This document shows, piece after piece, positions 1 through 64,000 of a DNA stretch of 64,000 nucleotides. Source of the stretch: Synechococcus sp. PCC 7336 (GTDB lineage: Bacteria; Cyanobacteriota; Cyanobacteriia; Thermostichales; PCC-7336); contig NZ_CM001776.1 of NCBI RefSeq assembly GCF_000332275.1, positions 3,842,008 through 3,906,007 on the forward strand. The letters are read 5' to 3'. A program made the translations under genes and the position numbers. The notes under the pieces are model-generated. The model made no database searches. It was not told where the DNA came from and was given only the letters and a program-made list of their open reading frames with translations. Numbering within the stretch: position 1 is the first letter of the stretch; each line of letters begins with the position of its first letter.

Positions 1-2361
1 TTTATCGCCATCTATCTCGTCCCCAACATCCTGCGCAATCTATTTGTGTTGAAGGGCTGGGGGCAGTTGGCCATCACAATTGCGGCGGCTATTGTTGCGG
101 GGATAGGCATCGTTCAGGGGGCAAATGTCATCCTGCTCAATGTTCCAGCTCGGTTTGAGATCTATTCCCTGACTGCAAGATTTCCGCATATTTTCCCGCT
201 GTCTTACCTCACAGCCATCTTTCTGGCATTGCCCACTGCCTACCTGACCATTCGCTTTTCGCGGGGGAAATTGGGCTTGAACGATCGCCAGATTTGGATC
301 GGAGCGGCTGCAGGAGCTGCGATCGCTGGGGTAATTGGAGGGGTATTTTCAGTCATTCGCAATTACCTCAACAGCGACACCTTCTTACAAGTCCCTGTGG
401 TGTGGTTGCTGAAGCTGCTCATTTGGGACCCCAGCGATCGGGCCGGTTATTTAACGGATGGCGGCACCGAACTGACGAACGGACATCTACCGGCGATCGC
501 ATTTTTGCTGACACTGGCGATCGTCTACGCGATCGCAAAATTTTGGTATGCCCCCGAGCGCAAAACAAAGGCTTCCCCCGAAGCCCCCACGCTGCTGTAC
601 GTGCTGCTCATCGCCACCAGTCTGGCTCTGCTGCTGGGGTCGATCTCATTCTTGTTCGATCGCTTTCGCCTTCCGGTGCTGCCCCCGCTTCTAATTGTTT
701 CAGCAATTCTGTATACCCGCTTCAACGTCGATCACTATTACGAATTGCGCGGCAAGCTCGATCCTGACAGTTTGGCAATGGGTGCCTCCTTGCCAAAGGT
801 AGCCTCCGAAGATACTGCTACTCGAGAGCGGGATATCCAGCAGGCACTCGATGCCCGCCTGCGGTGGGCGTACGAGACACTACCCAATGGAGATCCCAAT
901 CCAGAAGACGGCCATACGCTGGTGGTAGTCTGTGCGAGCGGTGGCGGCATTCAAGCTTCCGGTTGGGCAGTTAGAGTCTTAACTGGATTGCGGCAAGCCT
1001 TGGGAAACACGTTTTCTCGACACATTGGCTTCATCAGCTCTGTTTCGGGGGGATCGGTAGGCAGTATGTACTACATCGATGCAGAGGATGTGGAAGGACA
1101 GCAGAGTTCTGCCGGTGAAAGCTCCCTAGACGATCGTGCAGCGGATCGCATATTTGCGAGTGCCACCCGCGACAGTTTAGATGCCACAGGCTGGGGGCTG
1201 GCGTTTCTGGATTTTTGGCGCTTCTTCGGATTTCCCACATTCGTCGGTCCCATCTACGATCGAGGCTGGAGTATCGAGCAGGATTGGAAACTGGAGCTCA
1301 GCCAGCCCAATGTGACGTTGGGAAGTTGGAAATCTGCCATTCAAGCGGGTCGCATTCCCCTCCCCGTCTTTAATGCCACTCTGGTTGAAGATGGCAAGCG
1401 CTTTTTAATTACCCCAATGGATTTTGGTCCCGACGCCGCCTCCAAGTCGGTTGACTTCAACACCCTCTTCAAGGGAGCCGATCTGGACGTGACCACTGCC
1501 GCCCGCCTGTCAGCCACATTTCCCTATGTCACCCCCGTCGCTCGCAACGATAAAGGCAAAATTTTCTATCACGTTGCCGATGGAGGCTATTTCGACAACT
1601 TTGGCGTTGCCACTGGCAGCGAGTTTTTGCGGCGGTTTGTGCTAAATGGCAAGAAGAGTCAGCACAACATCAAGCGGATTCTCTTCCTCACGATCGTCAC
1701 CTTTCCCGAAGTTCCCGAAATCCCTCCCCAAGCAGATAGGCCCGATCGCCAGGGTTGGCTGATGTCGATCGCCGGTCCCTTTATCGCTGCCCTCAACGTG
1801 CGCGATTCCACTCAAAGTGTCCAGAATGCCGTGAATATTGAGGCATTGAAGTTACGCAGTCGCTTGGGCAATTTGCTAGAAGAGATGGGCGATCGTAAAG
1901 CTCGAGGGAAGATTCAACAATTGTCTGAGGCTTACGATCGATCCGACGATACCGTGCAAAGCACCCTCGCAGATCTAGAGGCCGAAGCTACTCGGCAAGG
2001 GATTGAGTTTGAATCATTCGATATTAACTTCCCCGCCATCAACCAAGATCTGGTATTCGATCCGGGGCCAGATGCTCCCGCTTGGACCCGCAAAGTGTGG
2101 GATTGGCTGCAGCAGGAGGCCAAAAAATACGAGATCGAGCTGACCGAGGAATTGGTGAATGAGATTAAGTCGGTGTTTTTCTCGGCCAACGGCGAATATC
2201 AGGCACCTCTATCTTGGAAGCTGACGCTGGTGCAAAAGTTTGCCATCAAACTGGGATGGGAAATGTATCGCCACAAGCCGCAAACGTCGTTTCAGGCAAT
2301 TCAGAAGACTTGGCAGAAATGGGATCCTGCGAAGACGGGAGAGTTAGAACGGGAGGAGTGA
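1..2361 (+). CDS. Patatin-like phospholipase fused to membrane segments (5' end outside window)
   Basis: The reading frame is open back to base 1 and encodes a hydrophobic stretch there, so the true start lies upstream; a GTG at 46 is only an internal candidate. Numbering from that GTG, residues 1-240 hold several transmembrane segments. A patatin/cPLA2-type hydrolase domain follows: a glycine-rich oxyanion motif GGGIQASGW near residue 299, a nucleophile motif SVSGGSVG near 332, and the Asp motif DGGYFDNFG near 511. Together these give the Ser-Asp dyad of the family, expected to hydrolyse acyl esters of lipids. The C-terminal 200 residues are soluble and unassigned. Placement at the membrane is inferred from the hydrophobic N-terminus. 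Substrate is unknown. The gene stands alone, and about 850 non-coding bases follow it. Confidence 0.8.
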   Translation, partial: FIAIYLVPNILRNLFVLKGWGQLAITIAAAIVAGIGIVQGANVILLNVPARFEIYSLTARFPHIFPLSYLTAIFLALPTAYLTIRFSRGKLGLNDRQIWIGAAAGAAIAGVIGGVFSVIRNYLNSDTFLQVPVVWLLKLLIWDPSDRAGYLTDGGTELTNGHLPAIAFLLTLAIVYAIAKFWYAPERKTKASPEAPTLLYVLLIATSLALLLGSISFLFDRFRLPVLPPLLIVSAILYTRFNVDHYYELRGKLDPDSLAMGASLPKVASEDTATRERDIQQALDARLRWAYETLPNGDPNPEDGHTLVVVCASGGGIQASGWAVRVLTGLRQALGNTFSRHIGFISSVSGGSVGSMYYIDAEDVEGQQSSAGESSLDDRAADRIFASATRDSLDATGWGLAFLDFWRFFGFPTFVGPIYDRGWSIEQDWKLELSQPNVTLGSWKSAIQAGRIPLPVFNATLVEDGKRFLITPMDFGPDAASKSVDFNTLFKGADLDVTTAARLSATFPYVTPVARNDKGKIFYHVADGGYFDNFGVATGSEFLRRFVLNGKKSQHNIKRILFLTIVTFPEVPEIPPQADRPDRQGWLMSIAGPFIAALNVRDSTQSVQNAVNIEALKLRSRLGNLLEEMGDRKARGKIQQLSEAYDRSDDTVQSTLADLEAEATRQGIEFESFDINFPAINQDLVFDPGPDAPAWTRKVWDWLQQEAKKYEIELTEELVNEIKSVFFSANGEYQAPLSWKLTLVQKFAIKLGWEMYRHKPQTSFQAIQKTWQKWDPAKTGELEREE

Positions 2362-3215
2362 GGGCTTGTGCCACCTGAGTTCGATGGTTCTGCATGCCCT
2401 CACCCCCGGCCCCTCTCCCCTCGCGAAGTGTGGATGGGGGCCACACTTGTCGAACTGACGTTGCAACGCATTGCATCCCGCAGATCGATCGCCCAAAAGG
2501 ACTGACTTTTCGGTACCGCTCGGCGATCTGAGCAAAAATCGTTATATCGATTTAGGTATCTTTAGCAGACTCATAGAACTTATGAAAAGAGACTTAATGC
2601 AGCCTAAGCTATCTCTCAAGATTTTCAAGCCCCGTCAAACATTTCCTTTACAGAAAACCTTCATGTTCTTAGAGGTTAATATAAGGGTAAGGAAACAAGG
2701 ACTTGACCCCATTGCAATTGGTTTTTGAACTATCTCCCCATTGAATCTTCAGTAGAAGTTATCTGTGTAAGGGTTGTTTTTTGGACTTATGCGCGCTTTT
2801 AAGTCTGCTAGTTGCACGATGTCAATGTTCTATTGTCCCGATCTAACTCGAACTAATCGGTCTGGATAAGCTGCTATACAACAGCTTCAGTCAGGCTCTT
2901 TACGAGCTCGACAGAGCTTTTATCTCAACCGATCTGGACTGACTTCTCTCTCAATCGTCTGCAGCTCAGTTGCTATACACGGCTAAAGTTCATTCACGAG
3001 ACACTGAGGCATTGAGTTGCGTCAGGGCATCTCGCGATTTTGTTCTGGATTTAGCCTTGTTGGTAGAATTGCTGGAAGGTTTTTCCGAAACTCTCTATCG
3101 CCAATCCTTTTCAACTCTTGAGTGGCGATCGCTGAGATCGATCTTCCAATTATCTGCAGTTTGCTGAGTTCGACTGTTGTAGCTCAATCTCTCTAGATAG
3201 TTTAGGAGAAAACTC
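2362..3215. other. Long intergenic region with a dispersed GC-rich repeat fragment
   Basis: No convincing gene is seen. Bases 2397-2420 carry one short copy of the CCCTCACCCCCGGCCCCTCT repeat that recurs near 31584, 33583 and 34577. The rest is AT-richer than the flanking genes. An 85-codon frame at 2471-2728 has no ribosome site and no recognisable features, and I do not accept it. The last 75 bases are duplicated upstream of the next paralogous gene. Confidence 0.5.
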
Positions 3216-3548
3216 ATGAAACGCTTCATTCTCGGTGGTTTATCTATTCTCGTCTTATCTGCAGCCGTTGTTCCCTTTGCCACTCGCACGGAAACAGTCG
3301 AAGCTGCTGAAGCAAACGTATCCCCCGTCACCCTCGTGTTTCTAGCCGAGCGAGGCATGTTGGACGATATCGATGGCTCCAGCGATCTCCTGGTGGGCTA
3401 TCGATCGGGGCGGATTTCAGAAGAAACGCTCGTTCGATCCGCGATTGACAAAGGCATGCTAGCTCCCGAAACCATCAGCGATCGCCAATACCTGAGAACC
3501 GTCAGGAACCAACTGCGCCACCTCGGCACTGATGAGAATAGCGGCTAG
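3216..3548 (+). CDS. Small exported protein, copy 1
   Basis: A 110-residue protein of unknown function. Residues 1-30 form a classical signal peptide: MKR, then a hydrophobic run, with a likely cleavage region around VEAAEA. The mature part is about 80 residues, charged, with no cysteines. It contains VTLVFLAERGML, LLVGYRSGRISEETLV and LAPETISDRQYLRTVRNQL, motifs also kept in the next gene. TTTAGGAGAAAACTC before the ATG supplies a good ribosome site. The protein should act in the periplasm or outside the cell. I do not recognise the family. Confidence 0.75.
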   Translation: MKRFILGGLSILVLSAAVVPFATRTETVEAAEANVSPVTLVFLAERGMLDDIDGSSDLLVGYRSGRISEETLVRSAIDKGMLAPETISDRQYLRTVRNQLRHLGTDENSG

Positions 3549-3573
3549 TCATCAAGGTTCGACTACTGGCTCG

Positions 3574-3598
3574 GCCCGACTGTGGAATACAGTTGGGC
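3574..3598 (+). other. Stem-loop between the tandem paralogs
   Basis: GCCCGACTGT, loop GGAAT, then ACAGTTGGGC forms a 10-bp stem with one G-U pair just after copy 1. No T tract follows, so it may be a weak terminator or an mRNA-stabilising 3' structure. The call rests only on base pairing. Confidence 0.4.
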
Positions 3599-3675
3599 TC
3601 CCATCGGCCAATTGTCTGCAGTTTGCTGAGTTCTATCGCTACCGCTCAATTCTCTAGATAGTTAGGAAAAAGTCC

Positions 3676-4020
3676 ATGAAACGCTTCATTCTCGGTGGTT
3701 TGTCTGTTCTCGTCTTATCTGCAGCCGTTGTACCCTTTGCCACTCGCACAGAAACGGCCCGAGCTATTCAAACAAATGTAGCTCCCGTCACTCTAGTGTT
3801 TCTGGCCAAGCGAGGTATGTTGCGAGAGCGTGGGATTCCCGGCTCCGGCGGATTGCTGGTGGGCTACCGGGCAGGACGAGTGACAGAAGAAACGCTCGTA
3901 CAAGCCGGTATTGATGAAGGCATTCTGGCTCCTGAAACCATCAACGATCGCCGCTACTTGAGAATTGTCAGAAACCAACTGCGCCGCCTCGGCACCGATG
4001 CAACTGCTGGTGACGACTAG
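3676..4020 (+). CDS. Small exported protein, copy 2
   Basis: A 114-residue paralog of the preceding gene with an almost identical signal peptide (residues 1-30). Shared mature motifs are VTLVFLAKRGML, GGLLVGYRAGRVTEETLV and LAPETINDRRYLRIVRNQLRRLGTD. It differs by a short insert (RERGIPGSG) after the first motif. TTAGGAAAAAGTCC gives a ribosome site. The second copy is intact, so both products are probably made. Function is unknown; secretion is inferred from the signal peptide. Confidence 0.75.
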   Translation: MKRFILGGLSVLVLSAAVVPFATRTETARAIQTNVAPVTLVFLAKRGMLRERGIPGSGGLLVGYRAGRVTEETLVQAGIDEGILAPETINDRRYLRIVRNQLRRLGTDATAGDD

Positions 4021-4149
4021 CCATTTTGCTACTGAGAGCTGCATTGGGCCAAAATACTCCATAGAATGGGGTGGCGATCTTGACGGGTCTGTCCTCAGCG
4101 ACCGCGTCCTTTGGGATCGAGATCGGTGCCGCGCGATCGAGTCGAACGG

Positions 4150-5115
4150 TTAGAGTCCGTAGCGACGGGTAAATTCGCCAATGATGCGATCGACGATAAA
4201 ATCGCTGACGTTGCGGCGATCGAGCATCCAAACCAAGCTGGGGTTAGAGACCATCGCAGCTTCGTAGCTGGGAAAATAATCTACCCCGCTCGACGCTACT
4301 GCCAATGCGCCAGCCGCCGATCGCAAGGTCGATTTCGACATCATATTGGCAACGATAACGTCTTGACCACTGAAGGTGCGCTGCAGGGGGACGGGAGATA
4401 CCGTAACGACAACCTTTAAATTGGGATTGCCGTATTTTTGCAAAATCGAATAGATGGAACTGAGGACAGTAGCGCATTCGGGATAGGACAGGATCTTGCA
4501 GGCAAAGCGACCGGGGTATTGCTCGAACAAACGCGGCGAAGGTGCTTCGGCTAGGGCTATGCGCGTCGTGCGATCGAACCAGGTTTCCGTCAACCCCAAG
4601 GTAATGATGACGAGATCTGCTTCAAAAGATCGAGCAAAGTATTGTTGCAGTTGTGCCTGCCGCGCTCGCGCAAATTCTAGCGTTCCCTTTCGCCCCCGAT
4701 CGCGTAGGCTGGGGTCGATATACTTACCGTCATATTCGATAAACCCATGCTCAGGAAACGGGGTGTGACTGCTCGCCCATGTCAATTCCTGATGGATGGA
4801 GATGGGGTTGTATTTATTCAGTAGGCCGGTGAGCAAATTCGTGCGCAGTTCTAAAATGTCGCTTTCCGGCTCTGCACTGGTGACCCGAGCCTGCCGCTGA
4901 AGCAGGGCTTTTTCAACATTGCGGGCAAAACAGGAGCCCATCGCAAAAATCTTGGCATCGGGGGCAAGCTGGAATGAGGGTGCCCACTCGGGAATGACAA
5001 CCCCAGTCTCAATGCGCTCCCGCGCGGACCCATTGCCCTTCACCCAGCGATCGCATTTAGAATGCCCCGATCGCACAACAGTGGAATTTGTTTTGGCTAT
5101 CACTTGTTCTGACAT
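4150..5115 (-). CDS. GSCFA domain protein
   Basis: A 321-residue protein whose family signature FAMGSCFARNVEKAL sits near residue 55. It is followed by LELRTNLLTGLLNKYNP and by LVIITLGLTETWFDR near 170, both typical of the GSCFA family (SGNH-hydrolase-like fold). In that fold the Ser of GSCFA is the presumed nucleophile. Members often accompany surface-polysaccharide genes, but no such genes are adjacent here, so the substrate is open. There is no signal peptide. The ATG at 5115 has a weak ribosome site. It is transcribed toward the tandem small-protein genes. Confidence 0.8.
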   Translation of the reverse strand: MSEQVIAKTNSTVVRSGHSKCDRWVKGNGSARERIETGVVIPEWAPSFQLAPDAKIFAMGSCFARNVEKALLQRQARVTSAEPESDILELRTNLLTGLLNKYNPISIHQELTWASSHTPFPEHGFIEYDGKYIDPSLRDRGRKGTLEFARARQAQLQQYFARSFEADLVIITLGLTETWFDRTTRIALAEAPSPRLFEQYPGRFACKILSYPECATVLSSIYSILQKYGNPNLKVVVTVSPVPLQRTFSGQDVIVANMMSKSTLRSAAGALAVASSGVDYFPSYEAAMVSNPSLVWMLDRRNVSDFIVDRIIGEFTRRYGL

Positions 5116-5586
5116 AGGTTCAAACTGTTTGCTTTGTGAAGTGCGATCGTAACGTTAGCAGCCTTTTAGCAATACCTAATATAAGCTTCATAACTCGATG
5201 ATTTCAGTTGGGTTTAGATTTAATTCCTATTTCCCCGTCCGGCTTAGAGATATCTGTATTGCTCCGCTCATTAACATCCAAAAAGCTTGGCTGCGCCGGG
5301 TTTTAGCCCTAGTTAAAATTGCAGATCGCTTTAGGATTAATTGATTGCAAAACTTAATAAAGCCTTTTAAATCGAGAAAAAATACATAGCTTAACAAGTC
5401 TCTTCTATACTCAATGGGCTGTTAATAAATCTAAAATGAAAATATCCTAATCCTTAACAAGGTCATAAATCATCTCTAGTACAGTCTTAACCTCTAAAAA
5501 AGTGTATTCAAGTATTCTCTTGGGGGGTAAGTATTCTCCAAGAGGGGATAGATGCCCAATTACTTGTTATTTGGCATTAAAAGGTT
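5116..5586. other. AT-rich divergent intergenic region
   Basis: These 471 bases separate two divergently transcribed genes and so should contain both promoters. The stretch is clearly AT-richer than the genes. A local direct repeat, AAGTATTCT, occurs at about 5508 and 5529 just before the RTX gene; it might be an operator, but I cannot assign a regulator. No open frame of note. Confidence 0.4.
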
Positions 5587-8514
5587 ATGAACTTTACAAC
5601 TAGTTTCCCGTCTCAAGTTATTGGGCAGGCTGGTTTCATTCCTGTTCCATTGGTAACTATTGGTGAAATTATCCCTGGCACAACCGGTGCATTAAACAGC
5701 TCTACTGCTGGTGACTACCAACCTGTCGGTATTTTAGATGGTGTTGGTGCTATTCGTTTTGATGATAATACTGTACGGGCTTTTACCAACCACGAATTGC
5801 TAGATTTTGAGGGAGTCGAGTACACCATTACTCAAGGTACGGCCGACACTAGTGATGACTTTACACTGGTCGGTGGTCGTATCTCCTACTTCGACATCAA
5901 CATCGAAGACCTTGGGATTGAAGATGCAGGGATCGCCTACAACACAATCATCGATGCTAATGGTGATGTGGCTACTGAGAACACCGCTGAGAATCCCATC
6001 TTCGATCCGATCTTTGCAGAGCCCGGTAACCCTGATGGCGGTACTCGACTGGTTGAAGGCTTTGCTCGTTTCTGCTCTGGGGGTTTGAGTGAGGCCGAGC
6101 AGTTTGGCTCCGGTCGCGGTTTGGCAGACGATGTCTACTTTGCTGGTGAAGAAGTTGGCGGCTTCTTCAATAACGTGGGTGGTGCCAACTGGGCTTTAGA
6201 TGTTGCAACTGGAGAGATTTACCAGCTTCCTTTCTTGGCTCGGGGCTCCTGGGAAAACACCTCCGAAATTGATACAGGTACAACCACTCACGTTGCTTTC
6301 ATTCTGGCTGATGACCAGTCTCCCTTTGACTTCGATGGCGATGGTGAAACCGAAAGTCCTCCGTATTACCTCTATGTCGGTGAGAAGAATCCTGATTCTG
6401 ATGACTTCCTGGAGCAGAACGGTCTGACCGGTGGCGATCTCTACGTTTGGGTGCCTGATGCTAACCTCGATGAAGATGACAGCAATGATATTGTCAATGC
6501 ACTCCAGTTTCGCAATGCAGGTACCACCGCATCGGGTGCCTGGGTAAAAATTGACAACGATAACCTCGATGCAGACGGCAACATTAATCCTCTATCTCAG
6601 GATTTAGAGGGTGCCCTGAATGATTTTGACCAGTTTGGTTTCCCTACCCAGGGTAACTTGTTTGCTCAAGCCGAAGCAGTTGGTGCTTTCCAACTCTCTC
6701 GCCCTGAGGATCTTGCAACTAATCCCAATAATCCTACTGAGATTGTTCAGGCCGTAACTGGTGTCGATAACTTTGCGATCGATCCTGAAACTGGTGATGG
6801 TGCAGATACCTTCGGTGCCTTGTATACTCTTGACACCGATTTTTCTGGCTTCGACTTCACCACAGGCACGGGTTCCATCACTGCCGTTCATACTGTAATC
6901 TACGATGGCGATGAAGATCCCAACCGTAGCCTCCGTAGCCCTGACAACCTAGATTGGGGTGATGATGGCTTCATCTACGTTCAAGAAGATGAAGCAGAAG
7001 AAGATACCCTGGCAACCGGTGAAGTTCTGTTTGGTCAGGGTGCCGTTAATCCTAACGAAGCCAGTATCGTTCGAGTCGAGCCCAATGCTGCTCCTGAGGT
7101 GGCCGCTGTCGGTGGTAATGTCGAGGCCATTGCGATCGTCGATCGCAGCCAAATCCTCGATCCCTCCGTTCCCGACCCCACCACAGCTGTGGACGAGGAC
7201 TTCGAGTTCGGTCCTGACGACGGCATCCCCAGTGACAACGACTTTGTTGTCGTCGATCCCAATGGCAACACGATTGTTCTGAATGCAGGCGAGTGGGAAA
7301 CCTCCGGGATTGTGGACGTTTCCAGCTTGTTTGACGAAGTGGCTGGCTCGATCTTCCTGTTCGACGTCCAAGCCCACGGTCTAGCCGACCAAGATGATGT
7401 CAACCTCGAACAAGGCGATCTCTCTGCCCTCACGGATGACAACCTGTCTGAAGGGGGGCAGTTGTCCCTGCTCATTAACACCAACTTAATTCAAGTGGGC
7501 ACCAGCGGGGATGACATCCTGCGAGGAACCGCCGATGGCGATTCCATTCGCGGCTTAGCTGGCGACGACATTATTAAGGGCCGAGGCGGCGATGACAAAC
7601 TCTTTGGAGCTGACGGCGACGACTTCCTCAAAGGTGACTCGGGCAACGATACCCTCTGGGGCGGTGCTGGCGATGACGATCTCAAAGCTGGCCAAGGCGA
7701 TGACGACCTCCAAGGGGGAGGTGGCAATGACGACCTCTTCGGTCGCGCTGGCGATGACACCCTGGTTGGCGGTGAGGGAGATGATGACCTCTTCGGTGGC
7801 GGCGGTGCCGACACCCTCGAAGGGGGCAGCGGCAGCGACGACCTCAGAGGGGGCGGTGGTGCTGACACTCTGTATGGGGGCGAAGGGGATGACGATCTCA
7901 TCGGTGGCGGCGGCGCCGACTTCATTGCTGGGGGCAGCGGTAGCGACGATCTCTTCGGTAACGGCGGTGCTGACACCCTCATGGGGGGCGGTGGCTCCGA
8001 TCGCCTGAATGGCGGCGGCGGCAACGATACGGCTGATTTCAGCGACATTCCCGTTGGAGTCACGGTAGATCTGGCTGCTGGCACTGCCTTTTACGAGCCT
8101 GCACCCGATGTACTGATTACGGATACTTTGAGAAGTATTGAAAATCTCACGGGCACTGTCTTCAATGACAATCTCGCGGGCGATGCTCGTGCCAATATCC
8201 TCAACGGAGTTGGCGGGGCCGATGCCTTAACGGGCGGTGCTGGCGGAGATACCTTTGTCTTAGGCGACGAGTCAGGGGCGTTCTACGCTGAGGCTGGGAC
8301 TGCTGATGTGGCCGAACTGACAGATTTTGCGACGGGTGAAGATCGCATTCAGCTCTCGGGCAGTCTGAGCGATTACGCCTTCTTTAGCTTGGGTAGCGGT
8401 CCTGCCACGGCTATTGCGCTCGATGATGGCAATGGCAGCTTTGACTTCCTGGGCGACGAACTCGTTGCCTTTGTGGGCAATGGATTTGAGCTGACTGACT
8501 TGGCTTTTGTCTGA
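5587..8514 (+). CDS. PhoX-like (DUF839) protein with C-terminal RTX repeats
   Basis: A 975-residue secreted protein. Residues 1-620 resemble the PhoX/DUF839 phosphatase propeller: AFTNHELLDFEG near 61, RFCSGGLSE near 160, YFAGEEV near 185, YYLYVGEKNPDSDD near 260 and LRSPDNLDWGDDGFIY near 445. PhoX enzymes are Ca/Fe alkaline phosphatases that release phosphate from organic esters. Residues about 639-815 are RTX nonapeptides (GGxGxDxLx) that bind calcium and mark type I secretion; about 160 more residues follow, ending in VAFVGNGFELTDLAFV. There is no N-terminal signal peptide, which agrees with type I rather than Tat export. A strong terminator follows. Phosphatase activity is inferred; the RTX tail is clear. 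No type I transporter gene is adjacent in an obvious operon. Confidence 0.7.
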   Translation: MNFTTSFPSQVIGQAGFIPVPLVTIGEIIPGTTGALNSSTAGDYQPVGILDGVGAIRFDDNTVRAFTNHELLDFEGVEYTITQGTADTSDDFTLVGGRISYFDINIEDLGIEDAGIAYNTIIDANGDVATENTAENPIFDPIFAEPGNPDGGTRLVEGFARFCSGGLSEAEQFGSGRGLADDVYFAGEEVGGFFNNVGGANWALDVATGEIYQLPFLARGSWENTSEIDTGTTTHVAFILADDQSPFDFDGDGETESPPYYLYVGEKNPDSDDFLEQNGLTGGDLYVWVPDANLDEDDSNDIVNALQFRNAGTTASGAWVKIDNDNLDADGNINPLSQDLEGALNDFDQFGFPTQGNLFAQAEAVGAFQLSRPEDLATNPNNPTEIVQAVTGVDNFAIDPETGDGADTFGALYTLDTDFSGFDFTTGTGSITAVHTVIYDGDEDPNRSLRSPDNLDWGDDGFIYVQEDEAEEDTLATGEVLFGQGAVNPNEASIVRVEPNAAPEVAAVGGNVEAIAIVDRSQILDPSVPDPTTAVDEDFEFGPDDGIPSDNDFVVVDPNGNTIVLNAGEWETSGIVDVSSLFDEVAGSIFLFDVQAHGLADQDDVNLEQGDLSALTDDNLSEGGQLSLLINTNLIQVGTSGDDILRGTADGDSIRGLAGDDIIKGRGGDDKLFGADGDDFLKGDSGNDTLWGGAGDDDLKAGQGDDDLQGGGGNDDLFGRAGDDTLVGGEGDDDLFGGGGADTLEGGSGSDDLRGGGGADTLYGGEGDDDLIGGGGADFIAGGSGSDDLFGNGGADTLMGGGGSDRLNGGGGNDTADFSDIPVGVTVDLAAGTAFYEPAPDVLITDTLRSIENLTGTVFNDNLAGDARANILNGVGGADALTGGAGGDTFVLGDESGAFYAEAGTADVAELTDFATGEDRIQLSGSLSDYAFFSLGSGPATAIALDDGNGSFDFLGDELVAFVGNGFELTDLAFV
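7501..8031 (+). repeat. RTX nonapeptide-coding repeat block
   Basis: About nineteen imperfect 27-bp units encode GG-x-G-x-D-x-L-type nonapeptides. The block is very GC-rich, and the opposite strand has a long proline/serine-rich frame that is only a by-product of the repeats. Confidence 0.9.
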
Positions 8515-8549
8515 GTCTCTGACCGCTGATTGAAGGTATTTAAACTTAA

Positions 8550-8584
8550 CCCCAGCCTCACTAGAGTAGGCTGGGGCTTTTTTG
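8550..8584 (+). terminator. Rho-independent terminator of the RTX gene
   Basis: CCCCAGCCT, a 9-base loop, then AGGCTGGGG makes a perfect 9-bp stem, followed by CTTTTTTT. It lies 36 bases after the stop codon. Confidence 0.93.
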
Positions 8585-8660
8585 GGGGCGATCGCCCTCG
8601 ATGGTGCAGACAACTCGGCCAAGTTTCGCGATGCTCGCGATGAGCATGCGGTCTGACAGC

Positions 8661-9056
8661 CTAGAACCTGCGACCTCGACGGCGGGAGTGCAATTCATCG
8701 AATTGAGCCTGCTGCTCGGGGGTCAAAATGGCTCGAAAATCCTCCCGACTAGCTTGACGCAGCTCTTGCAGTTGTTGGCGTTGTTCGTCAGATAAATCGA
8801 GTTCGGAGACAAACTCTCTGGGCGATCGCCCCTCTGTCAGGGCGGCTTCGGCGATCGCCTGTTGTTCTGGAGTGAGAATGTCTTGCCGCTGTTCCTGATG
8901 CTCGGCGCGCAATGCTTCCACCTCCGTCTGTTGCTCGGGGGTGAGATTGAGTTGTTCGAATAACTCTCCTCGGCGCTGGCGGCCTGCAAAGGCAGGGGCG
9001 AGGCTGGTGGCGATCGCCACTGCGACTAAACCGCTGACAATTAAAATTCTGTTCAC
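8661..9056 (-). CDS. Exported LTxxQ (Spy/CpxP-like) protein
   Basis: Starting at the GTG at 9056 gives a protein of about 131 residues with a clean signal peptide ending APAFA; an ATG at 9083 would add nine residues ahead of it. The mature part has repeated LTPEQQ motifs (LNLTPEQQTEV, ILTPEQQAIAEA, LDLSDEQRQQL, ILTPEQQAQFDEL) and a basic tail RRRGRRF. LTxxQ proteins such as Spy and CpxP are helical periplasmic chaperones or stress sensors. Here four such motifs are packed into a short protein. It runs opposite to the ABC transporter, which starts about 130 bases away, so a shared regulatory region is likely. The molecular partner is unknown. Confidence 0.75.
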   Translation of the reverse strand: MNRILIVSGLVAVAIATSLAPAFAGRQRRGELFEQLNLTPEQQTEVEALRAEHQEQRQDILTPEQQAIAEAALTEGRSPREFVSELDLSDEQRQQLQELRQASREDFRAILTPEQQAQFDELHSRRRGRRF

Positions 9057-9188
9057 AGGTTGCGTTCCAAACAGGTCATCCATTCAGACTGTCGCAATCT
9101 GAAACGGGTTCAATCCTACCTATGGGAACGCCCCAAACAGAAGCCGTTCTTGCACAATGGGGAAACAGCTACCATCTCTGCCGCCTTG

Positions 9189-10973
9189 ATGAACGCAACC
9201 TCGCCCGCTCGCCGTCCCGCTCTACGACGGTTACTCGCTTACGCCCATCGCTACCGATCGCAAGTGCGGCTGGCTTCCACCTGCTCGGTCCTCAATAAAA
9301 TCTTCGATCTGGCCCCGCCCGTCCTCATCGGTGCCGCCATTAACGTTGTGGTGGAGCGAGAAGATTCCTTCATTGCTGGCTGGGGCATTACCTCTGTTTT
9401 CCAGCAATTATTGTTGCTGTCGTTGGTCACCCTTATCGTCTGGGGCTTGGAATCTGCGTTTGAATATGCCTATGCTCGCCTGTGGCGCAATCTCGCCCAA
9501 CACATCCAACACGACCTGCGGCTAGACGCCTATGCCCACCTGCAAAAGCTGGAGATGGCGTTTTTCGAGCAGCGCAGTACGGGGGGCTTGATGGCCATCT
9601 TGAACGATGACATCAATCAGCTAGAGCGGTTTTTGAATGGGGAAGCCAACGAGGTGATTCAAGTGGTTACCACCGTCATTGTGGTGGGGATTGCCTTTTT
9701 CATTGCCACGCCATCGGTGGCTTGGATGGCCATGTTGCCCATGCCGTTCATTCTGTGGGGATCGCTCATCTTTCAGCGCAAACTGGCTCCGCTGTATGCA
9801 GATGTGCGGGAGAAGGTCAGTGTGCTGAGTGCTCGGCTGGCCAATAATTTGGGCGGCATGATGACGATCAAAAGTTTTACCGCCGAAGCCTACGAGCTCG
9901 ATCGCCTCCGCAGTGAAAGTGATGCCTATCGCACCAGCAACCGCAGGGCGATCGCCGTGAGTGCCGCCTTCGTCCCCCTCATCCGCATTGTCATTTTGGT
10001 CGGCTTTACCGCCACATTGCTAGGTGGAGGGCTGCAGGCAGCTAGCGGCAGATTGGATGTGGGGGTCTACAGCACGCTGGTCTTTATCACCCAACGCCTG
10101 CTTTGGCCTCTGACTCGCCTGGGCCAAACGTTAGACGAGTATCGTCGAGCGGTGGCTTCCACGACGCGAGTGCTCGATCTACTCGATACCCCCATTGCCA
10201 TTCACGCGGGTCGCCAACCGCTCCCCACGGCAGATGTACGCGGAGAAGTGCAGTTAGAAAAGCTGACCTTTGCCTATCGCGATCGCGCCCCTGTTTTAGA
10301 GAATCTCTCCCTCCACATTCCCGCCGGACAAACCATTGCAATAGTCGGTCCCACAGGCTCGGGTAAAAGTACCCTCGTCAAGTTGCTATTGCGGCTGTAC
10401 GAAATCGACAGCGGCCGTATTACGTTAGACGGCACCGACCTGCGCCAACTCAACCTCAAAGACTTGCGCCGAGCAATTGGGCTGGTGAGCCAAGACGTAT
10501 TTCTCTTTCACGGCACGGTCGCTGAAAACATTCGCTACGGCAGTTTTGATGCCACTTTGGCGGAGGTTGTCGCTGCTGCTCAACTGGCTGAAGCCCACGA
10601 GTTTGTCGAGCAGTTGCCACAGGGTTACGACACAATTGTGGGGGAGCGGGGCCAAAAGCTTTCCGGCGGTCAGCGGCAGCGATTGGCGATCGCCCGCGCC
10701 ATTCTCAAAGATCCACCTATTCTTATCCTGGATGAGGCCACTTCGGCGGTGGATAACGAAACGGAGGCGGCGATTCAGCGATCGCTGGATAAAATCTCTC
10801 GGGGACGGACGGTGATTGCGATCGCCCACCGCCTATCTACCATCCGCAAGGCCGATTGCATTTACCTCATGCATAAAGGCCAGCTCGTCGAGCAGGGCCG
10901 CCACGAAGAACTGGTCGATCGAGGGGGCATGTATGCCAGTCTTTGGCACGTTCAGCTCGGTCTGGAGAGTTAA
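9189..10973 (+). CDS. ABC exporter, fused permease and ATPase
   Basis: About 594 residues from the ATG at 9189. The frame is open 43 codons further, but that extension is non-hydrophobic and overlaps the neighbouring promoter region. The N-terminal 320 residues form a six-helix ABC type 1 membrane domain. The C-terminal nucleotide-binding domain shows Walker A GPTGSGKST, Q-loop GLVSQDVFLF, signature LSGGQRQRLAIARAIL, Walker B ILILDEATS and the H-loop IAIAHRLST. This is the MsbA/MdlB-like half-transporter architecture, working as a dimer to export lipids, peptides or drugs. The substrate cannot be told from sequence. No partner half-transporter or accessory gene is adjacent. Confidence 0.88.
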   Translation: MNATSPARRPALRRLLAYAHRYRSQVRLASTCSVLNKIFDLAPPVLIGAAINVVVEREDSFIAGWGITSVFQQLLLLSLVTLIVWGLESAFEYAYARLWRNLAQHIQHDLRLDAYAHLQKLEMAFFEQRSTGGLMAILNDDINQLERFLNGEANEVIQVVTTVIVVGIAFFIATPSVAWMAMLPMPFILWGSLIFQRKLAPLYADVREKVSVLSARLANNLGGMMTIKSFTAEAYELDRLRSESDAYRTSNRRAIAVSAAFVPLIRIVILVGFTATLLGGGLQAASGRLDVGVYSTLVFITQRLLWPLTRLGQTLDEYRRAVASTTRVLDLLDTPIAIHAGRQPLPTADVRGEVQLEKLTFAYRDRAPVLENLSLHIPAGQTIAIVGPTGSGKSTLVKLLLRLYEIDSGRITLDGTDLRQLNLKDLRRAIGLVSQDVFLFHGTVAENIRYGSFDATLAEVVAAAQLAEAHEFVEQLPQGYDTIVGERGQKLSGGQRQRLAIARAILKDPPILILDEATSAVDNETEAAIQRSLDKISRGRTVIAIAHRLSTIRKADCIYLMHKGQLVEQGRHEELVDRGGMYASLWHVQLGLES

Positions 10974-11087
10974 TGAGATCGACCCCCTGACTTGCTGACT
11001 CGTGCTCCCAAGTAATGAGAGAAGTTTAACGACAGCTAGTAACCCTAAAATAGTGGCGGTGCTGAGTGGGGGCGATCGCCCCACGGC

Positions 11088-11339
11088 TCAATCCTGACTC
11101 AGCAGGTAATCCACGGCCCGTTTGAGTTGGCCTATTGATTCGGTTAGCAAATCTATTTGCCTCTGCGATTGCTGTTGCGCTTCTCTCAGTTGGCCTATCT
11201 GCCCATCCTGTTTGGCGATCGCTTCGAGATTGTTGGTGCTCGTCTGAAGGTTTAGGGAGGCGATTCTTTCGAGCCTGTCTAGTTCTTCCCTAATCTCGGG
11301 GGTCATGTCAGGCTTGCCCGGTCCGAGCTCCTCTCGCAT
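11088..11339 (-). CDS. Small coiled-coil protein downstream of recG
   Basis: An 83-residue protein starting MREELGPG, with an alternative start at the MTPEI eleven codons on. It is nearly all helix: heptad-like runs rich in Gln, Leu and Glu (EIREELDRLERIASLN, IAKQDGQIGQLREAQQQ, IDLLTESIGQLKRAVDYLL) predict a coiled coil. It begins 17 bases after the recG stop, so it is probably co-transcribed. The frame is open much further upstream inside recG, but that part is a recG shadow. No known domain; a structural or scaffold role is only a guess. Confidence 0.6.
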   Translation of the reverse strand: MREELGPGKPDMTPEIREELDRLERIASLNLQTSTNNLEAIAKQDGQIGQLREAQQQSQRQIDLLTESIGQLKRAVDYLLSQD

Positions 11340-11356
11340 CCTAGCACTCGTGCCAC

Positions 11357-13801
11357 TCAAGTAAAAATCGCCCCTCCCAACAGCCGCGCGTATCGTTGTT
11401 TCAAACACTGACGAATATTGGCATACTTCTCCAACGTCGGATCTTTGGCAATCAGCTTCTCCGCCGCCCCCCGCGCCAACTCCAACGTATCTCGATCCTC
11501 CATCAAGCTCGCCAGAGCAAAATCCGGCAACCCCGCCTGCCGCGTCCCCAACACCTCCCCCGGACCGCGCAAGCGCAAATCCATCTCGGCAATAAAGAAC
11601 CCATCGTTCGACTGCTCCATCACCTTCAGTCGCTGTCGCGCATTCTCCGATCGCGAGTGGGTAATCAACAGGCAATAGGACTGCGCTGCCCCCCGACCCA
11701 CGCGCCCCCGCAACTGATGCAGTTGCGACAAGCCAAATCGTTCCGCATGCTCGATCGCCATTAACGACGCATTCGGCACATCCACCCCCACCTCGACCAC
11801 CGTGGTAGACACGAGAATATCTAACTGGCGATCGCGAAATTGCTGAATGACGGCATCTTTATCCCCTGAGGACATGCGCCCGTGTAACAGGCCGATGCGC
11901 AGATTGGGAAACACCTGCTCCTGCAAGCGCTGGTGCTCCTCCACCGCCGAGCGCAGATCCAGTTTTTCCGACTCTTCCACCAAGGGCAAGACGATATAGA
12001 CTTGCCGCCCCTGAGCAATTTCGCGCCGCAGGAGATCGTAGATCTGAGGGCGATCGCGGGGGGAGGCAATGGTGGTCTTGACTGGCTTGCGTCCCGGCGG
12101 CAGCTCGTCAATCTGGCTGACATCTAAATCGCCGTGCAAAGTGAGGGTCAGGGTGCGAGGGATTGGCGTTGCCGTCATCGTCAGTACGTCAGGGCGATCG
12201 CCTTTGGCCAGCAGTGCCGCCCGCTGCTGCACCCCAAACCGATGCTGCTCGTCAATAATCGCTAGCCCTAGCCGACAAAATTTGACGGGCTTCTGAATCA
12301 ACGCGTGGGTGCCCACCAGCACTGGTAATTCTCCTGTCTCCAACTGCCGCAAGAGTTCTCGCCGCTTTGCCGCAGGTGTGGAGCCGGTCAGGAGTTCGAC
12401 GGGGAGGTGCAACTGACTGAACCAGTCCACCAACTTGCGATAGTGCTGCTCTGCCAAGACCTCTGTGGGGGCCATGAGTGCTCCCTGCCAGCCCGACTGA
12501 ATCGCTGCCAGCAGCGCCACCACCCCCACCACCGTTTTCCCGGAGCCCACATCCCCCTGCACTAACCGGTTCATCGGCGCAGGCGCGCGCAGGTCCGCCA
12601 GAATCTCGGTTACCACCCGCTGCTGCGCTCCAGTGAGGTCGAAGGGGAGCAGGTTGTAAAAGCGATCGATCAGTTCGCCTTCTTGGGGGGTGTAGCGAGG
12701 GGTGGCTAATTCTTGGGCGCGGTTGCGTTCCCGCCGCAGCAGGAGACCGAGCTGCAGGTAAAAGAATTCGTCGAAGACTAAGCGGCGGCGGGCTTGGATG
12801 AGGACATCCGAGCTGGTGGGGAAGTGGATATTGGCGATCGCCTGCTGCAATTCCAATAGGTCTAACGATTGCCGCAGTTTGAGGGGGAGAGGATCGCGAA
12901 GCAGGGCAACTGCCGGGATAGAGGCGTGGACGGCCCTACGGACGAGATCGGCACCGATGCCTTCGGTGAGGGGATAGACGGGTAAAATTTTGCCAATTTT
13001 GAGGGATTTGATGTCGGTGGATTCATCGGCTAGAACTTCGATTTCGGGATTGTCTAGGGTAAGTCCGTATTTCCCTTTTTTCACCAAGCCGCTGGCTGCC
13101 ACGATCGCCCCACGGGGATATTGGCGCATCATTTTTTCTTGCCAGCCGCGATTGGCAAATTGTTTGCCGGCAAAGAAGCGATTCAGCAGCATCAGGCCAC
13201 TGCTGTCAGCTACTTTCAGGTTAAAGATGGAGAGGCTTTTGTTTTTGGGGCTAGTAAAGCAGGTGCAACTGCGCACAGTGCCTACAATCGTAATGGTTTC
13301 GCCAGGGTTGGCCTGTTGAATGGTGGCTTGGGCGGCATAGTTGATGTGATCGCGGGGGAAATAGTAGAGGGCATCCTCCACCGTTTGCAGTCCTAATAGA
13401 TTCAATTTGTCGGCGGAACGGGGACCGATGCCTTTGAGATATTGCAGGGATTGTTCTAGAGAGAGGTCGGTTTTACCGAAGTAGGGCAGTTTTGGTTTTG
13501 CGGGGGGCGGTGGTTCCTGTTGTTTTTTGACTTGGTAGAGCCAGCGGCGGGTTTCGGCGACCAAGTGTCGGCGATCGCCCAGTTGCAGGTCGGCATAGCT
13601 GCGATATTTCTGCCCCAAGTCCTGCCATTTGCGCCGATCTTCTGCGTCGAGCTGGAGTTCTGGAGGGGGCTCGTCGGCTAGCCAGTCGTTCAAGAATTCT
13701 GAAAAGCGAGATTGTCGCCCCTGCAGGTCGCCGAAGCCGCTGTCGGCTTCTACCGCAAGGGCTTTATGAATTCGCTGGAAATCCTTTGAAAGGTCTGCCA
13801 C
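11357..13801 (-). CDS. recG: ATP-dependent DNA helicase RecG
   Basis: An 814-residue protein with a GTG start. An N-terminal extension of about 100 residues, common in cyanobacterial RecG, precedes helix-hairpin motif YLKGIGPRSADKL and the wedge OB-fold (TIVGTVRSCTCFTSPKNKSL). Then come helicase motifs: Walker A GDVGSGKTVVG, DEQH box AIIDEQHRFGVQQR, motif III TMTATPIPRTL, and motif VI QLHQLRGRVGRG near the end. RecG remodels stalled replication forks and Holliday junctions in the cytoplasm. A small coiled-coil gene follows closely. Upstream lies the broken sbcC copy that bounds the island, so the island sits between two recombination-repair genes. Confidence 0.96.
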   Translation of the reverse strand: MADLSKDFQRIHKALAVEADSGFGDLQGRQSRFSEFLNDWLADEPPPELQLDAEDRRKWQDLGQKYRSYADLQLGDRRHLVAETRRWLYQVKKQQEPPPPAKPKLPYFGKTDLSLEQSLQYLKGIGPRSADKLNLLGLQTVEDALYYFPRDHINYAAQATIQQANPGETITIVGTVRSCTCFTSPKNKSLSIFNLKVADSSGLMLLNRFFAGKQFANRGWQEKMMRQYPRGAIVAASGLVKKGKYGLTLDNPEIEVLADESTDIKSLKIGKILPVYPLTEGIGADLVRRAVHASIPAVALLRDPLPLKLRQSLDLLELQQAIANIHFPTSSDVLIQARRRLVFDEFFYLQLGLLLRRERNRAQELATPRYTPQEGELIDRFYNLLPFDLTGAQQRVVTEILADLRAPAPMNRLVQGDVGSGKTVVGVVALLAAIQSGWQGALMAPTEVLAEQHYRKLVDWFSQLHLPVELLTGSTPAAKRRELLRQLETGELPVLVGTHALIQKPVKFCRLGLAIIDEQHRFGVQQRAALLAKGDRPDVLTMTATPIPRTLTLTLHGDLDVSQIDELPPGRKPVKTTIASPRDRPQIYDLLRREIAQGRQVYIVLPLVEESEKLDLRSAVEEHQRLQEQVFPNLRIGLLHGRMSSGDKDAVIQQFRDRQLDILVSTTVVEVGVDVPNASLMAIEHAERFGLSQLHQLRGRVGRGAAQSYCLLITHSRSENARQRLKVMEQSNDGFFIAEMDLRLRGPGEVLGTRQAGLPDFALASLMEDRDTLELARGAAEKLIAKDPTLEKYANIRQCLKQRYARLLGGAIFT

Positions 13802-13967
13802 GTATCCTTTACAGAGTTCTCATCCAGTGTAGCGACGGATGACTCTCTCGCTACAGCAGAATTCTCTAGGAAGCGTAATATATCTAGAGGATTGTGAGTT
13901 ATTTATGCTACAGCATTGAGGGCAGATAACACTGTATCAAGCCATCTATTTCCCCACTCCTTGCTAA

Positions 13968-14307
13968 TTGTTGGGCAGTGGTTTGGCACACGCGGTCCCT
14001 CTGTAGAGCGTGTGACTCAGTTCAAAACCTCCAGGTGCGAGCCCGATGCAGTTCGGCTCACTTGAATTCGACTGGGAAAGCGATCGCGCAAGCTGGGAAT
14101 GTGAGTAATCGCCAAAATACAGCTAAAGTCATCCGCCACAGCATTAATCGCCGAGACTAAATGGTCTCGCCCTGCGCCATCCTGACTGCCAAACCCCTCG
14201 TCGATCGCCAAGGTTTGCAAACTGGCCCCCGATCGCTGCGCCAATAGACGGGAGAGGGCCAGACGAATGGCAAAGTTAATCCGAAAGGCTTCGCCGCCCG
14301 AATAGGT
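13968..14307. repeat. Left 340-bp direct repeat flanking the island
   Basis: Matches 28425-28764 base for base except two positions (C/T at about 14001 and T/A at about 14011), both outside the sbcC coding part. There are no indels. The repeat starts at TTGTTGGGCAGTGG and ends at CCCGAATAGGT. It contains the last 291 bases of sbcC plus 49 bases downstream of its stop. Confidence 0.95.
14017..14307 (-). pseudogene. Truncated 3' copy of sbcC
   Basis: The frame encodes the last 96 residues of SbcC (Walker B IDEGFGSQD through the C-terminus VLN), identical to the intact gene at 28474-31497. Upstream of residue 1 of this fragment the homology stops abruptly at base 14307 and unrelated AT-rich sequence begins. 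It has no promoter or ATPase head of its own and cannot function. The perfect coding identity means the duplication is recent or is homogenised by gene conversion. Confidence 0.9.
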
Positions 14308-14734
14308 GTTATGTTAATTTTTCCAATCGCTCTTGCCCTCTCCAATCCCACCTATCTCTCATTCTGGCAGCCAAAAGCAGGTTCAAGCCTCAGTCAAGAT
14401 AAGCTGTAAGCCATATAGAACAGCAGTTGAGCGCTCGATATATTAAATACTTAAGCATTATATCGAGATTTTAAATTGTGCCTAAATAGCTTAATTACTG
14501 AGGTTGTCTCTGAGATTTCTGAACTGTTTTATACGTTTCGAGCCGCTCATTTCCGTAGATGCACGAATAGGTCTTTGGCGAGTTTACAGTTAACTTTGAC
14601 CCATTGCAGACCATTTAATCACCTTCTCACCTTATTTTCACGGCATCCCCATACTCGGGTAGGCCAACTGCTGTGCTTTCTGAACTCAATATCGTTTCTG
14701 TCTCGATCGATCTGTCGTCAGGAATTCAGTTCCC
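14308..14734. other. Upstream region of the giant gene, first unique DNA of the island
   Basis: No credible gene. The stretch is AT-rich relative to recG and should contain the promoter of the giant protein gene. A 138-codon plus-strand frame at 14476-14892 runs into the giant gene in another frame and has no family resemblance, so I treat it as chance. Confidence 0.45.
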
Positions 14735-17700
14735 ATGCCTTTTTCTGGTTCGCCCCTAAATGCCGCGCCAGCGCCGCTCGCCTCTGGCCTCGCGCTCGAC
14801 GACGAATTGCCCAGCGGCTCTCTGTTAGAACAGGCCAGTTTAGAAGGTGGTTTGAACCTGTCTCGCTCTCGTGCGGGCGGAACTGTGGGTGAAGGTGCTC
14901 TTGTCACTGAATCGGAACCCTTAACCCCGCTGGAGGAAGAGCTGTTCGAGCCTGAAGTTCCTGGCTCGGTTTCTCGACCTCGACGTTATTTCCCCTCCTC
15001 TTCTGGAGGCGGCACGGGCTCGTCTGCCGACCAGCAGCGACGACTGTTGGAGGAGGCCGCTAACTCGTTCGACCTGCTCACGGGCAGCGAGACAGACTCT
15101 CAACTGCTGGGGACAAGCACAGATGGCGAGCTGTTAGTCGCGAGTAGTAGTTTGGCGACCCTGGCAGAAGCGGCAGCAGCCCCCGTCTTTGCGGTGGTGG
15201 CAGAAGGTCGCGTCACGGTGAACGGCAGTGGCGATTTTGATGGCAATCCGCTATCTCTCTCGGACGATGCCCGCATCTATGCCGGAGATGGGTTTGACTT
15301 CCAGCAAACCCCGATTCTGCAGGTGCAGTTAGACGGTGGAGGCAATCCCGTCGTCAACGCAGCTGGCCAACTGGTATTGGTGGAGAATGCCGTCGCCGTC
15401 GCCGCAGACTATTCGGTGGCAACGGTTTTAGACAATCCCTATGCCAATTTGCTGCCCCCTGCGGTGGTGGGGCCGCTGACCGTTTCAGTTCCGACGTTTG
15501 CCGCTCTCCGCGCCAACGAGCTGGCGGCCAGACTCCCGGCAGGTGCCACTCCGATTGACTTCAATCCCAATCAAACCCCCATCAACACCGTCGCCGAATT
15601 CGAGGCCAATTTCCCCAGTGGCGGCACGCTGGAGAATCCCACCTACGTCAGAGTGGCGAACGGCAGTTTGACGATTCCCGATGGGGTCACGATTCGCAAT
15701 GCAGTCATTGTGGTGGAGAGTGGCGCGATTACCTTCAACGGCAACCATCAGAGTCTCGACAATGTGCTGCTGCTCTCGGAACAGAGGGCGATCGATCTGG
15801 GCAACGCTCAACTGACTGACAGCTCAGCTCTGGCGGGAAGTAACGTGCGCATGGGCAGTGGGGCTCGCTTTAGCGGGCAGACACTGCTGGCCAATGGCAA
15901 TGCCAGTAGCATTCTCAATGTTAATGGGGCCACCGCTTCTACGACGGCAGAGGATTTCTTGACGGTGGTGGCCCAAGGGCAATTGACTTTCAATGGGGTG
16001 ACGGATACGCGCGCTCAGTTGGTGGCGGGGGGGAATGTCTCGTTTAACAGCCCCGCGATGTTGGTGGGCTCGGTGCAGGCGAAGGGGAATATCACCTTCA
16101 ACGAGAGCATTACGGCGATCGCCGATTCTCAAATAGATACGTTCGCTCCTGTGGTGACGGCTGGGTTAGCCAACGATACGGGAGCTGGCAGTGGGGATGG
16201 AGTTACCAACGACCCCACCATTAGCGGTCAGGTGACCGACGACCGAGCAGTAGCCGGGTTGGTGGCCCGGTTTGCCAATGGGGTCAATCCCGAGTTTGTG
16301 GATGTGCTGCCTAATGTGCAGGCGGATGGCAGCTTTAGCTTCACGACCGACCAACTGGCGAGCATTTATGGCGGCCTGTTGCCCGATGGAAGTTTAACGC
16401 TTCAGTTGATGGCACAGGATAGCTCGGGCAATGTGTCGGAGCCATTGGACTTAACGTTTGCACTCGATACGGCTGTGCCTGGAGTAGGGACGCCTCAATT
16501 ACTCGCAGGCAGTGACAGCGGGATTAGTGGTGGCGATGCAATTACCAATGCTGACCCGCTAGAGTTTGCCGTCGCAGCGGAGGTGGGCAGTAGCATTCAA
16601 CTGTTGGTGGACGGGCAGCCCGTTGCTCAAGAGATCGCCACCGATGTAGCCACAGTATTTGCGATCGCGCAGTTGGCGGAGGGCGATCGCGCAGTCACAG
16701 CAACGGCAACCGATCTGGCGGGTAATGCCAGTACTTCTGGTTCACTCACAGTTGCAGTGGATCGCCAAGCGCCTCAGGTGACGGTAGAGAGTATTGCTGA
16801 CGGGAGCGAGATTGCTGAGGGGGCTAGGTTACAGGGGAGCGTGGCTGAAACGGGCTCGGCGATCGCCAGTTTGAGCTATCAGTTTGAGGGGCTTGCTACG
16901 GTTGAGGTGCCGGTGAATCCCGATGGTGGTTTCGATGCGGCAATTAGCTTGGCTGGCTTGGTGGAGGGTGCTCAAACCCTGACACTCAGAGCGAGCGATC
17001 TGGCGGGGAACGCAACGGTTGCGACCTTTGTCGTGACGGTGGTGTTAGTGGGGGATGAAGATACCACGGCTCCAGATCTGATTGCCGAACTCGCGATCGA
17101 TACCGGTGTGAGCGATTCCGATTCGATTACTGCGGAGGTGGCGATCGCTGGAACTGTCGCGGATGACCGGGAGCTTGTCGCTCTCCGAGCCCAAATTCAA
17201 ACGTTTCAAACCTTTGGCGAACCGATTGCAGGGGTCGATCTGATTGGCGAAGTCCAGGCAGATGGCAGTTTTAGCTTGGATCGACAGTTGCTGGAGTTTG
17301 TCTTCGGCCAACCCCTAGAAACAGATGTTTATTTTCTAGAGTTAGACGCAGAAGATGCGAGTGGCAATATTGCCAACTTCAGTCTGAGCTTCTTTCTAGA
17401 TCTCGATTCTCCCGACACTCAGCTAGCCCTCGCTCCTGCTTCTGATTCCGGCATTCTTGGCGACCGGATTACAGGCGCAGACATGATTACTCTCCAGGGA
17501 CAGACGGAGGTGGGGGCTGAAGTTCAACTCTTAGAGACTGGAGCTAGGGCAATTGCTGACAGTGCGGGGCAGTTCCAGTTTGCGAATCTCGCTTTAGCTT
17601 TGGGGAACAACGACTTCACGATTCAGACGGTCGATCGCGCAGGAAATGTCAGCCTTGTCATCCAAAGTATCACCCGTATCAACGAGCCTGTCAGCATTAC

Positions 17701-20700
17701 AGAACTTTCTCCTGCGAATGGGGACGAACGGGTGAGTTTGACGCGAGAGGCGATCGTTCGATTTTCGGGGCCGGTGGATGCTGCGAGTGTGAACTCAGAC
17801 ACGTTTAAAGTGTTTGCTTTGGGGGAAGAGGTGTCCGGTCGGATTGTGGTGAGTTCTACTGGAGAGTTTGCGCGGTTCTATCCAGACCAGCCTTGGAGCG
17901 AGAGCACTCAAGTGCGCCTGCAAATCGACGGCGATGGCATTATTGGTCAAAATGGGGTGGCGATCGATGCGGATGGCGATGGGGTGGCTGGCGGGCAGCG
18001 GACGGCTGAGTTTTCAACCTTACCCCTGACGCGCATTCCCGGTACGGATGTGTTTGGCTATGTGTTCGATTCATCTAATCCCAATGCGGATGGTAGCGAT
18101 CGAGCGGTGGTGGGGGCTACCATTCGCGTGGATGCGTTCCCCGGTTTAACGGCAGTGACGGATGAGAATGGCTTCTTCCTACTGGAGGATGTTCCTGCCC
18201 CAGAGTTGTTCGTGCATATTGACGGCAGCACGGCGACGAGTGCCCCTGCAGGCACGACTTACGCGACGGTTGGGAAGTCGTTCCAAAGTTTGCCGGGACA
18301 GGCAACTCAGCTCAATCGTCGGGGAGAAGTCTTCGATATTTTCCTCCCCACTCTGGCTGATGGCGACATTCAAGCATTGTCGGCCACGGAAGAGACGCAG
18401 GTGGGATTTGGGGATGCTGGGAAGTCTCAGTTGCAGCGACTTTTCCCAGAGATCGATCCTGCTGTTTGGGATCTGACTCAGGTCTTGTTTTTACCGGGCT
18501 CGGCTCAAGATGACTTTGGCAATGCTGCCACTCAAGCGACCATTATCCCGGTCGATCCCAGTCGTCTGCCTGCACCCTTGCCTGCTACGCTCAATCCGCA
18601 GTTGGTGATTTCGATTCAGGCAGGGGGAGCGACGAATTTCGACGTTCCGGCTCAGGTCCAGTTCCCCAATTTGGAAGGATTGGCACCGGGAGAGAAGAGT
18701 CTGATTTGGTCGTTCGATCACGATGCTGGCATTTGGCGGGTCGTTGGTACTGGGACGGTGAGTGATGACGGGCTGATGGTGGTGTCCGATCCAGGGGTAG
18801 GCATCTTGGCACCGGGGTGGCATTTCGTTCAAGTGGGTACTACCGCTGCGGGAGAAGAATGTACCTCGACTCAATGTGTCATCATCCAAGGCAATCGGGG
18901 GGATATTGTTGAAATCGACCTAAACTTAGCGATTCCTCCGGGAGGAACTGCTGCCGATTGGACAATCGATCCGTCGTTCGATCAATTTCCAGCAGTATTC
19001 TCTAATGCATTAGCCGATCGCTTAGACGGTAGTTTGGCGATCGACCCTACTAGCGGCGACATTATCGGATTGAATGGACAGTCTTTTGATAATTCTGGAG
19101 TCTTTTACTTTATCCCTGGAGCAGGTATTCCAAGTCTCGATCCTGCTAATAATTTTAATGTTCGGACAGTGGGACCTGACACCTATCGAACGACATTTAG
19201 CGCGGAATTGACCGATCCCAACGGAGGGATATCGACACCAGAAGGCATTCTGGAGATTCAGATAGAAGATGGCTACAGCCCGTTTACGATTTCGGGTCTT
19301 GTTGGTGCAGGGCAAGCTAACGATAATGCCCTCGATATTTACCGCGTCCAGCACAGGCTGAATTATTTTGACTTTCCTGGGTATAACCAAACTGAAATCA
19401 CGGTTGATGGTAGCTCTTCTGGAGTATTCGCAAATGAGCCCTTTATCCAAGCGATCGAACTCTTCCAAGCAGCTATCGAACCTAGTGGCCTAGGTGCTCC
19501 AACCGACTTATTAGATATACCAGGTCCTTCTTTTCCTCCTAGCGTCGTTGATGGCATTGTCGGACAAAATACGCTAGATTGGCTAAATGCTGAAAATGCC
19601 CCATTCTGGCTAAGAATTGATGACTCACTTGTCGGTAGAACAACCCAGGGTCAAGTTCCCCTTGAACCTATTGGGGATGAAAGGTTTGCGACTAGCTGGA
19701 CTCAGCAAATACTTAATCTCGCAGCTAGGGAGAGGCCCGATTTGACAAGAACTGTTGGAGCATCTAACGATCCTCGCCAGTTTCAAATCGGAGTTACTTC
19801 CCTGACTGAATTTCCCGATGTTTTACCTACAGAACATGGGGAGCATCAAGCAGGGCATGACATTGATTTTCCAATTGAAGATGCAATTAACACTATTCCT
19901 GTCATCACTGCTGCCAGCCCGTTTACGCAAGCTCAAGTCGATCAGGCGCTAGCAGGTCTCTCTACAGCCAGTAACTTAGCTGATATACAGACTGCACTAC
20001 AAGCGCCTGTAATGTTGCCCTCTGGTATGACAATTGTTTTATTGCCCAGTGTCGAGCAGCAAAATCTTATCCTAGACATTGCAGCTATTGCTCATGTGGC
20101 TGGTCCGTCATTTGACGAAGTTCTTATCGGAAGTCTCGCTTCAGACTACCAGCGAATGCGACAAGTTTTGACGGCTTTAGGTATTAATCAGAGAAATTTT
20201 TCTGGCCATCGAGATCATATCCATATCAGTCTCACTCCTCCAACATTAATACCGATAAATACCAATGCGCCTATTGTGAATGTGGCCCTACCTTTGGCAT
20301 CTTCAGTATTACCTGAAGAACTTCCTATCTCTACTGAAGTGGGATTTGGTAGCGTAGATTATCTCTATTATCGTTTCGAACTATCCAATGGATTTGAACT
20401 GTCTGGACGTTCGAATACCGTGGGCGAATTTATAGAAATTCTTCCTCCTGATGTTGATTACATACTTACAGCTTACCATGCTGCCGAGAATCGTACTGGC
20501 ATCTATACCGGAACAGCTAATGCAAGCGGTGCTTTGACAGATTTAGGTTTGCTAGTCCGAGAGGAATTTGGCGGTGTTGATACAGATGCGGATGGCATTC
20601 CAGATATTGGGGAATTTGCGATTGGCACTGATTCCGGGAATATCGATACCGATGGCGATGGTATCAGCGATGCTGCTGAACTCGAACAAGGATTGGATCC

Positions 20701-22567
20701 CTTAGATGGCGTTGCCTATCCCACTGGATTAGTCGCTCGCTTGCCTGTGCTTGGCGATGCTAATGCCGTCATTGTTGAAGGCGAGACATCTGGCGGGCAA
20801 ACTGCTTATGTCGCCACCGATGAGGGACTAGCGATTGTAGATGTTTCGCCATTTGTCAATCCGATTATGCAGGGCCGTTTGAATCTGTTCCGTAAGCGAG
20901 CAGTAGATGTTTCGGTCGATCCCACCTTACAAATCGCCGTCTTAGCAACAACTGACGGGCTAGTCCTAGTTGACGTCTCCGACCCATTATTACCGTCCAT
21001 ACGCGATACCCTCAGTATCAATGCGACTCAGGTCGAGGTCTTTGACGGCATTGTCTATGCAACGGCTGGTCAAGATTTGGTCTCGATTGACTTGAATACT
21101 GGAGAAGAATTACAACGGCTTAGATTGCCAGGTTTTGGTACAGTCACGGGTTTGGCGAGGGAAGGTACCGAACTGTATATCCATAACTCCAGTCAATTTT
21201 CTATTGTCGATATTTCAGATGAAAATGCACCGCAAGTTTTAGGAAATATTGGTGGCCTTAATGGCCTGGGTATTTTTGCTGCCGATGGGGTTGCCTATCT
21301 TGGTGGACGGGGTCTGAGAACCATTGATGTTTCGGACCCGACCAATCCGACTGAAATCGCCGATCCAACAACTCCGTTCATTTCCCGTAATTTTGCCTTA
21401 AATGGCTCGGGCCTAGCTCTGGTAGCCTCCGAGGCTTTAGGCTTTGGCATTTATGATGTCAGCGATCCGATCGTCACCGATAATTTCTTGTTTGGCTTCG
21501 ATACACCAGGCTCAGTGCAGGATATTGCTATTGCTTCTGGTGTTGCGTTCGTCGCGGATGGGGCTGGCGACTTTCAGGTCTACAACTACTTACCTCTCGA
21601 TGCTGGCGGTCAGGCTCCAGAGATAACCATTGAAATAGATATTTCACAGATTTTAGAAGGTGAAACCTTCCCAGTGAGTGTGTCAGTGAGTGATGATGTC
21701 CAAGTTCGAAATGTGGAGTTACTGATTGATGGCGAAGTGGTTCGCAATGATGTGTCTTTCCCTTTCGATTTGTTTGGCATAGCACCTCGTTTTGACGGAA
21801 CTAACGATACCTTTACAGTCCAGGTCCGTGTGACAGATACAGGCGGCAATTCTGCTCTTTCCGAGCTGCTGGTCGTACAACTGGTAGAAGATGTCACACT
21901 ACCAGAGATCGTTAATAGCGACACGCCGAATGGTACAGCTGCCCAAGGTAGCCCTCGCAGCATTCAGATTGATTTCTCCGAGGCATTGGATGCTAGCACT
22001 GTGAACCGCAATACCTTCAGGTTGATTGACGAGGCTGGTAATGTCGTTGATCCCTCCGACTTCCAACTGCGCAATGGCGATAGAACAGTGCGCATTACGT
22101 TTACCCTACTGGTCTCAGGGAACTACCAGTTTGTTATTGATGCAGATGCAGTGACCGATCGTGCTGGCAATCCACTAGGTGTATCAGATAGAGTGGAAAC
22201 GATTCAGCTTGCTCCAGACACAGTAGCACCGCAAATCCAGTCCATTACCCCTGCAGACGGAGATATTATTGGGCAGACGGATACAATTCAGGTGGTATTC
22301 TCGGAAGCTATCAATCCTAATTCTTTTGCACTAGAGAATTTCCGCTTGGTTAATAGTACGAGTATTGTCTTAACCCCCTTAAATTTTGAATCGAGAGATG
22401 CATTTACTATTCTGAATATCACTTATGAGAAATTACCTTTTGATAGCTATCAGTTTACTATCAACGCATCGGCTGTTACTGATGAAGTTGATTTGCCTTT
22501 AGGAGATGAAGATGTTGTCACAGCTTTCTTGATCGATGATGTCTTTGACTATGGAGGATTTGATTGA
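14735..22567 (+). CDS. Giant mosaic surface protein with embedded LAS-type zinc peptidase signature
   Basis: A 2610-residue protein with no signal peptide. Domain order, with rough residues: low-complexity acidic head 1-140; repetitive beta-rich region 150-460; bacterial Ig-like units 470-985 (repeated FALD, DLAGN and DxSGN motifs); SbsA/Big_5-like domain 987-1100; carboxypeptidase-regulatory-like domain near 1106-1165; an unassigned segment to 1390; peptidoglycan-binding-like segment 1528-1620 (YRVQHRLNYFDF, VDGIVGQNTLDWLN); a peptidase-like domain 1650-1845 with H1704-x6-D1711 and H1828-x-H1830, the zinc triad pattern of MepA/VanY LAS enzymes; thrombospondin-3-like calcium repeats 1949-1990; LVIVD-type propeller 1995-2290; one Ig-like and two Big_5-like domains to the end. 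It is probably an extracellular adhesin or wall-acting protein. The export route is unclear: there is no RTX block and no sorting motif. Confidence 0.75.
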   Translation: MPFSGSPLNAAPAPLASGLALDDELPSGSLLEQASLEGGLNLSRSRAGGTVGEGALVTESEPLTPLEEELFEPEVPGSVSRPRRYFPSSSGGGTGSSADQQRRLLEEAANSFDLLTGSETDSQLLGTSTDGELLVASSSLATLAEAAAAPVFAVVAEGRVTVNGSGDFDGNPLSLSDDARIYAGDGFDFQQTPILQVQLDGGGNPVVNAAGQLVLVENAVAVAADYSVATVLDNPYANLLPPAVVGPLTVSVPTFAALRANELAARLPAGATPIDFNPNQTPINTVAEFEANFPSGGTLENPTYVRVANGSLTIPDGVTIRNAVIVVESGAITFNGNHQSLDNVLLLSEQRAIDLGNAQLTDSSALAGSNVRMGSGARFSGQTLLANGNASSILNVNGATASTTAEDFLTVVAQGQLTFNGVTDTRAQLVAGGNVSFNSPAMLVGSVQAKGNITFNESITAIADSQIDTFAPVVTAGLANDTGAGSGDGVTNDPTISGQVTDDRAVAGLVARFANGVNPEFVDVLPNVQADGSFSFTTDQLASIYGGLLPDGSLTLQLMAQDSSGNVSEPLDLTFALDTAVPGVGTPQLLAGSDSGISGGDAITNADPLEFAVAAEVGSSIQLLVDGQPVAQEIATDVATVFAIAQLAEGDRAVTATATDLAGNASTSGSLTVAVDRQAPQVTVESIADGSEIAEGARLQGSVAETGSAIASLSYQFEGLATVEVPVNPDGGFDAAISLAGLVEGAQTLTLRASDLAGNATVATFVVTVVLVGDEDTTAPDLIAELAIDTGVSDSDSITAEVAIAGTVADDRELVALRAQIQTFQTFGEPIAGVDLIGEVQADGSFSLDRQLLEFVFGQPLETDVYFLELDAEDASGNIANFSLSFFLDLDSPDTQLALAPASDSGILGDRITGADMITLQGQTEVGAEVQLLETGARAIADSAGQFQFANLALALGNNDFTIQTVDRAGNVSLVIQSITRINEPVSITELSPANGDERVSLTREAIVRFSGPVDAASVNSDTFKVFALGEEVSGRIVVSSTGEFARFYPDQPWSESTQVRLQIDGDGIIGQNGVAIDADGDGVAGGQRTAEFSTLPLTRIPGTDVFGYVFDSSNPNADGSDRAVVGATIRVDAFPGLTAVTDENGFFLLEDVPAPELFVHIDGSTATSAPAGTTYATVGKSFQSLPGQATQLNRRGEVFDIFLPTLADGDIQALSATEETQVGFGDAGKSQLQRLFPEIDPAVWDLTQVLFLPGSAQDDFGNAATQATIIPVDPSRLPAPLPATLNPQLVISIQAGGATNFDVPAQVQFPNLEGLAPGEKSLIWSFDHDAGIWRVVGTGTVSDDGLMVVSDPGVGILAPGWHFVQVGTTAAGEECTSTQCVIIQGNRGDIVEIDLNLAIPPGGTAADWTIDPSFDQFPAVFSNALADRLDGSLAIDPTSGDIIGLNGQSFDNSGVFYFIPGAGIPSLDPANNFNVRTVGPDTYRTTFSAELTDPNGGISTPEGILEIQIEDGYSPFTISGLVGAGQANDNALDIYRVQHRLNYFDFPGYNQTEITVDGSSSGVFANEPFIQAIELFQAAIEPSGLGAPTDLLDIPGPSFPPSVVDGIVGQNTLDWLNAENAPFWLRIDDSLVGRTTQGQVPLEPIGDERFATSWTQQILNLAARERPDLTRTVGASNDPRQFQIGVTSLTEFPDVLPTEHGEHQAGHDIDFPIEDAINTIPVITAASPFTQAQVDQALAGLSTASNLADIQTALQAPVMLPSGMTIVLLPSVEQQNLILDIAAIAHVAGPSFDEVLIGSLASDYQRMRQVLTALGINQRNFSGHRDHIHISLTPPTLIPINTNAPIVNVALPLASSVLPEELPISTEVGFGSVDYLYYRFELSNGFELSGRSNTVGEFIEILPPDVDYILTAYHAAENRTGIYTGTANASGALTDLGLLVREEFGGVDTDADGIPDIGEFAIGTDSGNIDTDGDGISDAAELEQGLDPLDGVAYPTGLVARLPVLGDANAVIVEGETSGGQTAYVATDEGLAIVDVSPFVNPIMQGRLNLFRKRAVDVSVDPTLQIAVLATTDGLVLVDVSDPLLPSIRDTLSINATQVEVFDGIVYATAGQDLVSIDLNTGEELQRLRLPGFGTVTGLAREGTELYIHNSSQFSIVDISDENAPQVLGNIGGLNGLGIFAADGVAYLGGRGLRTIDVSDPTNPTEIADPTTPFISRNFALNGSGLALVASEALGFGIYDVSDPIVTDNFLFGFDTPGSVQDIAIASGVAFVADGAGDFQVYNYLPLDAGGQAPEITIEIDISQILEGETFPVSVSVSDDVQVRNVELLIDGEVVRNDVSFPFDLFGIAPRFDGTNDTFTVQVRVTDTGGNSALSELLVVQLVEDVTLPEIVNSDTPNGTAAQGSPRSIQIDFSEALDASTVNRNTFRLIDEAGNVVDPSDFQLRNGDRTVRITFTLLVSGNYQFVIDADAVTDRAGNPLGVSDRVETIQLAPDTVAPQIQSITPADGDIIGQTDTIQVVFSEAINPNSFALENFRLVNSTSIVLTPLNFESRDAFTILNITYEKLPFDSYQFTINASAVTDEVDLPLGDEDVVTAFLIDDVFDYGGFD

Positions 22568-22622
22568 CAAATAGGCAACATTTGCTCCAATTAATGCATT
22601 GTGAGCCTGGGAGTGTTTTCTT

Positions 22623-24188
22623 ATGACTCAATATATTTTGATGACTATGAAGTTCAAATGCCAGAATGCTTTTAACCTTCTAAGTAAATTTTTTATTACT
22701 CTATTTCTGTTCTTATTTGTAGATGTTTACTTGCTGCCGAAAGGTTTAGCTAATTCATTCTGTGAAGATGGGGAAGAATCTATTGAATCTCTTGTGCAAG
22801 AGACAGAAAAATTATTGGATATAAATCAGCAGTTTCAGGCTTTATTCACTATAACCAAAGCTGGATCTCGAGTGATTGATACATACGTTGGATGTCGGGA
22901 TTTACTAGATCGCCTTTACAAGCTAACTGTTTTATCGGCATCTGATTTAAGAGAATATAATCGCTTGAGAGTTAATGATCCACTTTTTTTAGAGCTAAGT
23001 CCCGATGGTAACCTATTGGCGTCATACGGTTTTCATCGCATACAACTTTGGAATCTTGATGGCTCTATAGCTGCAGCCTGGGATCGTCAAGAACTACCAG
23101 GTGTTATTACAGACTTGAGCTTTAGTCCTGACTCTGGCTTGATTGTTGTTGGTGGGAGAAGTCAGGTATCTCTGATCGATATCAACAACCTAATGATTAA
23201 GAGTTTTGAAAGTTCTGCAGATATTGTCGATCGAGTTCTATTTAGTTCTGATGGAAGGTCGATAGTTGGACTTAACAATAAAACTATTAGATCTGGCTTA
23301 CAAGGAGGATATGTTGAGAGATGGTTAGTTGAGAATGGTCATTTATTAGATAGGTTTGTTGCTGGGTCTGAGTATGAGGTTTTAAATGTATATTTAAGTT
23401 CATCTATCTTTTATGTCGCTGTTCTTCGATACTACCAAGATCGCCTTAGTATTGAGCTGATTAATTTAAATAATAACCAAATTACTGAGCTTAAAGATCT
23501 AGAGAATTTTCAGGATTTCGGTGTTCATAGATTTGAATTTAGCCCAGACTTAAATTATATTGTATTGACCAGTGAATCAGGTTTTATTGAATTACGTACA
23601 ATTTTAGGTGACCTAATAGGTCTATTAGATGGCTTTATTCGCCAAGGTCGATATTTAGAACGTCATCAACTTCTGCATCTAGAGTTTAGTCCAGATAGTC
23701 AGCTACTAGCAACTTTGAATTTTGACAGGCAGCTAAAAGTCTGGAATGTTGACTCTACAGCTCGAGCTGATATACAACTGATTGATAGGCAAATAGCTGA
23801 GGAAACATGGACTCATGGTTCTATTGGGGCTATGGAATTTAGCCCTGACTCTCAACTAATAGTCTATGGCGATCCTAATGGTTTAATCCGAATTTGGACT
23901 ATTAGTGGCTCACCTTTGCTGCAATTAGATGGTCATCAATCTAACGTATTAGATTTACAATTTAGCCCTGATGGGCAAACCCTCTTTTCAATTGATTCTA
24001 ATGGCAATGTGATTTTTTGGAACCCCTACAGTCCTTTACTAGAAACGGCTTCAGATATCATTGATGTTCCTGTAATTAGCTATGAAGAGTTGCTTGGACT
24101 CAGTTGCAATTGGTTGCAAGACTATCTTGCATCGAATCCAGATCTGAGTGAAGAGGATCGCCGAATGTGTGATTGGCAAAACCCATGA
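22623..24188 (+). CDS. Exported WD40 protein, array member 1
   Basis: A 521-residue protein. An N-terminal hydrophobic segment (about residues 20-40) looks like a signal peptide, but no lipobox Cys is seen, unlike its two paralogs. A helical linker follows (SLVQETEKLLDINQQFQAL and ITKAG), then about eight WD40-like blades with FSPD motifs and W-N or W-T endings. The conserved tail is LLGLSCNWLQDYLASNPDLSEEDRRMCDW. The linker and tail resemble the parts flanking the WD40 propeller in cyanobacterial STAND/WD40 proteins, but the NTPase is absent. It begins 55 bases after the giant gene in the same direction. Its stop overlaps the next ATG as ATGA. AT-rich codon use sets it apart from recG and sbcC. 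Confidence 0.8.
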   Translation: MTQYILMTMKFKCQNAFNLLSKFFITLFLFLFVDVYLLPKGLANSFCEDGEESIESLVQETEKLLDINQQFQALFTITKAGSRVIDTYVGCRDLLDRLYKLTVLSASDLREYNRLRVNDPLFLELSPDGNLLASYGFHRIQLWNLDGSIAAAWDRQELPGVITDLSFSPDSGLIVVGGRSQVSLIDINNLMIKSFESSADIVDRVLFSSDGRSIVGLNNKTIRSGLQGGYVERWLVENGHLLDRFVAGSEYEVLNVYLSSSIFYVAVLRYYQDRLSIELINLNNNQITELKDLENFQDFGVHRFEFSPDLNYIVLTSESGFIELRTILGDLIGLLDGFIRQGRYLERHQLLHLEFSPDSQLLATLNFDRQLKVWNVDSTARADIQLIDRQIAEETWTHGSIGAMEFSPDSQLIVYGDPNGLIRIWTISGSPLLQLDGHQSNVLDLQFSPDGQTLFSIDSNGNVIFWNPYSPLLETASDIIDVPVISYEELLGLSCNWLQDYLASNPDLSEEDRRMCDWQNP

Positions 24189-25741
24189 AAAATAAAACCC
24201 ACTATTCACTCCTCACAGTAGGCCGAAGCATTTTCGCTTTGGGGGCGATCGCCCTAATAAGCTGCACTTTGACGTCAGCAAGTTCTGGAAACACCTCTTG
24301 TGAAGTTAGGGCACAATCTATTGAGCCGCTCTTAGAGGAGACAGAACGGTTGTTAGAAGAGAATCAGCAGTTTCAGGCACTAGTTAGTATTACGAAAGCT
24401 GGGAGTATCCTGATTGGCGATCGCACTGAATGTGAAGAGTTAGGCGATCGTGTATACGATTTAACTATAAAGTCAGCATCTAACTTGAGAGAATATAATC
24501 AGCTGAACACTGACTCTCACTGGATCTTAGAGCTTAGTCCAAATGGAAATTTTCTGGCTTCTTACAATGATTCTAGTATACAACTTTGGCAAACCAATGG
24601 CTCATTATTTTCTAGTTTAACTCGCCACGATTTACTTGAAGATATTGCCGATCTAGAATTTAGTCCTGATTCTCATTCAATAGCAATCGGTAGCAGAAAT
24701 CAGATACTTCTTTACCATCTTAATGAATTAAGAATTGAGAGATTTAAAAGTCCTGCAGATTTTTTTTATAACGTTTTATTTGCTCCCGATGGACAATCAA
24801 TCGCTGGTCTCAGTACTCAATCAAATCTACCTTTTGGATTGCCAGGAGGAGTAGTTGAAATATGGCAGATTAATGATGGCTACGTATCCGATCAATTTAT
24901 GGGTGGAATTGTTTATAATATTCTACATGGACATTTTACATCGTCGAGTTTTATCGTTGCTGTTTATAGTTCCTATCCCGATCGAACTGCAATAGAGTTA
25001 ATCGAGTTAGATGGCACTACTCTTACAACTCTTTCAGATATAGAGCCTTTAACTCCTAATGTGACAAATATAGTATTAGGAGTTAAAGAATTTCGGATTA
25101 GTCCAGATTCAAAGTTTATTGCTACTGGAAACGACGGAGGACTTATTCAGTTGTGGACATTTACAGGCGTACCAATTGCAATCCTCGAACGTCATATCCC
25201 AAGTAATCCATATCGAACTCGGCATCAAGTTCTAAAGCTAGAGTTTAGTCCAGATAGCCAACTACTGGCTGCAATTACTTTCGATAGGCATCTTATAATA
25301 TGGAAAGTCGATGGTTCTCGGTTGGCTGAGATCTCACTTTTAGATGAGGAGATAGATGTAAATAAATACGGTTTTTCACATGCGATGGAATTTAGTCCTG
25401 ATGGACAAACAATTGCCATTGGCGATCGAGAAGGTTCAATCCGCCTTTGGAATATAGATGGCACACCTATACTGCATCTCGATGGCCATCAATCTAGTGT
25501 ATCGGATTTACAATTTAGCCCTGACGGACAAACTCTTGCCTCAATTGATTTCAACGGCAATGTTATTTTTTGGAAACCTAATACCCCTTTACTTATACCT
25601 ACTCCAGATATCATTGAAGTGCTTTCTATAGCTTCCGAAGATCTACTTGGGCTTAGCTGCAATTGGTTGAAAGACTATCTTGCATCGAGCCCAGATCTGA
25701 ATGAAGGCGATCGCCAAATGTGTGATTGGCAAAACCCATGA
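24185..25741 (+). CDS. WD40 lipoprotein, array member 2
   Basis: A 518-residue paralog of the preceding gene. I choose the ATG at 24185, which overlaps the previous stop as ATGA; a TTG 12 bases earlier is possible. The signal peptide ends in a lipobox-like LISC, so it should be a lipid-anchored periplasmic or outer-membrane protein. The linker SIEPLLEETERLLEENQQF, about eight WD40 blades (LEFSPDSHSIAIGS, MEFSPDGQTIAIGDREGSI and others) and the tail LLGLSCNWLKDYLASSPDL match the other members. WD40 propellers bind protein partners; none is known here. Translational coupling suggests equal amounts of the three proteins. Confidence 0.82.
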   Translation: MKNKTHYSLLTVGRSIFALGAIALISCTLTSASSGNTSCEVRAQSIEPLLEETERLLEENQQFQALVSITKAGSILIGDRTECEELGDRVYDLTIKSASNLREYNQLNTDSHWILELSPNGNFLASYNDSSIQLWQTNGSLFSSLTRHDLLEDIADLEFSPDSHSIAIGSRNQILLYHLNELRIERFKSPADFFYNVLFAPDGQSIAGLSTQSNLPFGLPGGVVEIWQINDGYVSDQFMGGIVYNILHGHFTSSSFIVAVYSSYPDRTAIELIELDGTTLTTLSDIEPLTPNVTNIVLGVKEFRISPDSKFIATGNDGGLIQLWTFTGVPIAILERHIPSNPYRTRHQVLKLEFSPDSQLLAAITFDRHLIIWKVDGSRLAEISLLDEEIDVNKYGFSHAMEFSPDGQTIAIGDREGSIRLWNIDGTPILHLDGHQSSVSDLQFSPDGQTLASIDFNGNVIFWKPNTPLLIPTPDIIEVLSIASEDLLGLSCNWLKDYLASSPDLNEGDRQMCDWQNP

Positions 25742-27279
25742 AAAATAAAACCCACTATTCACTCCTCACAGTAGGCCGAAGCATTTTCGTTTTGGGTGCA
25801 ATCGCCCTAACAAGCTGCACTTTGACGTCAGCAAGCTCTGGAAACACTTCTTGTGGAGCTAGGGCACAATCTATTGAGCCGCTCTTAGAGGAGACAGAAC
25901 GGTTGTTAGAAGAGAATCAGCAGTTTCAGGCACTAGTTAGTATTACAAGAGCTGGGAGCATGCTGATAGACATTCATTCTGAATGTGAGAGTTTAGTAGA
26001 ACGCCTATATGAGCTAACCATAAAGTCAGCATATAACTTAAGAGGATATAACCTCTTGAGAACTCGCGATCGCCTTTTTTTGGAGTTGAGTCCAAATGGC
26101 AATCTCTTAGCTTCATACAGCTTTACTGGGATACAACTTTGGCAAACTGATGGCTTATTAGCTGCCACTTGGAATCTTCAGGAGTTATCAAGTAATATTT
26201 CCGATCTAAGCTTTAGTCCTGACTCAAGTTTAATCGCTGTTGGTGGTAGAAGCCGGGCATCTCTTATCGATATCAATGAATCAAAGATTGAAAATTTTGA
26301 AAGTGTTGCAGAGGTTGTTGATGAAATATTCTTTAGTCCAGATGGACAATCTGTTGTTGGTTTCAACAATCAGACTCTCATGCCTGGTTTACAGGGGGGA
26401 CATGTCGAAATATGGAAAATAGAAGATGGCTATTTGTCAGATCGGTTTGTAGGAGGTGCTGACTACAAGGTTTTAAGCGGGCATTTTACTTTATCGGAGC
26501 TCGTTATTGCTGTTGCTAGGTATCATCCAGATCGGATTGGAATAGAACTGATCGATATTGACAACAATCATCTTATAAATCTTACGGATATAGAACATTT
26601 TCAAGATTTAGGAGTTAATAGATTTGTATTTAGTCCAAATTCGAATTTTATTGCCGTTGGTAGTGATGCAGGAATAATTGATTTACGAACATTTACAGGC
26701 CAATCAATCGCTATACTAGAAAACTACATACCGAGTAATCCATATTTAATTCGTCATCCACTTCTACACCTAAAGTTTAGCCCGGATAGCCAACTACTGG
26801 CAGCAGTTACTTTTGGTAGACTTCTTAAAGTATGGAGAGTTGATGCTTCACAGCTGGCTAATATATCGCTTATTGATGAGGAGGAATATGAAGGGAATTG
26901 GGCTGATGGTTTTATAGGGACTATGGAATTTAGTCCCGATGGGCAAACAATTTTTTTTGGCGATCCAAATGGTTCAATTCGACTTTGGACTGTAGATGGT
27001 ATACCTTTACTCAATTTAGATGGCCATCAATCTAGTGTGTTAGATTTGCAATTTAGTTCTGACGCACAAACACTTTTTTCGCTTGATTACAAAGGCAATA
27101 TCATCTTTTGGAAGCCCTACGATCCTTTGCTAATAAATGCTTCAGATGTCATTGACATCCCAGAAATGACTTACGATGAATTACTCGGGCTCAGTTGTAA
27201 TTGGCTGCAAGACTATCTTGCATCGAGCCCAGACCTGAGTGAAGGCGATCGCCGAATGTGTGATTGGCAAAACCCATGA
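25738..27279 (+). CDS. WD40 lipoprotein, array member 3
   Basis: A 513-residue protein starting at the ATGA overlap with member 2. Its first 20 residues are nearly identical to member 2, including the lipobox LTSC, and the first 200 bases are almost the same in DNA, which points to recent duplication or conversion. Blade sequences diverge more; some match member 1 better (LIAVGGRSRASLIDIN, MPGLQGGHVEIW), so the array is mosaic. The tail LLGLSCNWLQDYLASSPDLSEGDRRMCDW is intact. The stop again overlaps an ATG, that of a dead fourth copy. Confidence 0.82.
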   Translation: MKNKTHYSLLTVGRSIFVLGAIALTSCTLTSASSGNTSCGARAQSIEPLLEETERLLEENQQFQALVSITRAGSMLIDIHSECESLVERLYELTIKSAYNLRGYNLLRTRDRLFLELSPNGNLLASYSFTGIQLWQTDGLLAATWNLQELSSNISDLSFSPDSSLIAVGGRSRASLIDINESKIENFESVAEVVDEIFFSPDGQSVVGFNNQTLMPGLQGGHVEIWKIEDGYLSDRFVGGADYKVLSGHFTLSELVIAVARYHPDRIGIELIDIDNNHLINLTDIEHFQDLGVNRFVFSPNSNFIAVGSDAGIIDLRTFTGQSIAILENYIPSNPYLIRHPLLHLKFSPDSQLLAAVTFGRLLKVWRVDASQLANISLIDEEEYEGNWADGFIGTMEFSPDGQTIFFGDPNGSIRLWTVDGIPLLNLDGHQSSVLDLQFSSDAQTLFSLDYKGNIIFWKPYDPLLINASDVIDIPEMTYDELLGLSCNWLQDYLASSPDLSEGDRRMCDWQNP

Positions 27280-27501
27280 AAAATAAAACCCACTATTCAC
27301 TCCTCACAGTAGGCCGAAGCATTTTCGCTTTGGGGGCGATCTCTTACCCCTCGATCGGGCTTTAGACGCAGTCGAGAATTTTTCTATTTTGTTGACGAGT
27401 TACTTGCCCTTGGTTACGTTTGGATGAAGGATTACTTGGCAACAAACCCTAACTTAGAAGACAGGGATCGCCAATTGTGTGATGCTTTTACCACCCTCTA
27501 G
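27276..27501 (+). pseudogene. Fourth WD40 copy, internally deleted
   Basis: The ATG overlaps the stop of member 3. The first 22 codons repeat the lipoprotein signal peptide (MKNKTHYSLLTVGRSIFALG), then the frame ends at TAG 27363. From about 27347 the DNA encodes, with one frame change near 27390, a decayed version of the family tail: DELLALGYVWMKDYL, then NPNLEDRDRQLCD, ending at TAG 27499. The whole propeller is missing. This is a deletion derivative joining the start of one copy to the end of another. Confidence 0.85.
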
Positions 27502-27502
27502 A

Positions 27503-27616
27503 ACTATACTGATAGCTGTGCATCCTGAATGTGAAGAATTAGGCGATCGCATATACAATCTAATTGTAAAAGCAGCATCTAGCTTAAAAGAATACAATCG
27601 ATATGACTATAAGTAG
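27503..27616 (+). pseudogene. Fifth WD40 copy, linker fragment only
   Basis: Immediately after the previous remnant, a frame encodes TILIAVHPECEELGDRIYNL and KAASSLKEYNRYD before TAG at 27614. It matches the linker of member 2 (ILIGDRTECEELGDRVYDL, KSASNLREYNQL). No signal peptide and no propeller remain. Confidence 0.8.
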
Positions 27617-27642
27617 AATGCAAGTCAATCGGCAGGTTAGGT

Positions 27643-28362
27643 ATGAGCAATTCGTCTCCAATTATTCAGGTTGCTGTCAATGCTCCTGGCTGGGGGCATT
27701 GGACGCGAATTCTAGCATTAGTCATTCACCTTCCCCAGATTCATTTTAAGGTTTACCACACCTTAAGCCATGTCCCTTTGCCAAAGTGGATTAATAATGT
27801 TGAGGTGGTCTCTCAACTACAACCCCATCAACCGATTGTTTGCGAACATGGCTGGGAATCCGCCCGCCCTTATGGACCAAATGACTTTAGCCATAGCCTC
27901 TGTATTCGTAAAATTAGCCGTCGACGACCTGATTTAGCAGGATACGATCGCCTCATCACCGTTTCAGATGTCGATGAAGCGGGAGATTTCCCACCCGTTG
28001 TGTTAGAAACTAAGGCTTCGGAACGCAGCTATGACAGTAATGTCATTGTCAGTAGTGAGAAGAAAAATCATCAATTCTTACGTGAAAAATATCCTGCCTA
28101 CTCCCACCAAGTTATTTATCCCATTACTGTCATGCGCAATAGTATAAAACATTTGATCGGCATTGCTGGATATAATCTATTTTGGGAGTGTGCCTACTAT
28201 CAGATTCCCTGTAAGCTCTATCCTTCAACATGGCTGAATGACTCCCATAGGCGCTTGGCACGTTTGGGAAAGAGAGCGCTCCCTGCCCCATTTATCAATG
28301 GTGCGCCTAGTGTCGCTCGAACAATGTTGGAATGGTGGACTGAAGTAGCTAAACACGTATGA
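27643..28362 (+). CDS. Short GT-B glycosyltransferase-like protein
   Basis: A 239-residue cytoplasmic protein. The N-terminus VAVNAPGWGHWTRILAL resembles the nucleotide-sugar glycosyltransferase start (glycine-rich loop after strand 1). Near residue 175 the stretch HLIGIAGYNLFWECAYYQIPCKLYP resembles the donor-site region of GT-B enzymes such as MurG. It is much shorter than usual (350-400 residues), so it may be a reduced or decaying enzyme. TTAGGT precedes the ATG. It is the last gene before the right direct repeat. The family assignment is tentative. Confidence 0.5.
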   Translation: MSNSSPIIQVAVNAPGWGHWTRILALVIHLPQIHFKVYHTLSHVPLPKWINNVEVVSQLQPHQPIVCEHGWESARPYGPNDFSHSLCIRKISRRRPDLAGYDRLITVSDVDEAGDFPPVVLETKASERSYDSNVIVSSEKKNHQFLREKYPAYSHQVIYPITVMRNSIKHLIGIAGYNLFWECAYYQIPCKLYPSTWLNDSHRRLARLGKRALPAPFINGAPSVARTMLEWWTEVAKHV

Positions 28363-28424
28363 TGCCGATAACGGCTCTGTTGTAAATAAATAATGTAAAC
28401 ATTAGTGGCGAGACTCAGGTCCCC

Positions 28425-28764
28425 TTGTTGGGCAGTGGTTTGGCACACGCGGTCCCTTTGTAGAGCGAGTGACTCAGTTCAAAACCTCCAGGTGCGAGCC
28501 CGATGCAGTTCGGCTCACTTGAATTCGACTGGGAAAGCGATCGCGCAAGCTGGGAATGTGAGTAATCGCCAAAATACAGCTAAAGTCATCCGCCACAGCA
28601 TTAATCGCCGAGACTAAATGGTCTCGCCCTGCGCCATCCTGACTGCCAAACCCCTCGTCGATCGCCAAGGTTTGCAAACTGGCCCCCGATCGCTGCGCCA
28701 ATAGACGGGAGAGGGCCAGACGAATGGCAAAGTTAATCCGAAAGGCTTCGCCGCCCGAATAGGT
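28425..28764. repeat. Right 340-bp direct repeat flanking the island
   Basis: Partner of 13968-14307, in the same orientation. It covers the 3' end of intact sbcC and 49 bases beyond its stop. Recombination between the two copies would excise about 14.46 kb (one repeat plus the island) and leave sbcC intact next to recG. Confidence 0.95.
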
Positions 28765-31497
28765 TTCGTAGGGACGGGTGCCGCGCGGATCGGCGATCGC
28801 GATATCGAGGGTATCGATGATTTTGCCTTTATGGCGGCTGGAGCGCTGGGTAATGAATTGCAAATGTAATTGATGGTGGGTGAGGCGACCCAGAATTTGG
28901 TTGGCCTCTGCCTCTAACTCTGGCAGGACGGTTTCGATAATCAGGGCGGGGATGCCATTGGAGCCATAGGCACGCGCTAATTCGCGATAGACCTGCAGTT
29001 GGCGACGGAATTGGGCCAATTGTTGTGTTGTGTCGGCCCGATCCTGTTCCAGGGTTTCAAATTGCCGCAGTTGCTGTTGCTTGGCCCCCAACTGAGACAG
29101 GATGCGATCGAGGGTTTTGCGCCGCTGCCCGATCGCCGTTTCGAATTCGGTGGCACTGGCAGTCGCGGCGCAGGGGGCCGAGCGGTCGAGCTCAGCCAAT
29201 TCCCGCTGGGCGGCGTCGAGGCGCTGTTGGCAATCGCTGAGGGCTTGGCGGTGGGTGTGGAGCAGTTGTTCGAGCTCGGCACAGGCGGCGGTGCATTGGG
29301 GCAGTTGCTCGCGGGCCTGTTGTAGGGCCTCCGCTTGCGATCGCCACTGTTGCAGGGCTTTGAGTTGTTGCTGCAGTTGCTGGTGGGCGGTTTCGTCGTA
29401 GGGGATGCAGGCGAAGCGCTCGCGCACTTGGCTCAACTGCTGCGCGAGCTGGACAATCTCCCGATTTTGGGCTTGGGTGGGGGCGTTGAGGGTGGCGATT
29501 TGGCTGCAGCAATCGGCGATGGCAGCGCGGGTGCGGTCGAGCCGCTGTCGGGCTTTGCGCAGTTCGCTCTGCTTGAAGGCGGCCCACCGCCAGCGTTCGA
29601 CCTCCGAACGGCAGAGGGCGTGGTCTTTGTCGTTGTAGTTGAGCTGGGCAAGGGCGGCGTCCACTGCGGCCAGATGCGAGCGGGCGCTGAAGGCATAGGT
29701 TCGGGCGGCGAGGATAGCGTCGATTTCCTCCAGTTCGGCCTGCCACAGTTGCACCTGCTCTGTTTGCTGTTGGCTGGCTTCCAATTGCTGCCGCAAGCGT
29801 CCCTGCTGTTCGAGCTGGCGGTCGAAGGGGGCGAGTTGCTCGGATAAATCGCGATATTCCGTTTGCAACAATTCAATTTCGCGGTCTGACACCGCCAATT
29901 GCTCCCGAATTACCCAAATTTGCTCGGAGACGTCTTCCTGCTGCACCTGCTGTTTGGTGAAGACGGCGGTGCGGCGATCGCCTTCTAGTGCCTGCTCGCA
30001 TAACGGACAGGCTTGCCCTGGCGATTGCAGTTGACGAGAGCGATCTTCCAACCGCTGCCATTCCCGCTGCAGCGATCGCTGTCGCTCCTGTAACTGTTGC
30101 ACCAAGGCCCGCCGCTCTTGGCCCTTTTCCAACACCCGCTGTTGATAGACTCGCAATTTGTGCAGCTCTTCCAACTGTGTTTCGATTTCGGCCACGGCTT
30201 GGGCTACCTGTTGGTGCTGCGCCATTTGCTGGGCCTCGCTGACCTGTTGGTGCAGGGTTTCTTGGCGGGCTAGCAGGCGATCGCGGTCTCGCTCGATGGC
30301 GCTTTGGTAGGTTTGCTGTTGAGCGAGTAGGGGGGCGGCTTTGGCTTGCAGGCGATCGAGCCGGGTCAGATTGGCTTGGGCTTGACGGTAGCTGGCGACG
30401 GCGCTGGCGATGCGATCGCCTTCCGCCACAATGGCTCGATCGGCGGCTTGGGTGTGTTCCAACTGTTCCAGTTGGGTTTGCAGTTTGTGGAGGGCTAGCG
30501 ACTGTTGGTGTTCCCGTGCGGCGATTTGGGTTTGTAGGTCCTGTTGTGCTTGGAGTAGGGTTTGGCGCTGTTGGAATTGCTGTTGTAGCTGTTCGACCTG
30601 CTGGGCTATCTGGCGGTATTGGCGATCGCCTGCCTCAATCGTGGCGGCGCGATCGATCGATTGCTGCAGGTCTTGACGCCGCTGCCGTTGCTGTCGCCAT
30701 TGGGATTCGGTCTGCTGCAGTGTGGCCCGCAAGGTCTCTAACTGCTGCTGTTGCCAGTCCTGCTGTTGTTGGGCTTGCTGGCAGCGGCGATCGCGAGCTT
30801 TGACGGCTTCTAGCAGGTGGCGATCGGAGTCTTGCGCGGCTTCTAACTGCACCTGTTGCGCGTGCAGGGCTTCAAATTCTGTCTGAATTTGCTGTTGCTG
30901 TTGTAGTTGGGCGGTTTGTCGGTCCAGTTGCTTTTGGTACAATTCCACCTGCAGTTTGGCGGTGCGGAATTGTTCTCGACATTGTTCGGCTAAGCGTTCG
31001 TATTGCTGCAATTCCAACATTTCGGCTAGCAGTCGCTTGCGATCGCCGGGTCGTTTGAGGGTAAATTCGTCTGCTCGTCCCTGCCGTAAATAGGCGGAGT
31101 TAATGAAGGTGTTGTAGTCCAGTCTTAACTGGGTTTGGATGGCTTGTTGGGTGGCTCGGATGCCTTTTTGGGTGAGCGATCGCCAACCTTGCCCGGTTTG
31201 GATTTGCCATTCTAGAGAGCCTTGTCCGTTGAGCGATCGGCTGCGTAAGATGCGGTAGGTTTGGGCGAAGGATTGGTAGATGACTTCAACTTGGGCTTCT
31301 GTGGCTCCCTGTCGAATTAAATGGTCTTCGACGCTGACGCGACATTGTCCCCAAATTCCCCAGGTGAGGGCTTCGAGTAGGGCGGATTTTCCTGCGCCGT
31401 TGTCGCCACAAATACAGGCTGTGTGGAGATTGCTAAAATCTAAAACAGCTCGCTCGTAGCTGAAGAACTGGCGTAGGGTAAGGCGGACGGGTATCAC
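28474..31497 (-). CDS. sbcC: Exonuclease subunit SbcC
   Basis: A 1007-residue SMC-like ATPase. The N-terminal head has Walker A GDNGAGKSALLEAL near residue 35. Long Gln-rich coiled-coil arms (about 180-490 and 520-800) flank a zinc hook CPLCEQALEG near 500. The C-terminal head has the signature YSGGEAFRINFAIRLALS and Walker B LAIDEGFGSQD. With SbcD it processes DNA ends, hairpins and inverted repeats. No sbcD lies in the window, so the partner is encoded elsewhere or before this gene in another locus. The start has a weak ribosome site; ATG at 31497 gives the family-typical MIPVRLTLRQFFSY. Its last 96 codons are duplicated at 14017-14307. Confidence 0.95.
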   Translation of the reverse strand: MIPVRLTLRQFFSYERAVLDFSNLHTACICGDNGAGKSALLEALTWGIWGQCRVSVEDHLIRQGATEAQVEVIYQSFAQTYRILRSRSLNGQGSLEWQIQTGQGWRSLTQKGIRATQQAIQTQLRLDYNTFINSAYLRQGRADEFTLKRPGDRKRLLAEMLELQQYERLAEQCREQFRTAKLQVELYQKQLDRQTAQLQQQQQIQTEFEALHAQQVQLEAAQDSDRHLLEAVKARDRRCQQAQQQQDWQQQQLETLRATLQQTESQWRQQRQRRQDLQQSIDRAATIEAGDRQYRQIAQQVEQLQQQFQQRQTLLQAQQDLQTQIAAREHQQSLALHKLQTQLEQLEHTQAADRAIVAEGDRIASAVASYRQAQANLTRLDRLQAKAAPLLAQQQTYQSAIERDRDRLLARQETLHQQVSEAQQMAQHQQVAQAVAEIETQLEELHKLRVYQQRVLEKGQERRALVQQLQERQRSLQREWQRLEDRSRQLQSPGQACPLCEQALEGDRRTAVFTKQQVQQEDVSEQIWVIREQLAVSDREIELLQTEYRDLSEQLAPFDRQLEQQGRLRQQLEASQQQTEQVQLWQAELEEIDAILAARTYAFSARSHLAAVDAALAQLNYNDKDHALCRSEVERWRWAAFKQSELRKARQRLDRTRAAIADCCSQIATLNAPTQAQNREIVQLAQQLSQVRERFACIPYDETAHQQLQQQLKALQQWRSQAEALQQAREQLPQCTAACAELEQLLHTHRQALSDCQQRLDAAQRELAELDRSAPCAATASATEFETAIGQRRKTLDRILSQLGAKQQQLRQFETLEQDRADTTQQLAQFRRQLQVYRELARAYGSNGIPALIIETVLPELEAEANQILGRLTHHQLHLQFITQRSSRHKGKIIDTLDIAIADPRGTRPYETYSGGEAFRINFAIRLALSRLLAQRSGASLQTLAIDEGFGSQDGAGRDHLVSAINAVADDFSCILAITHIPSLRDRFPSRIQVSRTASGSHLEVLN

Positions 31498-31582
31498 CAG
31501 TCAATAGCCATGTTTTGGTTTTAGTTGAATTAAAACATACCTCTAGAATCTATCTGATATTGTTGCGGGGGGAAAGGCGGGA

Positions 31583-31680
31583 GCCCTCACCCCCGGCCCC
31601 TCTCCCTGGGGAGAGGGGAGTGACAGCCGGGGGGAGTGACAGCCGGGGGGAGGGGAGTAGCAGCCGGGGGGAGGGGCTGA
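31583..31680 (+). repeat. GC-rich repeat, left inverted copy around the SIR2/STAND remnant
   Basis: Begins GCCCTCACCCCCGGCCCCTC, then CTCCCTGGGGAGAGGGG, which is self-complementary. Three or four units of 16-21 bp of the type GGGGAGTGACAGCCGG follow. The reverse-complement version ends at 33584. Shorter relatives lie at 2397 and 34577. This looks like a dispersed repeat family of the genome. Confidence 0.8.
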
Positions 31681-31767
31681 ACTTGTGGTTGTTTGTGGTT
31701 CGGGTCGGTTAGTCTCGTCAAATTTGGGTGAATTCGGCAGAATGAGACGGTGTATGGTGATGCGACG

Positions 31768-32565
31768 ATGTCTGCCTATCTGGTTAACGAACTCAAAGGA
31801 TTAGTCGCCGATCGCAAGGTGGTTGTCATTGTTGGGGCTGGGGTGTCGATCGCCGCTACTGGCAATCATCCGGTGGCGTCTTGGATGGGTTTGCTCGAAC
31901 ATGGCGTGCGCCAGTGCCAGAAGTTGGGTCGGGCGCAACGGGCTTGGGTGCAAAGAAAGCTGGCGGCGTTGAACGATCGCGATTGCGAGCTGTCAGAAAT
32001 CTTGGCGATCGCTAGCGAGCTTGAAGCCAGATTGAATGCGTCTGGGGGAGAGTTTCGGCGGTGGCTGCGGGAGACGGTAGGGGAGTTGTCGGCGATCGAG
32101 CGGGGGGCGATCGAAGCCTTGCAGGATTTGGGGGCGGTGATTGCAACGACCAATTATGACGGGTTGCTGGAAGAGGTGACGGGCTTGCGACCGGTGACTT
32201 GGTTGGAGACTGCGCGGGTGGAGCGGGTGCTGCGGGGAGACGAACAAGGAATTTTGCACTTGCACGGCTATTGGGAACAGCCGGAATCTGTTGTGTTGGG
32301 GATTCGGTCTTATGAGGATGTGCGGCGGAGCGAGCACGCACAGACGATGCAAATGGAGATTTGGCTGCGTTTTTGGGCGGTCTTGCACCCTCTGCGATTG
32401 AGGTGGGGGATCTGCAAGCTCAGCAAGAGAGAGAGCAGCAGCGACAGCGGGAAACAGGGATTCCGTCGAATTTGCCCTATAGCGGCGTGGCGCAGTTTGT
32501 GGGGCGGGAGCGGGTATTGGTGCAGTTGCACGAGATGTTGCAGCGGGGCGATCGCGTTGCGGTGA
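31768..32565 (+). pseudogene. SIR2-domain part of a broken SIR2/NB-ARC/TPR gene
   Basis: From the ATG at 31768 the frame encodes an N-terminal SIR2-like domain: VVVIVGAGVSIAATG (NAD-binding glycine loop), AVIATTNYDGLLEE near residue 127, LHLHGYWEQPESVVLG near 170 and SYEDVRRSE near 190. Sequence after about base 32356 in this frame is out-of-frame noise. In intact relatives the SIR2 effector, an NADase in several antiphage systems, is joined to a STAND NTPase and a repeat sensor. The rest of the SIR2 domain is deleted, and the next module continues in another frame. A GTG at 31750 is an alternative start. Confidence 0.8.
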
Positions 32566-32900
32566 CGGCGATCGCGGGGATGGGGGGGATTGGCAAGACG
32601 GAGTTGGCGCTGCAATATGCTCGGCGGTATTTGGAGGGGTATCGGGGTGGGGTCTGTTGGCTGGCGGTGCGGGGGGCTGAGTTGGATACTCAGTTAGAGA
32701 GTTTTATGCGCACTCACTTCAACCGTTCGCAGGGTCGCTACGAGCAAGCGGAACCGCTGTACCGGCAGGCGCTGGAGTTGAGGCGCGAACTGTTGGGAGA
32801 GAAGCATCCCGATGTCGCCACCAGCCTCACAATTTGGCAGAACTCTATCGGCTACAGAACCGTTATGAGCAAGCAGAGCCACTCTTTTTGCAAGCCCTAG
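32361..32900 (+). pseudogene. NB-ARC NTPase start and first TPR of the broken gene
   Basis: Second frame of the same ruined gene. It has the linker NLPYSGVAQFVGRERVLVQL, typical of cyanobacterial NB-ARC proteins, and Walker A AIAGMGGIGKTELALQYA, then GGVCWLAVRG. The remainder of the NTPase (Walker B, sensor motifs, winged helix) is missing: after LESFMRTHF the frame jumps into a TPR unit RSQGRYEQAEPLYRQALELR, a deletion of several hundred residues. Near 32829-32832 the text CTCACAAT stands where the TPR consensus L-N-N needs CTCAACAAT, a one-base loss that shifts the frame. Confidence 0.8.
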
Positions 32901-33250
32901 AGCTGGGACTAGCTTCTTTGGGCAAGAAACATCTATCCATTGCATTCGATTGGGCTAGGCTGGCACAGCTTTATCGACAGCAGAAAAAATACGCTAAAGC
33001 TGAGACGTTCGCCCTCAAAGCATTAACCCTACGCGAGCAAACATTGGGGCCAGAGCACCCAGAAGTCGGCATCAGCCTCAAAATTGTGGCCGAAGTTTGC
33101 GAAGCTCGCGGGCAATCTGCAGAAGCCCTCTCCTATTACCGCCGCGCCCTCCCCATCCTAGAAACCACAATCCCCCTCCGCCCCGAAACCCAAACAGTCC
33201 GAGCCGCCCTAGAGCGCCTGCACCACAATCCCCCCCACCCAACTCAATAG
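32834..33250 (+). pseudogene. TPR tail of the broken SIR2/NB-ARC/TPR gene
   Basis: Third frame of the same gene, reached by the one-base deletion near 32830. It encodes about three TPR units of the kinesin-light-chain type (LAELYRLQNRYEQAEPLFLQAL, LAQLYRQQKKYAKAETFALKAL, VAEVCEARGQSAEALSYYRRAL) with the spacer HPEVGISLK, then a Pro-rich end. In intact STAND proteins this part senses the trigger. Whether the fragment is translated is unknown. Confidence 0.75.
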
Positions 33251-33479
33251 CCCCTCTATACATTACGCAAAAGTCTCCAGAAGCCTTGCAGGGCAAGCTG
33301 TTTAGAACACTGTTGCCTCTTGCACTCGCCTCCTACCCCCCCCATTCTGGGGACTTGCCCACAGGATTATCCCAATTAACTGAAATTGGGCTACAGATGC
33401 CATCACCGACTCTATTGAAAAACCGAGTTCGATCGCTAGCTGGCCCCCATCCCCCAAATTTGGGGGAAAGAGAACAAAG

Positions 33480-33584
33480 CTCTTGCTCCCCTCTCCCCGG
33501 CTGCTGCTCCCCTCTCCCCGGCTGCTGCTCCCCTCCCCGGCTGCTGCTCCCCTCTCCCTGGGGAGAGGGGCTGGGGGTGAGGGC
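33480..33584 (-). repeat. GC-rich repeat, right inverted copy
   Basis: Read on the minus strand it begins GCCCTCACCCCCAGCCCCTC and CTCCCTGGGGAGAGGGG, the same as the left copy at 31583. Tandem units of about 21 bp follow (three copies of GCTCCCCTCTCCCCGGCTGCT-type sequence on the plus strand, the last shortened). Together the two copies bracket the SIR2/STAND remnant in inverted orientation. Confidence 0.8.
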
Positions 33585-33639
33585 CAGATCTATAGCAGTA
33601 TTCATAAGCATTGGTATTCGTTAGCCCAAGAGAGCTGTG

Positions 33640-33890
33640 ATTAAAACTGTGACTACTCTCACCGCTAACCCTACGGGTCTAGCGGGAGCTTCTCAGACTC
33701 ACGAGTGAGAGTTGCTGTTTCACAGGCATCCCAGCGGATAAGCCTCCACAGCCAGAGAGCGGTAGTCCAACCGCCCTGCGTTTAACTATCCTATCCCCCT
33801 CACCGCCAAACGCTCTGCGTTCTGGCGGGAGTACCCCGGAGGCCATGATGGAACAAAGTATTTTGCGCAGATATTGCCCTGGGCGAGCCC
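33640..33890. other. Hairpin-rich non-coding segment, possible IS200/IS605-type end
   Basis: Several potential stems lie close together: CCGCTAACCC/GGGTCTAGCGG near 33682, CTCACGAGTGAG near 33698, and CCGCCAAACGC/GCGTTCTGGCGG near 33810. Dense short hairpins without an open frame resemble the right ends (guide-RNA regions) of TnpB-type elements in cyanobacteria, but no tnpA or tnpB is present. This is a resemblance only. Confidence 0.3.
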
Positions 33891-33893
33891 CCC

Positions 33894-34082
33894 CTATGAT
33901 GACTCCCGTTCAGCCTCCTGCTTGAGGCGATCGCAAAGCTGCTTGAGACCCTGGATAATGTGTTGAATGGCAAGGCGATAAGACCGATCGGCTTCTTCCA
34001 CCTCCATTGCCGTTGCCAAAGTCCAGGCGATCGCGGTGAGTTGTTCCAGTTCTTGCAGTAATTGATTATTGGGCTCAGTCAC
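33894..34082 (-). CDS. Small helical protein, copy A
   Basis: The GTG at 34082 is preceded by AAGGGAG nine bases away, a strong ribosome site that decides this start over the longer open frame reaching 34304. The 62-residue product (VTEPNNQLLQELEQLTAIA, then AMEVEEADRSYRLAIQHI) is predicted helical, with a short own tail AERESS. All but the last few codons are duplicated exactly in copy B. Family not recognised. The length and AxxxA-like helix suggest a small dimeric or accessory protein; no role can be assigned. Confidence 0.55.
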   Translation of the reverse strand: MTEPNNQLLQELEQLTAIAWTLATAMEVEEADRSYRLAIQHIIQGLKQLCDRLKQEAERESS

Positions 34083-34279
34083 GGTGCGCTTCTCCCTTGT
34101 TAGTAGAACGGTCACCACCTGTTGGGGAGGTGACCGGGAGTTAAGAAACCGCACACAAGCACGGCCACGGCACTTTTTAGCCGGAGCCTGGACATTTAGT
34201 ACCGTCTCCCGGTCATAAAACCGAAAGACGGCATGATTTGCGGCCCATGCCAGCCGCTTGTGTGAGGGGTTCTTAAGCC
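33915..34279. repeat. 365-bp direct repeat, copy A
   Basis: Identical to 35315-35679 at every base compared, spaced exactly 1400 bases apart. It spans most of the small helical-protein gene and about 200 bases of its structured upstream region. Confidence 0.95.
34095..34231 (-). promoter_or_regulatory. Structured leader upstream of the small helical-protein gene
   Basis: On the minus strand the leader can form three stems: CCGTCT/AGACGG with an inner CGGT/ACCG (34202-34231); ACCGGGAG (34206-34213) with CTCCCGGT (34133-34140), which overlaps and competes with the first; and CGGTCACC/GGTGACCG (34109-34136) just before the ribosome site AAGGGAG. Mutually exclusive stems are a feature of switching leaders, but I recognise no riboswitch class. 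The same leader is in copy B (35495-35631). Confidence 0.35.
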
Positions 34280-34304
34280 CCAGGATGGCGGATATGTATG
34301 CCAT

Positions 34305-34809
34305 CCCATAGCAAGGCTATCACTCCTCAGAGTGAGCTTGCCTAGGCGTTGTTACCGACAGCCGCTGAAAGCTTTATGGACGTGAATTCGACACACCGAA
34401 CCGCCCTCAGCGCAAGCTCAGCCGAGGGGTGGGCCAATGCAGAGCCTAGAAGCAAAACCAAAACATATTCCTAAAAGCGATCGCCCCAAACCCAACATTG
34501 ATATCCAACAGTCCATCACTCAAAACTTCAGGCTGTTTCTCCCCTCGCCCAAACTTGGGAGAGGGGCCGGGGGTGAGGGCCAATGCAGAGTCTAGAAGTA
34601 AAACCAAAACATAATGATAATGCGCTCTGAATATGAGACTTGCGTAATAAAATGCCGATCTGACGATAACAATACTATTTTTGTTGGTAAACCAGTAAAA
34701 ACACTGCCTTGGATTAAGTGGGTTCCAGTGGCTAGCTCAGTGACTGGAACTGGGTGTGGGTGTTATGTTTTAGAGCAGATGTTCACTAAACATCGGTGTA
34801 TAACCATTC
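34305..34809. other. Intergenic DNA inside the 365-bp repeat pair
   Basis: Contains another short copy of the GC-rich repeat (34543-34580, CTCGCCCAAACTTGGGAGAGG-like) and two 36-bp direct repeats. A marginal 68-codon frame lies at 34614-34820. The start of this stretch (34280-34400) has small hairpins such as ACTCCTCAGAGTGAG. Confidence 0.4.
34432..34613. repeat. Pair of 36-bp direct repeats
   Basis: Bases 34432-34467 and 34578-34613 match at 34 of 36 positions (GGCCAATGCAGAG, then C/T changes, then AAACCAAAACATA). The 110 bases between them hold the GC-rich dispersed repeat, so that repeat may have inserted with, or been caught in, a short duplication. Confidence 0.7.
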
Positions 34810-34820
34810 ATGAAGCTTAA
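34614..34820 (+). CDS. Doubtful small frame before the lipoprotein gene
   Basis: A 68-codon frame starting with ATG and ending inside the first codons of the next gene (overlap of 11 bases). It is cysteine-rich (five Cys) with no recognised motif and no clear ribosome site. It is AT-rich like its neighbour. It could be a real upstream partner or chance. Confidence 0.25.
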   Translation: MIMRSEYETCVIKCRSDDNNTIFVGKPVKTLPWIKWVPVASSVTGTGCGCYVLEQMFTKHRCITIHEA

Positions 34821-35301
34821 GGTTGTCATACTGGCTCTCATCGTTACCCTACAATCTTGCTATTTGTTATCTGATGATAGAAGTAGCATTTTGCCTGAAA
34901 AGATAGAAGTATCAGATGTTTATCGGAACAAAATAAGCTCTGGAATTAGTGAGGGTTGTGGTGCTGTCATATTTACATTAACCGAAGAAATATTAGAGGA
35001 AATCAATAACCAAGGATTGATATTCTTTAATGATGCAACAAGAGCTAGAGGGAGTACCAGAAGTAATAGTCGATACTATTTATATCAAAGATGGCAAGGA
35101 ACGCCTTTGAAACAAAGTGCAAATAATACAAATTTTTGGGCTGGGATGAGTTGCGCTAAGAACTTGGGTTTAGAGGAATCTTTGTATGAAGAAATAGTTT
35201 TAGCAATGCGTACGACAGGATCCTATTATACTGGCCATTATGAAGGGCAGTTAGTGGTCATACCCAGGCTGGGTCTCGTGGTTTTTTCTTATGCGGGGTA
35301 A
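34810..35301 (+). CDS. Putative lipoprotein of unknown function
   Basis: A 163-residue protein. The N-terminus MKLKVVILALIVTLQSCYLL is a lipoprotein signal peptide with Cys17 after LQS. The mature part has two more Cys (GISEGCGAVIF, WAGMSCAKNLGL) that could pair, and a hydrophobic end LVVIPRLGLVVFSYAG. It is strongly AT-rich compared with nearby genes. It lies between two perfect 365-bp repeats and its 3' end overlaps convergently with copy B of the small gene, so it looks like inserted cargo. Family unknown. Confidence 0.6.
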   Translation: MKLKVVILALIVTLQSCYLLSDDRSSILPEKIEVSDVYRNKISSGISEGCGAVIFTLTEEILEEINNQGLIFFNDATRARGSTRSNSRYYLYQRWQGTPLKQSANNTNFWAGMSCAKNLGLEESLYEEIVLAMRTTGSYYTGHYEGQLVVIPRLGLVVFSYAG

Positions 35302-35482
35302 GTGTAAAAGCCTTCTCCTGCTTGAGGCGATCGCAAAGCTGCTTGAGACCCTGGATAATGTGTTGAATGGCAAGGCGATAAGACCGATCGGCTTCTTCCA
35401 CCTCCATTGCCGTTGCCAAAGTCCAGGCGATCGCGGTGAGTTGTTCCAGTTCTTGCAGTAATTGATTATTGGGCTCAGTCAC
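35258..35482 (-). CDS. Small helical protein, copy B with altered tail
   Basis: Starts at the same GTG with the same AAGGGAG site as copy A and is identical for 57 codons. It then leaves the repeat and gains a different tail, KAFTLTPHKKKPRDPAWV, read from the antisense of the lipoprotein gene end. Total 74 residues. The tail is an accident of the insertion, so copy A more probably keeps, or the two copies share imperfectly, the original function. Confidence 0.4.
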   Translation of the reverse strand: MTEPNNQLLQELEQLTAIAWTLATAMEVEEADRSYRLAIQHIIQGLKQLCDRLKQEKAFTLTPHKKKPRDPAWV

Positions 35483-35679
35483 GGTGCGCTTCTCCCTTGT
35501 TAGTAGAACGGTCACCACCTGTTGGGGAGGTGACCGGGAGTTAAGAAACCGCACACAAGCACGGCCACGGCACTTTTTAGCCGGAGCCTGGACATTTAGT
35601 ACCGTCTCCCGGTCATAAAACCGAAAGACGGCATGATTTGCGGCCCATGCCAGCCGCTTGTGTGAGGGGTTCTTAAGCC
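35315..35679. repeat. 365-bp direct repeat, copy B
   Basis: Exact partner of 33915-34279 in the same orientation. Outside these limits the sequences differ at once (C versus T at both edges). Confidence 0.95.
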
Positions 35680-35915
35680 TACCCCTGTTAAGGTGGCTTA
35701 TTTTACCGAAAAGTTCTAGTGTTTTAGAACATCACTACATAGAGGTCTGCGGGTAAAGAATGCTAGAGATATTTGAACGATTTGTAGAACTCAGTCCGCT
35801 GATTATCATGGTGAGAGCAATCCTGGAGCTGTCCTTATCTCCAGATAAGATGTTTATCTGAATGGGGTTTATATACTGGAATATTGAGAATTATCAGATA
35901 GCCTTAGAGATCGAG
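35680..35915. other. AT-rich intergenic region after copy B
   Basis: No gene, terminator or promoter could be assigned. Small imperfect palindromes are present (TTCTAGTGTTTTAGAA near 35713, TATCTCCAGATA near 35840). Confidence 0.4.
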
Positions 35916-36320
35916 TTAAGATTGCACACTGACGCTTCCTATATTTGATGTTAATACATTAGAAATGTCACTGTTACGATCGAGAGCGTTGCTATCGGAT
36001 AAAGTATCAAACTCAACTGAGTAATACAGTAGCGATTTGTTGAGATGTTTTAGCTTTCTTAAGTCTTGATTTAAGCTAGATTCATTTCTCAGCTTCAACG
36101 ATAAGATTGCAGCGTTAAGAGTAGACAATGGACCTATTACTGAAACAGCTATTTTTGCTGCGATATTTCCTGAGCCACCAAATAAAGTCAAAGAGCACAG
36201 AATACTGATAGATATAGATTCTAGAATCCGTTTTGGTAGTTGTCTTTTAGTGGCTTCCAAATAGTTAATACTCTCTTCAACTTCTCGATTCAGAGGATTT
36301 GTATCTCTATAGCTCTTCAT
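35916..36320 (-). CDS. Small membrane protein of unknown function
   Basis: A 134-residue protein with a strong ribosome site TAGGAG seven bases before the ATG. Residues 30-75 contain two hydrophobic segments (ISISILCSLTLFGG, AAKIAVSVIGPLSTLNAAILSL) separated by a short turn, flanked by charged helices (EESINYLEATKRQLPKR before, LNQDLRKLKHLNKSLLYY after). The layout resembles small SLATT-like two-helix proteins, but I see no diagnostic motif. It is AT-rich, with one marginal gene upstream in the same direction. Confidence 0.6.
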   Translation of the reverse strand: MKSYRDTNPLNREVEESINYLEATKRQLPKRILESISISILCSLTLFGGSGNIAAKIAVSVIGPLSTLNAAILSLKLRNESSLNQDLRKLKHLNKSLLYYSVEFDTLSDSNALDRNSDISNVLTSNIGSVSVQS

Positions 36321-36456
36321 TGCTATCTCCTAGATTAAGGTCGATCTTTACGCGTGCATATATGTCTTTCACTAAAAGCACCACAAACCAATCTTTATGT
36401 GAGATAAAAATTAGCATATATAGTAATTTTAGATGAATTATAAACACCGTTTCTTC

Positions 36457-36684
36457 TTAGCCATCGGCCTCCATTTTCTCGTCATTTACGACTGAATTAC
36501 GACTGCTATATAGTTCCATTTGGACAGATTTATTGATAAAATCTTTTACTGAATCGTATCGAGCCTGATAACTAGACTGTCCTATAACTCTACCCCGATC
36601 GTCACATAATGGAGCGGCCAACATTGCATGTACAAACCAAGTCAAGCTGACTGAGAAATATAGTGATAAGATGAATAGAAGCAT
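36457..36684 (-). CDS. Small single-span protein
   Basis: A 75-residue protein preceded by AAGGA eight bases from the ATG. One N-terminal hydrophobic helix (LLFILSLYFSVSLTWFVHAML) is either a signal peptide or an anchor; a short hydrophilic part follows (DDRGRVIGQSSYQARYDSVKDF). No family recognised. Confidence 0.5.
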   Translation of the reverse strand: MLLFILSLYFSVSLTWFVHAMLAAPLCDDRGRVIGQSSYQARYDSVKDFINKSVQMELYSSRNSVVNDEKMEADG

Positions 36685-36872
36685 TCGCTTTTTCCTTTGC
36701 TTTGTTTCGCGATTGAGCAGAAGTCAATATAGCTACATTGCATAGCCATATTGTTCGAATTAGAGAAGGGTTGTCTTCATGTTTCGAGCTTGGAAAGAAC
36801 TTGAGGCTATAGCGGCCTCTAACACTCTCTGCGATAGAGATATATGAGAGAAGCACTTTCTATGCCTTTGGG

Positions 36873-37472
36873 TCAGGCTTGGACATAACTAGAGTTGCCG
36901 CCTAGCCTATGGTAGAGAAACACGCCACATGGATGTGCTCTTTGTGCAAATATATAGGCCAGCTTTTGAGTTTTCCCTAAAAAAGTTTGATGGGAGTTAG
37001 GCTCGAAGGCTAACCACCAACCCGAATAATCCCTCTCCAAATCGGGTGAAATGGTTATGAATTCTTTTGTGGTAGCTATATGGTGCTTTTGATTGCACTC
37101 TCGCTCAATATCGAGAAATCGAGTGGCAACGGTTGCGAGTAGATCTTCAGAGGCAATAGGTTTACTGAGATATTGAGCAGCACCTAGTTCGATACCATCG
37201 ATAATGTCCCGCTTACCTGTTTTAGATGTGAGGAAGATAAAGGGGATATCAGAAGTGGCTGAATCTTGTTTCAATGCCTCTAAGACCTCGTAGCCACTCA
37301 TATCGGGCATCAGTACATCGCATAAGATCAAGTCAGGTTGTACTTGACGCGCTATTTCTAAGCCACTTTTACCACTTTTGCGAGTCATGACGCGGTACTG
37401 ATTAGCTTGTAGAATACGCTTAATATATGTCGAGACTACTAAGTCATCATCAATCGCCAAAATGCTTTTCAT
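36873..37472 (-). CDS. Response regulator receiver protein
   Basis: A 199-residue protein. Residues 1-120 are a CheY-like receiver: acidic pair IDDD, phospho-Asp in LILCDVLMPDMSGYEVL near residue 52, Thr/Ser in FIFLTSKTG and Lys in YLSKPIASEDLL. Residues 125-199 form an extra C-terminal segment (ITISPDLERDYSGWWLAFE, KLAYIFAQRAHPCGVFLYHRLGG) with no DNA-binding motif that I recognise. GGAGG before the ATG is a strong ribosome site. It lies upstream of, and divergent from, the phytochrome-like kinase, whose output it may receive. Confidence 0.85.
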   Translation of the reverse strand: MKSILAIDDDLVVSTYIKRILQANQYRVMTRKSGKSGLEIARQVQPDLILCDVLMPDMSGYEVLEALKQDSATSDIPFIFLTSKTGKRDIIDGIELGAAQYLSKPIASEDLLATVATRFLDIERECNQKHHIATTKEFITISPDLERDYSGWWLAFEPNSHQTFLGKTQKLAYIFAQRAHPCGVFLYHRLGGNSSYVQA

Positions 37473-37560
37473 GACCAGTCCTCCATGAAGTAGATATCTG
37501 CTAAAGCCTTACGACTCACGAACTTACCTCAGCCAGCTAAGATCGAGGCAACATTTACTC

Positions 37561-37827
37561 TCAAACTGCCATTCTCTCTTTAAGCCTTGTAATTCTATTC
37601 TCTATTTGAAGGCATTGGATCGCGACTGCACCGATCGATCGGTGAGTTCTTTCGAGTAGAGCGATACTTTTGTCCCACTCTGGTTCGTAATTACAGCTCT
37701 CCTTTAAATAGCTGCTTAGATCTTGCGACTGTTCCACTTCCCAGCTTTGGTATCTAAGTAGTAGAAGCGGGGGCAAGTCCTCTCTGATACAGGAAAGGAG
37801 TAGATCTTGGTAAATGTGTAAATTCAT
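37561..37827 (-). CDS. Small hypothetical helical protein
   Basis: An 88-residue protein, mostly helical, with WEVEQSQDLSSYLKESCNYE in the middle and a basic tail RITRLKERMAV. It has a weak AAAGAG ribosome site. It precedes the receiver gene in the same direction by about 90 bases, so the two may form a small operon. Function unknown. Confidence 0.5.
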   Translation of the reverse strand: MNLHIYQDLLLSCIREDLPPLLLLRYQSWEVEQSQDLSSYLKESCNYEPEWDKSIALLERTHRSIGAVAIQCLQIENRITRLKERMAV

Positions 37828-38270
37828 CTCTTTTTTTACTGCTTACTTGGGGTAGTTAAGTATAGATTTCCCATTTTTATACCGATCTCCTCAGTATTAC
37901 CACTCTTCTTGCGTTCAGTAATTCTGCGGAAAAGCTATCCTAGTGAAATTACTGAGAGCAGGGTCTGCATAGGCTGTCACTCAAGTGTCTAGCGCTCGTC
38001 ATCTGCTTTAGTGCTCAGCAATTTTCACTTTGGCAGTGACTCAAAGACTAGGATCGAGTGCCGACAGAGAAAGGGTTTCAGCTCATAAGAGTTTAAGGTT
38101 AGAGTTCAAGGTTCAAGACTGAACTTATCCAGGCTGAAGTGATATGGAGCGAGCTTGCCAACTAGCATGTCAAAAATATATGAGTGGAAAGTGTTTCAGA
38201 TGGTGAAACATAATAAATAACGTCTTCTCATAGGGCCACTAGGAACCATGACTCGTATCGGAGAGCAAAC
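37828..38270. other. Divergent promoter region of the signalling cluster
   Basis: These 443 bases separate the minus-strand small genes from the kinase gene. They should carry promoters in both directions. A short direct repeat GTTCAAGGTTCAAG near 38103 is visible; no regulator site can be named. Confidence 0.4.
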
Positions 38271-40280
38271 GTGACCTCCAGAAAGGAACAATCCCCAACT
38301 TGCAGCACCTCGATTTATAGAATTGCCAGCCGTATCCGCCAATCGCTGGAGCTGCAAGACATTTTGGATGCCACAGTTGCAGAAATGCGAGACTTCTTAA
38401 AAACAGACCGGGTCAAGATTTACCGATTTGACCCCGATGGCAGCGGGCAGGTTATTGCTGAGTCGCTGTCTGGGAAACGCCTTCCTTCCCTCAAAGGCTT
38501 GCACTTCCCTGCAGGGGATATTCCTCCTCAGGCAAGAGAGCTGTTTTGCAAAACTAGGGTTAGAACGATTGTCGATCTGGCAGCCCAAGAGATTTTATTG
38601 AGCGAGCCCGATCGCCTGCCGAGTACCGCAACTGACGAGCTGACTGTTGAAGAGGTCTGGAATCAACCACTCGGGGACCTGCTCAAGCGCCCAGTCGATC
38701 CGTGCCATGTCGAGTACTTGTCCTTGATGGGGGTTCAGTCTTCTGTGGTCATTCCCCTTCTCAATGGCAACCGATTGTGGGGACTGCTGATCTCCCACCA
38801 CAGCAAACCCCGAGCGTTCGACCTGCAAACCCTCCAAGTCTTGCAGTTCATTGCCGATCAGGTGGAGATTGCCATTGCCCAAGCAAAACTACTCCTTCAG
38901 GCTCGCGATCGCGCCTCTCGCGAAATCTCCGTCAATCAACTGACGTCACTCTTACATGCTCCCAAAGATCGCCAGACTATATTGACCGATGCTCTCGGTC
39001 AAATTGCCGGATCGGTAGACGCGACAGGAGGGCTTTTGCAAATTGCCTCTGTCAGCGGTGATTTTGATTTCTATTCATTTGGCCAGCAGCCAACATTAAC
39101 GCAAACCGAATGGGTAGAGTTTTTGGAGAACACCTGTTCTACCCCTGACTTGTTAGTGGCGTCAGACCTCGATCGCGAAAGCAGCCTTAGGCCCTATCGA
39201 GATTCCTTTCGCGAGACTAACTTGCGCAGCGTTGCCATTGTTCCCTTGCAGTATGGCAGCGAAGCTTTAGGAGCCCTAGCTGTATTTCGGCAGGGGATCG
39301 ATACGAAAACCCTATGGGCAGGACGGCAAAACGAGGACGAACGCCAGGATAGGCCCCGTCAATCCTTTGAGGAGTGGTGCGAACTCAAGCACGATCGGGC
39401 GCATTCGTGGAGCCAAGCAGATGTGGATTTGCTGCGCTCTTTGAGCGATCGCCTGTCAACGGCTGTGATGCAAGAGCGCTTGTATCGTTGCGAGTACGAG
39501 CAGCGGTTGCTGTTGGAAATGCGCAATCGCGAGCTTTCGCTAGCCCGCAGTGCGGCAGAGGAAGCCAGTCAGCTCAAATCCGATTTTTTATCCTCAACCA
39601 GTCACGAATTGAGGACTCCTCTGGCATTGACGCTGAACTATCTCAAGCTCCTGAAAGAGGGATTCTACGATAGCGAGGCCGAGCTGCAGGAATACATCCA
39701 AGTGGCTTACCAATCCACAGAAGATCTGGTATCGTCAATCGACACGGTATTGGATATCTCCAAAATTGAAGCCGGTCGGATGCAGGTGAACCTTGCCCCC
39801 GCCCATCTTCCCTCGCTCTTGGAAAAGAAACTTGCCATCTTCCGGCTCGATAGCGATCGCCGAGGAGTGGATCTATCGATCGACTGCCAGGTGAAAACTG
39901 TCATAGCGGACGAACTCAAGCTCCGCCAAGTTCTGACCAACCTGCTCTCTAACGCCTTCAAATTTACCCGCGCAGGGGCCGTACGCGTCACTGCAATTCA
40001 GACCGCTTCCAACGAGGCAACAATTTCGGTGAGCGACACCGGCATCGGAATTGACGCGAGCAAGCAAGCGCTGGTATTTGAGGCATTTGTTCAAGAGGAA
40101 GGCTCGATTCGACGACGCTTTGGCGGCACGGGATTGGGGCTGACCATCTGCAAGCGCCTAGTGGAGTTGATGGGGGGCAAAATCTGGTTGGACAGCCCTG
40201 GAAGAGGGCAAGGCACCACTGTCAGTTTTACGATTCCTCGTGTTGACGAAGATCTAGAAGAACCATCTGCTAAGGGCTAG
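38271..40280 (+). CDS. Phytochrome-like (knotless) GAF sensor histidine kinase
   Basis: A 669-residue protein with a GTG start and GGAG nine bases upstream. GAF1 (about 15-210) carries bilin-lyase-type features: RVKIYRFDPDGSGQVIAES, FPAGDIPPQAR and the Cys145-His146 pair in DPCHVEYLSLMG, which aligns with the chromophore Cys-His of phytochromes and cyanobacteriochromes, then LWGLLISHH. GAF2 (225-405) is of the PHY-like tandem-GAF kind. A dimerisation helix leads to HisKA with His445 in SSTSHELRTPL and to HATPase_c with N box LRQVLTNLLSNAFKF and G boxes. There is no PAS domain before GAF1, so the knotless Cph2 type fits. It probably senses light and passes phosphate to the next gene's receiver, 44 bases downstream. 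Chromophore binding is inferred. Confidence 0.85.
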   Translation: MTSRKEQSPTCSTSIYRIASRIRQSLELQDILDATVAEMRDFLKTDRVKIYRFDPDGSGQVIAESLSGKRLPSLKGLHFPAGDIPPQARELFCKTRVRTIVDLAAQEILLSEPDRLPSTATDELTVEEVWNQPLGDLLKRPVDPCHVEYLSLMGVQSSVVIPLLNGNRLWGLLISHHSKPRAFDLQTLQVLQFIADQVEIAIAQAKLLLQARDRASREISVNQLTSLLHAPKDRQTILTDALGQIAGSVDATGGLLQIASVSGDFDFYSFGQQPTLTQTEWVEFLENTCSTPDLLVASDLDRESSLRPYRDSFRETNLRSVAIVPLQYGSEALGALAVFRQGIDTKTLWAGRQNEDERQDRPRQSFEEWCELKHDRAHSWSQADVDLLRSLSDRLSTAVMQERLYRCEYEQRLLLEMRNRELSLARSAAEEASQLKSDFLSSTSHELRTPLALTLNYLKLLKEGFYDSEAELQEYIQVAYQSTEDLVSSIDTVLDISKIEAGRMQVNLAPAHLPSLLEKKLAIFRLDSDRRGVDLSIDCQVKTVIADELKLRQVLTNLLSNAFKFTRAGAVRVTAIQTASNEATISVSDTGIGIDASKQALVFEAFVQEEGSIRRRFGGTGLGLTICKRLVELMGGKIWLDSPGRGQGTTVSFTIPRVDEDLEEPSAKG

Positions 40281-40324
40281 TTTGCACTTGCATTTTACAA
40301 TTTCCACTAAAGAGGCACTCTCTC

Positions 40325-40777
40325 GTGACGATCGCTCGACAACTCCCATCGATGAATCTTTTACTGGTTGAGGACGATATCCTGCTGGCAAAAGGGACTG
40401 CCAAGTTAGTCGAAAAGCTGAGCGTACATCGGGTACGAATCACCAGCAAGCCCGCCATATTGATGGAGTTGTGTCAGGCTGGCAAGGTCGATTTAGTCAT
40501 TATGGATATCAACCTCCCCGGTGCCGTATGGCAAGGGAGCGAGGTTAGCGGAGCCGACCTGTCTCAGTTTCTCAAATCTCAGGACAGTACCTGCCATGTC
40601 CCAGTTGTGCTGCTGACAGCCTATGTAATGGCATCGGAGCGTCAATCTCTGCTGGAAGCGGCTTTAGCTGACGATTTTTGGACCAAGCCAATTGTCAACT
40701 ACGACAAATTTGTGCAATCTCTCAATCGCCTGCTGGAGGCTAAAGCCCATGCAGCCAACGATACAGAACCCTATTAG
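40325..40777 (+). CDS. Single-domain response regulator
   Basis: A 150-residue receiver with a GTG start (an internal ATG at the MNLLLVEDD motif is possible). It has the acidic cluster VEDD, phospho-Asp in LVIMDINLPG near residue 59, Thr in VVLLTAYVM and Lys in FWTKPIVNYDKF. An insertion after the phospho-Asp (AVWQGSEVSGADLSQFL) is longer than in CheY. No output domain, so it acts as a phosphate carrier for the kinases on either side. Confidence 0.85.
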   Translation: MTIARQLPSMNLLLVEDDILLAKGTAKLVEKLSVHRVRITSKPAILMELCQAGKVDLVIMDINLPGAVWQGSEVSGADLSQFLKSQDSTCHVPVVLLTAYVMASERQSLLEAALADDFWTKPIVNYDKFVQSLNRLLEAKAHAANDTEPY

Positions 40778-40930
40778 CGAATTGTGCTGCTCTCGCCAGC
40801 CAGACTTATTCAGTGCTTCCTTCGAAGGAGCTACCGATTACTCCAATCGCGCGAGATATCAGAAACCCCTGCTGTAGATATTCAGTCCTCATAAATCATT
40901 CATTCCTCAAGTCCACCTCTCCACAGCACT

Positions 40931-43387
40931 ATGGATACCAATACTTTTTCGCCGCAAATAACCTCAAACCATTTGCACGGACAGCCTGAGGAGGCACAGC
41001 CGATTGACAATAGCGCCTACCAGCGCATGGATGCCATATCGGTACCGATATGGGTTGCCAGTCCGAGTGGAGAGATCTTGTTCGGAAATCGACGTTGGTG
41101 GGCACTTTTTAACACGCCACTCCATCGCCGCGATCGATGCCCTTTAGCTGCTTTGCTGCAGCCAGCCGATGCCGAGCTCTTGAACGCTCAGTGGAAGACT
41201 TACCACAAGCTACAAAAAGCCTTAGAGGTTGACGTGTGTTTGGCCGGATCGCGAGTGCCGCAGCAACAGATCTACATGCGCATTGAACCCATTGTCTCTG
41301 CCGGTAAAATTTGCGAGTGGGTGGGAACTTGCAACGACAATCAAGCTCCACCTTCGGTTAGCCGCCAGTTGGACGAGGAACGACAGCTTGTGGATGCCCT
41401 CTTAGACAATTTGTCTGATGGTATCGTTGCCTGCAACCTCGATGGGGTTCTGACGCTGTTTAACCGCGCCTCGCGAAACTTCCACGGCTTACCCCAAGAG
41501 CCCATTCCCGCTAGCGATTGGGCAAATCACTACGACTTATATCGTGCTGATGGTACGACCCCTCTCCCCACAGAAGAGATCCCGCTGTTTCGAGCATTGC
41601 GGGGGGAATCGATTAAAAATGCCGAAATGGTCATCGCCCCAGAACGGGGACCCACCCGATTAATTTTGGCCAATGGCGAGCCGATTTTGGCCACCGATGG
41701 TCGCAAACTTGGGGCCGTGGCGACCATGCGAGACGTCACCGAACAACGGCGAGCTGAGCGCCAGTTACGGCAAAGCGAGATGCGATATCGCCTGCTGGCG
41801 GAGAATATTCAGGATGTGCTTGTGGAAACTACTCCAGCAGGAGTGGTGAGGTATGTTTCTGCATCGGTCCACAATCGTCTGGGATACGAACCCGATGCCT
41901 TGATCGGTAGGTCCTTGATGGAACTCATGCACCCGGAGGATGCTGCTGCGCTCAATAGAACTCGCGCGATCGCTGCGAGCGTCTTTGCACCATACCATTC
42001 GCAATACCGAATGCGGCACTCGGACGGTAGTTATCTCTGGTTCGAAAGCTCGAGCTCCGTTGTTTGCAATGCCACCACGGGCGAACCGAGGGTTTCGATC
42101 GCCTTATTGCGAGACATTACCGAGCGCAAGCAGTTTGAAGCCGCCATCTGCGAGTTGAATGACGACCTGGAGGCCCGTGTGGAGCAAAGGACTGCTGCAC
42201 TAGAGCGCCTCAATTTTCATAACCAAGAGTTACTGACACGAGAGCAGAAGGCCAAATTCGACCTGGGGCAGAGCGAGCAGCAGTATCGATCGGTCGTCAA
42301 CAACGTTCGGGACATCATCTTCAAACTCGATTTGTCTGGAAACTTGACTTTCCTCAACCCCGCTTGGTCTGAGGTCATGGGCTACGACCGCAACACCAGC
42401 CTGAATACCAAGCTGAGCAGTTACCTCTTTGACGCCGATCTGCCCAGTTATGAGAAGGCGATCGAGCAGCTGTGCCAAGGGGAAGAGTCTGGGCGACGCT
42501 TGGAGTTTCGGGTTCGGACGGGTTCGGGCGATCTGTGCTGGCTGGAGATGGATGCCAGTCGGATGGAAGCAACCGAGCCGCTACCTGCCTGCGTGACCGG
42601 CATATTGACTGACATCACTCAGCGCAAGCGGTCCGAAGAACTTCTACAGGCAAGAGCAGAGGAACTAGAAGCGATCAACGCCTCTCTCTTACAGACCACT
42701 GCCTTGGTGGAACGCCGCAATCGGGAACTGGATCAATTTGCTTACGTAACATCCCACGATCTCAAAGCTCCCCTGCGAGCCATAGCCAATTTGTCGCACT
42801 GGATTGAAGAAGATCTGGAAGATGTTCTGACGGAGGAGACCCGCCACCAGATGAACCTGCTCAGAAGCCGCGTAGAGCGGATGGAAGCCTTGATTAACGG
42901 GCTACTGCAATATTCGCGGGTGGGCCGGACTGGGACCGAGCAGATTCGAGTTGACGTTGCGGTGCTGCTCGCCGAGGTGCTAGAGATGTTATCTCTTCCT
43001 CCCGAATGTCGCATCCAAATTGACGATCCGATGCCCACAATCGTCACCGAAAAGCTGCTGTTACAGCAGGTGTTTAGCAACTTGATTAGCAATGCCGTCA
43101 AACACCACAACCGTTCCGACGGACAGGTACGGATTTCGGCAACCCGAGAACGGGATCGAGTCGTTTTCAGCGTTGCCGATGATGGTCCTGGAATTGCCCC
43201 CCAGTATCACGAGAAGATTTTCAGCATCTTCCAGACGCTGGAAGCTCGCGATAAAACTGAGAATACGGGCATCGGCTTGTCGATTGTGAAAAAGATTGTT
43301 GAAACCAGTGGAGGATCGATTCAGGTCCAATCGCAGCCAGGTCGCGGTGCTACATTCACATTTTCATTGCCGATCTCCCAACTTTAA
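40931..43387 (+). CDS. Multi-PAS sensor histidine kinase
   Basis: An 818-residue soluble kinase. Four PAS-like units follow one another (about 30-130, 155-275, 280-400 with PAC segment YRMRHSDGSYLWFES, and 450-570 with FKLDLSGNLTFLNPAWSEVMGY), with a coiled coil near 400-440. The HisKA domain has LDQFAYVTSHDLKAPLRAI near residue 600, the form found in Cph1-like kinases, and HATPase_c ends in NTGIGLSIVKKIVE. PAS domains sense ligands, redox or light; no cofactor residue is obvious. It lies between two receivers and should phosphorylate the Rcp1-like one downstream. Confidence 0.88.
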   Translation: MDTNTFSPQITSNHLHGQPEEAQPIDNSAYQRMDAISVPIWVASPSGEILFGNRRWWALFNTPLHRRDRCPLAALLQPADAELLNAQWKTYHKLQKALEVDVCLAGSRVPQQQIYMRIEPIVSAGKICEWVGTCNDNQAPPSVSRQLDEERQLVDALLDNLSDGIVACNLDGVLTLFNRASRNFHGLPQEPIPASDWANHYDLYRADGTTPLPTEEIPLFRALRGESIKNAEMVIAPERGPTRLILANGEPILATDGRKLGAVATMRDVTEQRRAERQLRQSEMRYRLLAENIQDVLVETTPAGVVRYVSASVHNRLGYEPDALIGRSLMELMHPEDAAALNRTRAIAASVFAPYHSQYRMRHSDGSYLWFESSSSVVCNATTGEPRVSIALLRDITERKQFEAAICELNDDLEARVEQRTAALERLNFHNQELLTREQKAKFDLGQSEQQYRSVVNNVRDIIFKLDLSGNLTFLNPAWSEVMGYDRNTSLNTKLSSYLFDADLPSYEKAIEQLCQGEESGRRLEFRVRTGSGDLCWLEMDASRMEATEPLPACVTGILTDITQRKRSEELLQARAEELEAINASLLQTTALVERRNRELDQFAYVTSHDLKAPLRAIANLSHWIEEDLEDVLTEETRHQMNLLRSRVERMEALINGLLQYSRVGRTGTEQIRVDVAVLLAEVLEMLSLPPECRIQIDDPMPTIVTEKLLLQQVFSNLISNAVKHHNRSDGQVRISATRERDRVVFSVADDGPGIAPQYHEKIFSIFQTLEARDKTENTGIGLSIVKKIVETSGGSIQVQSQPGRGATFTFSLPISQL

Positions 43388-43453
43388 GCAGCGAGAGCTG
43401 CAGGCAGCGAGACCGCTAGTTTCTTAACCGATTTATCGGATAGAGATCTAGAA

Positions 43454-43588
43454 ATGTATCGCATAACACCTCCTTTGTCAGAAGCCGTCGCCCATACGAA
43501 TGTGTATTCTATTGAAGTTGTAGGAGATCGCCGTCAGACAATAGTCGGACAAGTCCAAATAGTTTCAGTGCAGTTTATCCGTGAGTAG
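43454..43588 (+). CDS. Possible 44-residue peptide between kinase and receiver
   Basis: An ATG frame (MYRITPPLSEAVAHTNVY, then VGDRRQTIVGQVQIVSVQF) ends two bases before the start of the receiver gene. The close spacing hints at translation coupling, but there is no good ribosome site and no family resemblance. Confidence 0.25.
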   Translation: MYRITPPLSEAVAHTNVYSIEVVGDRRQTIVGQVQIVSVQFIRE

Positions 43589-43590
43589 TT

Positions 43591-44019
43591 TTGCCTAACC
43601 GAGAGATAAATATATTATTGGTTGAAGATGATGAAGTTGACGTTATGAACGTCCAGCGGGCATTCAAGCGCAACAACATCACCAATCCCCTGTTTGTGGC
43701 GGGCAACGGGCTGGAAGCACTCGATATGCTGCGCAGCGGCGATCGCGCGATCGCCATCCCCAAAATGCGACGACTCGTTTTGCTCGATCTGAACATGCCC
43801 CAGATGAACGGTATCGAGTTTTTACGAGAATTGCGGACAGACAGCAAACTCTGTAATTTACCCGTCATTGTTCTAACAACGTCCGATGAAGATCGCGATC
43901 GCATCGAAGCGTATCGTCTCAACGTGGCGGGCTATATCCTCAAGCCAGTAACATTCCCCAACTTTGCTGAAGTGATGGCGACTTTGAATCGATACTGGAC
44001 ATTGTGCGAGATGCCCTAG
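43591..44019 (+). CDS. Rcp1-like response regulator
   Basis: A 142-residue receiver of the Rcp1 type: ILLVEDDEVDVMNVQRAF, phospho-Asp in LVLLDLNMPQMNGIEFL near residue 69, Thr in VIVLTTSDEDRD and Lys in YILKPVTFPNF. Rcp1 homologs are partners of phytochrome-like kinases with HisKA domains like that of the preceding gene. The start is TTG at 43591; an in-frame stop lies six bases upstream and there is no ATG near, so the TTG is favoured. This is the last gene of the signalling cluster. Confidence 0.85.
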   Translation: MPNREINILLVEDDEVDVMNVQRAFKRNNITNPLFVAGNGLEALDMLRSGDRAIAIPKMRRLVLLDLNMPQMNGIEFLRELRTDSKLCNLPVIVLTTSDEDRDRIEAYRLNVAGYILKPVTFPNFAEVMATLNRYWTLCEMP

Positions 44020-44526
44020 GCGCTCGCCATTGAGGAACTCATCTACAGGGTCGAATCTTTGAAATGTCGAATCTTTGAAATTGGGCATCGTTCAATGGCA
44101 GGTAACACTTCACAGATAATCAAATTTTGCCAGTCATCAAAGCCTCAATCCCCTCTCCAATCAGCTTTTGTGAGATTTGCACCATATTTAAAAGATTACC
44201 CAACCTCTAGCCGAGCTGAACCTAAACCGCATCCATGTTGAAACCTGGAGTTTTCAGGCGTTGCACTCGGCCCCCTAAATCCCCCACCAGTGGGGGACTT
44301 GTGAGAGGCTATTGGCTTTCGGTTCTACAACTTTAATGACCGCGATTCGCCGGTTCGTCTTCCCCGCCTCCAAACCCCAGCTAGCACTGTCGTCAAGTCC
44401 CCCAGAATGGGGGATTTAGGGGGCGAATGCAGCGATCGACAGCGCTAGTGAGAGGGACTCATAGGTGTCTCATCAAAACTACGGGTTTTAGACTAGACTC
44501 GGTTTATGCTGGCTGATTGACAGTGG
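44020..44526. other. Intergenic region with a MITE-like element
   Basis: No gene. A palindromic repeat element occupies 44269-44425. The remaining bases show nothing I can assign; a short direct repeat TCGAATCTTTGAAAT occurs near 44050. Confidence 0.5.
44269..44425. mobile_element. MITE-like element with terminal inverted repeats
   Basis: The left end has CGGCCCCCTAAATCCCCCA, then GTGGGGGACTTG; the right end has CAAGTCCCCCA, then TGGGGGATTTAGGGGGCG. These are inverted copies of about 33 bp with two or three mismatches, around 90 bp of non-coding DNA. No transposase. The ends CCCCCTAAATCCCCC are those of a repeat type I know from cyanobacterial genomes. Confidence 0.7.
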
Positions 44527-44985
44527 CTAAGAACTCAACTTTGCCTTAACCATTTGCTGAACCTTTGCTCCATCCGCCCGCCCTTTGAGCGCTTGCATCG
44601 CAGGCCCCATCACCTTGCCCAAATCCTTCGCCGACAAGGCCCCCACCCGTTCGATAATCTCGTCGATCGCCTGACTCAATTCTTCCTCAGATAGCGCCTG
44701 CGGCAGATACGTTTCAATAATTGCCAATTCTGCGCTTTCCCGCTCGACCAAGTCATCCCGCTGAGCCTTGCGATATTGGGCGATCGAATCTCGCCGCTGC
44801 TTGGCCTGCTTGACCAACAACTCCATTTCCTCTGCCTCTGTCAACTCCTCTCGCCCGGAAGGACGTACGCTCACCTCCTTCTCCAGGATCGCTTTTTTAA
44901 TGCTGCGGATCGTTTCCAAGCGCAGCTTATCCTTAGCCTTCATTGCTGCCTTCAGATCGCCAGAAATGGTCTCTTTTAAGCCCAT
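44527..44985 (-). CDS. GatB/YqeY-family protein
   Basis: A 152-residue protein matching the YqeY family over its full length: start LKETISGDLKAAMKAKDK, the helical tRNA-binding-like region LVKQAKQRRDSIAQYRKAQR, and the end LGKVMGPAMQALKGRADGAKVQQMVKAKL. The C-terminal part resembles the tail of GatB, the amidotransferase that makes Gln-tRNA or Asn-tRNA, so a role near tRNA or translation is assumed; the exact function is unsettled. It is encoded just downstream of the TRAFs-binding gene, 31 bases from its stop. Confidence 0.88.
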   Translation of the reverse strand: MGLKETISGDLKAAMKAKDKLRLETIRSIKKAILEKEVSVRPSGREELTEAEEMELLVKQAKQRRDSIAQYRKAQRDDLVERESAELAIIETYLPQALSEEELSQAIDEIIERVGALSAKDLGKVMGPAMQALKGRADGAKVQQMVKAKLSS

Positions 44986-45016
44986 TGGAATTCCCTCGTA
45001 ACAAGTTCGATACAGA

Positions 45017-46324
45017 TTATGAGTTGGCCAGGAAGCGGAGAGGAGACGGCTCTAGCAACTGCTCCAACTGTTCCACTTGTTTCTGTGTAGAATCCAACAT
45101 CCAGTTGGGTAGGTCGCGGGACTCGACGTGCTGCCTAGCTTTTTGCTCCCAACGGTCGGCCAACTGCTTGTCCCCATAACCGACAGCAGCTTCCCACAGA
45201 GTCGCCAGTACCCAATAGGTTTCCTCAACGCGCTCTTCAGCCTCTGTCTCTGCTAGCCTTGCCTCGCAAATGGCGATCGTCTGCTGCCGAATTCTTTGGG
45301 CCGTCACGTAGTCGGCGATCGCCTCGGCAGGCATGGCACCGTCCACTCTGGCCCGCTCGTTCAGCATAAACGCTAGGTTGATGCCGTTATAGTAATCATT
45401 CTTCAGCTTGAAGCCGCGCTCTAGGGCATCGATACTCTCTTCGAGACAAGACAAATCCCGCTCGCGAGACCACAAGCGTTTGTGGACCGCAGCCCAAAGG
45501 CCAATAGTTTCTGGATTGTTCGTATGTCTGGGATCGAGATGTTTCAGCATCAAATCGCGGGCGTCTAATAGCGCTTGCCCCTGAGTGGGAAGTTCGCTCT
45601 TATAGGTCACTAGAACCAGCTTTTGCAGAATGTATTCATCCTGCGGGCGCATCGTGCGCAAGACTTCTAGCATTGACTTGGCGACGACAAAATCACTCTT
45701 CTGCAAAGCATCTTTGGTTCGATCGAGTAACACCTTGACAGAGGCATCTGCAGTGCTATCTGCGTCAGTTGCCGAAGCCTCAGGGGCAAAGCTGGCGCTC
45801 TTTTTTACTGTTACTCTTGCTTCAGTCGGCGGCTGCAAATCGGGCAGAAAAGTATACAGTGGACTATCCACTTTCCCTTCACTCAAAATAGCCTCGATCG
45901 CCTCAGTCAATGCTTTGGAAAATCGCCTCGCCTCTTTACGACCGATATCGGTGCCGAGATGTTCGTAGGTGCGAATTGCGTTGCGGTTGATATCGAAAGC
46001 AAAGTCCCATTGTTTTTCTGCCACGACAATTGTGGGTTGACTGCGCACGGCATGCCGCACCCCCAGTTCGTAGGCCGCATTCACATTCGATGTGGACAGA
46101 TCGGCAATGACGAGATCTGCATTCAAAATATGCTCGTACATCGGCTTATCGATGATTTGCGAATGTTGAATCTCGTCAGCGCGAATGCATTTAAGTCCCG
46201 CATCCTCTACTGCCTCCTTAATGACTTCGTAGGAGGCATCCAAGTCCAGCGTTCTACCCGTTCGATAATCGACTTTCTGGCCAAATCCTTGAATGACAAA
46301 ACAGATTTTTTCCTCGTTACCCAT
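45017..46324 (-). CDS. TRAFs-binding/TPR protein with N-terminal nucleotide-metabolising-like domain
   Basis: A 435-residue protein from the ATG at 46324; the open frame extends 58 codons upstream into the neighbouring gene, but only this start gives the family N-terminus. Residues 1-150 (KICFVIQGFGQK, SYEVIKEAVEDAGL, ADEIQHSQIIDKPMYEHIL, ADLVIADLSTSNVNAAYELG) match a Rossmann-like domain related to nucleoside deoxyribosyltransferases and TIR-like proteins. Residues 200-435 are helical and TPR-like (DUF4071/TRAFs-binding), as in proteins annotated this way in cyanobacteria. A signalling or immune role has been proposed for this kind of architecture, but nothing here proves it. It lies between the HAD gene and the YqeY gene in one direction. 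Confidence 0.7.
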   Translation of the reverse strand: MGNEEKICFVIQGFGQKVDYRTGRTLDLDASYEVIKEAVEDAGLKCIRADEIQHSQIIDKPMYEHILNADLVIADLSTSNVNAAYELGVRHAVRSQPTIVVAEKQWDFAFDINRNAIRTYEHLGTDIGRKEARRFSKALTEAIEAILSEGKVDSPLYTFLPDLQPPTEARVTVKKSASFAPEASATDADSTADASVKVLLDRTKDALQKSDFVVAKSMLEVLRTMRPQDEYILQKLVLVTYKSELPTQGQALLDARDLMLKHLDPRHTNNPETIGLWAAVHKRLWSRERDLSCLEESIDALERGFKLKNDYYNGINLAFMLNERARVDGAMPAEAIADYVTAQRIRQQTIAICEARLAETEAEERVEETYWVLATLWEAAVGYGDKQLADRWEQKARQHVESRDLPNWMLDSTQKQVEQLEQLLEPSPLRFLANS

Positions 46325-46365
46325 TGCCCGATCGCCTCTTTCAATACAACTGAATATCGAACCGA

Positions 46366-47037
46366 TTACAGCGTTTCGAATTCGAGCAGGCGGTCGATCG
46401 CCTCGCGAACCCCTGCCCCCTGCTCTCCAACCGTAATCCAATCGGCCAGCGTTTTCACCACGGGCAAGGCATTCCCCACCGCCACAGCATATCCGCAAGT
46501 CACCAGCAAATCGCAGTCATTTTCAGCATCGCCAATGCCAATGGTCGATGCCGCAGAAAGCTGCAGGTCTGCCAGTGCTGCCTGCAAGCCACTGCCTTTA
46601 TCGATCCCAAAGGGCAAGAGCATCACGGCCTGCTTGTTGCATATCACCTGCCAGTTGAGATTCAAATGGCGAATGGCGACATGTGCATCCATTGCATGGG
46701 GTTGCCATGTGGCCACCAAACTGCGACCGACAGAGAGTGGGTTAACATTGCGCAGCCTCAATTGCTCGATCAGATCCGCTGGGGGGGGCGATCCTAATAA
46801 CATCTGTTCGCCCGTGGCAGGGTTGTATAGCAAGCCGCCATTTTCTGCCACCACTCGATCGAAGCGATCGATTTGGGGAAATACTTGCTGCAAATCGTCT
46901 AACTGTCGGCCGGTCGCCAAAATGGCTCGCCGTCCCGATTGGCGCAAGCACTCAATCGCCAAAATAGTGCTGTTATCCACCTTGCCGTCAGTGGCTAATG
47001 TGCCATCGTAATCGCAGGCGATCGCCCAGTATTGCAT
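46366..47037 (-). CDS. HAD-superfamily phosphatase (Cof/IIB type)
   Basis: A 223-residue enzyme. Motif I is ACDYDGTLA (nucleophile Asp9, acid Asp11), motif II lies in AILATGRQ, motif III is the Lys in FGIDKGSGLQ, and motif IV is IGIGDAENDCDLL. The cap between motifs is of type IIB, as in Cof, sucrose-phosphate and trehalose-phosphate phosphatases. It removes phosphate from a sugar phosphate or similar small molecule; the substrate is not deducible. It is the first gene of a three-gene minus-strand run, with a perfect palindrome 73 bases upstream. Confidence 0.88.
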   Translation of the reverse strand: MQYWAIACDYDGTLATDGKVDNSTILAIECLRQSGRRAILATGRQLDDLQQVFPQIDRFDRVVAENGGLLYNPATGEQMLLGSPPPADLIEQLRLRNVNPLSVGRSLVATWQPHAMDAHVAIRHLNLNWQVICNKQAVMLLPFGIDKGSGLQAALADLQLSAASTIGIGDAENDCDLLVTCGYAVAVGNALPVVKTLADWITVGEQGAGVREAIDRLLEFETL

Positions 47038-47109
47038 CGTTCGAATATCGCTCGAAAAACAGGACTAACGCGAGCTGAGATCCCGGTCGAAAATCGAGAA
47101 ATCAATCCC

Positions 47110-47139
47110 TAATACAGACCATTAGATCGGTCTGTATTA
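47110..47139. promoter_or_regulatory. Perfect 11-bp inverted repeat upstream of the HAD gene
   Basis: TAATACAGACC, spacer ATTAGATC, GGTCTGTATTA. It lies 73-102 bases before the HAD start codon on the minus strand. Perfect arms and an 8-base spacer fit a dimeric repressor operator; there is no T tract for a terminator. The regulator is unknown. Confidence 0.5.
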
Positions 47140-47955
47140 TCAAAAACATTGAGAAAAAATAGCCTTATATTTGCGCGATTGGAGATACTTTAGTATACAG
47201 CAAAATTAAGATTTCACAATCAATTTTAAAGACCATAAAAATGGACGATTAGAAGCGGAGTCAGAAAAGAAAGCATGTTGCTGAGTGGAGTCCCCACTCG
47301 CGTGAAATCGCAGCAACCTATACCCACCAGCGGTGCTGGCCAAACCATTAGCGGAATTAACCCACCCGAGCCTGTCTGCCATCACATTTTGAATGAGAGG
47401 AATAAAGACGTAGACGCCCGCGATACCGGAACGCTGGGTTCCGATCGTTAAAACAAGCATAGTACTTTATCAACCCGAAACAACATCAAGAGTTTTGATG
47501 CCTCTAAGCTGACATGGGCTTAAGTTTTGAAAATCCGTGTTTACGCTTGTAAAGCTTTTGCTGACAAAACTAAATACCAAGTTTTTCGGATTGACTAATT
47601 GGTGCTTTTAGTCAGCCTTGTTTTAAGAATTTTATGATGCTAGAGTAAGTAGTTTTTTTTGGAATTAATTTCGAGTTTTTGTTCGATTGAGTACTGCAGG
47701 ATCGAGCTCTGTCTGATATAGCTCTATTCCTTAATGGATATACATTCTGCTTGCACTGGATCTGTTCTATTCAACACGTATCTGTTTTATACAACACGTA
47801 GATTTAAGGTTCCCGTGCTGGCTCGTAAAACGACAATTGCACCGATCGATACCATCAATTTCAAACAGGAAACCTCGACACAATACTAATTCAAAGCTTA
47901 CCCTAAATCAGCATGTTTTAGCCCAAGTCTGAACCCAACAGGCTGGCCCCATCCC
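47140..47955. other. Long intergenic region before the chemotaxis operon's end
   Basis: No convincing gene. A minus-strand frame of 84 codons at 47206-47460 has no ribosome site or known motif and may be a gene fragment. A short direct repeat TCTGTT-TAT-CAACACGTA occurs at about 47761 and 47780. The rest is AT-rich. Confidence 0.4.
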
Positions 47956-50799
47956 TTAACTCTTTCCCTCAATGCTGAGGCAATCGCCTTGCGGAGCGGC
48001 TAGAGATTGGCGATCGCCTGTCAGTTGCCGGAGTTTTTGCAATAGCTCGACCTCCCGATAGGGCTTGGTGAAATAGGCCGAGGCTCCCAATTCCATTGCC
48101 AGACGGCGGTGCTTGTCGCCGCTACGAGAGGTGAGCATCACAACGGGCAGTTGGGCCAGATGGGGATCCGCCTGCACTCGAGCTAAAAAACCAAACCCAT
48201 CCAGGCGAGGCATTTCGATATCGCAGATAACCGCAGCGACCGCTAGACCCGATCGCAATTTTTCGAGGGCCTCTCGACCGTCTTTGGCCTGCTCGGGATC
48301 GAAGCCAGCTTTGGCTAGAGTTAGGGCCAAAAAGCGACGCACGTTAGTAGAATCGTCTACAACCAAAATGGTCTTGGCCTGTGGCGCGACTGGCTTTTCG
48401 GAAGGAGGGCTCTTCGGTTCGACAACTTTGCTTTCTGTCTGGAGGGGAGCACTGGCAGATAGAGAACTGGAGGATAGAACTGCGGAAGTGCCGCACGCTA
48501 GTTGAAATAGGACGGCGACATCGGCTAAGGGAACCACTTGGCCGTCGCCGAGGATCGTACAGCCCGAAAAGCCGTAGGGAAGGGGTAAAGAGCCTTCCAC
48601 CTGTCGGACAACGATTTCTCGTTCCCCCCAATGGCGATCGATCTGGACGGCGATCGCGTCCTTTCCCTGCAGCATGACGAGCACGGCGGGCACAGTCAGG
48701 ATGGGGGCAGTTTCTAGCTCGACTGGAAGGTGCGGGTGCTGGAATCGCATGAACGCGCCCATTTGGATGACGGGCAGGGTACGGTCCTGCCAACAGAGGG
48801 CGGGCGTGCCGTCAAGCTCGATCGTGGGTATTCGGTCTAGCAAGAGAATTTCCTCGATCGCTTCTAAGGGAAAGGCGATCGGCATCCCGTCACTTTCTGC
48901 CATCAACACCCGCAGGTGGGAAAGGGTTAAGGGCACTTCTAGGGTGAAGCTGGTGCCTACCCCTAATTCGGTGTCAACTGAGATGGAGCCGCGCATGCGA
49001 GTCAGATTGGAGCGCGCCACATCCATGCCGATGCCCCGTCCTGACAGCTCGGTGACGCGATCGGCGGTGCTGAACCCCGGCTCGAAGATGCGATCGAGCA
49101 GTTCGGCACGGCTGGCTCGCTCGACCTCTTCAGCCCCATAGCCCAGTTCGAGCAGGCGCGCTCGAATTTTGGCGGGATCGATTCCCTGGCCATCGTCTCG
49201 AATGGTAATGACAGTACGTTTGGCCAGCAATTGAGCCTGAATTTGGATGGTCCCCCGTTCCGGCTTGCCCTGTGCCAAACGGGTGGCCGGATCTTCAATG
49301 CCGTGATCGAAGGCATTGCGCAGTAGATGCATGAGGGGATCGCGCAGAGATTCGAGCACAGCCCGCTCGAACAGAATGCTACTGCCTCGAACGACCAGAT
49401 CTACCTCTTTGCCATATTCCGAGCACAGATCTCGAACGGTGCGAGGGAAACGACTCACCAGCTCGCGGAATGGTCGCATGCGCAGTTGGCTCAGATTGGC
49501 CTGCAGCAACTTAGAGGTGCGATCCATATCGCTGCTGGCACGATCGGCTGCTTGAAAGCCCAAATCGATGTCTGCAGCGATTTCCTCCACCTGCACGATG
49601 GTTTCCATCAGTTCCTGCGACACAGAATGCAGATCGGTATAGCAATCCATCTCCAGCTCGTCAAATTCGTTCTGACTGAGGGCAGCTAGGGAAGGCGAGT
49701 CGCTGTCGCTGCTGGCTAATGGAAATGGGATCTCTGTCAGATGAGTAGGAGCTGCCGAATGTTGGTCGTAATCGGTGCGCAGTTGCCGTCGCGATTGCTC
49801 TAACGTTTGCACCCGTTGTTTTAGGTTCGAGAACAAATTTTGCACGCGATGCAGGTGCAGTGCCAGAGCGTTGCGCTCGATGGTGAATTCCCCAAACAAG
49901 TTGTTCAGCTCCTCGAGGCGATCGGAGTCCACCCGAACGGTGCGTTCTATCTGGCCTTCACTCTGGAGTGGCGGGGAGAAGAGTTTTTCGGAGGGTGGTG
50001 GGGCGGTTGTTGCCGGTGCAGGCTCCACCTGCAGGCAATCGGGCAGCAGTTGAGTTTGTCCCGCCAGCACGAGAGCTCGGGACCGCTTCCAGGCTTGCAA
50101 TGCTGCTGTCGCCACATCGACAACCCGATCGGATTCAGCCGCTGCCAACTGTTGAGCCACAGACCCACACAAGCGACTGAAGGCTCCCAATTGCAGCATT
50201 TCCCCCAGCCCTTCTAACTCTTCGGCCAAGATCGCAAATTCCGGTAACAGACAGGGGGATTCGGGATCGGCGAGCACCTGTTCCAATCGCTCCAAACAGC
50301 TACCCACCTCGGTGTCAAACATGACGGCAGTCATGTCCCGGCCCTCAGATTCCGACAGTAAAGCCGCTTCATCCTCTGGTGTGGGATCTCCCAAAATCTC
50401 TCGCAACATCTGCAAGACAGGCTCCACTTGCTCATCCAGCCAAGCAGGCGGGCTTTCCTCTCCCTCCATCTGGCGGTTGTGAGTCGCCACCTGCCGCATG
50501 CTGTCCAATCCTGCCAGCAGCAGTCTTTCCAGCGGGCGCTCGATCGCCACGTCGGGGCCGCGAGCTTTGAGGGCTTTGAGGGAATCTTCGAAGCGATGGG
50601 CAATGCTGCTGAGGGTGTGAAAGCCCATCATGGCAGCCCCTCCTTTGACTGAGTGGGCGGCTCGCAAGCTGTCCAGCAAGTGACGATCGCGATCGCCGCG
50701 AGAGAGTTCTAGCAGAGCCGCTTCGATCGTATTGAAAAACTCCTGCACTTCTTCGAGAAACCGCAGTTTGACCTCTCGCTCGGTCGCATCGACAGACAT
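47956..50799 (-). CDS. CheA-type hybrid histidine kinase with receiver
   Basis: A 947-residue protein from the ATG at 50799, four bases after the stop of the chemoreceptor gene. Domains: Hpt with His49 in LRAAHSVKGGAAMMGF; a second helical region (150-280); a P1-P3-like dimerisation region; HATPase_c with LRNAFDHGIEDPATR and GRGIGMDVAR; a CheW-like domain; and a C-terminal receiver with phospho-Asp in AVICDIEMPRLDGFGFL. This is the PilL/PixL type of CheA in cyanobacteria, which passes phosphate from the Hpt His to receivers that steer type IV pilus motility. Its own receiver may act as a sink. It is the last gene of the operon. Confidence 0.9.
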   Translation of the reverse strand: MSVDATEREVKLRFLEEVQEFFNTIEAALLELSRGDRDRHLLDSLRAAHSVKGGAAMMGFHTLSSIAHRFEDSLKALKARGPDVAIERPLERLLLAGLDSMRQVATHNRQMEGEESPPAWLDEQVEPVLQMLREILGDPTPEDEAALLSESEGRDMTAVMFDTEVGSCLERLEQVLADPESPCLLPEFAILAEELEGLGEMLQLGAFSRLCGSVAQQLAAAESDRVVDVATAALQAWKRSRALVLAGQTQLLPDCLQVEPAPATTAPPPSEKLFSPPLQSEGQIERTVRVDSDRLEELNNLFGEFTIERNALALHLHRVQNLFSNLKQRVQTLEQSRRQLRTDYDQHSAAPTHLTEIPFPLASSDSDSPSLAALSQNEFDELEMDCYTDLHSVSQELMETIVQVEEIAADIDLGFQAADRASSDMDRTSKLLQANLSQLRMRPFRELVSRFPRTVRDLCSEYGKEVDLVVRGSSILFERAVLESLRDPLMHLLRNAFDHGIEDPATRLAQGKPERGTIQIQAQLLAKRTVITIRDDGQGIDPAKIRARLLELGYGAEEVERASRAELLDRIFEPGFSTADRVTELSGRGIGMDVARSNLTRMRGSISVDTELGVGTSFTLEVPLTLSHLRVLMAESDGMPIAFPLEAIEEILLLDRIPTIELDGTPALCWQDRTLPVIQMGAFMRFQHPHLPVELETAPILTVPAVLVMLQGKDAIAVQIDRHWGEREIVVRQVEGSLPLPYGFSGCTILGDGQVVPLADVAVLFQLACGTSAVLSSSSLSASAPLQTESKVVEPKSPPSEKPVAPQAKTILVVDDSTNVRRFLALTLAKAGFDPEQAKDGREALEKLRSGLAVAAVICDIEMPRLDGFGFLARVQADPHLAQLPVVMLTSRSGDKHRRLAMELGASAYFTKPYREVELLQKLRQLTGDRQSLAAPQGDCLSIEGKS

Positions 50800-50803
50800 C
50801 GGC

Positions 50804-53023
50804 TTACCCTTGACTGGATTCAGCATCCAACTTAAAAGTCCTGACTGACGCCTGCAGTTCGTCGGCAACCTTCAACGTTTTTTGCAGCGATTCAGACACC
50901 TCTCGGGAAGAGCGGGAAGCGAGATCGGAAATGCGAGCGATTTCGTGCATCAACTCGGACACCTGGTGGGAGGTTTGTGTCTGGGAAACTGTAGCAGCAG
51001 AAATTGACTGCACCAGTTTGTCAATTTGGCCGGAGGCTTCGAACAATATCTCCAAGCTCTGCTTGGTCTCTTCCACCAATTGTGTCCCTTCCACCACCTG
51101 ACGGGTCCCCACTTCCATCGCCTCGACTACTTCGCCAGTCTCTAGCTGGATGGTGTCCACAATTTCCTCAATTTCTTTAGTGGCGTTGGCTGATTGCGCT
51201 GCCAGCTTGCCAACTGCTTCTGCAACCACTGCAAAGCCTCGACCCTCTTCACCCGCTCGAGCGGCTTCAATACTGGCGTTAATCGCGAGAAGATTCGTTT
51301 GTAGGCCAATTTCGTCAATCAGCGATACCACCTTCGAAATTTGCTGAGAAGATTCCCCCAAACGCTTGACTTTTTTGGCGGTTTCGGCAACCGTTTTCCG
51401 CAGGCTGACAATACTTTTTACGGTCCGGTCCATCACAATGCCTCCAGTCTCTGCTGTCGCGGCCACAGTGCGAGTGACCTCGGCGGCTTGTCGTGCGCTT
51501 TCCTCCACTTCTTGAATAGACTTTGTCATCGTCTCGACTGACTCGAGGGTGCGGGTGGTTTCTCGGACCTGCTGAGTGGCGACTTCCGTCAGCAGGCGCA
51601 CTGACTCTTCGTCATTCCCCAGCGAGGCATTGACCTCTCCGGCTGCCGATTCCACCTGAATAACAATTTTCCGCAAGCTTTCCACAATCGAGTTGAAGAA
51701 GTCGGCCACTGTGCCGATTGCCCCATCAGACACATTTGCCCGCACGGTGAGATCTCCTTGGGATGCTCCATCAATATCGTGCAAGATTGACAGAACTTGC
51801 TGTTGGATGGATTCATGCCGCTGGCGCTGTTCTTCTGCCACACAGCGCAGGCGATACAGGAGCTTAGCCAGTAATGCTCCTAGAATCCCAACCAGAGTGC
51901 CAGCTCCGGCTATGCCCGAGCCGAAGGTCAGGCGTAGATTGTGCTGGGGAGCAAAGGCAGCTGCTACAGGCTGAGAAACGACGATCCCCCAGCCCAATGG
52001 CTCGGACATATCGCTGCTTTGAAGAGGCACATGGGTAACGAGATACTTTTGGCGATCTGTTGCGTTTAAACAGACTTCGGAATAAATTCCCTCGCGATCG
52101 AAAAATTGACTGTTGCAGCTCAAGATGGAGTCAATCGAGCTGCCTAGGAAACTCTCCTCAACGCCCGCTAATAGATGCCCATCGCGATCGATAGCATAGG
52201 ATTGAGCCTCTTCAAAGCCTGACAGGTTCGAGTTGAGAAAATTGGTGGTTTCTATAAATTCTGAATTGATGGCACTGAGGGATAAGCGAGTTACCACAGC
52301 ACCAGTGATTTCGTTGGTTTCAAAGTTAACGGCAGGAATGGCTGCCGCGATCGCATTCGAGCCGCTTACATCGTTTTGAAAATTAGACGCGATATACAGA
52401 TCCTTCCGCTCAATCGCCGCATTCATCAAAGCGACTGAGTTGTCGCCGATTAAGCTGCGGTCTCCTGCCGAGACGTTGGGTAACGCCTCGCTCGAGCTGA
52501 CGGTTTCTACGCTACTGAGCCCCTGATCGACAAATCGTTGAAACAACGCCTCTTTCCATGCCTGGGTTGTATTTTCAATCACAGCAGGGTTGCGGACAAT
52601 ACCTAAGTTGGAAATTGCTCTCGTTCGGGTCGAAATGGCATCTACCGCCAGCGTATCGAACAGATTGCTCGTTTCGAGAGCATTCGCCTGTTGCTGCGTG
52701 ATGATGGAATCCTGCAATCCTTGGCTGGCAAAGCTATAGGCGACAAGCCCCAATCCCGAGAGCGGCAAAACGCCAGCGGCGATCGCCAGTCCCGTCATGA
52801 GGGGAAGGTTGGCGGTCAGGCCACTGAAGCGATCGGCGATCGATCCCGACGATCCAGTGGGGGTGGCGGAATCGGCCATTTGGGCTTTCCTCTGCCCGAG
52901 GGTGCCAGTTGTCGTTGGCGGGTGGCGGGGCTGGTCTCCTGCTGATTCAGATGGGTTGCGGGCAAGGTCGCCAATTGGAGTAGGCTGGCGGGGTTTCAGC
53001 TCGGGATTTCGGTGAGAAACCAT
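50804..53023 (-). CDS. Methyl-accepting chemotaxis protein (PilJ/PixJ-like position)
   Basis: A 739-residue chemoreceptor. A proline-rich cytosolic head of about 70 residues precedes TM1 ([25 protein letters not shown]), an extracytoplasmic Cache-like sensor (about 100-370, [17 protein letters not shown]), and TM2 ([17 protein letters not shown]). HAMP-like (GDLTVRANV) and the signalling coiled coil with hairpin tip [32 protein letters not shown] follow. An internal ATG 48 codons on (MADSATPTG) is a possible start. Unlike PixJ it lacks GAF photosensor domains, so the operon probably senses a small molecule rather than light. Confidence 0.9.
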
Positions 53024-53109
53024 AGGGTGTGTCTACCTAAAGATAGGGGAGTATTTCCCTCATTCGATAAGGGGTAACTCTTTGTCCGACTAGTCGAGAT
53101 TTACAATTG

Positions 53110-53637
53110 TCAAGCCTGCAGAGACGAGATGTTCCTGGGAGAGCGAGGCACGTTCGGAGCTAGAGATTTGGCGATCGCCTCGGGATCGAATACAGGCAAA
53201 ATCTCGCCTTCGTGCGACATGCAGCCGCGCATGAAAGGCACCCAGTGTTCGTCCACCATTCCCTTCAGCGGCGAATGCAAGGCATCGATCGGAAATCGCT
53301 GTACCCCCTGAATTCCTCGAACAACGGCCCCCAGGCAATCGCCGCCAGACTGAATATGGGCAATAATGTATTGCTGCGCTTGTCGTTCTAGCGGTGGCAG
53401 TCCCAGGAGGTGGGCTAGGTCAATGGCCCAAAAGATACGACTGCGGCGGACGATCGCGCCCAGGACACAAGCAGGTACGTTCGGCATCGCCGAGACTCGA
53501 CCGACCGGCAAGGTCAGCACCTCTTGTACGCTCGCCATCGGTAAGAGCGAAGGCGTCTGCCGATCCAATTGCAACCGCAGGTAGAGAGGGTCCCCGACCT
53601 GCCGATGGTTCGGAACTGCTGCTGCGATCGCGTTCAT
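53110..53637 (-). CDS. CheW-like coupling protein
   Basis: A 175-residue CheW domain: LYLRLQLDRQTPSLLPMASVQEVL at the start, VGRVSAMPNVPACVLGAI with the conserved loop, and GIQGVQRFPIDAL later. CheW couples receptors to CheA in the signalling array at the membrane or cell pole. It starts six bases after the receiver gene stop, so the two are translationally close. The receptor gene follows 86 bases downstream. Confidence 0.87.
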   Translation of the reverse strand: MNAIAAAVPNHRQVGDPLYLRLQLDRQTPSLLPMASVQEVLTLPVGRVSAMPNVPACVLGAIVRRSRIFWAIDLAHLLGLPPLERQAQQYIIAHIQSGGDCLGAVVRGIQGVQRFPIDALHSPLKGMVDEHWVPFMRGCMSHEGEILPVFDPEAIAKSLAPNVPRSPRNISSLQA

Positions 53638-53643
53638 AACCGG

Positions 53644-54006
53644 TTAGCTCACCACAGATTCGACAGCCCGCACCAGTTGTTTTTGGGTGACGGGCTTGGT
53701 GAGATAGGCATCTGCCCCCTGCTTCATGGCCCAGAGGCGATCGATATCTCGATCTTTCGAGGTGCAGAAAATAATCGGTACGCTACTGGTGACGGGGCTG
53801 GCTTTGAGATGGCGGCAGAGTTCGAACCCACTCATGCCAGGCATGACCACATCGGCCACAATGGCATCGATTTCATAGTTGGTGGCAGTGTCGATTCCCT
53901 CTCGGACATCGGAGGTACACACAACAGTGTGGCCCTCTTGTTTGAGATAGTGACCGAGCAGTTCGAGTTCGGATTTGATATCGTCGATGACTAAAATCGT
54001 GCTCAT
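53644..54006 (-). CDS. CheY-like response regulator, first gene of the operon
   Basis: A 120-residue receiver from the ATG at 54006 (MSTILVIDD); an upstream ATG at 54048 adds 14 unlikely residues. It has the phospho-Asp in AIVADVVMPGMSGFEL near residue 53, Thr/Ser in IIFCTSKDRD and Lys in YLTKPVTQKQLV. It matches PixH/PilH in position and type: a single receiver before CheW in pilus-taxis operons. Confidence 0.87.
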   Translation of the reverse strand: MSTILVIDDIKSELELLGHYLKQEGHTVVCTSDVREGIDTATNYEIDAIVADVVMPGMSGFELCRHLKASPVTSSVPIIFCTSKDRDIDRLWAMKQGADAYLTKPVTQKQLVRAVESVVS

Positions 54007-54471
54007 GCTGAAATCGTTTCCTCTAATAAATTCATGTATAGCAGTCATAAATCAGTCGTGAACGCTAATTGGCCTGAAACCCAGGGCTGACAAGAATCGG
54101 GGTTTACAATTCATTTAGGATCGCTATAGGTTGGCAAGTGAAGCTAGAAACCGCCTACAGAGTGCAGGGGAACAGAGTGTCAGTGAGGCAATCTCGCTCG
54201 CCAGAGTGGAGCCCCCTACAGAAGCTTGCCCTAGCTCTCGTCTAAATGTTTCGCCAGCAGCTTGAGGATCTCCACCTGCGTGAAGGGTTTGGTCAAATAA
54301 TCCGACCCAGCTCGGGTGGCAGTTAGGAAAGCTACTCCTTAGCTCGAACACATCTTCACCGAGATCTTCTCGGTGCATCTACACAACTTTCAACGTCACC
54401 TGCAGCCAAACGCAAGGTTTTTCGGGGCGATCTGGCTCAGGCTCTGGCTTGACAAGGGCGCGAGATCGACA
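54007..54471. other. Region upstream of the chemotaxis operon
   Basis: Apart from the receiver fragment listed separately, no gene is seen. It should hold the promoter of the chemotaxis operon. A minus-strand frame of 84 codons at 54124-54378 covers the same DNA as the receiver fragment in another frame, so I do not call it. Confidence 0.4.
54231..54338 (-). pseudogene. C-terminal fragment of a response regulator
   Basis: The minus strand encodes GVAFLTATRAGSDYLTKPFT, then QVEILKLLAKHLDES and a stop. This is the end of a receiver domain with the conserved Lys of TKPF. Immediately upstream is an in-frame stop and no receiver start, so only about 35 residues survive. It lies just before the chemotaxis operon and may be the relic of a PatA/PixG-type gene or another receiver. 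Confidence 0.75.
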
Positions 54472-54927
54472 TTAAGGCATCCACAGTGGCATCGAAAGAC
54501 AGGCAAAGGTTCCCCCCAAAGCTGCTCCCACAATCACTTGGATGGGAGTGTGCCCCAATAGTTCTTTAAGGCGCACTTCCTTAAATTCGTGCTTTTCGCC
54601 AAACAGCTCCTCCAGCATCTGATTGAGCACGCGAGCCTGCTTGCCGGCGGCTTGGCGAATGCCCGCAGCGTCATACATGACAATAAAGGCAAATACGCTA
54701 GATACCGCGAAGAGAACGCTGTCCCAGCCTTCCTGCAACCCCACTCCAAAGGCTAAAGCAGTCACTAATGCCGCATGAGAGCTAGGCATGCCGCCGGTTT
54801 CGACCAAGACGTGAAAGTCTATTTTTCCCGATTGGAGATAGCGGATCAGCAGCTTGAATGCCTGCGCGATCAGGCTAGAAAGGAGCGCCATCCACAACAG
54901 TCGATTGGCCGCGAGCTCCTGCAGCAT
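54472..54927 (-). CDS. DUF212 / YuiD-like membrane protein
   Basis: A 151-residue protein from the ATG at 54927, four bases after the crtE stop. It has the family signature ETGGMPSSHAALVTALAFGVG near residue 45, a PAP2-like phosphate-binding motif (SSH), followed by MYDAAGIRQAAGKQARVLN and the end LKELLGHTPIQVIVGAALG. Three or four hydrophobic helices. Family members are annotated as acid phosphatase/haloperoxidase-related and may act on lipid phosphates. Linkage to crtE suggests a role with prenyl diphosphates, an inference. Confidence 0.87.
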   Translation of the reverse strand: MLQELAANRLLWMALLSSLIAQAFKLLIRYLQSGKIDFHVLVETGGMPSSHAALVTALAFGVGLQEGWDSVLFAVSSVFAFIVMYDAAGIRQAAGKQARVLNQMLEELFGEKHEFKEVRLKELLGHTPIQVIVGAALGGTFACLSMPLWMP

Positions 54928-54931
54928 AGGC

Positions 54932-55831
54932 TTAGTGGGTTCGGTTAGCGATAAAATCGGCGATCGCCTTGAGGGGCAAGGCGCGATCGCCATAGGGCTC
55001 TAACACTTGCTTGGCCCGGGCGATCAAGTCTGCCGCTTTGCGCCGCGAGACCTCTAAGCCCAGCAAGCTGGGGTAGGTGGCTTTAGCAGCAGCGATATCT
55101 TTGCCAGCAGTTTTGCCCAACTGCTCGCTGGTGGCCGTCACATCCAAAATGTCGTCAATGACTTGAAAGGCCAGACCGATATCGCGGGAATAGGCAGTCA
55201 GACGGGCGATCGCATCGTCGTCGCCACCCGCCAAGATGGCACCAGAGACAACAGAGACTTCTAAGAGGGCCCCCGTTTTGTGGGCGTGGATAAATTCCAA
55301 TGTGTCTAACGAAACCTCTTGACCTTCCGATTGCAGATCCACCACTTGCCCCCCCACGAGACCTTCAGCAGCCACCGCCCGACCCAAGCGACCCACAACA
55401 TTGAGAATGCGATCGGCCGTAACGTCCTCGGTTCGTTCGGCCACCACTTCGAAGGCATAGGCCAGCAGGGCATCCCCCGCCAAAATGGCAATATCGTCAC
55501 CGTAGATCTTGTGATTGGTGGGTTGGCCGCGTCGGTAGTCATCGTTATCCATAGCGGGCAAATCGTCGTGGATCAGCGACATGGTATGAATCATTTCCAA
55601 CGCACAAGCGGTGGGCAAGAGCTGTTCGAGCCTGCCCCCCACCAACTGGCCAGAGGCCAAACACAAGATTGGCCGCAAGCGCTTGCCCCCTGCCATGAGG
55701 CTGTAGCGCATTGAATCGTACAGCGTTTCCGGGTAAGCCACGGGTAAGGATAACTCCAGTGCCCGCTCGACGATCGCCCGCTGTTCGGTCAAATATTCAG
55801 TCAGATTAAAGGCATCGACAGCCAACGTCAC
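54932..55831 (-). CDS. crtE: Geranylgeranyl diphosphate synthase
   Basis: About 299 residues from the GTG at 55831; a GTG at 55855 would add eight. It has the first Asp-rich motif [17 protein letters not shown] and the second [11 protein letters not shown], with GGKRLRP and the KTGALL region between them. It makes GGPP from IPP and allylic diphosphates in the cytoplasm, feeding carotenoids, chlorophyll phytyl chains and quinones. The chain-length residues before the first Asp motif ([13 protein letters not shown]) are those of short/medium-chain enzymes. It forms a two-gene operon with the DUF212 gene. Confidence 0.93.
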
Positions 55832-56017
55832 GCTCCTCAGAATGGGTGGTCCCACGGCGTTGAGAATCCAGAGTCAATGCTACAGGTTCGAGAGCCTTCT
55901 GGCGCAATCGTTTTGCAAACCTCGGCTTTGCCTGCAACAGTGACAATCAAGCTGTCATTATCGCACGGCTCGGGATTGGTCTAGTCTCGGGGGTGGGAGC
56001 GATTCTCCCCCTTTGCT

Positions 56018-56941
56018 CTAGGCACGCGTCTCGATGCCGCACCGCTGGCAGTAGCTGCGCACGGTGTTTTCGAGCAACATTGTGACGGTCATGGGGCCGA
56101 CACCACCGGGGACGGGGGTGATGGCACTGGCGATCGCCCTCACGCTATCAAATTCCAAATCCCCCACCAACCGACCTCGATCCCCTGCAGCAGCAAGGCG
56201 GTTAATGCCCACATCGATCGCCACCGCACCAGGTTTCACCATCGAGCCATCGACGAGAGCGGGCTTGCCGACCGCCACCACGAGAATGTCGGCGGTGCAG
56301 GTGACAGCACCCAGATCGGGGGTGCGGGAGTGGGCCATCGTGACGGTGGCGTTGGCACCCAGCAGCATCAGACTAATGGGTTTGCCCACCAACAGGCTGC
56401 GACCGACCACCACTGCGTGTTTCCCGCTCGGGTCCACATTGGCGTCTTTCAAGATCTCCATCACTCCGGCAGGGGTGCAACTGCGCAGCCCCGGTTCCCC
56501 TCTCATCAATCGGCCCAGATTGATTGGGTGCAGGCCGTCGGCATCTTTGTCGGGATCGATCGCCAGCAGTAGTTCGCGATCGTCGAGGCCGTTAGGTAGA
56601 GGCAATTGCACCAAAATGCCATCGACGCGATCGTCGCGATTGAGTCGCTCGATGGTCTCCTGTAACTCCCTTTGGGACACCGTGGCGGGGAAGTGCTCGC
56701 CAAAGGATGCGATCCCGACCCGCTCGCAGGCCAGTTCTTTATTGCGGACGTAGGCGGCACTAGCGGGATTGTCCCCCGCCATCAGCACGGCTAATCCTGG
56801 GGGACGCCCCACTTGGGGGGCGAGTTTATCGACAGTCTGTTGGAGCTGTTGCTGCAGGCGGCGGGCCAGCCCTTTGCCATCTAAGATTTTGGCTCCACCT
56901 GCCACGCGAGCAGAATTTTCAGGTGGGTAAACGGATGTCAT
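56018..56941 (-). CDS. folD: Bifunctional methylene-THF dehydrogenase / cyclohydrolase FolD
   Basis: A 307-residue enzyme from the ATG at 56941; the open frame extends upstream into the next gene but only this start gives a normal length. It has [19 protein letters not shown] with the catalytic Lys, [16 protein letters not shown], and the NADP-binding [18 protein letters not shown]; the end [21 protein letters not shown] is diagnostic. It interconverts 5,10-methylene-THF and 10-formyl-THF in one-carbon metabolism. It is encoded 49 bases after rdgB in the same direction. Confidence 0.96.
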
Positions 56942-56990
56942 GGCGGTGTTGCTATCAGAAGAGTAGAGGGTGGACTGGAAGGGATTTAGC

Positions 56991-57593
56991 CTACTGCTGC
57001 AGTGTGGCGAAATCGAGATCCTGCAAGCGCGATCGCAATTGCTGCAAGGCTTTGCCGCGATGGCCCAGCCGCTGCTTTTGCTCGGGAGACATCTGGGCAA
57101 ACGTCATTCCAGCTTCCGGTACGTAGAATAGCGGATCGTATCCAAATCCGCCGCTGCCTTGCAGGTCAGGCGCAATTTCGCCGCGACAGCGTCCGGTAGC
57201 GGTAGCAGCGACGCTACCATCCGGGCGGCAGAGTACTATTTCGCAAATAAAGCATGCGGCGCGATCGCCGCTTCCCTCCAATGCTTGCAGCAGCTTCGAG
57301 TTGCGCTCTGCCGTGGTGGGGGCATAGCGGGCCGAGTGAACCCCCGGTGCGCCATTGAGGGCATCGACGGCTAGACCGGAATCGTCGGCGATCGCCCATT
57401 CGCCCAGGGCAGTGGCCACCCCCCGCGCCTTGAGCAGAGCATTGTCGGCAAAGGTCTGGCCGGTTTCATCTACGTCAAGTTCGGCGGGTTTGAGTTGCAA
57501 TTGCCAAGGATGGCAGCCCAATTGCTGAAAAAATTGCTCGAATTCGCGCAGTTTGCCGGGATTGCCAGTGGCAACAATCAGGGGAATGCTCAA
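56991..57593 (-). CDS. rdgB: Non-canonical purine NTP pyrophosphatase (RdgB/HAM1)
   Basis: A 200-residue enzyme with the full HAM1 pattern: [60 protein letters not shown], and [15 protein letters not shown]; the end has [15 protein letters not shown]. It hydrolyses ITP, XTP and dITP to monophosphates, cleaning the nucleotide pool. Probably co-transcribed with folD. Confidence 0.94.
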
Positions 57594-57726
57594 GATGTGT
57601 GTCCTAAGAAGCTGCCGGGAGAGATTGGGAACTTTCAGGCCGAGAATGTATCGGATCGCTCAATGCTTGAGAGATGCTTTGCCCGAGCGGTGTTTTATCT
57701 GGAGGCAAGCCCATAGACGATCGCCT

Positions 57727-58755
57727 TCACGCATCGCATTCATCCAACCAACCATCCAGATCTGCCCCACTCTGAAAATCCAACAGCACTTCACCCAGTG
57801 CTTCCAATTGAGGCAGTGCCAGCGCTTCTATGCGAGCTTGGCGCTGCGCAGAAACCTCACCAAAGCGTCGCGCGAGCAGACGCAGGATCAGCGATCGTTC
57901 TCCCTGTTCGAGTCCTTCTTCACGTCCTTCTTCACGTCCTTCTTCACGTCCTTCTTCACGTCCTTCTTCACGTCCTTCTTCACGTCCCCGTTCGAGCCCT
58001 TCCTGAAGTGCCATACGCTCCATCGTGCTGAGGTAAGTCATGTGACCCTCCCGCTCCCATTGCTCCAACTCTGTCCGAAATTCTAGCTCCAATTCCTCAG
58101 GCAACTGCATCACCCAATCAATAAATCGATACAGATTCACGATCGCTTGACGCTCGTAACCGCGCTCGTATAGCCGCCGCGTCAGACTCCATTTCCAATC
58201 CTTGCGCTCGGCTGGCTGGCCTCGCGTCGCCTGGGCTTTCAAATGGGCCATCACGACTGTGGCAAAGGGATTCTCACTGGCTTCCAGCTCCTCCCAGCGT
58301 TGCCCGTAGTCTAACAGCTTCACCATTGGAAACCGAAAGCTTACCTCGCAGCCCCACAAATCGGCCTCAAATTGATTGGGTCGCCAACTGGGTTGCTCGT
58401 CACTCAAGATGGCCACGCTGACGATGGGGACATTGAATTTGTCCCGCAAGCGGTAGTTGTAGGTAAACATGCGTGCAGTAAAAATTGTCTCGGGCTGACC
58501 TTGCACTTCAACGTGAATGATGACCCAGGCTTCGCGGCCATCGTTGCGCCACACTTTGACGAGCTTGTCTGCCCAGCGCTTGCCCACTTCTGCGTCGCGG
58601 GCAATCTGTCGGAGTTCGGTATTCAGAAATTCATAGCCTCTGCTCCAATCAATCTCGGCGTGGATCTCGGGAAAGAAAAAGGCCAAGCACTCGGCAAAAT
58701 GGGCCTCTAAAATCTCTTTCCAGGGATTATCGAAATCTTGGCGGGTTGAACTCAT
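57727..58755 (-). CDS. Rpn-family (DUF4351) PD-(D/E)XK nuclease-like protein
   Basis: A 342-residue protein from the ATG at 58755 (MSSTRQDFDNPWKEILEAHF). The N-terminal half is the Rpn/transposase_31-like PD-(D/E)XK fold: DWSRGYEFLNTEL, ADKLVKVWRNDGREAWVIIHVEVQGQPE. The Asp and the E-x-Q in VEVQGQ are the expected catalytic residues. A charged linker of repeated (R)EEG units follows, then the DUF4351 tail LARRFGEVSAQRQARIEALAL. Rpn proteins promote RecA-independent recombination, and many cyanobacterial members vary in the linker repeats. It stands alone. Confidence 0.87.
   Translation of the reverse strand: MSSTRQDFDNPWKEILEAHFAECLAFFFPEIHAEIDWSRGYEFLNTELRQIARDAEVGKRWADKLVKVWRNDGREAWVIIHVEVQGQPETIFTARMFTYNYRLRDKFNVPIVSVAILSDEQPSWRPNQFEADLWGCEVSFRFPMVKLLDYGQRWEELEASENPFATVVMAHLKAQATRGQPAERKDWKWSLTRRLYERGYERQAIVNLYRFIDWVMQLPEELELEFRTELEQWEREGHMTYLSTMERMALQEGLERGREEGREEGREEGREEGREEGREEGLEQGERSLILRLLARRFGEVSAQRQARIEALALPQLEALGEVLLDFQSGADLDGWLDECDA
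57912..57983. repeat. 12-bp minisatellite inside the Rpn-like gene
   Basis: Six exact tandem copies of GTCCTTCTTCAC on the plus strand, encoding (R/E)EEG units in the protein, plus partial copies at both ends. A multiple of three, so copy changes keep the frame. Confidence 0.95.
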
Positions 58756-58804
58756 ACCGGTGAAGGGAGGAAGAGGATTGGAGCGCAAATAGGTGAGTCT
58801 CAGT

Positions 58805-59371
58805 TCAAGTTGGATCGGCTATCCGTTCGAGGCCGCCGTCCATAACGCTGAAAAACAAATCGCGATACCCCACCCTCAAGGAACTGTTGCTGTTGGCTAA
58901 ATTCGAACTGAAACTGCGACCGTTATAGGCGCTGTAAACATGATAATCAGAACCCGCGAAGCTGAATGACGATACATCCGATAGTTCTTCGCCCCCCAAT
59001 AAAGTCCATCGATCGCCCTCAAAGGCAAGATTATAGTGGGCTACATCCAACATGGCGGACGGACGGTCCAAACGGGCATCAATTCTGCCGGTATACAGAG
59101 CGCTGCCATCCTCTGCCGCCGCCACATCCACCTCAATTTCCCGGAACCGACAAGTGGAGCGGTTGCAAAAGCGGATCTGTTTCATCTCCTCTGCGATCGC
59201 CTGCAAGCGAGCAGTTGCTTGCTCCAGATTGACCGCCGACTCGGCTGCATTGGCGGCGATCGCCCTGCCATTCCACAGGCTCAACAGCAATATCGTCCCG
59301 AGAACCCAAGCGCGCCAGTAACGATGCAAGGGAGAGAGGACGAAGTGGCGATCGGGGAAATGCATCATCAA
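58805..59371 (-). CDS. Exported protein of unknown function
   Basis: A 188-residue protein with an uncleaved-looking basic head then a signal peptide hydrophobic run (WVLGTILLLSLWNGRAIAANA, cleavage near AIAANA). The mature part has two Cys close together (IRFCNRSTCRF) that probably form a disulfide, and then a beta-rich region (ALYTGRIDARL, FEGDRWTLLGGEEL, FSFAGSDYHVYSAYNGRSF). The start could be any of the first three Met codons. Family not recognised; a periplasmic or surface location is likely. Confidence 0.65.
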   Translation of the reverse strand: MMMHFPDRHFVLSPLHRYWRAWVLGTILLLSLWNGRAIAANAAESAVNLEQATARLQAIAEEMKQIRFCNRSTCRFREIEVDVAAAEDGSALYTGRIDARLDRPSAMLDVAHYNLAFEGDRWTLLGGEELSDVSSFSFAGSDYHVYSAYNGRSFSSNLANSNSSLRVGYRDLFFSVMDGGLERIADPT

Positions 59372-59441
59372 TCAGGGCCTAGTTAACGAATGTTTACGCT
59401 GCTGTATTGTAAACTTGCACGCCTGCAAAGGACATCGCGCG

Positions 59442-60269
59442 ATGGCTGAGTCAGACTCTGCCCCCCCATCGGTATCGGTTGGCGATCGCCTGTCCGAGAT
59501 CCGCATCGTCTTGGTGGAACCTGCCGGACCGCTGAATCTGGGGGCGATCGCGCGGGTGATGAAGAATATGGGATTGACCCAACTGGTCTTGGTCTCTCCC
59601 CACTGCCGTACCGACGATCCCGAAGCCTTGCGAATGGCAGTTCATGCTGCCGATGTTCTGGAAGCTGCCCGACAGGTCCATTCGCTGCCAGAAGCCCTAG
59701 TTGATTGCCGCGCGGTGGCCGGTACGGTGGGTCGCAATCAACCGATGGAATTCGAGCTGTTCTCCCCTCGGGCTGGCTTGCCGCTCCTCCTGAGACCGGA
59801 TCGCTGCCCCGCTGCCCTCGTGTTTGGCCCCGAAGATCGCGGCCTCAACAACCGAGAGTTAGCCCAGTGCCAACAGCAATTGTGTATCCCCACCAGCGAG
59901 CTCTATGCATCCCTCAATCTCGCTCAAGCCGTCGGCATTTGTGCCTACGAACTGCGGCAACTGGCCCTACAGATAGGGGCGAGCCCGCCTTCTCTCCAGC
60001 GCGATCGCCCTCTAGCCCCCACTCAAGTGCTGGATGGTTTTTACGCCCACTTAGAACAGTTATTGCTTCAAATTGGCTTTCTCTATCCCCACACCGTACC
60101 CCGCAAGCTGCGCAAGTTTCGCCGCCTGTTCGATCGCGCCGGACTGAGTCTCGAAGATGTGGCCTTACTGCGAGGGGTGTTGCGACAGCTAGCCTGGGCC
60201 GATCGACAGCGAGCGGGGTCGAAACAGTCCAGCCAGGGCGAGGACACTACAATGAACGGTGAGGGGTAA
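59442..60269 (+). CDS. TrmJ-like tRNA ribose methyltransferase (SPOUT family)
   Basis: About 275 residues from the ATG at 59442; a TTG nine codons earlier is unlikely. SPOUT motifs: VEPAGPLNLGAIARVMKNMG at the start, ALVFGPEDRGLNNREL (SAM-binding knot), and IPTSELYASLNLAQAVGICAYEL. TrmJ methylates the 2'-O of residue 32 in tRNAs. The C-terminal extension (LEQLLLQIGFLYPHTVPRKLRKFRRLFDRAGL) is the extra region of the TrmJ/YfiF type. It is transcribed away from the exported-protein gene. Confidence 0.88.
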   Translation: MAESDSAPPSVSVGDRLSEIRIVLVEPAGPLNLGAIARVMKNMGLTQLVLVSPHCRTDDPEALRMAVHAADVLEAARQVHSLPEALVDCRAVAGTVGRNQPMEFELFSPRAGLPLLLRPDRCPAALVFGPEDRGLNNRELAQCQQQLCIPTSELYASLNLAQAVGICAYELRQLALQIGASPPSLQRDRPLAPTQVLDGFYAHLEQLLLQIGFLYPHTVPRKLRKFRRLFDRAGLSLEDVALLRGVLRQLAWADRQRAGSKQSSQGEDTTMNGEG

Positions 60270-60412
60270 CTGAGGGCCACTGCAATACAGTCTCGATCCT
60301 TTAGAGGCACACTCTCTGGGGATCGAGTAGGGTGGATTACACTCTGGGGGCTACCGACCCAACTCGATACGGTACTGGCCCTCCCAGAGATTCAAAATGG
60401 TGAGGTGTGGAA

Positions 60413-61678
60413 ATGAATGACAATCGCTCGTGGCGATCTCGACGCAGCCGCGCTCGCAGACAGCAAGCCGGTATTGCCCAAACGATGGATCGACCCGATC
60501 GCCAAGCTCGACTCGAATCGCGCTCCCCCCGTTCTTATCCCCCACCCACGGCGATCGGACGCAGGCACATCCCCCGATCGCGCTCAACTTCTCCACCCTC
60601 CGTCCGGGGCTCAAATCGCCAGCAGCCCCTCCCTTTGCAGCCCCCCGCTCCAAGAACCCATCAAAACAAGCGACGTCCTCCTCGCGCTCGCCGCGCCACC
60701 CCACCCTCCTGGCAGGCGATCGCCTCGCGGGGCTTGGCCTTCAGTTTGGCGATCGGGCTTTCCTGCGGACTTGTGGCTCGTCGCTGGGGAAACGACATCG
60801 CCAGTTTTCCCGAAGTCACCACCTCAGAGATGGCCATTGCCACGATTGCACCACCCCGCTTCGCGGCCCCTTTCCCCCCTCCCCTGCAACGGGGACAGCA
60901 TTTAAGCGAGTTGCAAGCTCGCATCGAAGGGCTTGCCCTCAACCCTCAATTGCGCCTGGGGATGGTCGTGGTGGATGTGGAGGGACGCAATTATGCTAAC
61001 GTGCGCGGCAGCGAACGCTTTGCCGCCGCCAGCACGATTAAATTACCCATTCTGGTGGCGCTGCTAGAAGCGGTCGATCGGGGGGAAGTGCGCCTTGGCG
61101 AACTGCTGACCTTAGAGCCCAGTGCCATTGTGGGAGAAGCGGGCAGCTTGCAAACCCAACCCCCCGGCTCGCAACATTCCGTGCTGGATACGGCCACCTG
61201 GATGATTGAGGTGAGCGATAACACCGCCACGAATCTCATTGTCAATCGCTTGGGCGGTCGCGACGTCCTCAACCGGCGCTTTCGACAATGGGGCTTGCAG
61301 CAGACGCAACTCTCCAATCCTTTGCCCGACCTAGAAGGCACCAACACCACCAGTCCTGACGATCTGATTCGCCTGCTAGAAGAGATCGAGCGAGGCCACC
61401 TCCTGTCGATGCGCAGTCGCGATCGCCTGTTGAGCATCATGCAGCGCACCCAGAATGCCGACTTACTGCCTCGAGGTCTCGGTCCCGGTGCCATCATTGC
61501 CCATAAAACCGGCACTCTCCGCTCCCTACTCGGGGATGTGGGCTTAGTGGATTTGCCCAACGGACGGCGCTATGCGATCGCGGTGCTCGTCGCCCGATCG
61601 CATAGCGATCCAGAGGCGAGCGAGCTGATTCGGCAGGTTTCCCGCGAGGTCTACAATTACTGGGCAGCTCGGCCCTAG
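60413..61678 (+). CDS. Membrane-anchored class A-like serine hydrolase
   Basis: About 421 residues from the ATG at 60413. A long basic, proline-rich cytosolic head (1-100) precedes one membrane helix (GLAFSLAIGLSCGLVA). The extracytoplasmic domain has the penicillin-binding motifs STIK (Ser207), SDN (about 268) and KTG (about 365), so it acylates on serine. The usual class A omega-loop Glu (ExxLN) is not seen between SDN and KTG, where the text reads PLPDLEGTNTTSPDDL. It may therefore be a peptidase-like or penicillin-binding protein rather than an efficient beta-lactamase. This is a sequence-based inference; the domain itself is clear. Confidence 0.82.
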   Translation: MNDNRSWRSRRSRARRQQAGIAQTMDRPDRQARLESRSPRSYPPPTAIGRRHIPRSRSTSPPSVRGSNRQQPLPLQPPAPRTHQNKRRPPRARRATPPSWQAIASRGLAFSLAIGLSCGLVARRWGNDIASFPEVTTSEMAIATIAPPRFAAPFPPPLQRGQHLSELQARIEGLALNPQLRLGMVVVDVEGRNYANVRGSERFAAASTIKLPILVALLEAVDRGEVRLGELLTLEPSAIVGEAGSLQTQPPGSQHSVLDTATWMIEVSDNTATNLIVNRLGGRDVLNRRFRQWGLQQTQLSNPLPDLEGTNTTSPDDLIRLLEEIERGHLLSMRSRDRLLSIMQRTQNADLLPRGLGPGAIIAHKTGTLRSLLGDVGLVDLPNGRRYAIAVLVARSHSDPEASELIRQVSREVYNYWAARP

Positions 61679-61694
61679 CTCGGAATCTGGCCTG

Positions 61695-63269
61695 CTAGTC
61701 GGTTGTTTCAACACTGGCACTAGAATTGGAGGCTGGCGCTGTTTGCGGGCGGGATAATTCTAAGTGCTCGGCTAAATCCCGTTCCGAGACTGACAGCGTA
61801 GGAGCCAGGCTTTCCAAAAGCTGTTTGCCGTAGCTGCGGGAGATCGCCCGAATATCTAAAATGGCCACCACCCCCTCTAGACCCCGCATGACCCCCACCG
61901 CCCGCTGCAGGTAGGACGCTGCCATCGGCAGTAAATAGTTGCGGAACCAGTCTTGGCGCAACTGTTTGAGGTAATTCACCCGCCCCGCCACCAAAGGATG
62001 TTCCATCGTGGGAAACGGCAGTGTGGCGATCGCCATCAGGACGGGGGCCGCCCCTCGATCCGAGTTTGCCAGCCAATAGTCCCAATCGCACACCAATACC
62101 CCCCGCTCGGGATGGTAGGGGGCATTGACCTTCACCCGCGAGCCAAACTCTGCCGCGAGGGCTGTACCCACTTGACCGTGTAAGGGGCGATCGGACACCA
62201 GCACCACCACAGGGCCTCGGTTGGTGCGGGCCACCAGTTGTGCGAGGGTACTCAAAAGGCGATCGCGAAATTGTGGATTGTTGGGGGCCGGGAACGGCGT
62301 GGGAGTGTAGAGATATAGAGGGCGATCGCGGCGATCGGGCAAAAACTTCAGGGCCGTCAACTCGGGCAACCCCAGCCGTTGGCGATAGGCAAAAGCAGTT
62401 TTGTCTAAATCCAAAGCCTCGCCAATCGTTACCACCGACTGCGTCGGCCACAACTGCCGAGCCAAAATCGGCCCCACCCGCACCGGACTGAGATGAATCA
62501 GAAACTGGCCGAAACTGGGCAGTTTCTCTGCCCACAGCACCCAATCTGGCTGCTGCCACTGCTGCTGCAGGCGAGCCCAGGGGAGCGGCAAGACAGGCTC
62601 TAGCGTTCCCGCTAACTCGATCGCTTCAGCCAACAGCACCCGTTCGTCCCCATGCAGCAAAAACTGAACGGGGGGACGGCGGCATAGCCGAGCGAGTAGT
62701 TCCATGCGAATCGCTCGCAACCGCTCCGACCAGTGGGGTAGGGCAATCTCCAAATGGTGCCAATCGTCTGCTGCCAGTGTCACCGTCAGGGCTTGCTGCG
62801 CCCAATCCTCTAAGCTTTCAGCGCGATCGACAATGACTGGAATGTGGCGGGGAAAGCAAGCGTCGGAGCCTTCTACCGGCCAGAGGCGATCGTGCAACCA
62901 CACCTGCGGTTCTACGAGCAAAACCCCTTCAAACCCCGCTGGGAACCGGTCCCCCTGCAAGACTGGCTTGCGTAAGTCTAAAGCCGACTGTAGCTGCGGC
63001 ACCCCATCGTAGATCAACTGTGCCTGCACCTTTGTCGGCGCACAGATGAGGGTAGCACCGGGCCACATCAAAGCCGGTAATAGATAGCTCAGGCGATAGG
63101 CATCCCCAGTCGGCACCTGAATCAGCGCATGCCGCTGCAGCCGCAATCCTCTTGCCACCAATCGAGCCATCGTCAATTGATGGGGCCAATCCGGCGGGAC
63201 GGAACCCGTCGGCGATCGCCGCTGGCGCAACAATCGGCGCAAATGTTGGTGGACTTCGACTTCAATCAC
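61695..63269 (-). CDS. Degenerate DinG-like helicase
   Basis: A 524-residue protein with the DinG/XPD-type layout but ruined motifs. Where Walker A (APTGTGKT) should be it has VPTGDAYRL; where DEAH should be it has IVDRAESLEDW; motif VI (QxxGRLIR) reads LQRAVGVMRG. The C-terminal helicase part is still recognisable (LPFPTMEHPLVAGRVNYL, WFRNYLLPMAASYLQ, VAILDIRAISRSYGKQLLESL). It probably cannot hydrolyse ATP and may be a structural partner or decoy. The frame is intact and long, so it is under some selection. It is convergent with the class A-like gene, 16 bases away. Confidence 0.75.
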   Translation of the reverse strand: MIEVEVHQHLRRLLRQRRSPTGSVPPDWPHQLTMARLVARGLRLQRHALIQVPTGDAYRLSYLLPALMWPGATLICAPTKVQAQLIYDGVPQLQSALDLRKPVLQGDRFPAGFEGVLLVEPQVWLHDRLWPVEGSDACFPRHIPVIVDRAESLEDWAQQALTVTLAADDWHHLEIALPHWSERLRAIRMELLARLCRRPPVQFLLHGDERVLLAEAIELAGTLEPVLPLPWARLQQQWQQPDWVLWAEKLPSFGQFLIHLSPVRVGPILARQLWPTQSVVTIGEALDLDKTAFAYRQRLGLPELTALKFLPDRRDRPLYLYTPTPFPAPNNPQFRDRLLSTLAQLVARTNRGPVVVLVSDRPLHGQVGTALAAEFGSRVKVNAPYHPERGVLVCDWDYWLANSDRGAAPVLMAIATLPFPTMEHPLVAGRVNYLKQLRQDWFRNYLLPMAASYLQRAVGVMRGLEGVVAILDIRAISRSYGKQLLESLAPTLSVSERDLAEHLELSRPQTAPASNSSASVETTD

Positions 63270-64000
63270 GCTTTAGACTTCTTTAGACTGCAATCGCGCA
63301 TTAGACTTCAATCGCGCTAGCTTAGGAGTGGCCTTCACTTTAGGGGTACCCCAATCGCCTGCCATCCAGTTCAGGCAAGGTGTTTTCACTCTATCAGACT
63401 CCTTCGGGCAGCCTGGCGATCGCCGCCCTCCTGCTGACACCCATGAGTTTTTCCAGTAACAATCGAGAGCTTGTCAATTGATCCCGAGCCCGCTGGAGGT
63501 GGGAACAGGCGCTCGGCCTATAAGGGTAACTACCGATAAGGGTAACTACCGATAAGGGTAACTATTGGATTGCGACGATTGGCTTGCGACGGGGACATTA
63601 AGAATTGAATCGCCCCGACGTTGCAAAGAGAAAGCAGGGGACACATCGGCATGCACAGAGTATAGAAATAGAGTAAATTAAGTGCAGCACGAATTGATTC
63701 TCCCAACAATGTAAAAGACAGCCCTCTGTGGCCCATCAATTTCCCCCTAGAACTACATTTCAATGGGGAATCGTCTTTCACATCGGGATGTCAGCGTTCA
63801 GTAACAGTCGAGTTTTACGTTTGAGCTCGTTACTGATGACATCTGGGCGATCGCTAGCATCGATCTTTGCTTAACGGCGATTTTGTAGCTAGCTTGCGTG
63901 CATTTTAGGCTCCCTTCGCCCAAGGTTCGTTGACTCAGTCAAAATTCAGTAAAAACACCGAGTGCTTTTACGGTAGTGAATGGTAGGTAAGCGTGGAAAT
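63270..64000. other. Intergenic region at the right edge
   Basis: No gene is accepted. The minus-strand frame at 63530-63781 is made partly of the tandem repeat listed separately and has no motif. The bases just before the DinG-like gene hold small repeats (TTAGACTT and TCGCGC). Confidence 0.45.
63521..63568. repeat. Three 16-bp tandem repeats
   Basis: TAAGGGTAACTACCGA occurs twice exactly, followed by TAAGGGTAACTATTGG, a third diverged copy. Lies in non-coding DNA. Confidence 0.9.

Follow-up and report, generated by a model that had tools for sequence, protein, structure and literature searches.

When a WD40 propeller is joined to a bacterial STAND or TIR domain, it is generally treated as the sensor or scaffold of an immunity that operates inside the cell. 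A topology with the WD40 part outside has been proposed in a review, from helix prediction, for six caspase-WD40 proteins (orthocaspases; PMC7475262), and the passages found in three papers on WRAP and STAND propellers (PMC9218822, PMC6805158, PMC8195603) leave topology undiscussed; among the proteins covered in the passages of the first of these is Npun_R6612, a WRAP-bearing STAND-WD40 protein of cyanobacteria. What is new here is the extension of the outward-facing topology, as a prediction from a cysteine and charge test, to nSTAND1, AAA_35 and TIR receptors and to forms in which the propeller is detached from the signalling half.

Three coupled WD40 genes and remnants of further copies

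The locus considered is an array of three WD40 genes of Synechococcus sp. PCC 7336, located in a stretch of 64,000 nt that was analysed as a whole (the window; Table 1). A preliminary description of this DNA had noted the three genes and the overlap of stop and start codons as ATGA at both junctions, which we confirmed together with the coordinates. The three proteins share one layout: behind a hydrophobic N-terminal segment for export come a helical linker, the WD40 propeller, and a tail with the motif SCNWL.DYLAS.PDL...DR.MCDWQNP. Pfam recognized the propeller in each (1.6e-23, 1.2e-26, and 5.6e-22 for genes 1, 2, and 3, respectively) and detected only WD40-type families, in agreement with the described absence of an NTPase; nor does an NTPase gene adjoin the array. 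The proteins start at the hydrophobic segment, with no cytoplasmic output domain in the same chain. PADLOC gave only a weak match, driven by the WD40 repeats.

Table 1. Features of the WD40 array and its immediate surroundings (positions are those of the window).
Feature	Position	Strand	Remarks
Ig-like giant, 2610 aa	14735..22567	+	Big_13, Big_5, LVIVD; 55 bases upstream of gene 1
WD40 gene 1	22623..24188	+	521 aa; export signal/anchor, linker, propeller, tail
ATGA overlap, genes 1/2	24185..24188	+	seen in sequence
WD40 gene 2	24185..25741	+	518 aa; lipobox signal (C27), linker, propeller, tail
Gene 2 linker	24293..24508	+	homologous to post-helix linker of STAND/TIR receptors
Gene 2 C-terminal tail	25613..25738	+	contains conserved cysteine pair
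ATGA overlap, genes 2/3	25738..25741	+	seen in sequence
WD40 gene 3	25738..27279	+	513 aa; lipobox signal (C27), linker, propeller, tail
Remnant: start and signal of fourth head, with ATGA	27276..27341	+	66/66 bases identical to head 2; frame broken
Remnant: tail of further, more divergent copy (LALGYVWMKDYLATNPNLEDRDRQLCD)	about 27397..27483	+	40 bits against tail profile
Remnant: post-linker piece (HPECEELGDRIYNLIVKAASSLKEYNRYDYK)	about 27506..27617	+	out of frame

Lipobox signals, also part of the preliminary description, are indeed present on the second and third proteins, whose signal reads MKNKTHYSLLTVGRSIF[A/V]LGAIAL[I/T]S-C27 and ends in a regular lipobox (LISC27 in gene 2, LTSC27 in gene 3). 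Both combine an n-region, an h-region, and a lipobox of the form [LVI][ASTVI][GAS]C near the N terminus, and their lipidation is predicted from the lipobox. Gene 1 has no lipobox; its signal is an unrelated hydrophobic segment (about aa 1-43; KD 1.91 for the hydrophobic stretch) that ends in GLA-NS and is of the non-lipid type. Cysteines occur at positions 13, 47, 91, 495, and 516 in gene 1, at 27, 39, 83, 492, and 513 in gene 2, and at 27, 39, 83, 487, and 508 in gene 3. Genes 2 and 3 thus possess the lipid-type C27 and two invariant cysteine pairs (39/83 and the tail pair) with no odd free cysteine, a set of five that would suit an oxidising compartment and the formation of disulfides.

In an AlphaFold model of the gene 2 protein (pLDDT 67.8 overall, mostly 80-94 in the blade core, low in the tail), the linker forms helices at residues 38-58, 62-76, and 84-105, followed by some 33 strands and two tail helices. 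A fold search with this model gave the best coverage to WD40 proteins such as Rsa4 and Notchless (TMq about 0.5), which we take to be eight-bladed. The WD40 repeats of the array thus fit a closed beta-propeller, with eight-bladed matches the best in coverage.

Behind gene 3 lies a region of debris (27276-27617), overlooked in the preliminary description, in which the pieces of former copies are out of order and out of frame (Table 1), and from which at least two further array copies probably once existed. A third ATGA, at 27276, heads such a dead copy. The DNA of the junction block (tail, signal, and first linker helix) is about 90-97% identical in genes 2 and 3 and that of the propellers 60-80%, a pattern that recombination or conversion at the junctions would produce. 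Given this nearly identical block and the ATGA on a dead copy, the overlap is better regarded as a single junction that was copied than as three that were selected, and, having been copied with the duplication unit, it says little about the fixed ratio of products that the preliminary description had drawn from it.

The array has a GC content of 37-40% and a GC3 of 0.28-0.31 (0.64-0.67 in the neighbouring recG, sbcC-like, and ABC genes), which with the debris would allow it to be recently acquired and decaying. On this basis, a serious rival explanation is that the three genes are themselves debris of a receptor cluster once acquired, encoding outer halves that are exported and have no role. 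At least two further copies are dead, the array is AT-rich against its neighbours, orthologs were not found in 390 genomes of the class, and a comparable standalone gene is broken in two other genomes (G029 and G397, discussed below). However, three intact ORFs of more than 510 codons persist at 50-63% pairwise protein identity, the cysteine pairs and tail are invariant, and the overall dN/dS between copies is 0.23-0.37 (synonymous sites being near saturation in the comparisons with gene 1), suggesting that the three surviving genes are maintained by selection; we therefore regard decay as unlikely. Neither promoter nor terminator signals above shuffles were noted between 22300 and 27800, and the RNA structure upstream of gene 1 was unremarkable.

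The gene preceding the array encodes an Ig-like giant with no signal peptide seen, and further upstream are an ABC exporter (9060-10973) and an RTX-repeat PhoX-like protein (5587-8514), a combination that suggests type I secretion of the giant. It also displays a HxxxxxxD...HRDHIHI motif, not detected by Pfam, that resembles M15-type peptidases. A few kb or less downstream of both the giant and its 2199 aa paralog in the same genome (L258:7238-13834) lies a gene that starts ..NAPGWGHWTRI.. (27643-28362 in the window; L258:15487-16260), with WD40 genes in between at the window copy only. Since the giant is probably surface-exposed and lies on the same strand as gene 1, with no terminator-like site in the 55 bases between them, the lipoproteins could constitute an envelope scaffold that anchors the giant or helps to display it, their receptor ancestry being incidental. 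This is improbable to about the same degree as decay, given that the retrieved stretches around the paralog and around homologs in four genomes (G140, G123, G078, and G177) contain no array-like gene and neither linker nor tail, and that the GC3 of the giant (0.49) differs from that of the array. A constant association of such a giant with these WD40 genes, a point that the preliminary description had put up for checking, is contradicted by the same loci.

Two further observations were made downstream. At 31750-33250 on the forward strand, a SIR2_2 domain, an NTPase-like stretch (GMGGIGKTELALQYA), and TPR-like repeats follow one another in successive overlapping frames, an arrangement reminiscent of a SIR2-STAND-TPR defence gene with a broken frame in the vicinity of the array. 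A segment (RFLNSRSPPQQVVTVLLTREKRTVTEPNNQLLQELEQLTAIAWTLATAMEVEEADRSYRLAIQHIIQGLKQLCDRLKQE) is repeated almost unchanged in two reverse-strand ORFs (33894-34304 and 35258-35554).

The linker and tail across cyanobacteria

The preliminary description had assigned the linker and tail to cyanobacterial STAND proteins, and searches with separate profiles bore this out. With E 0.01 as the cutoff, the tail profile, built from the three array tails, had matches in 102 of the 194 genomes of the class, for the most part where ORFs of 900-2000 codons end, and the linker profile, though weaker, retrieved the same protein class; the two match long receptor ORFs almost exclusively. Linker and tail were thus found with STAND domains and not only in ordinary secreted WD40 proteins. 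The N-halves of 87 tail-bearing proteins matched nSTAND1 (30), TIR_2 (28), and AAA_35 (27) and, in a few cases, CHAT, SpoIIE, or cyclase domains, and all 20 N-halves shown individually were nSTAND1, caspase-nSTAND1, AAA_35, or TIR. The proposed STAND ancestry therefore holds as far as the shared linker and tail are concerned, but the family is wider than STAND, the same outer half being carried on TIR and, in a few cases, on CHAT, SpoIIE, or cyclase domains.

The receptors have a common order of output domain, one membrane helix, linker, WD40 propeller, and tail. The helix directly precedes the linker with similar spacing, and the array signal peptides align on it. The array proteins have the tail signature C-x-W-L-x-D-Y-L ... 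D-R-x-x-C and the helical linker found in the receptors between membrane helix and propeller. When the array linker (A3), a profile of three sequences on which the homology of the linker rests, was compared with 71 receptor post-helix segments picked by hydropathy to limit circularity, it scored 34.6 over 63 columns (E 3.7e-6), against at most 13.2 for controls consisting of pre-helix segments, the reversed profile, and 60 column-shuffled profiles. The array tail (A2) matched 72 receptor tails at E 2.3e-20, a value that is partly circular since these tails were chosen by the tail profile. The nearest linkers to that of the array belong to AAA_35-helix-WD40 proteins, and the genome itself encodes two full receptors, an nSTAND1 (1205 aa) and an AAA_35 protein (1162 aa, L028), both with a helix.

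These comparisons bear on the possibility that the array encodes ordinary secreted WD40 proteins, akin to TolB or other periplasmic propellers, which resemble receptors by convergence. WD40 propellers are widespread, and the Pfam families detected in the array are of the WD40 type only. The tail and linker E-values against receptor segments and the low scores of the linker controls speak against it, as does the fact that nearly all tail carriers are receptors and standalone exported ones are rare. Convergence with TolB-type propellers was rejected on the profile tests, and we consider an origin of this kind very improbable.

A tblastn search of plasmids with the tail found only five cyanobacterial records, the two inspected (H41 and H42) containing receptor genes or the WD40-bearing part of one, and the same search with the linker gave no match. 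Some short tail-bearing ORFs (L121 and L129) were rejected as standalone proteins, being frame-broken receptors. No ortholog of the array was found in the 390 genomes of the class, nor in two contig scans with the array as the query, for which the peptide patterns were too specific, so no conserved context supports a function.

Orientation of the receptor propeller

We took a census of cysteines, excluding the tail pair, in 73 receptors of 47 genomes in which the helix was clear, and compared them with 14 helix-less, tail-bearing relatives (helices were called by hydropathy only). The WD40 halves of the helix-bearing receptors contained 38 cysteines in 50,371 residues, where 524 were expected from their own N-halves (0.75 vs 10.4 per 1000), and 55 of the 73 had none in the WD40 half outside the tail. 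In contrast, the WD40 halves of the helix-less relatives had 10.6 per 1000, similar to their own N-halves and with no depletion; the difference between the two groups was significant (P 8e-9, and <=7.5e-7 with one protein drawn per genome). Lysine and arginine residues preceding the helix outnumbered those following it in 63 of 73 receptors, with the reverse in two. Cysteine depletion and positive-inside charges both suggest that the receptor output lies in the cytoplasm and the propeller outside it, and, on this indirect evidence, the parental propellers appear to have been outside the cytoplasm already. A tail disulfide was dropped as proof of export, as 13 of the 14 helix-less proteins keep the tail cysteine pair, such that the pair alone proves nothing of the kind.

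The preliminary description had placed the array propellers outside the cytoplasm, as STAND sensor halves re-tooled into lipoproteins. The location agrees with the export signals of the array and with the probable position of its parents, but a move out of the cytoplasm is improbable, since the parental propellers already follow the helix, are depleted in cysteine, and lie on the outer side by the positive-inside rule. The same outer half is seen in three proteins (L161, L159, and L165) with the order TIR, membrane helix, WD40 and no NTPase, whose TIR domains are apparently governed by an outward-facing propeller.

These findings suggest an extracytoplasmic sensing role for receptors of this kind, with a sensor that can become separated from the rest and be exported. 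An outward-facing propeller in the helix-bearing cyanobacterial group would change the ligand to be expected, from intracellular products to the envelope, the surface, or parts of an arriving phage. Detached and exported propellers would also offer a small soluble handle on the sensor, which, purified and free of ATPase or lethal output, could be used to fish for the ligand.

Origin of the array and comparison with known systems

We propose that the array consists of the outer halves of receptors that lost the inner half and in which the membrane helix became an export signal, a reading to which, for origin and export jointly, we assign a probability of roughly 65%. The linker-propeller-tail unit would be the extracytoplasmic sensor of single-pass cyanobacterial receptors with an nSTAND1, AAA_35, caspase-nSTAND1, or TIR domain as the cytoplasmic half. 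Loss of that half and conversion of the helix into a signal (a lipoprotein signal in genes 2 and 3) would probably have left the propeller on its original side, lipid-held or free in the envelope. There, the putatively eight-bladed propeller would most likely bind a protein or other ligand and serve as an accessory or competing ligand binder, possibly towards the two full receptors of the genome, although such action in trans is tentative and in our estimation rather doubtful.

A parallel was noted in one other genus. In G183, the propeller of a 939 aa nSTAND1 protein has almost vanished, and after its gene comes a second one, for a 445 aa helix-linker-WD40-tail protein; G029 and G397, of the same genus, have damaged standalone copies beside a receptor-type propeller gene. 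We regard the split nSTAND1/WD40 pair of G183 as an independent parallel to the array. The split pair (L122:6479-7813; L123) adjoins chlorophyll-binding (isiA-like) and flavodoxin-like genes in two genomes of the one genus, and in L123 the standalone WD40 gene is interrupted by a transposase-like insert. Soluble immune receptors are used by animals, and in a comparable way cyanobacteria could employ ectodomains of their own STAND/TIR receptors, soluble or lipid-anchored and encoded separately from the signalling half, as envelope co-receptors or decoys, the array and the G183 pair being two cases; this generalization is more speculative still than action of the array proteins in trans.

Known systems close to the array include the AAA_35 (PF14516)-helix-WD40 receptors (for example L155 and the 1162 aa protein of the array's own genome), with which it shares the linker, the propeller, the cysteine-bearing tail, and a hydrophobic segment in the same position before the linker. 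It differs in being without the AAA_35 half, in having the hydrophobic segment at the N terminus as a signal, and in the extra cysteine pair 39/83. The outer half is likewise common to the nSTAND1 (PF20703)- and caspase-nSTAND1-helix-WD40 proteins, but the array lacks their NTPase and caspase. Its blades are also more divergent (self-lag identity 0.09-0.13 vs a receptor median of 0.35) and not recently amplified. The propeller protein of the G183 pair resembles those of the array in being a standalone, N-terminally anchored linker-WD40-tail protein without an NTPase; unlike the array, its gene lies directly beside its STAND gene, it has a helix or plain signal with no lipobox, and its blades are more alike (0.44). 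Finally, the caspase-helix-WD40 orthocaspases (PMC7475262), with the effector inside and the propeller outside, have the topology argued here for the parental receptors.
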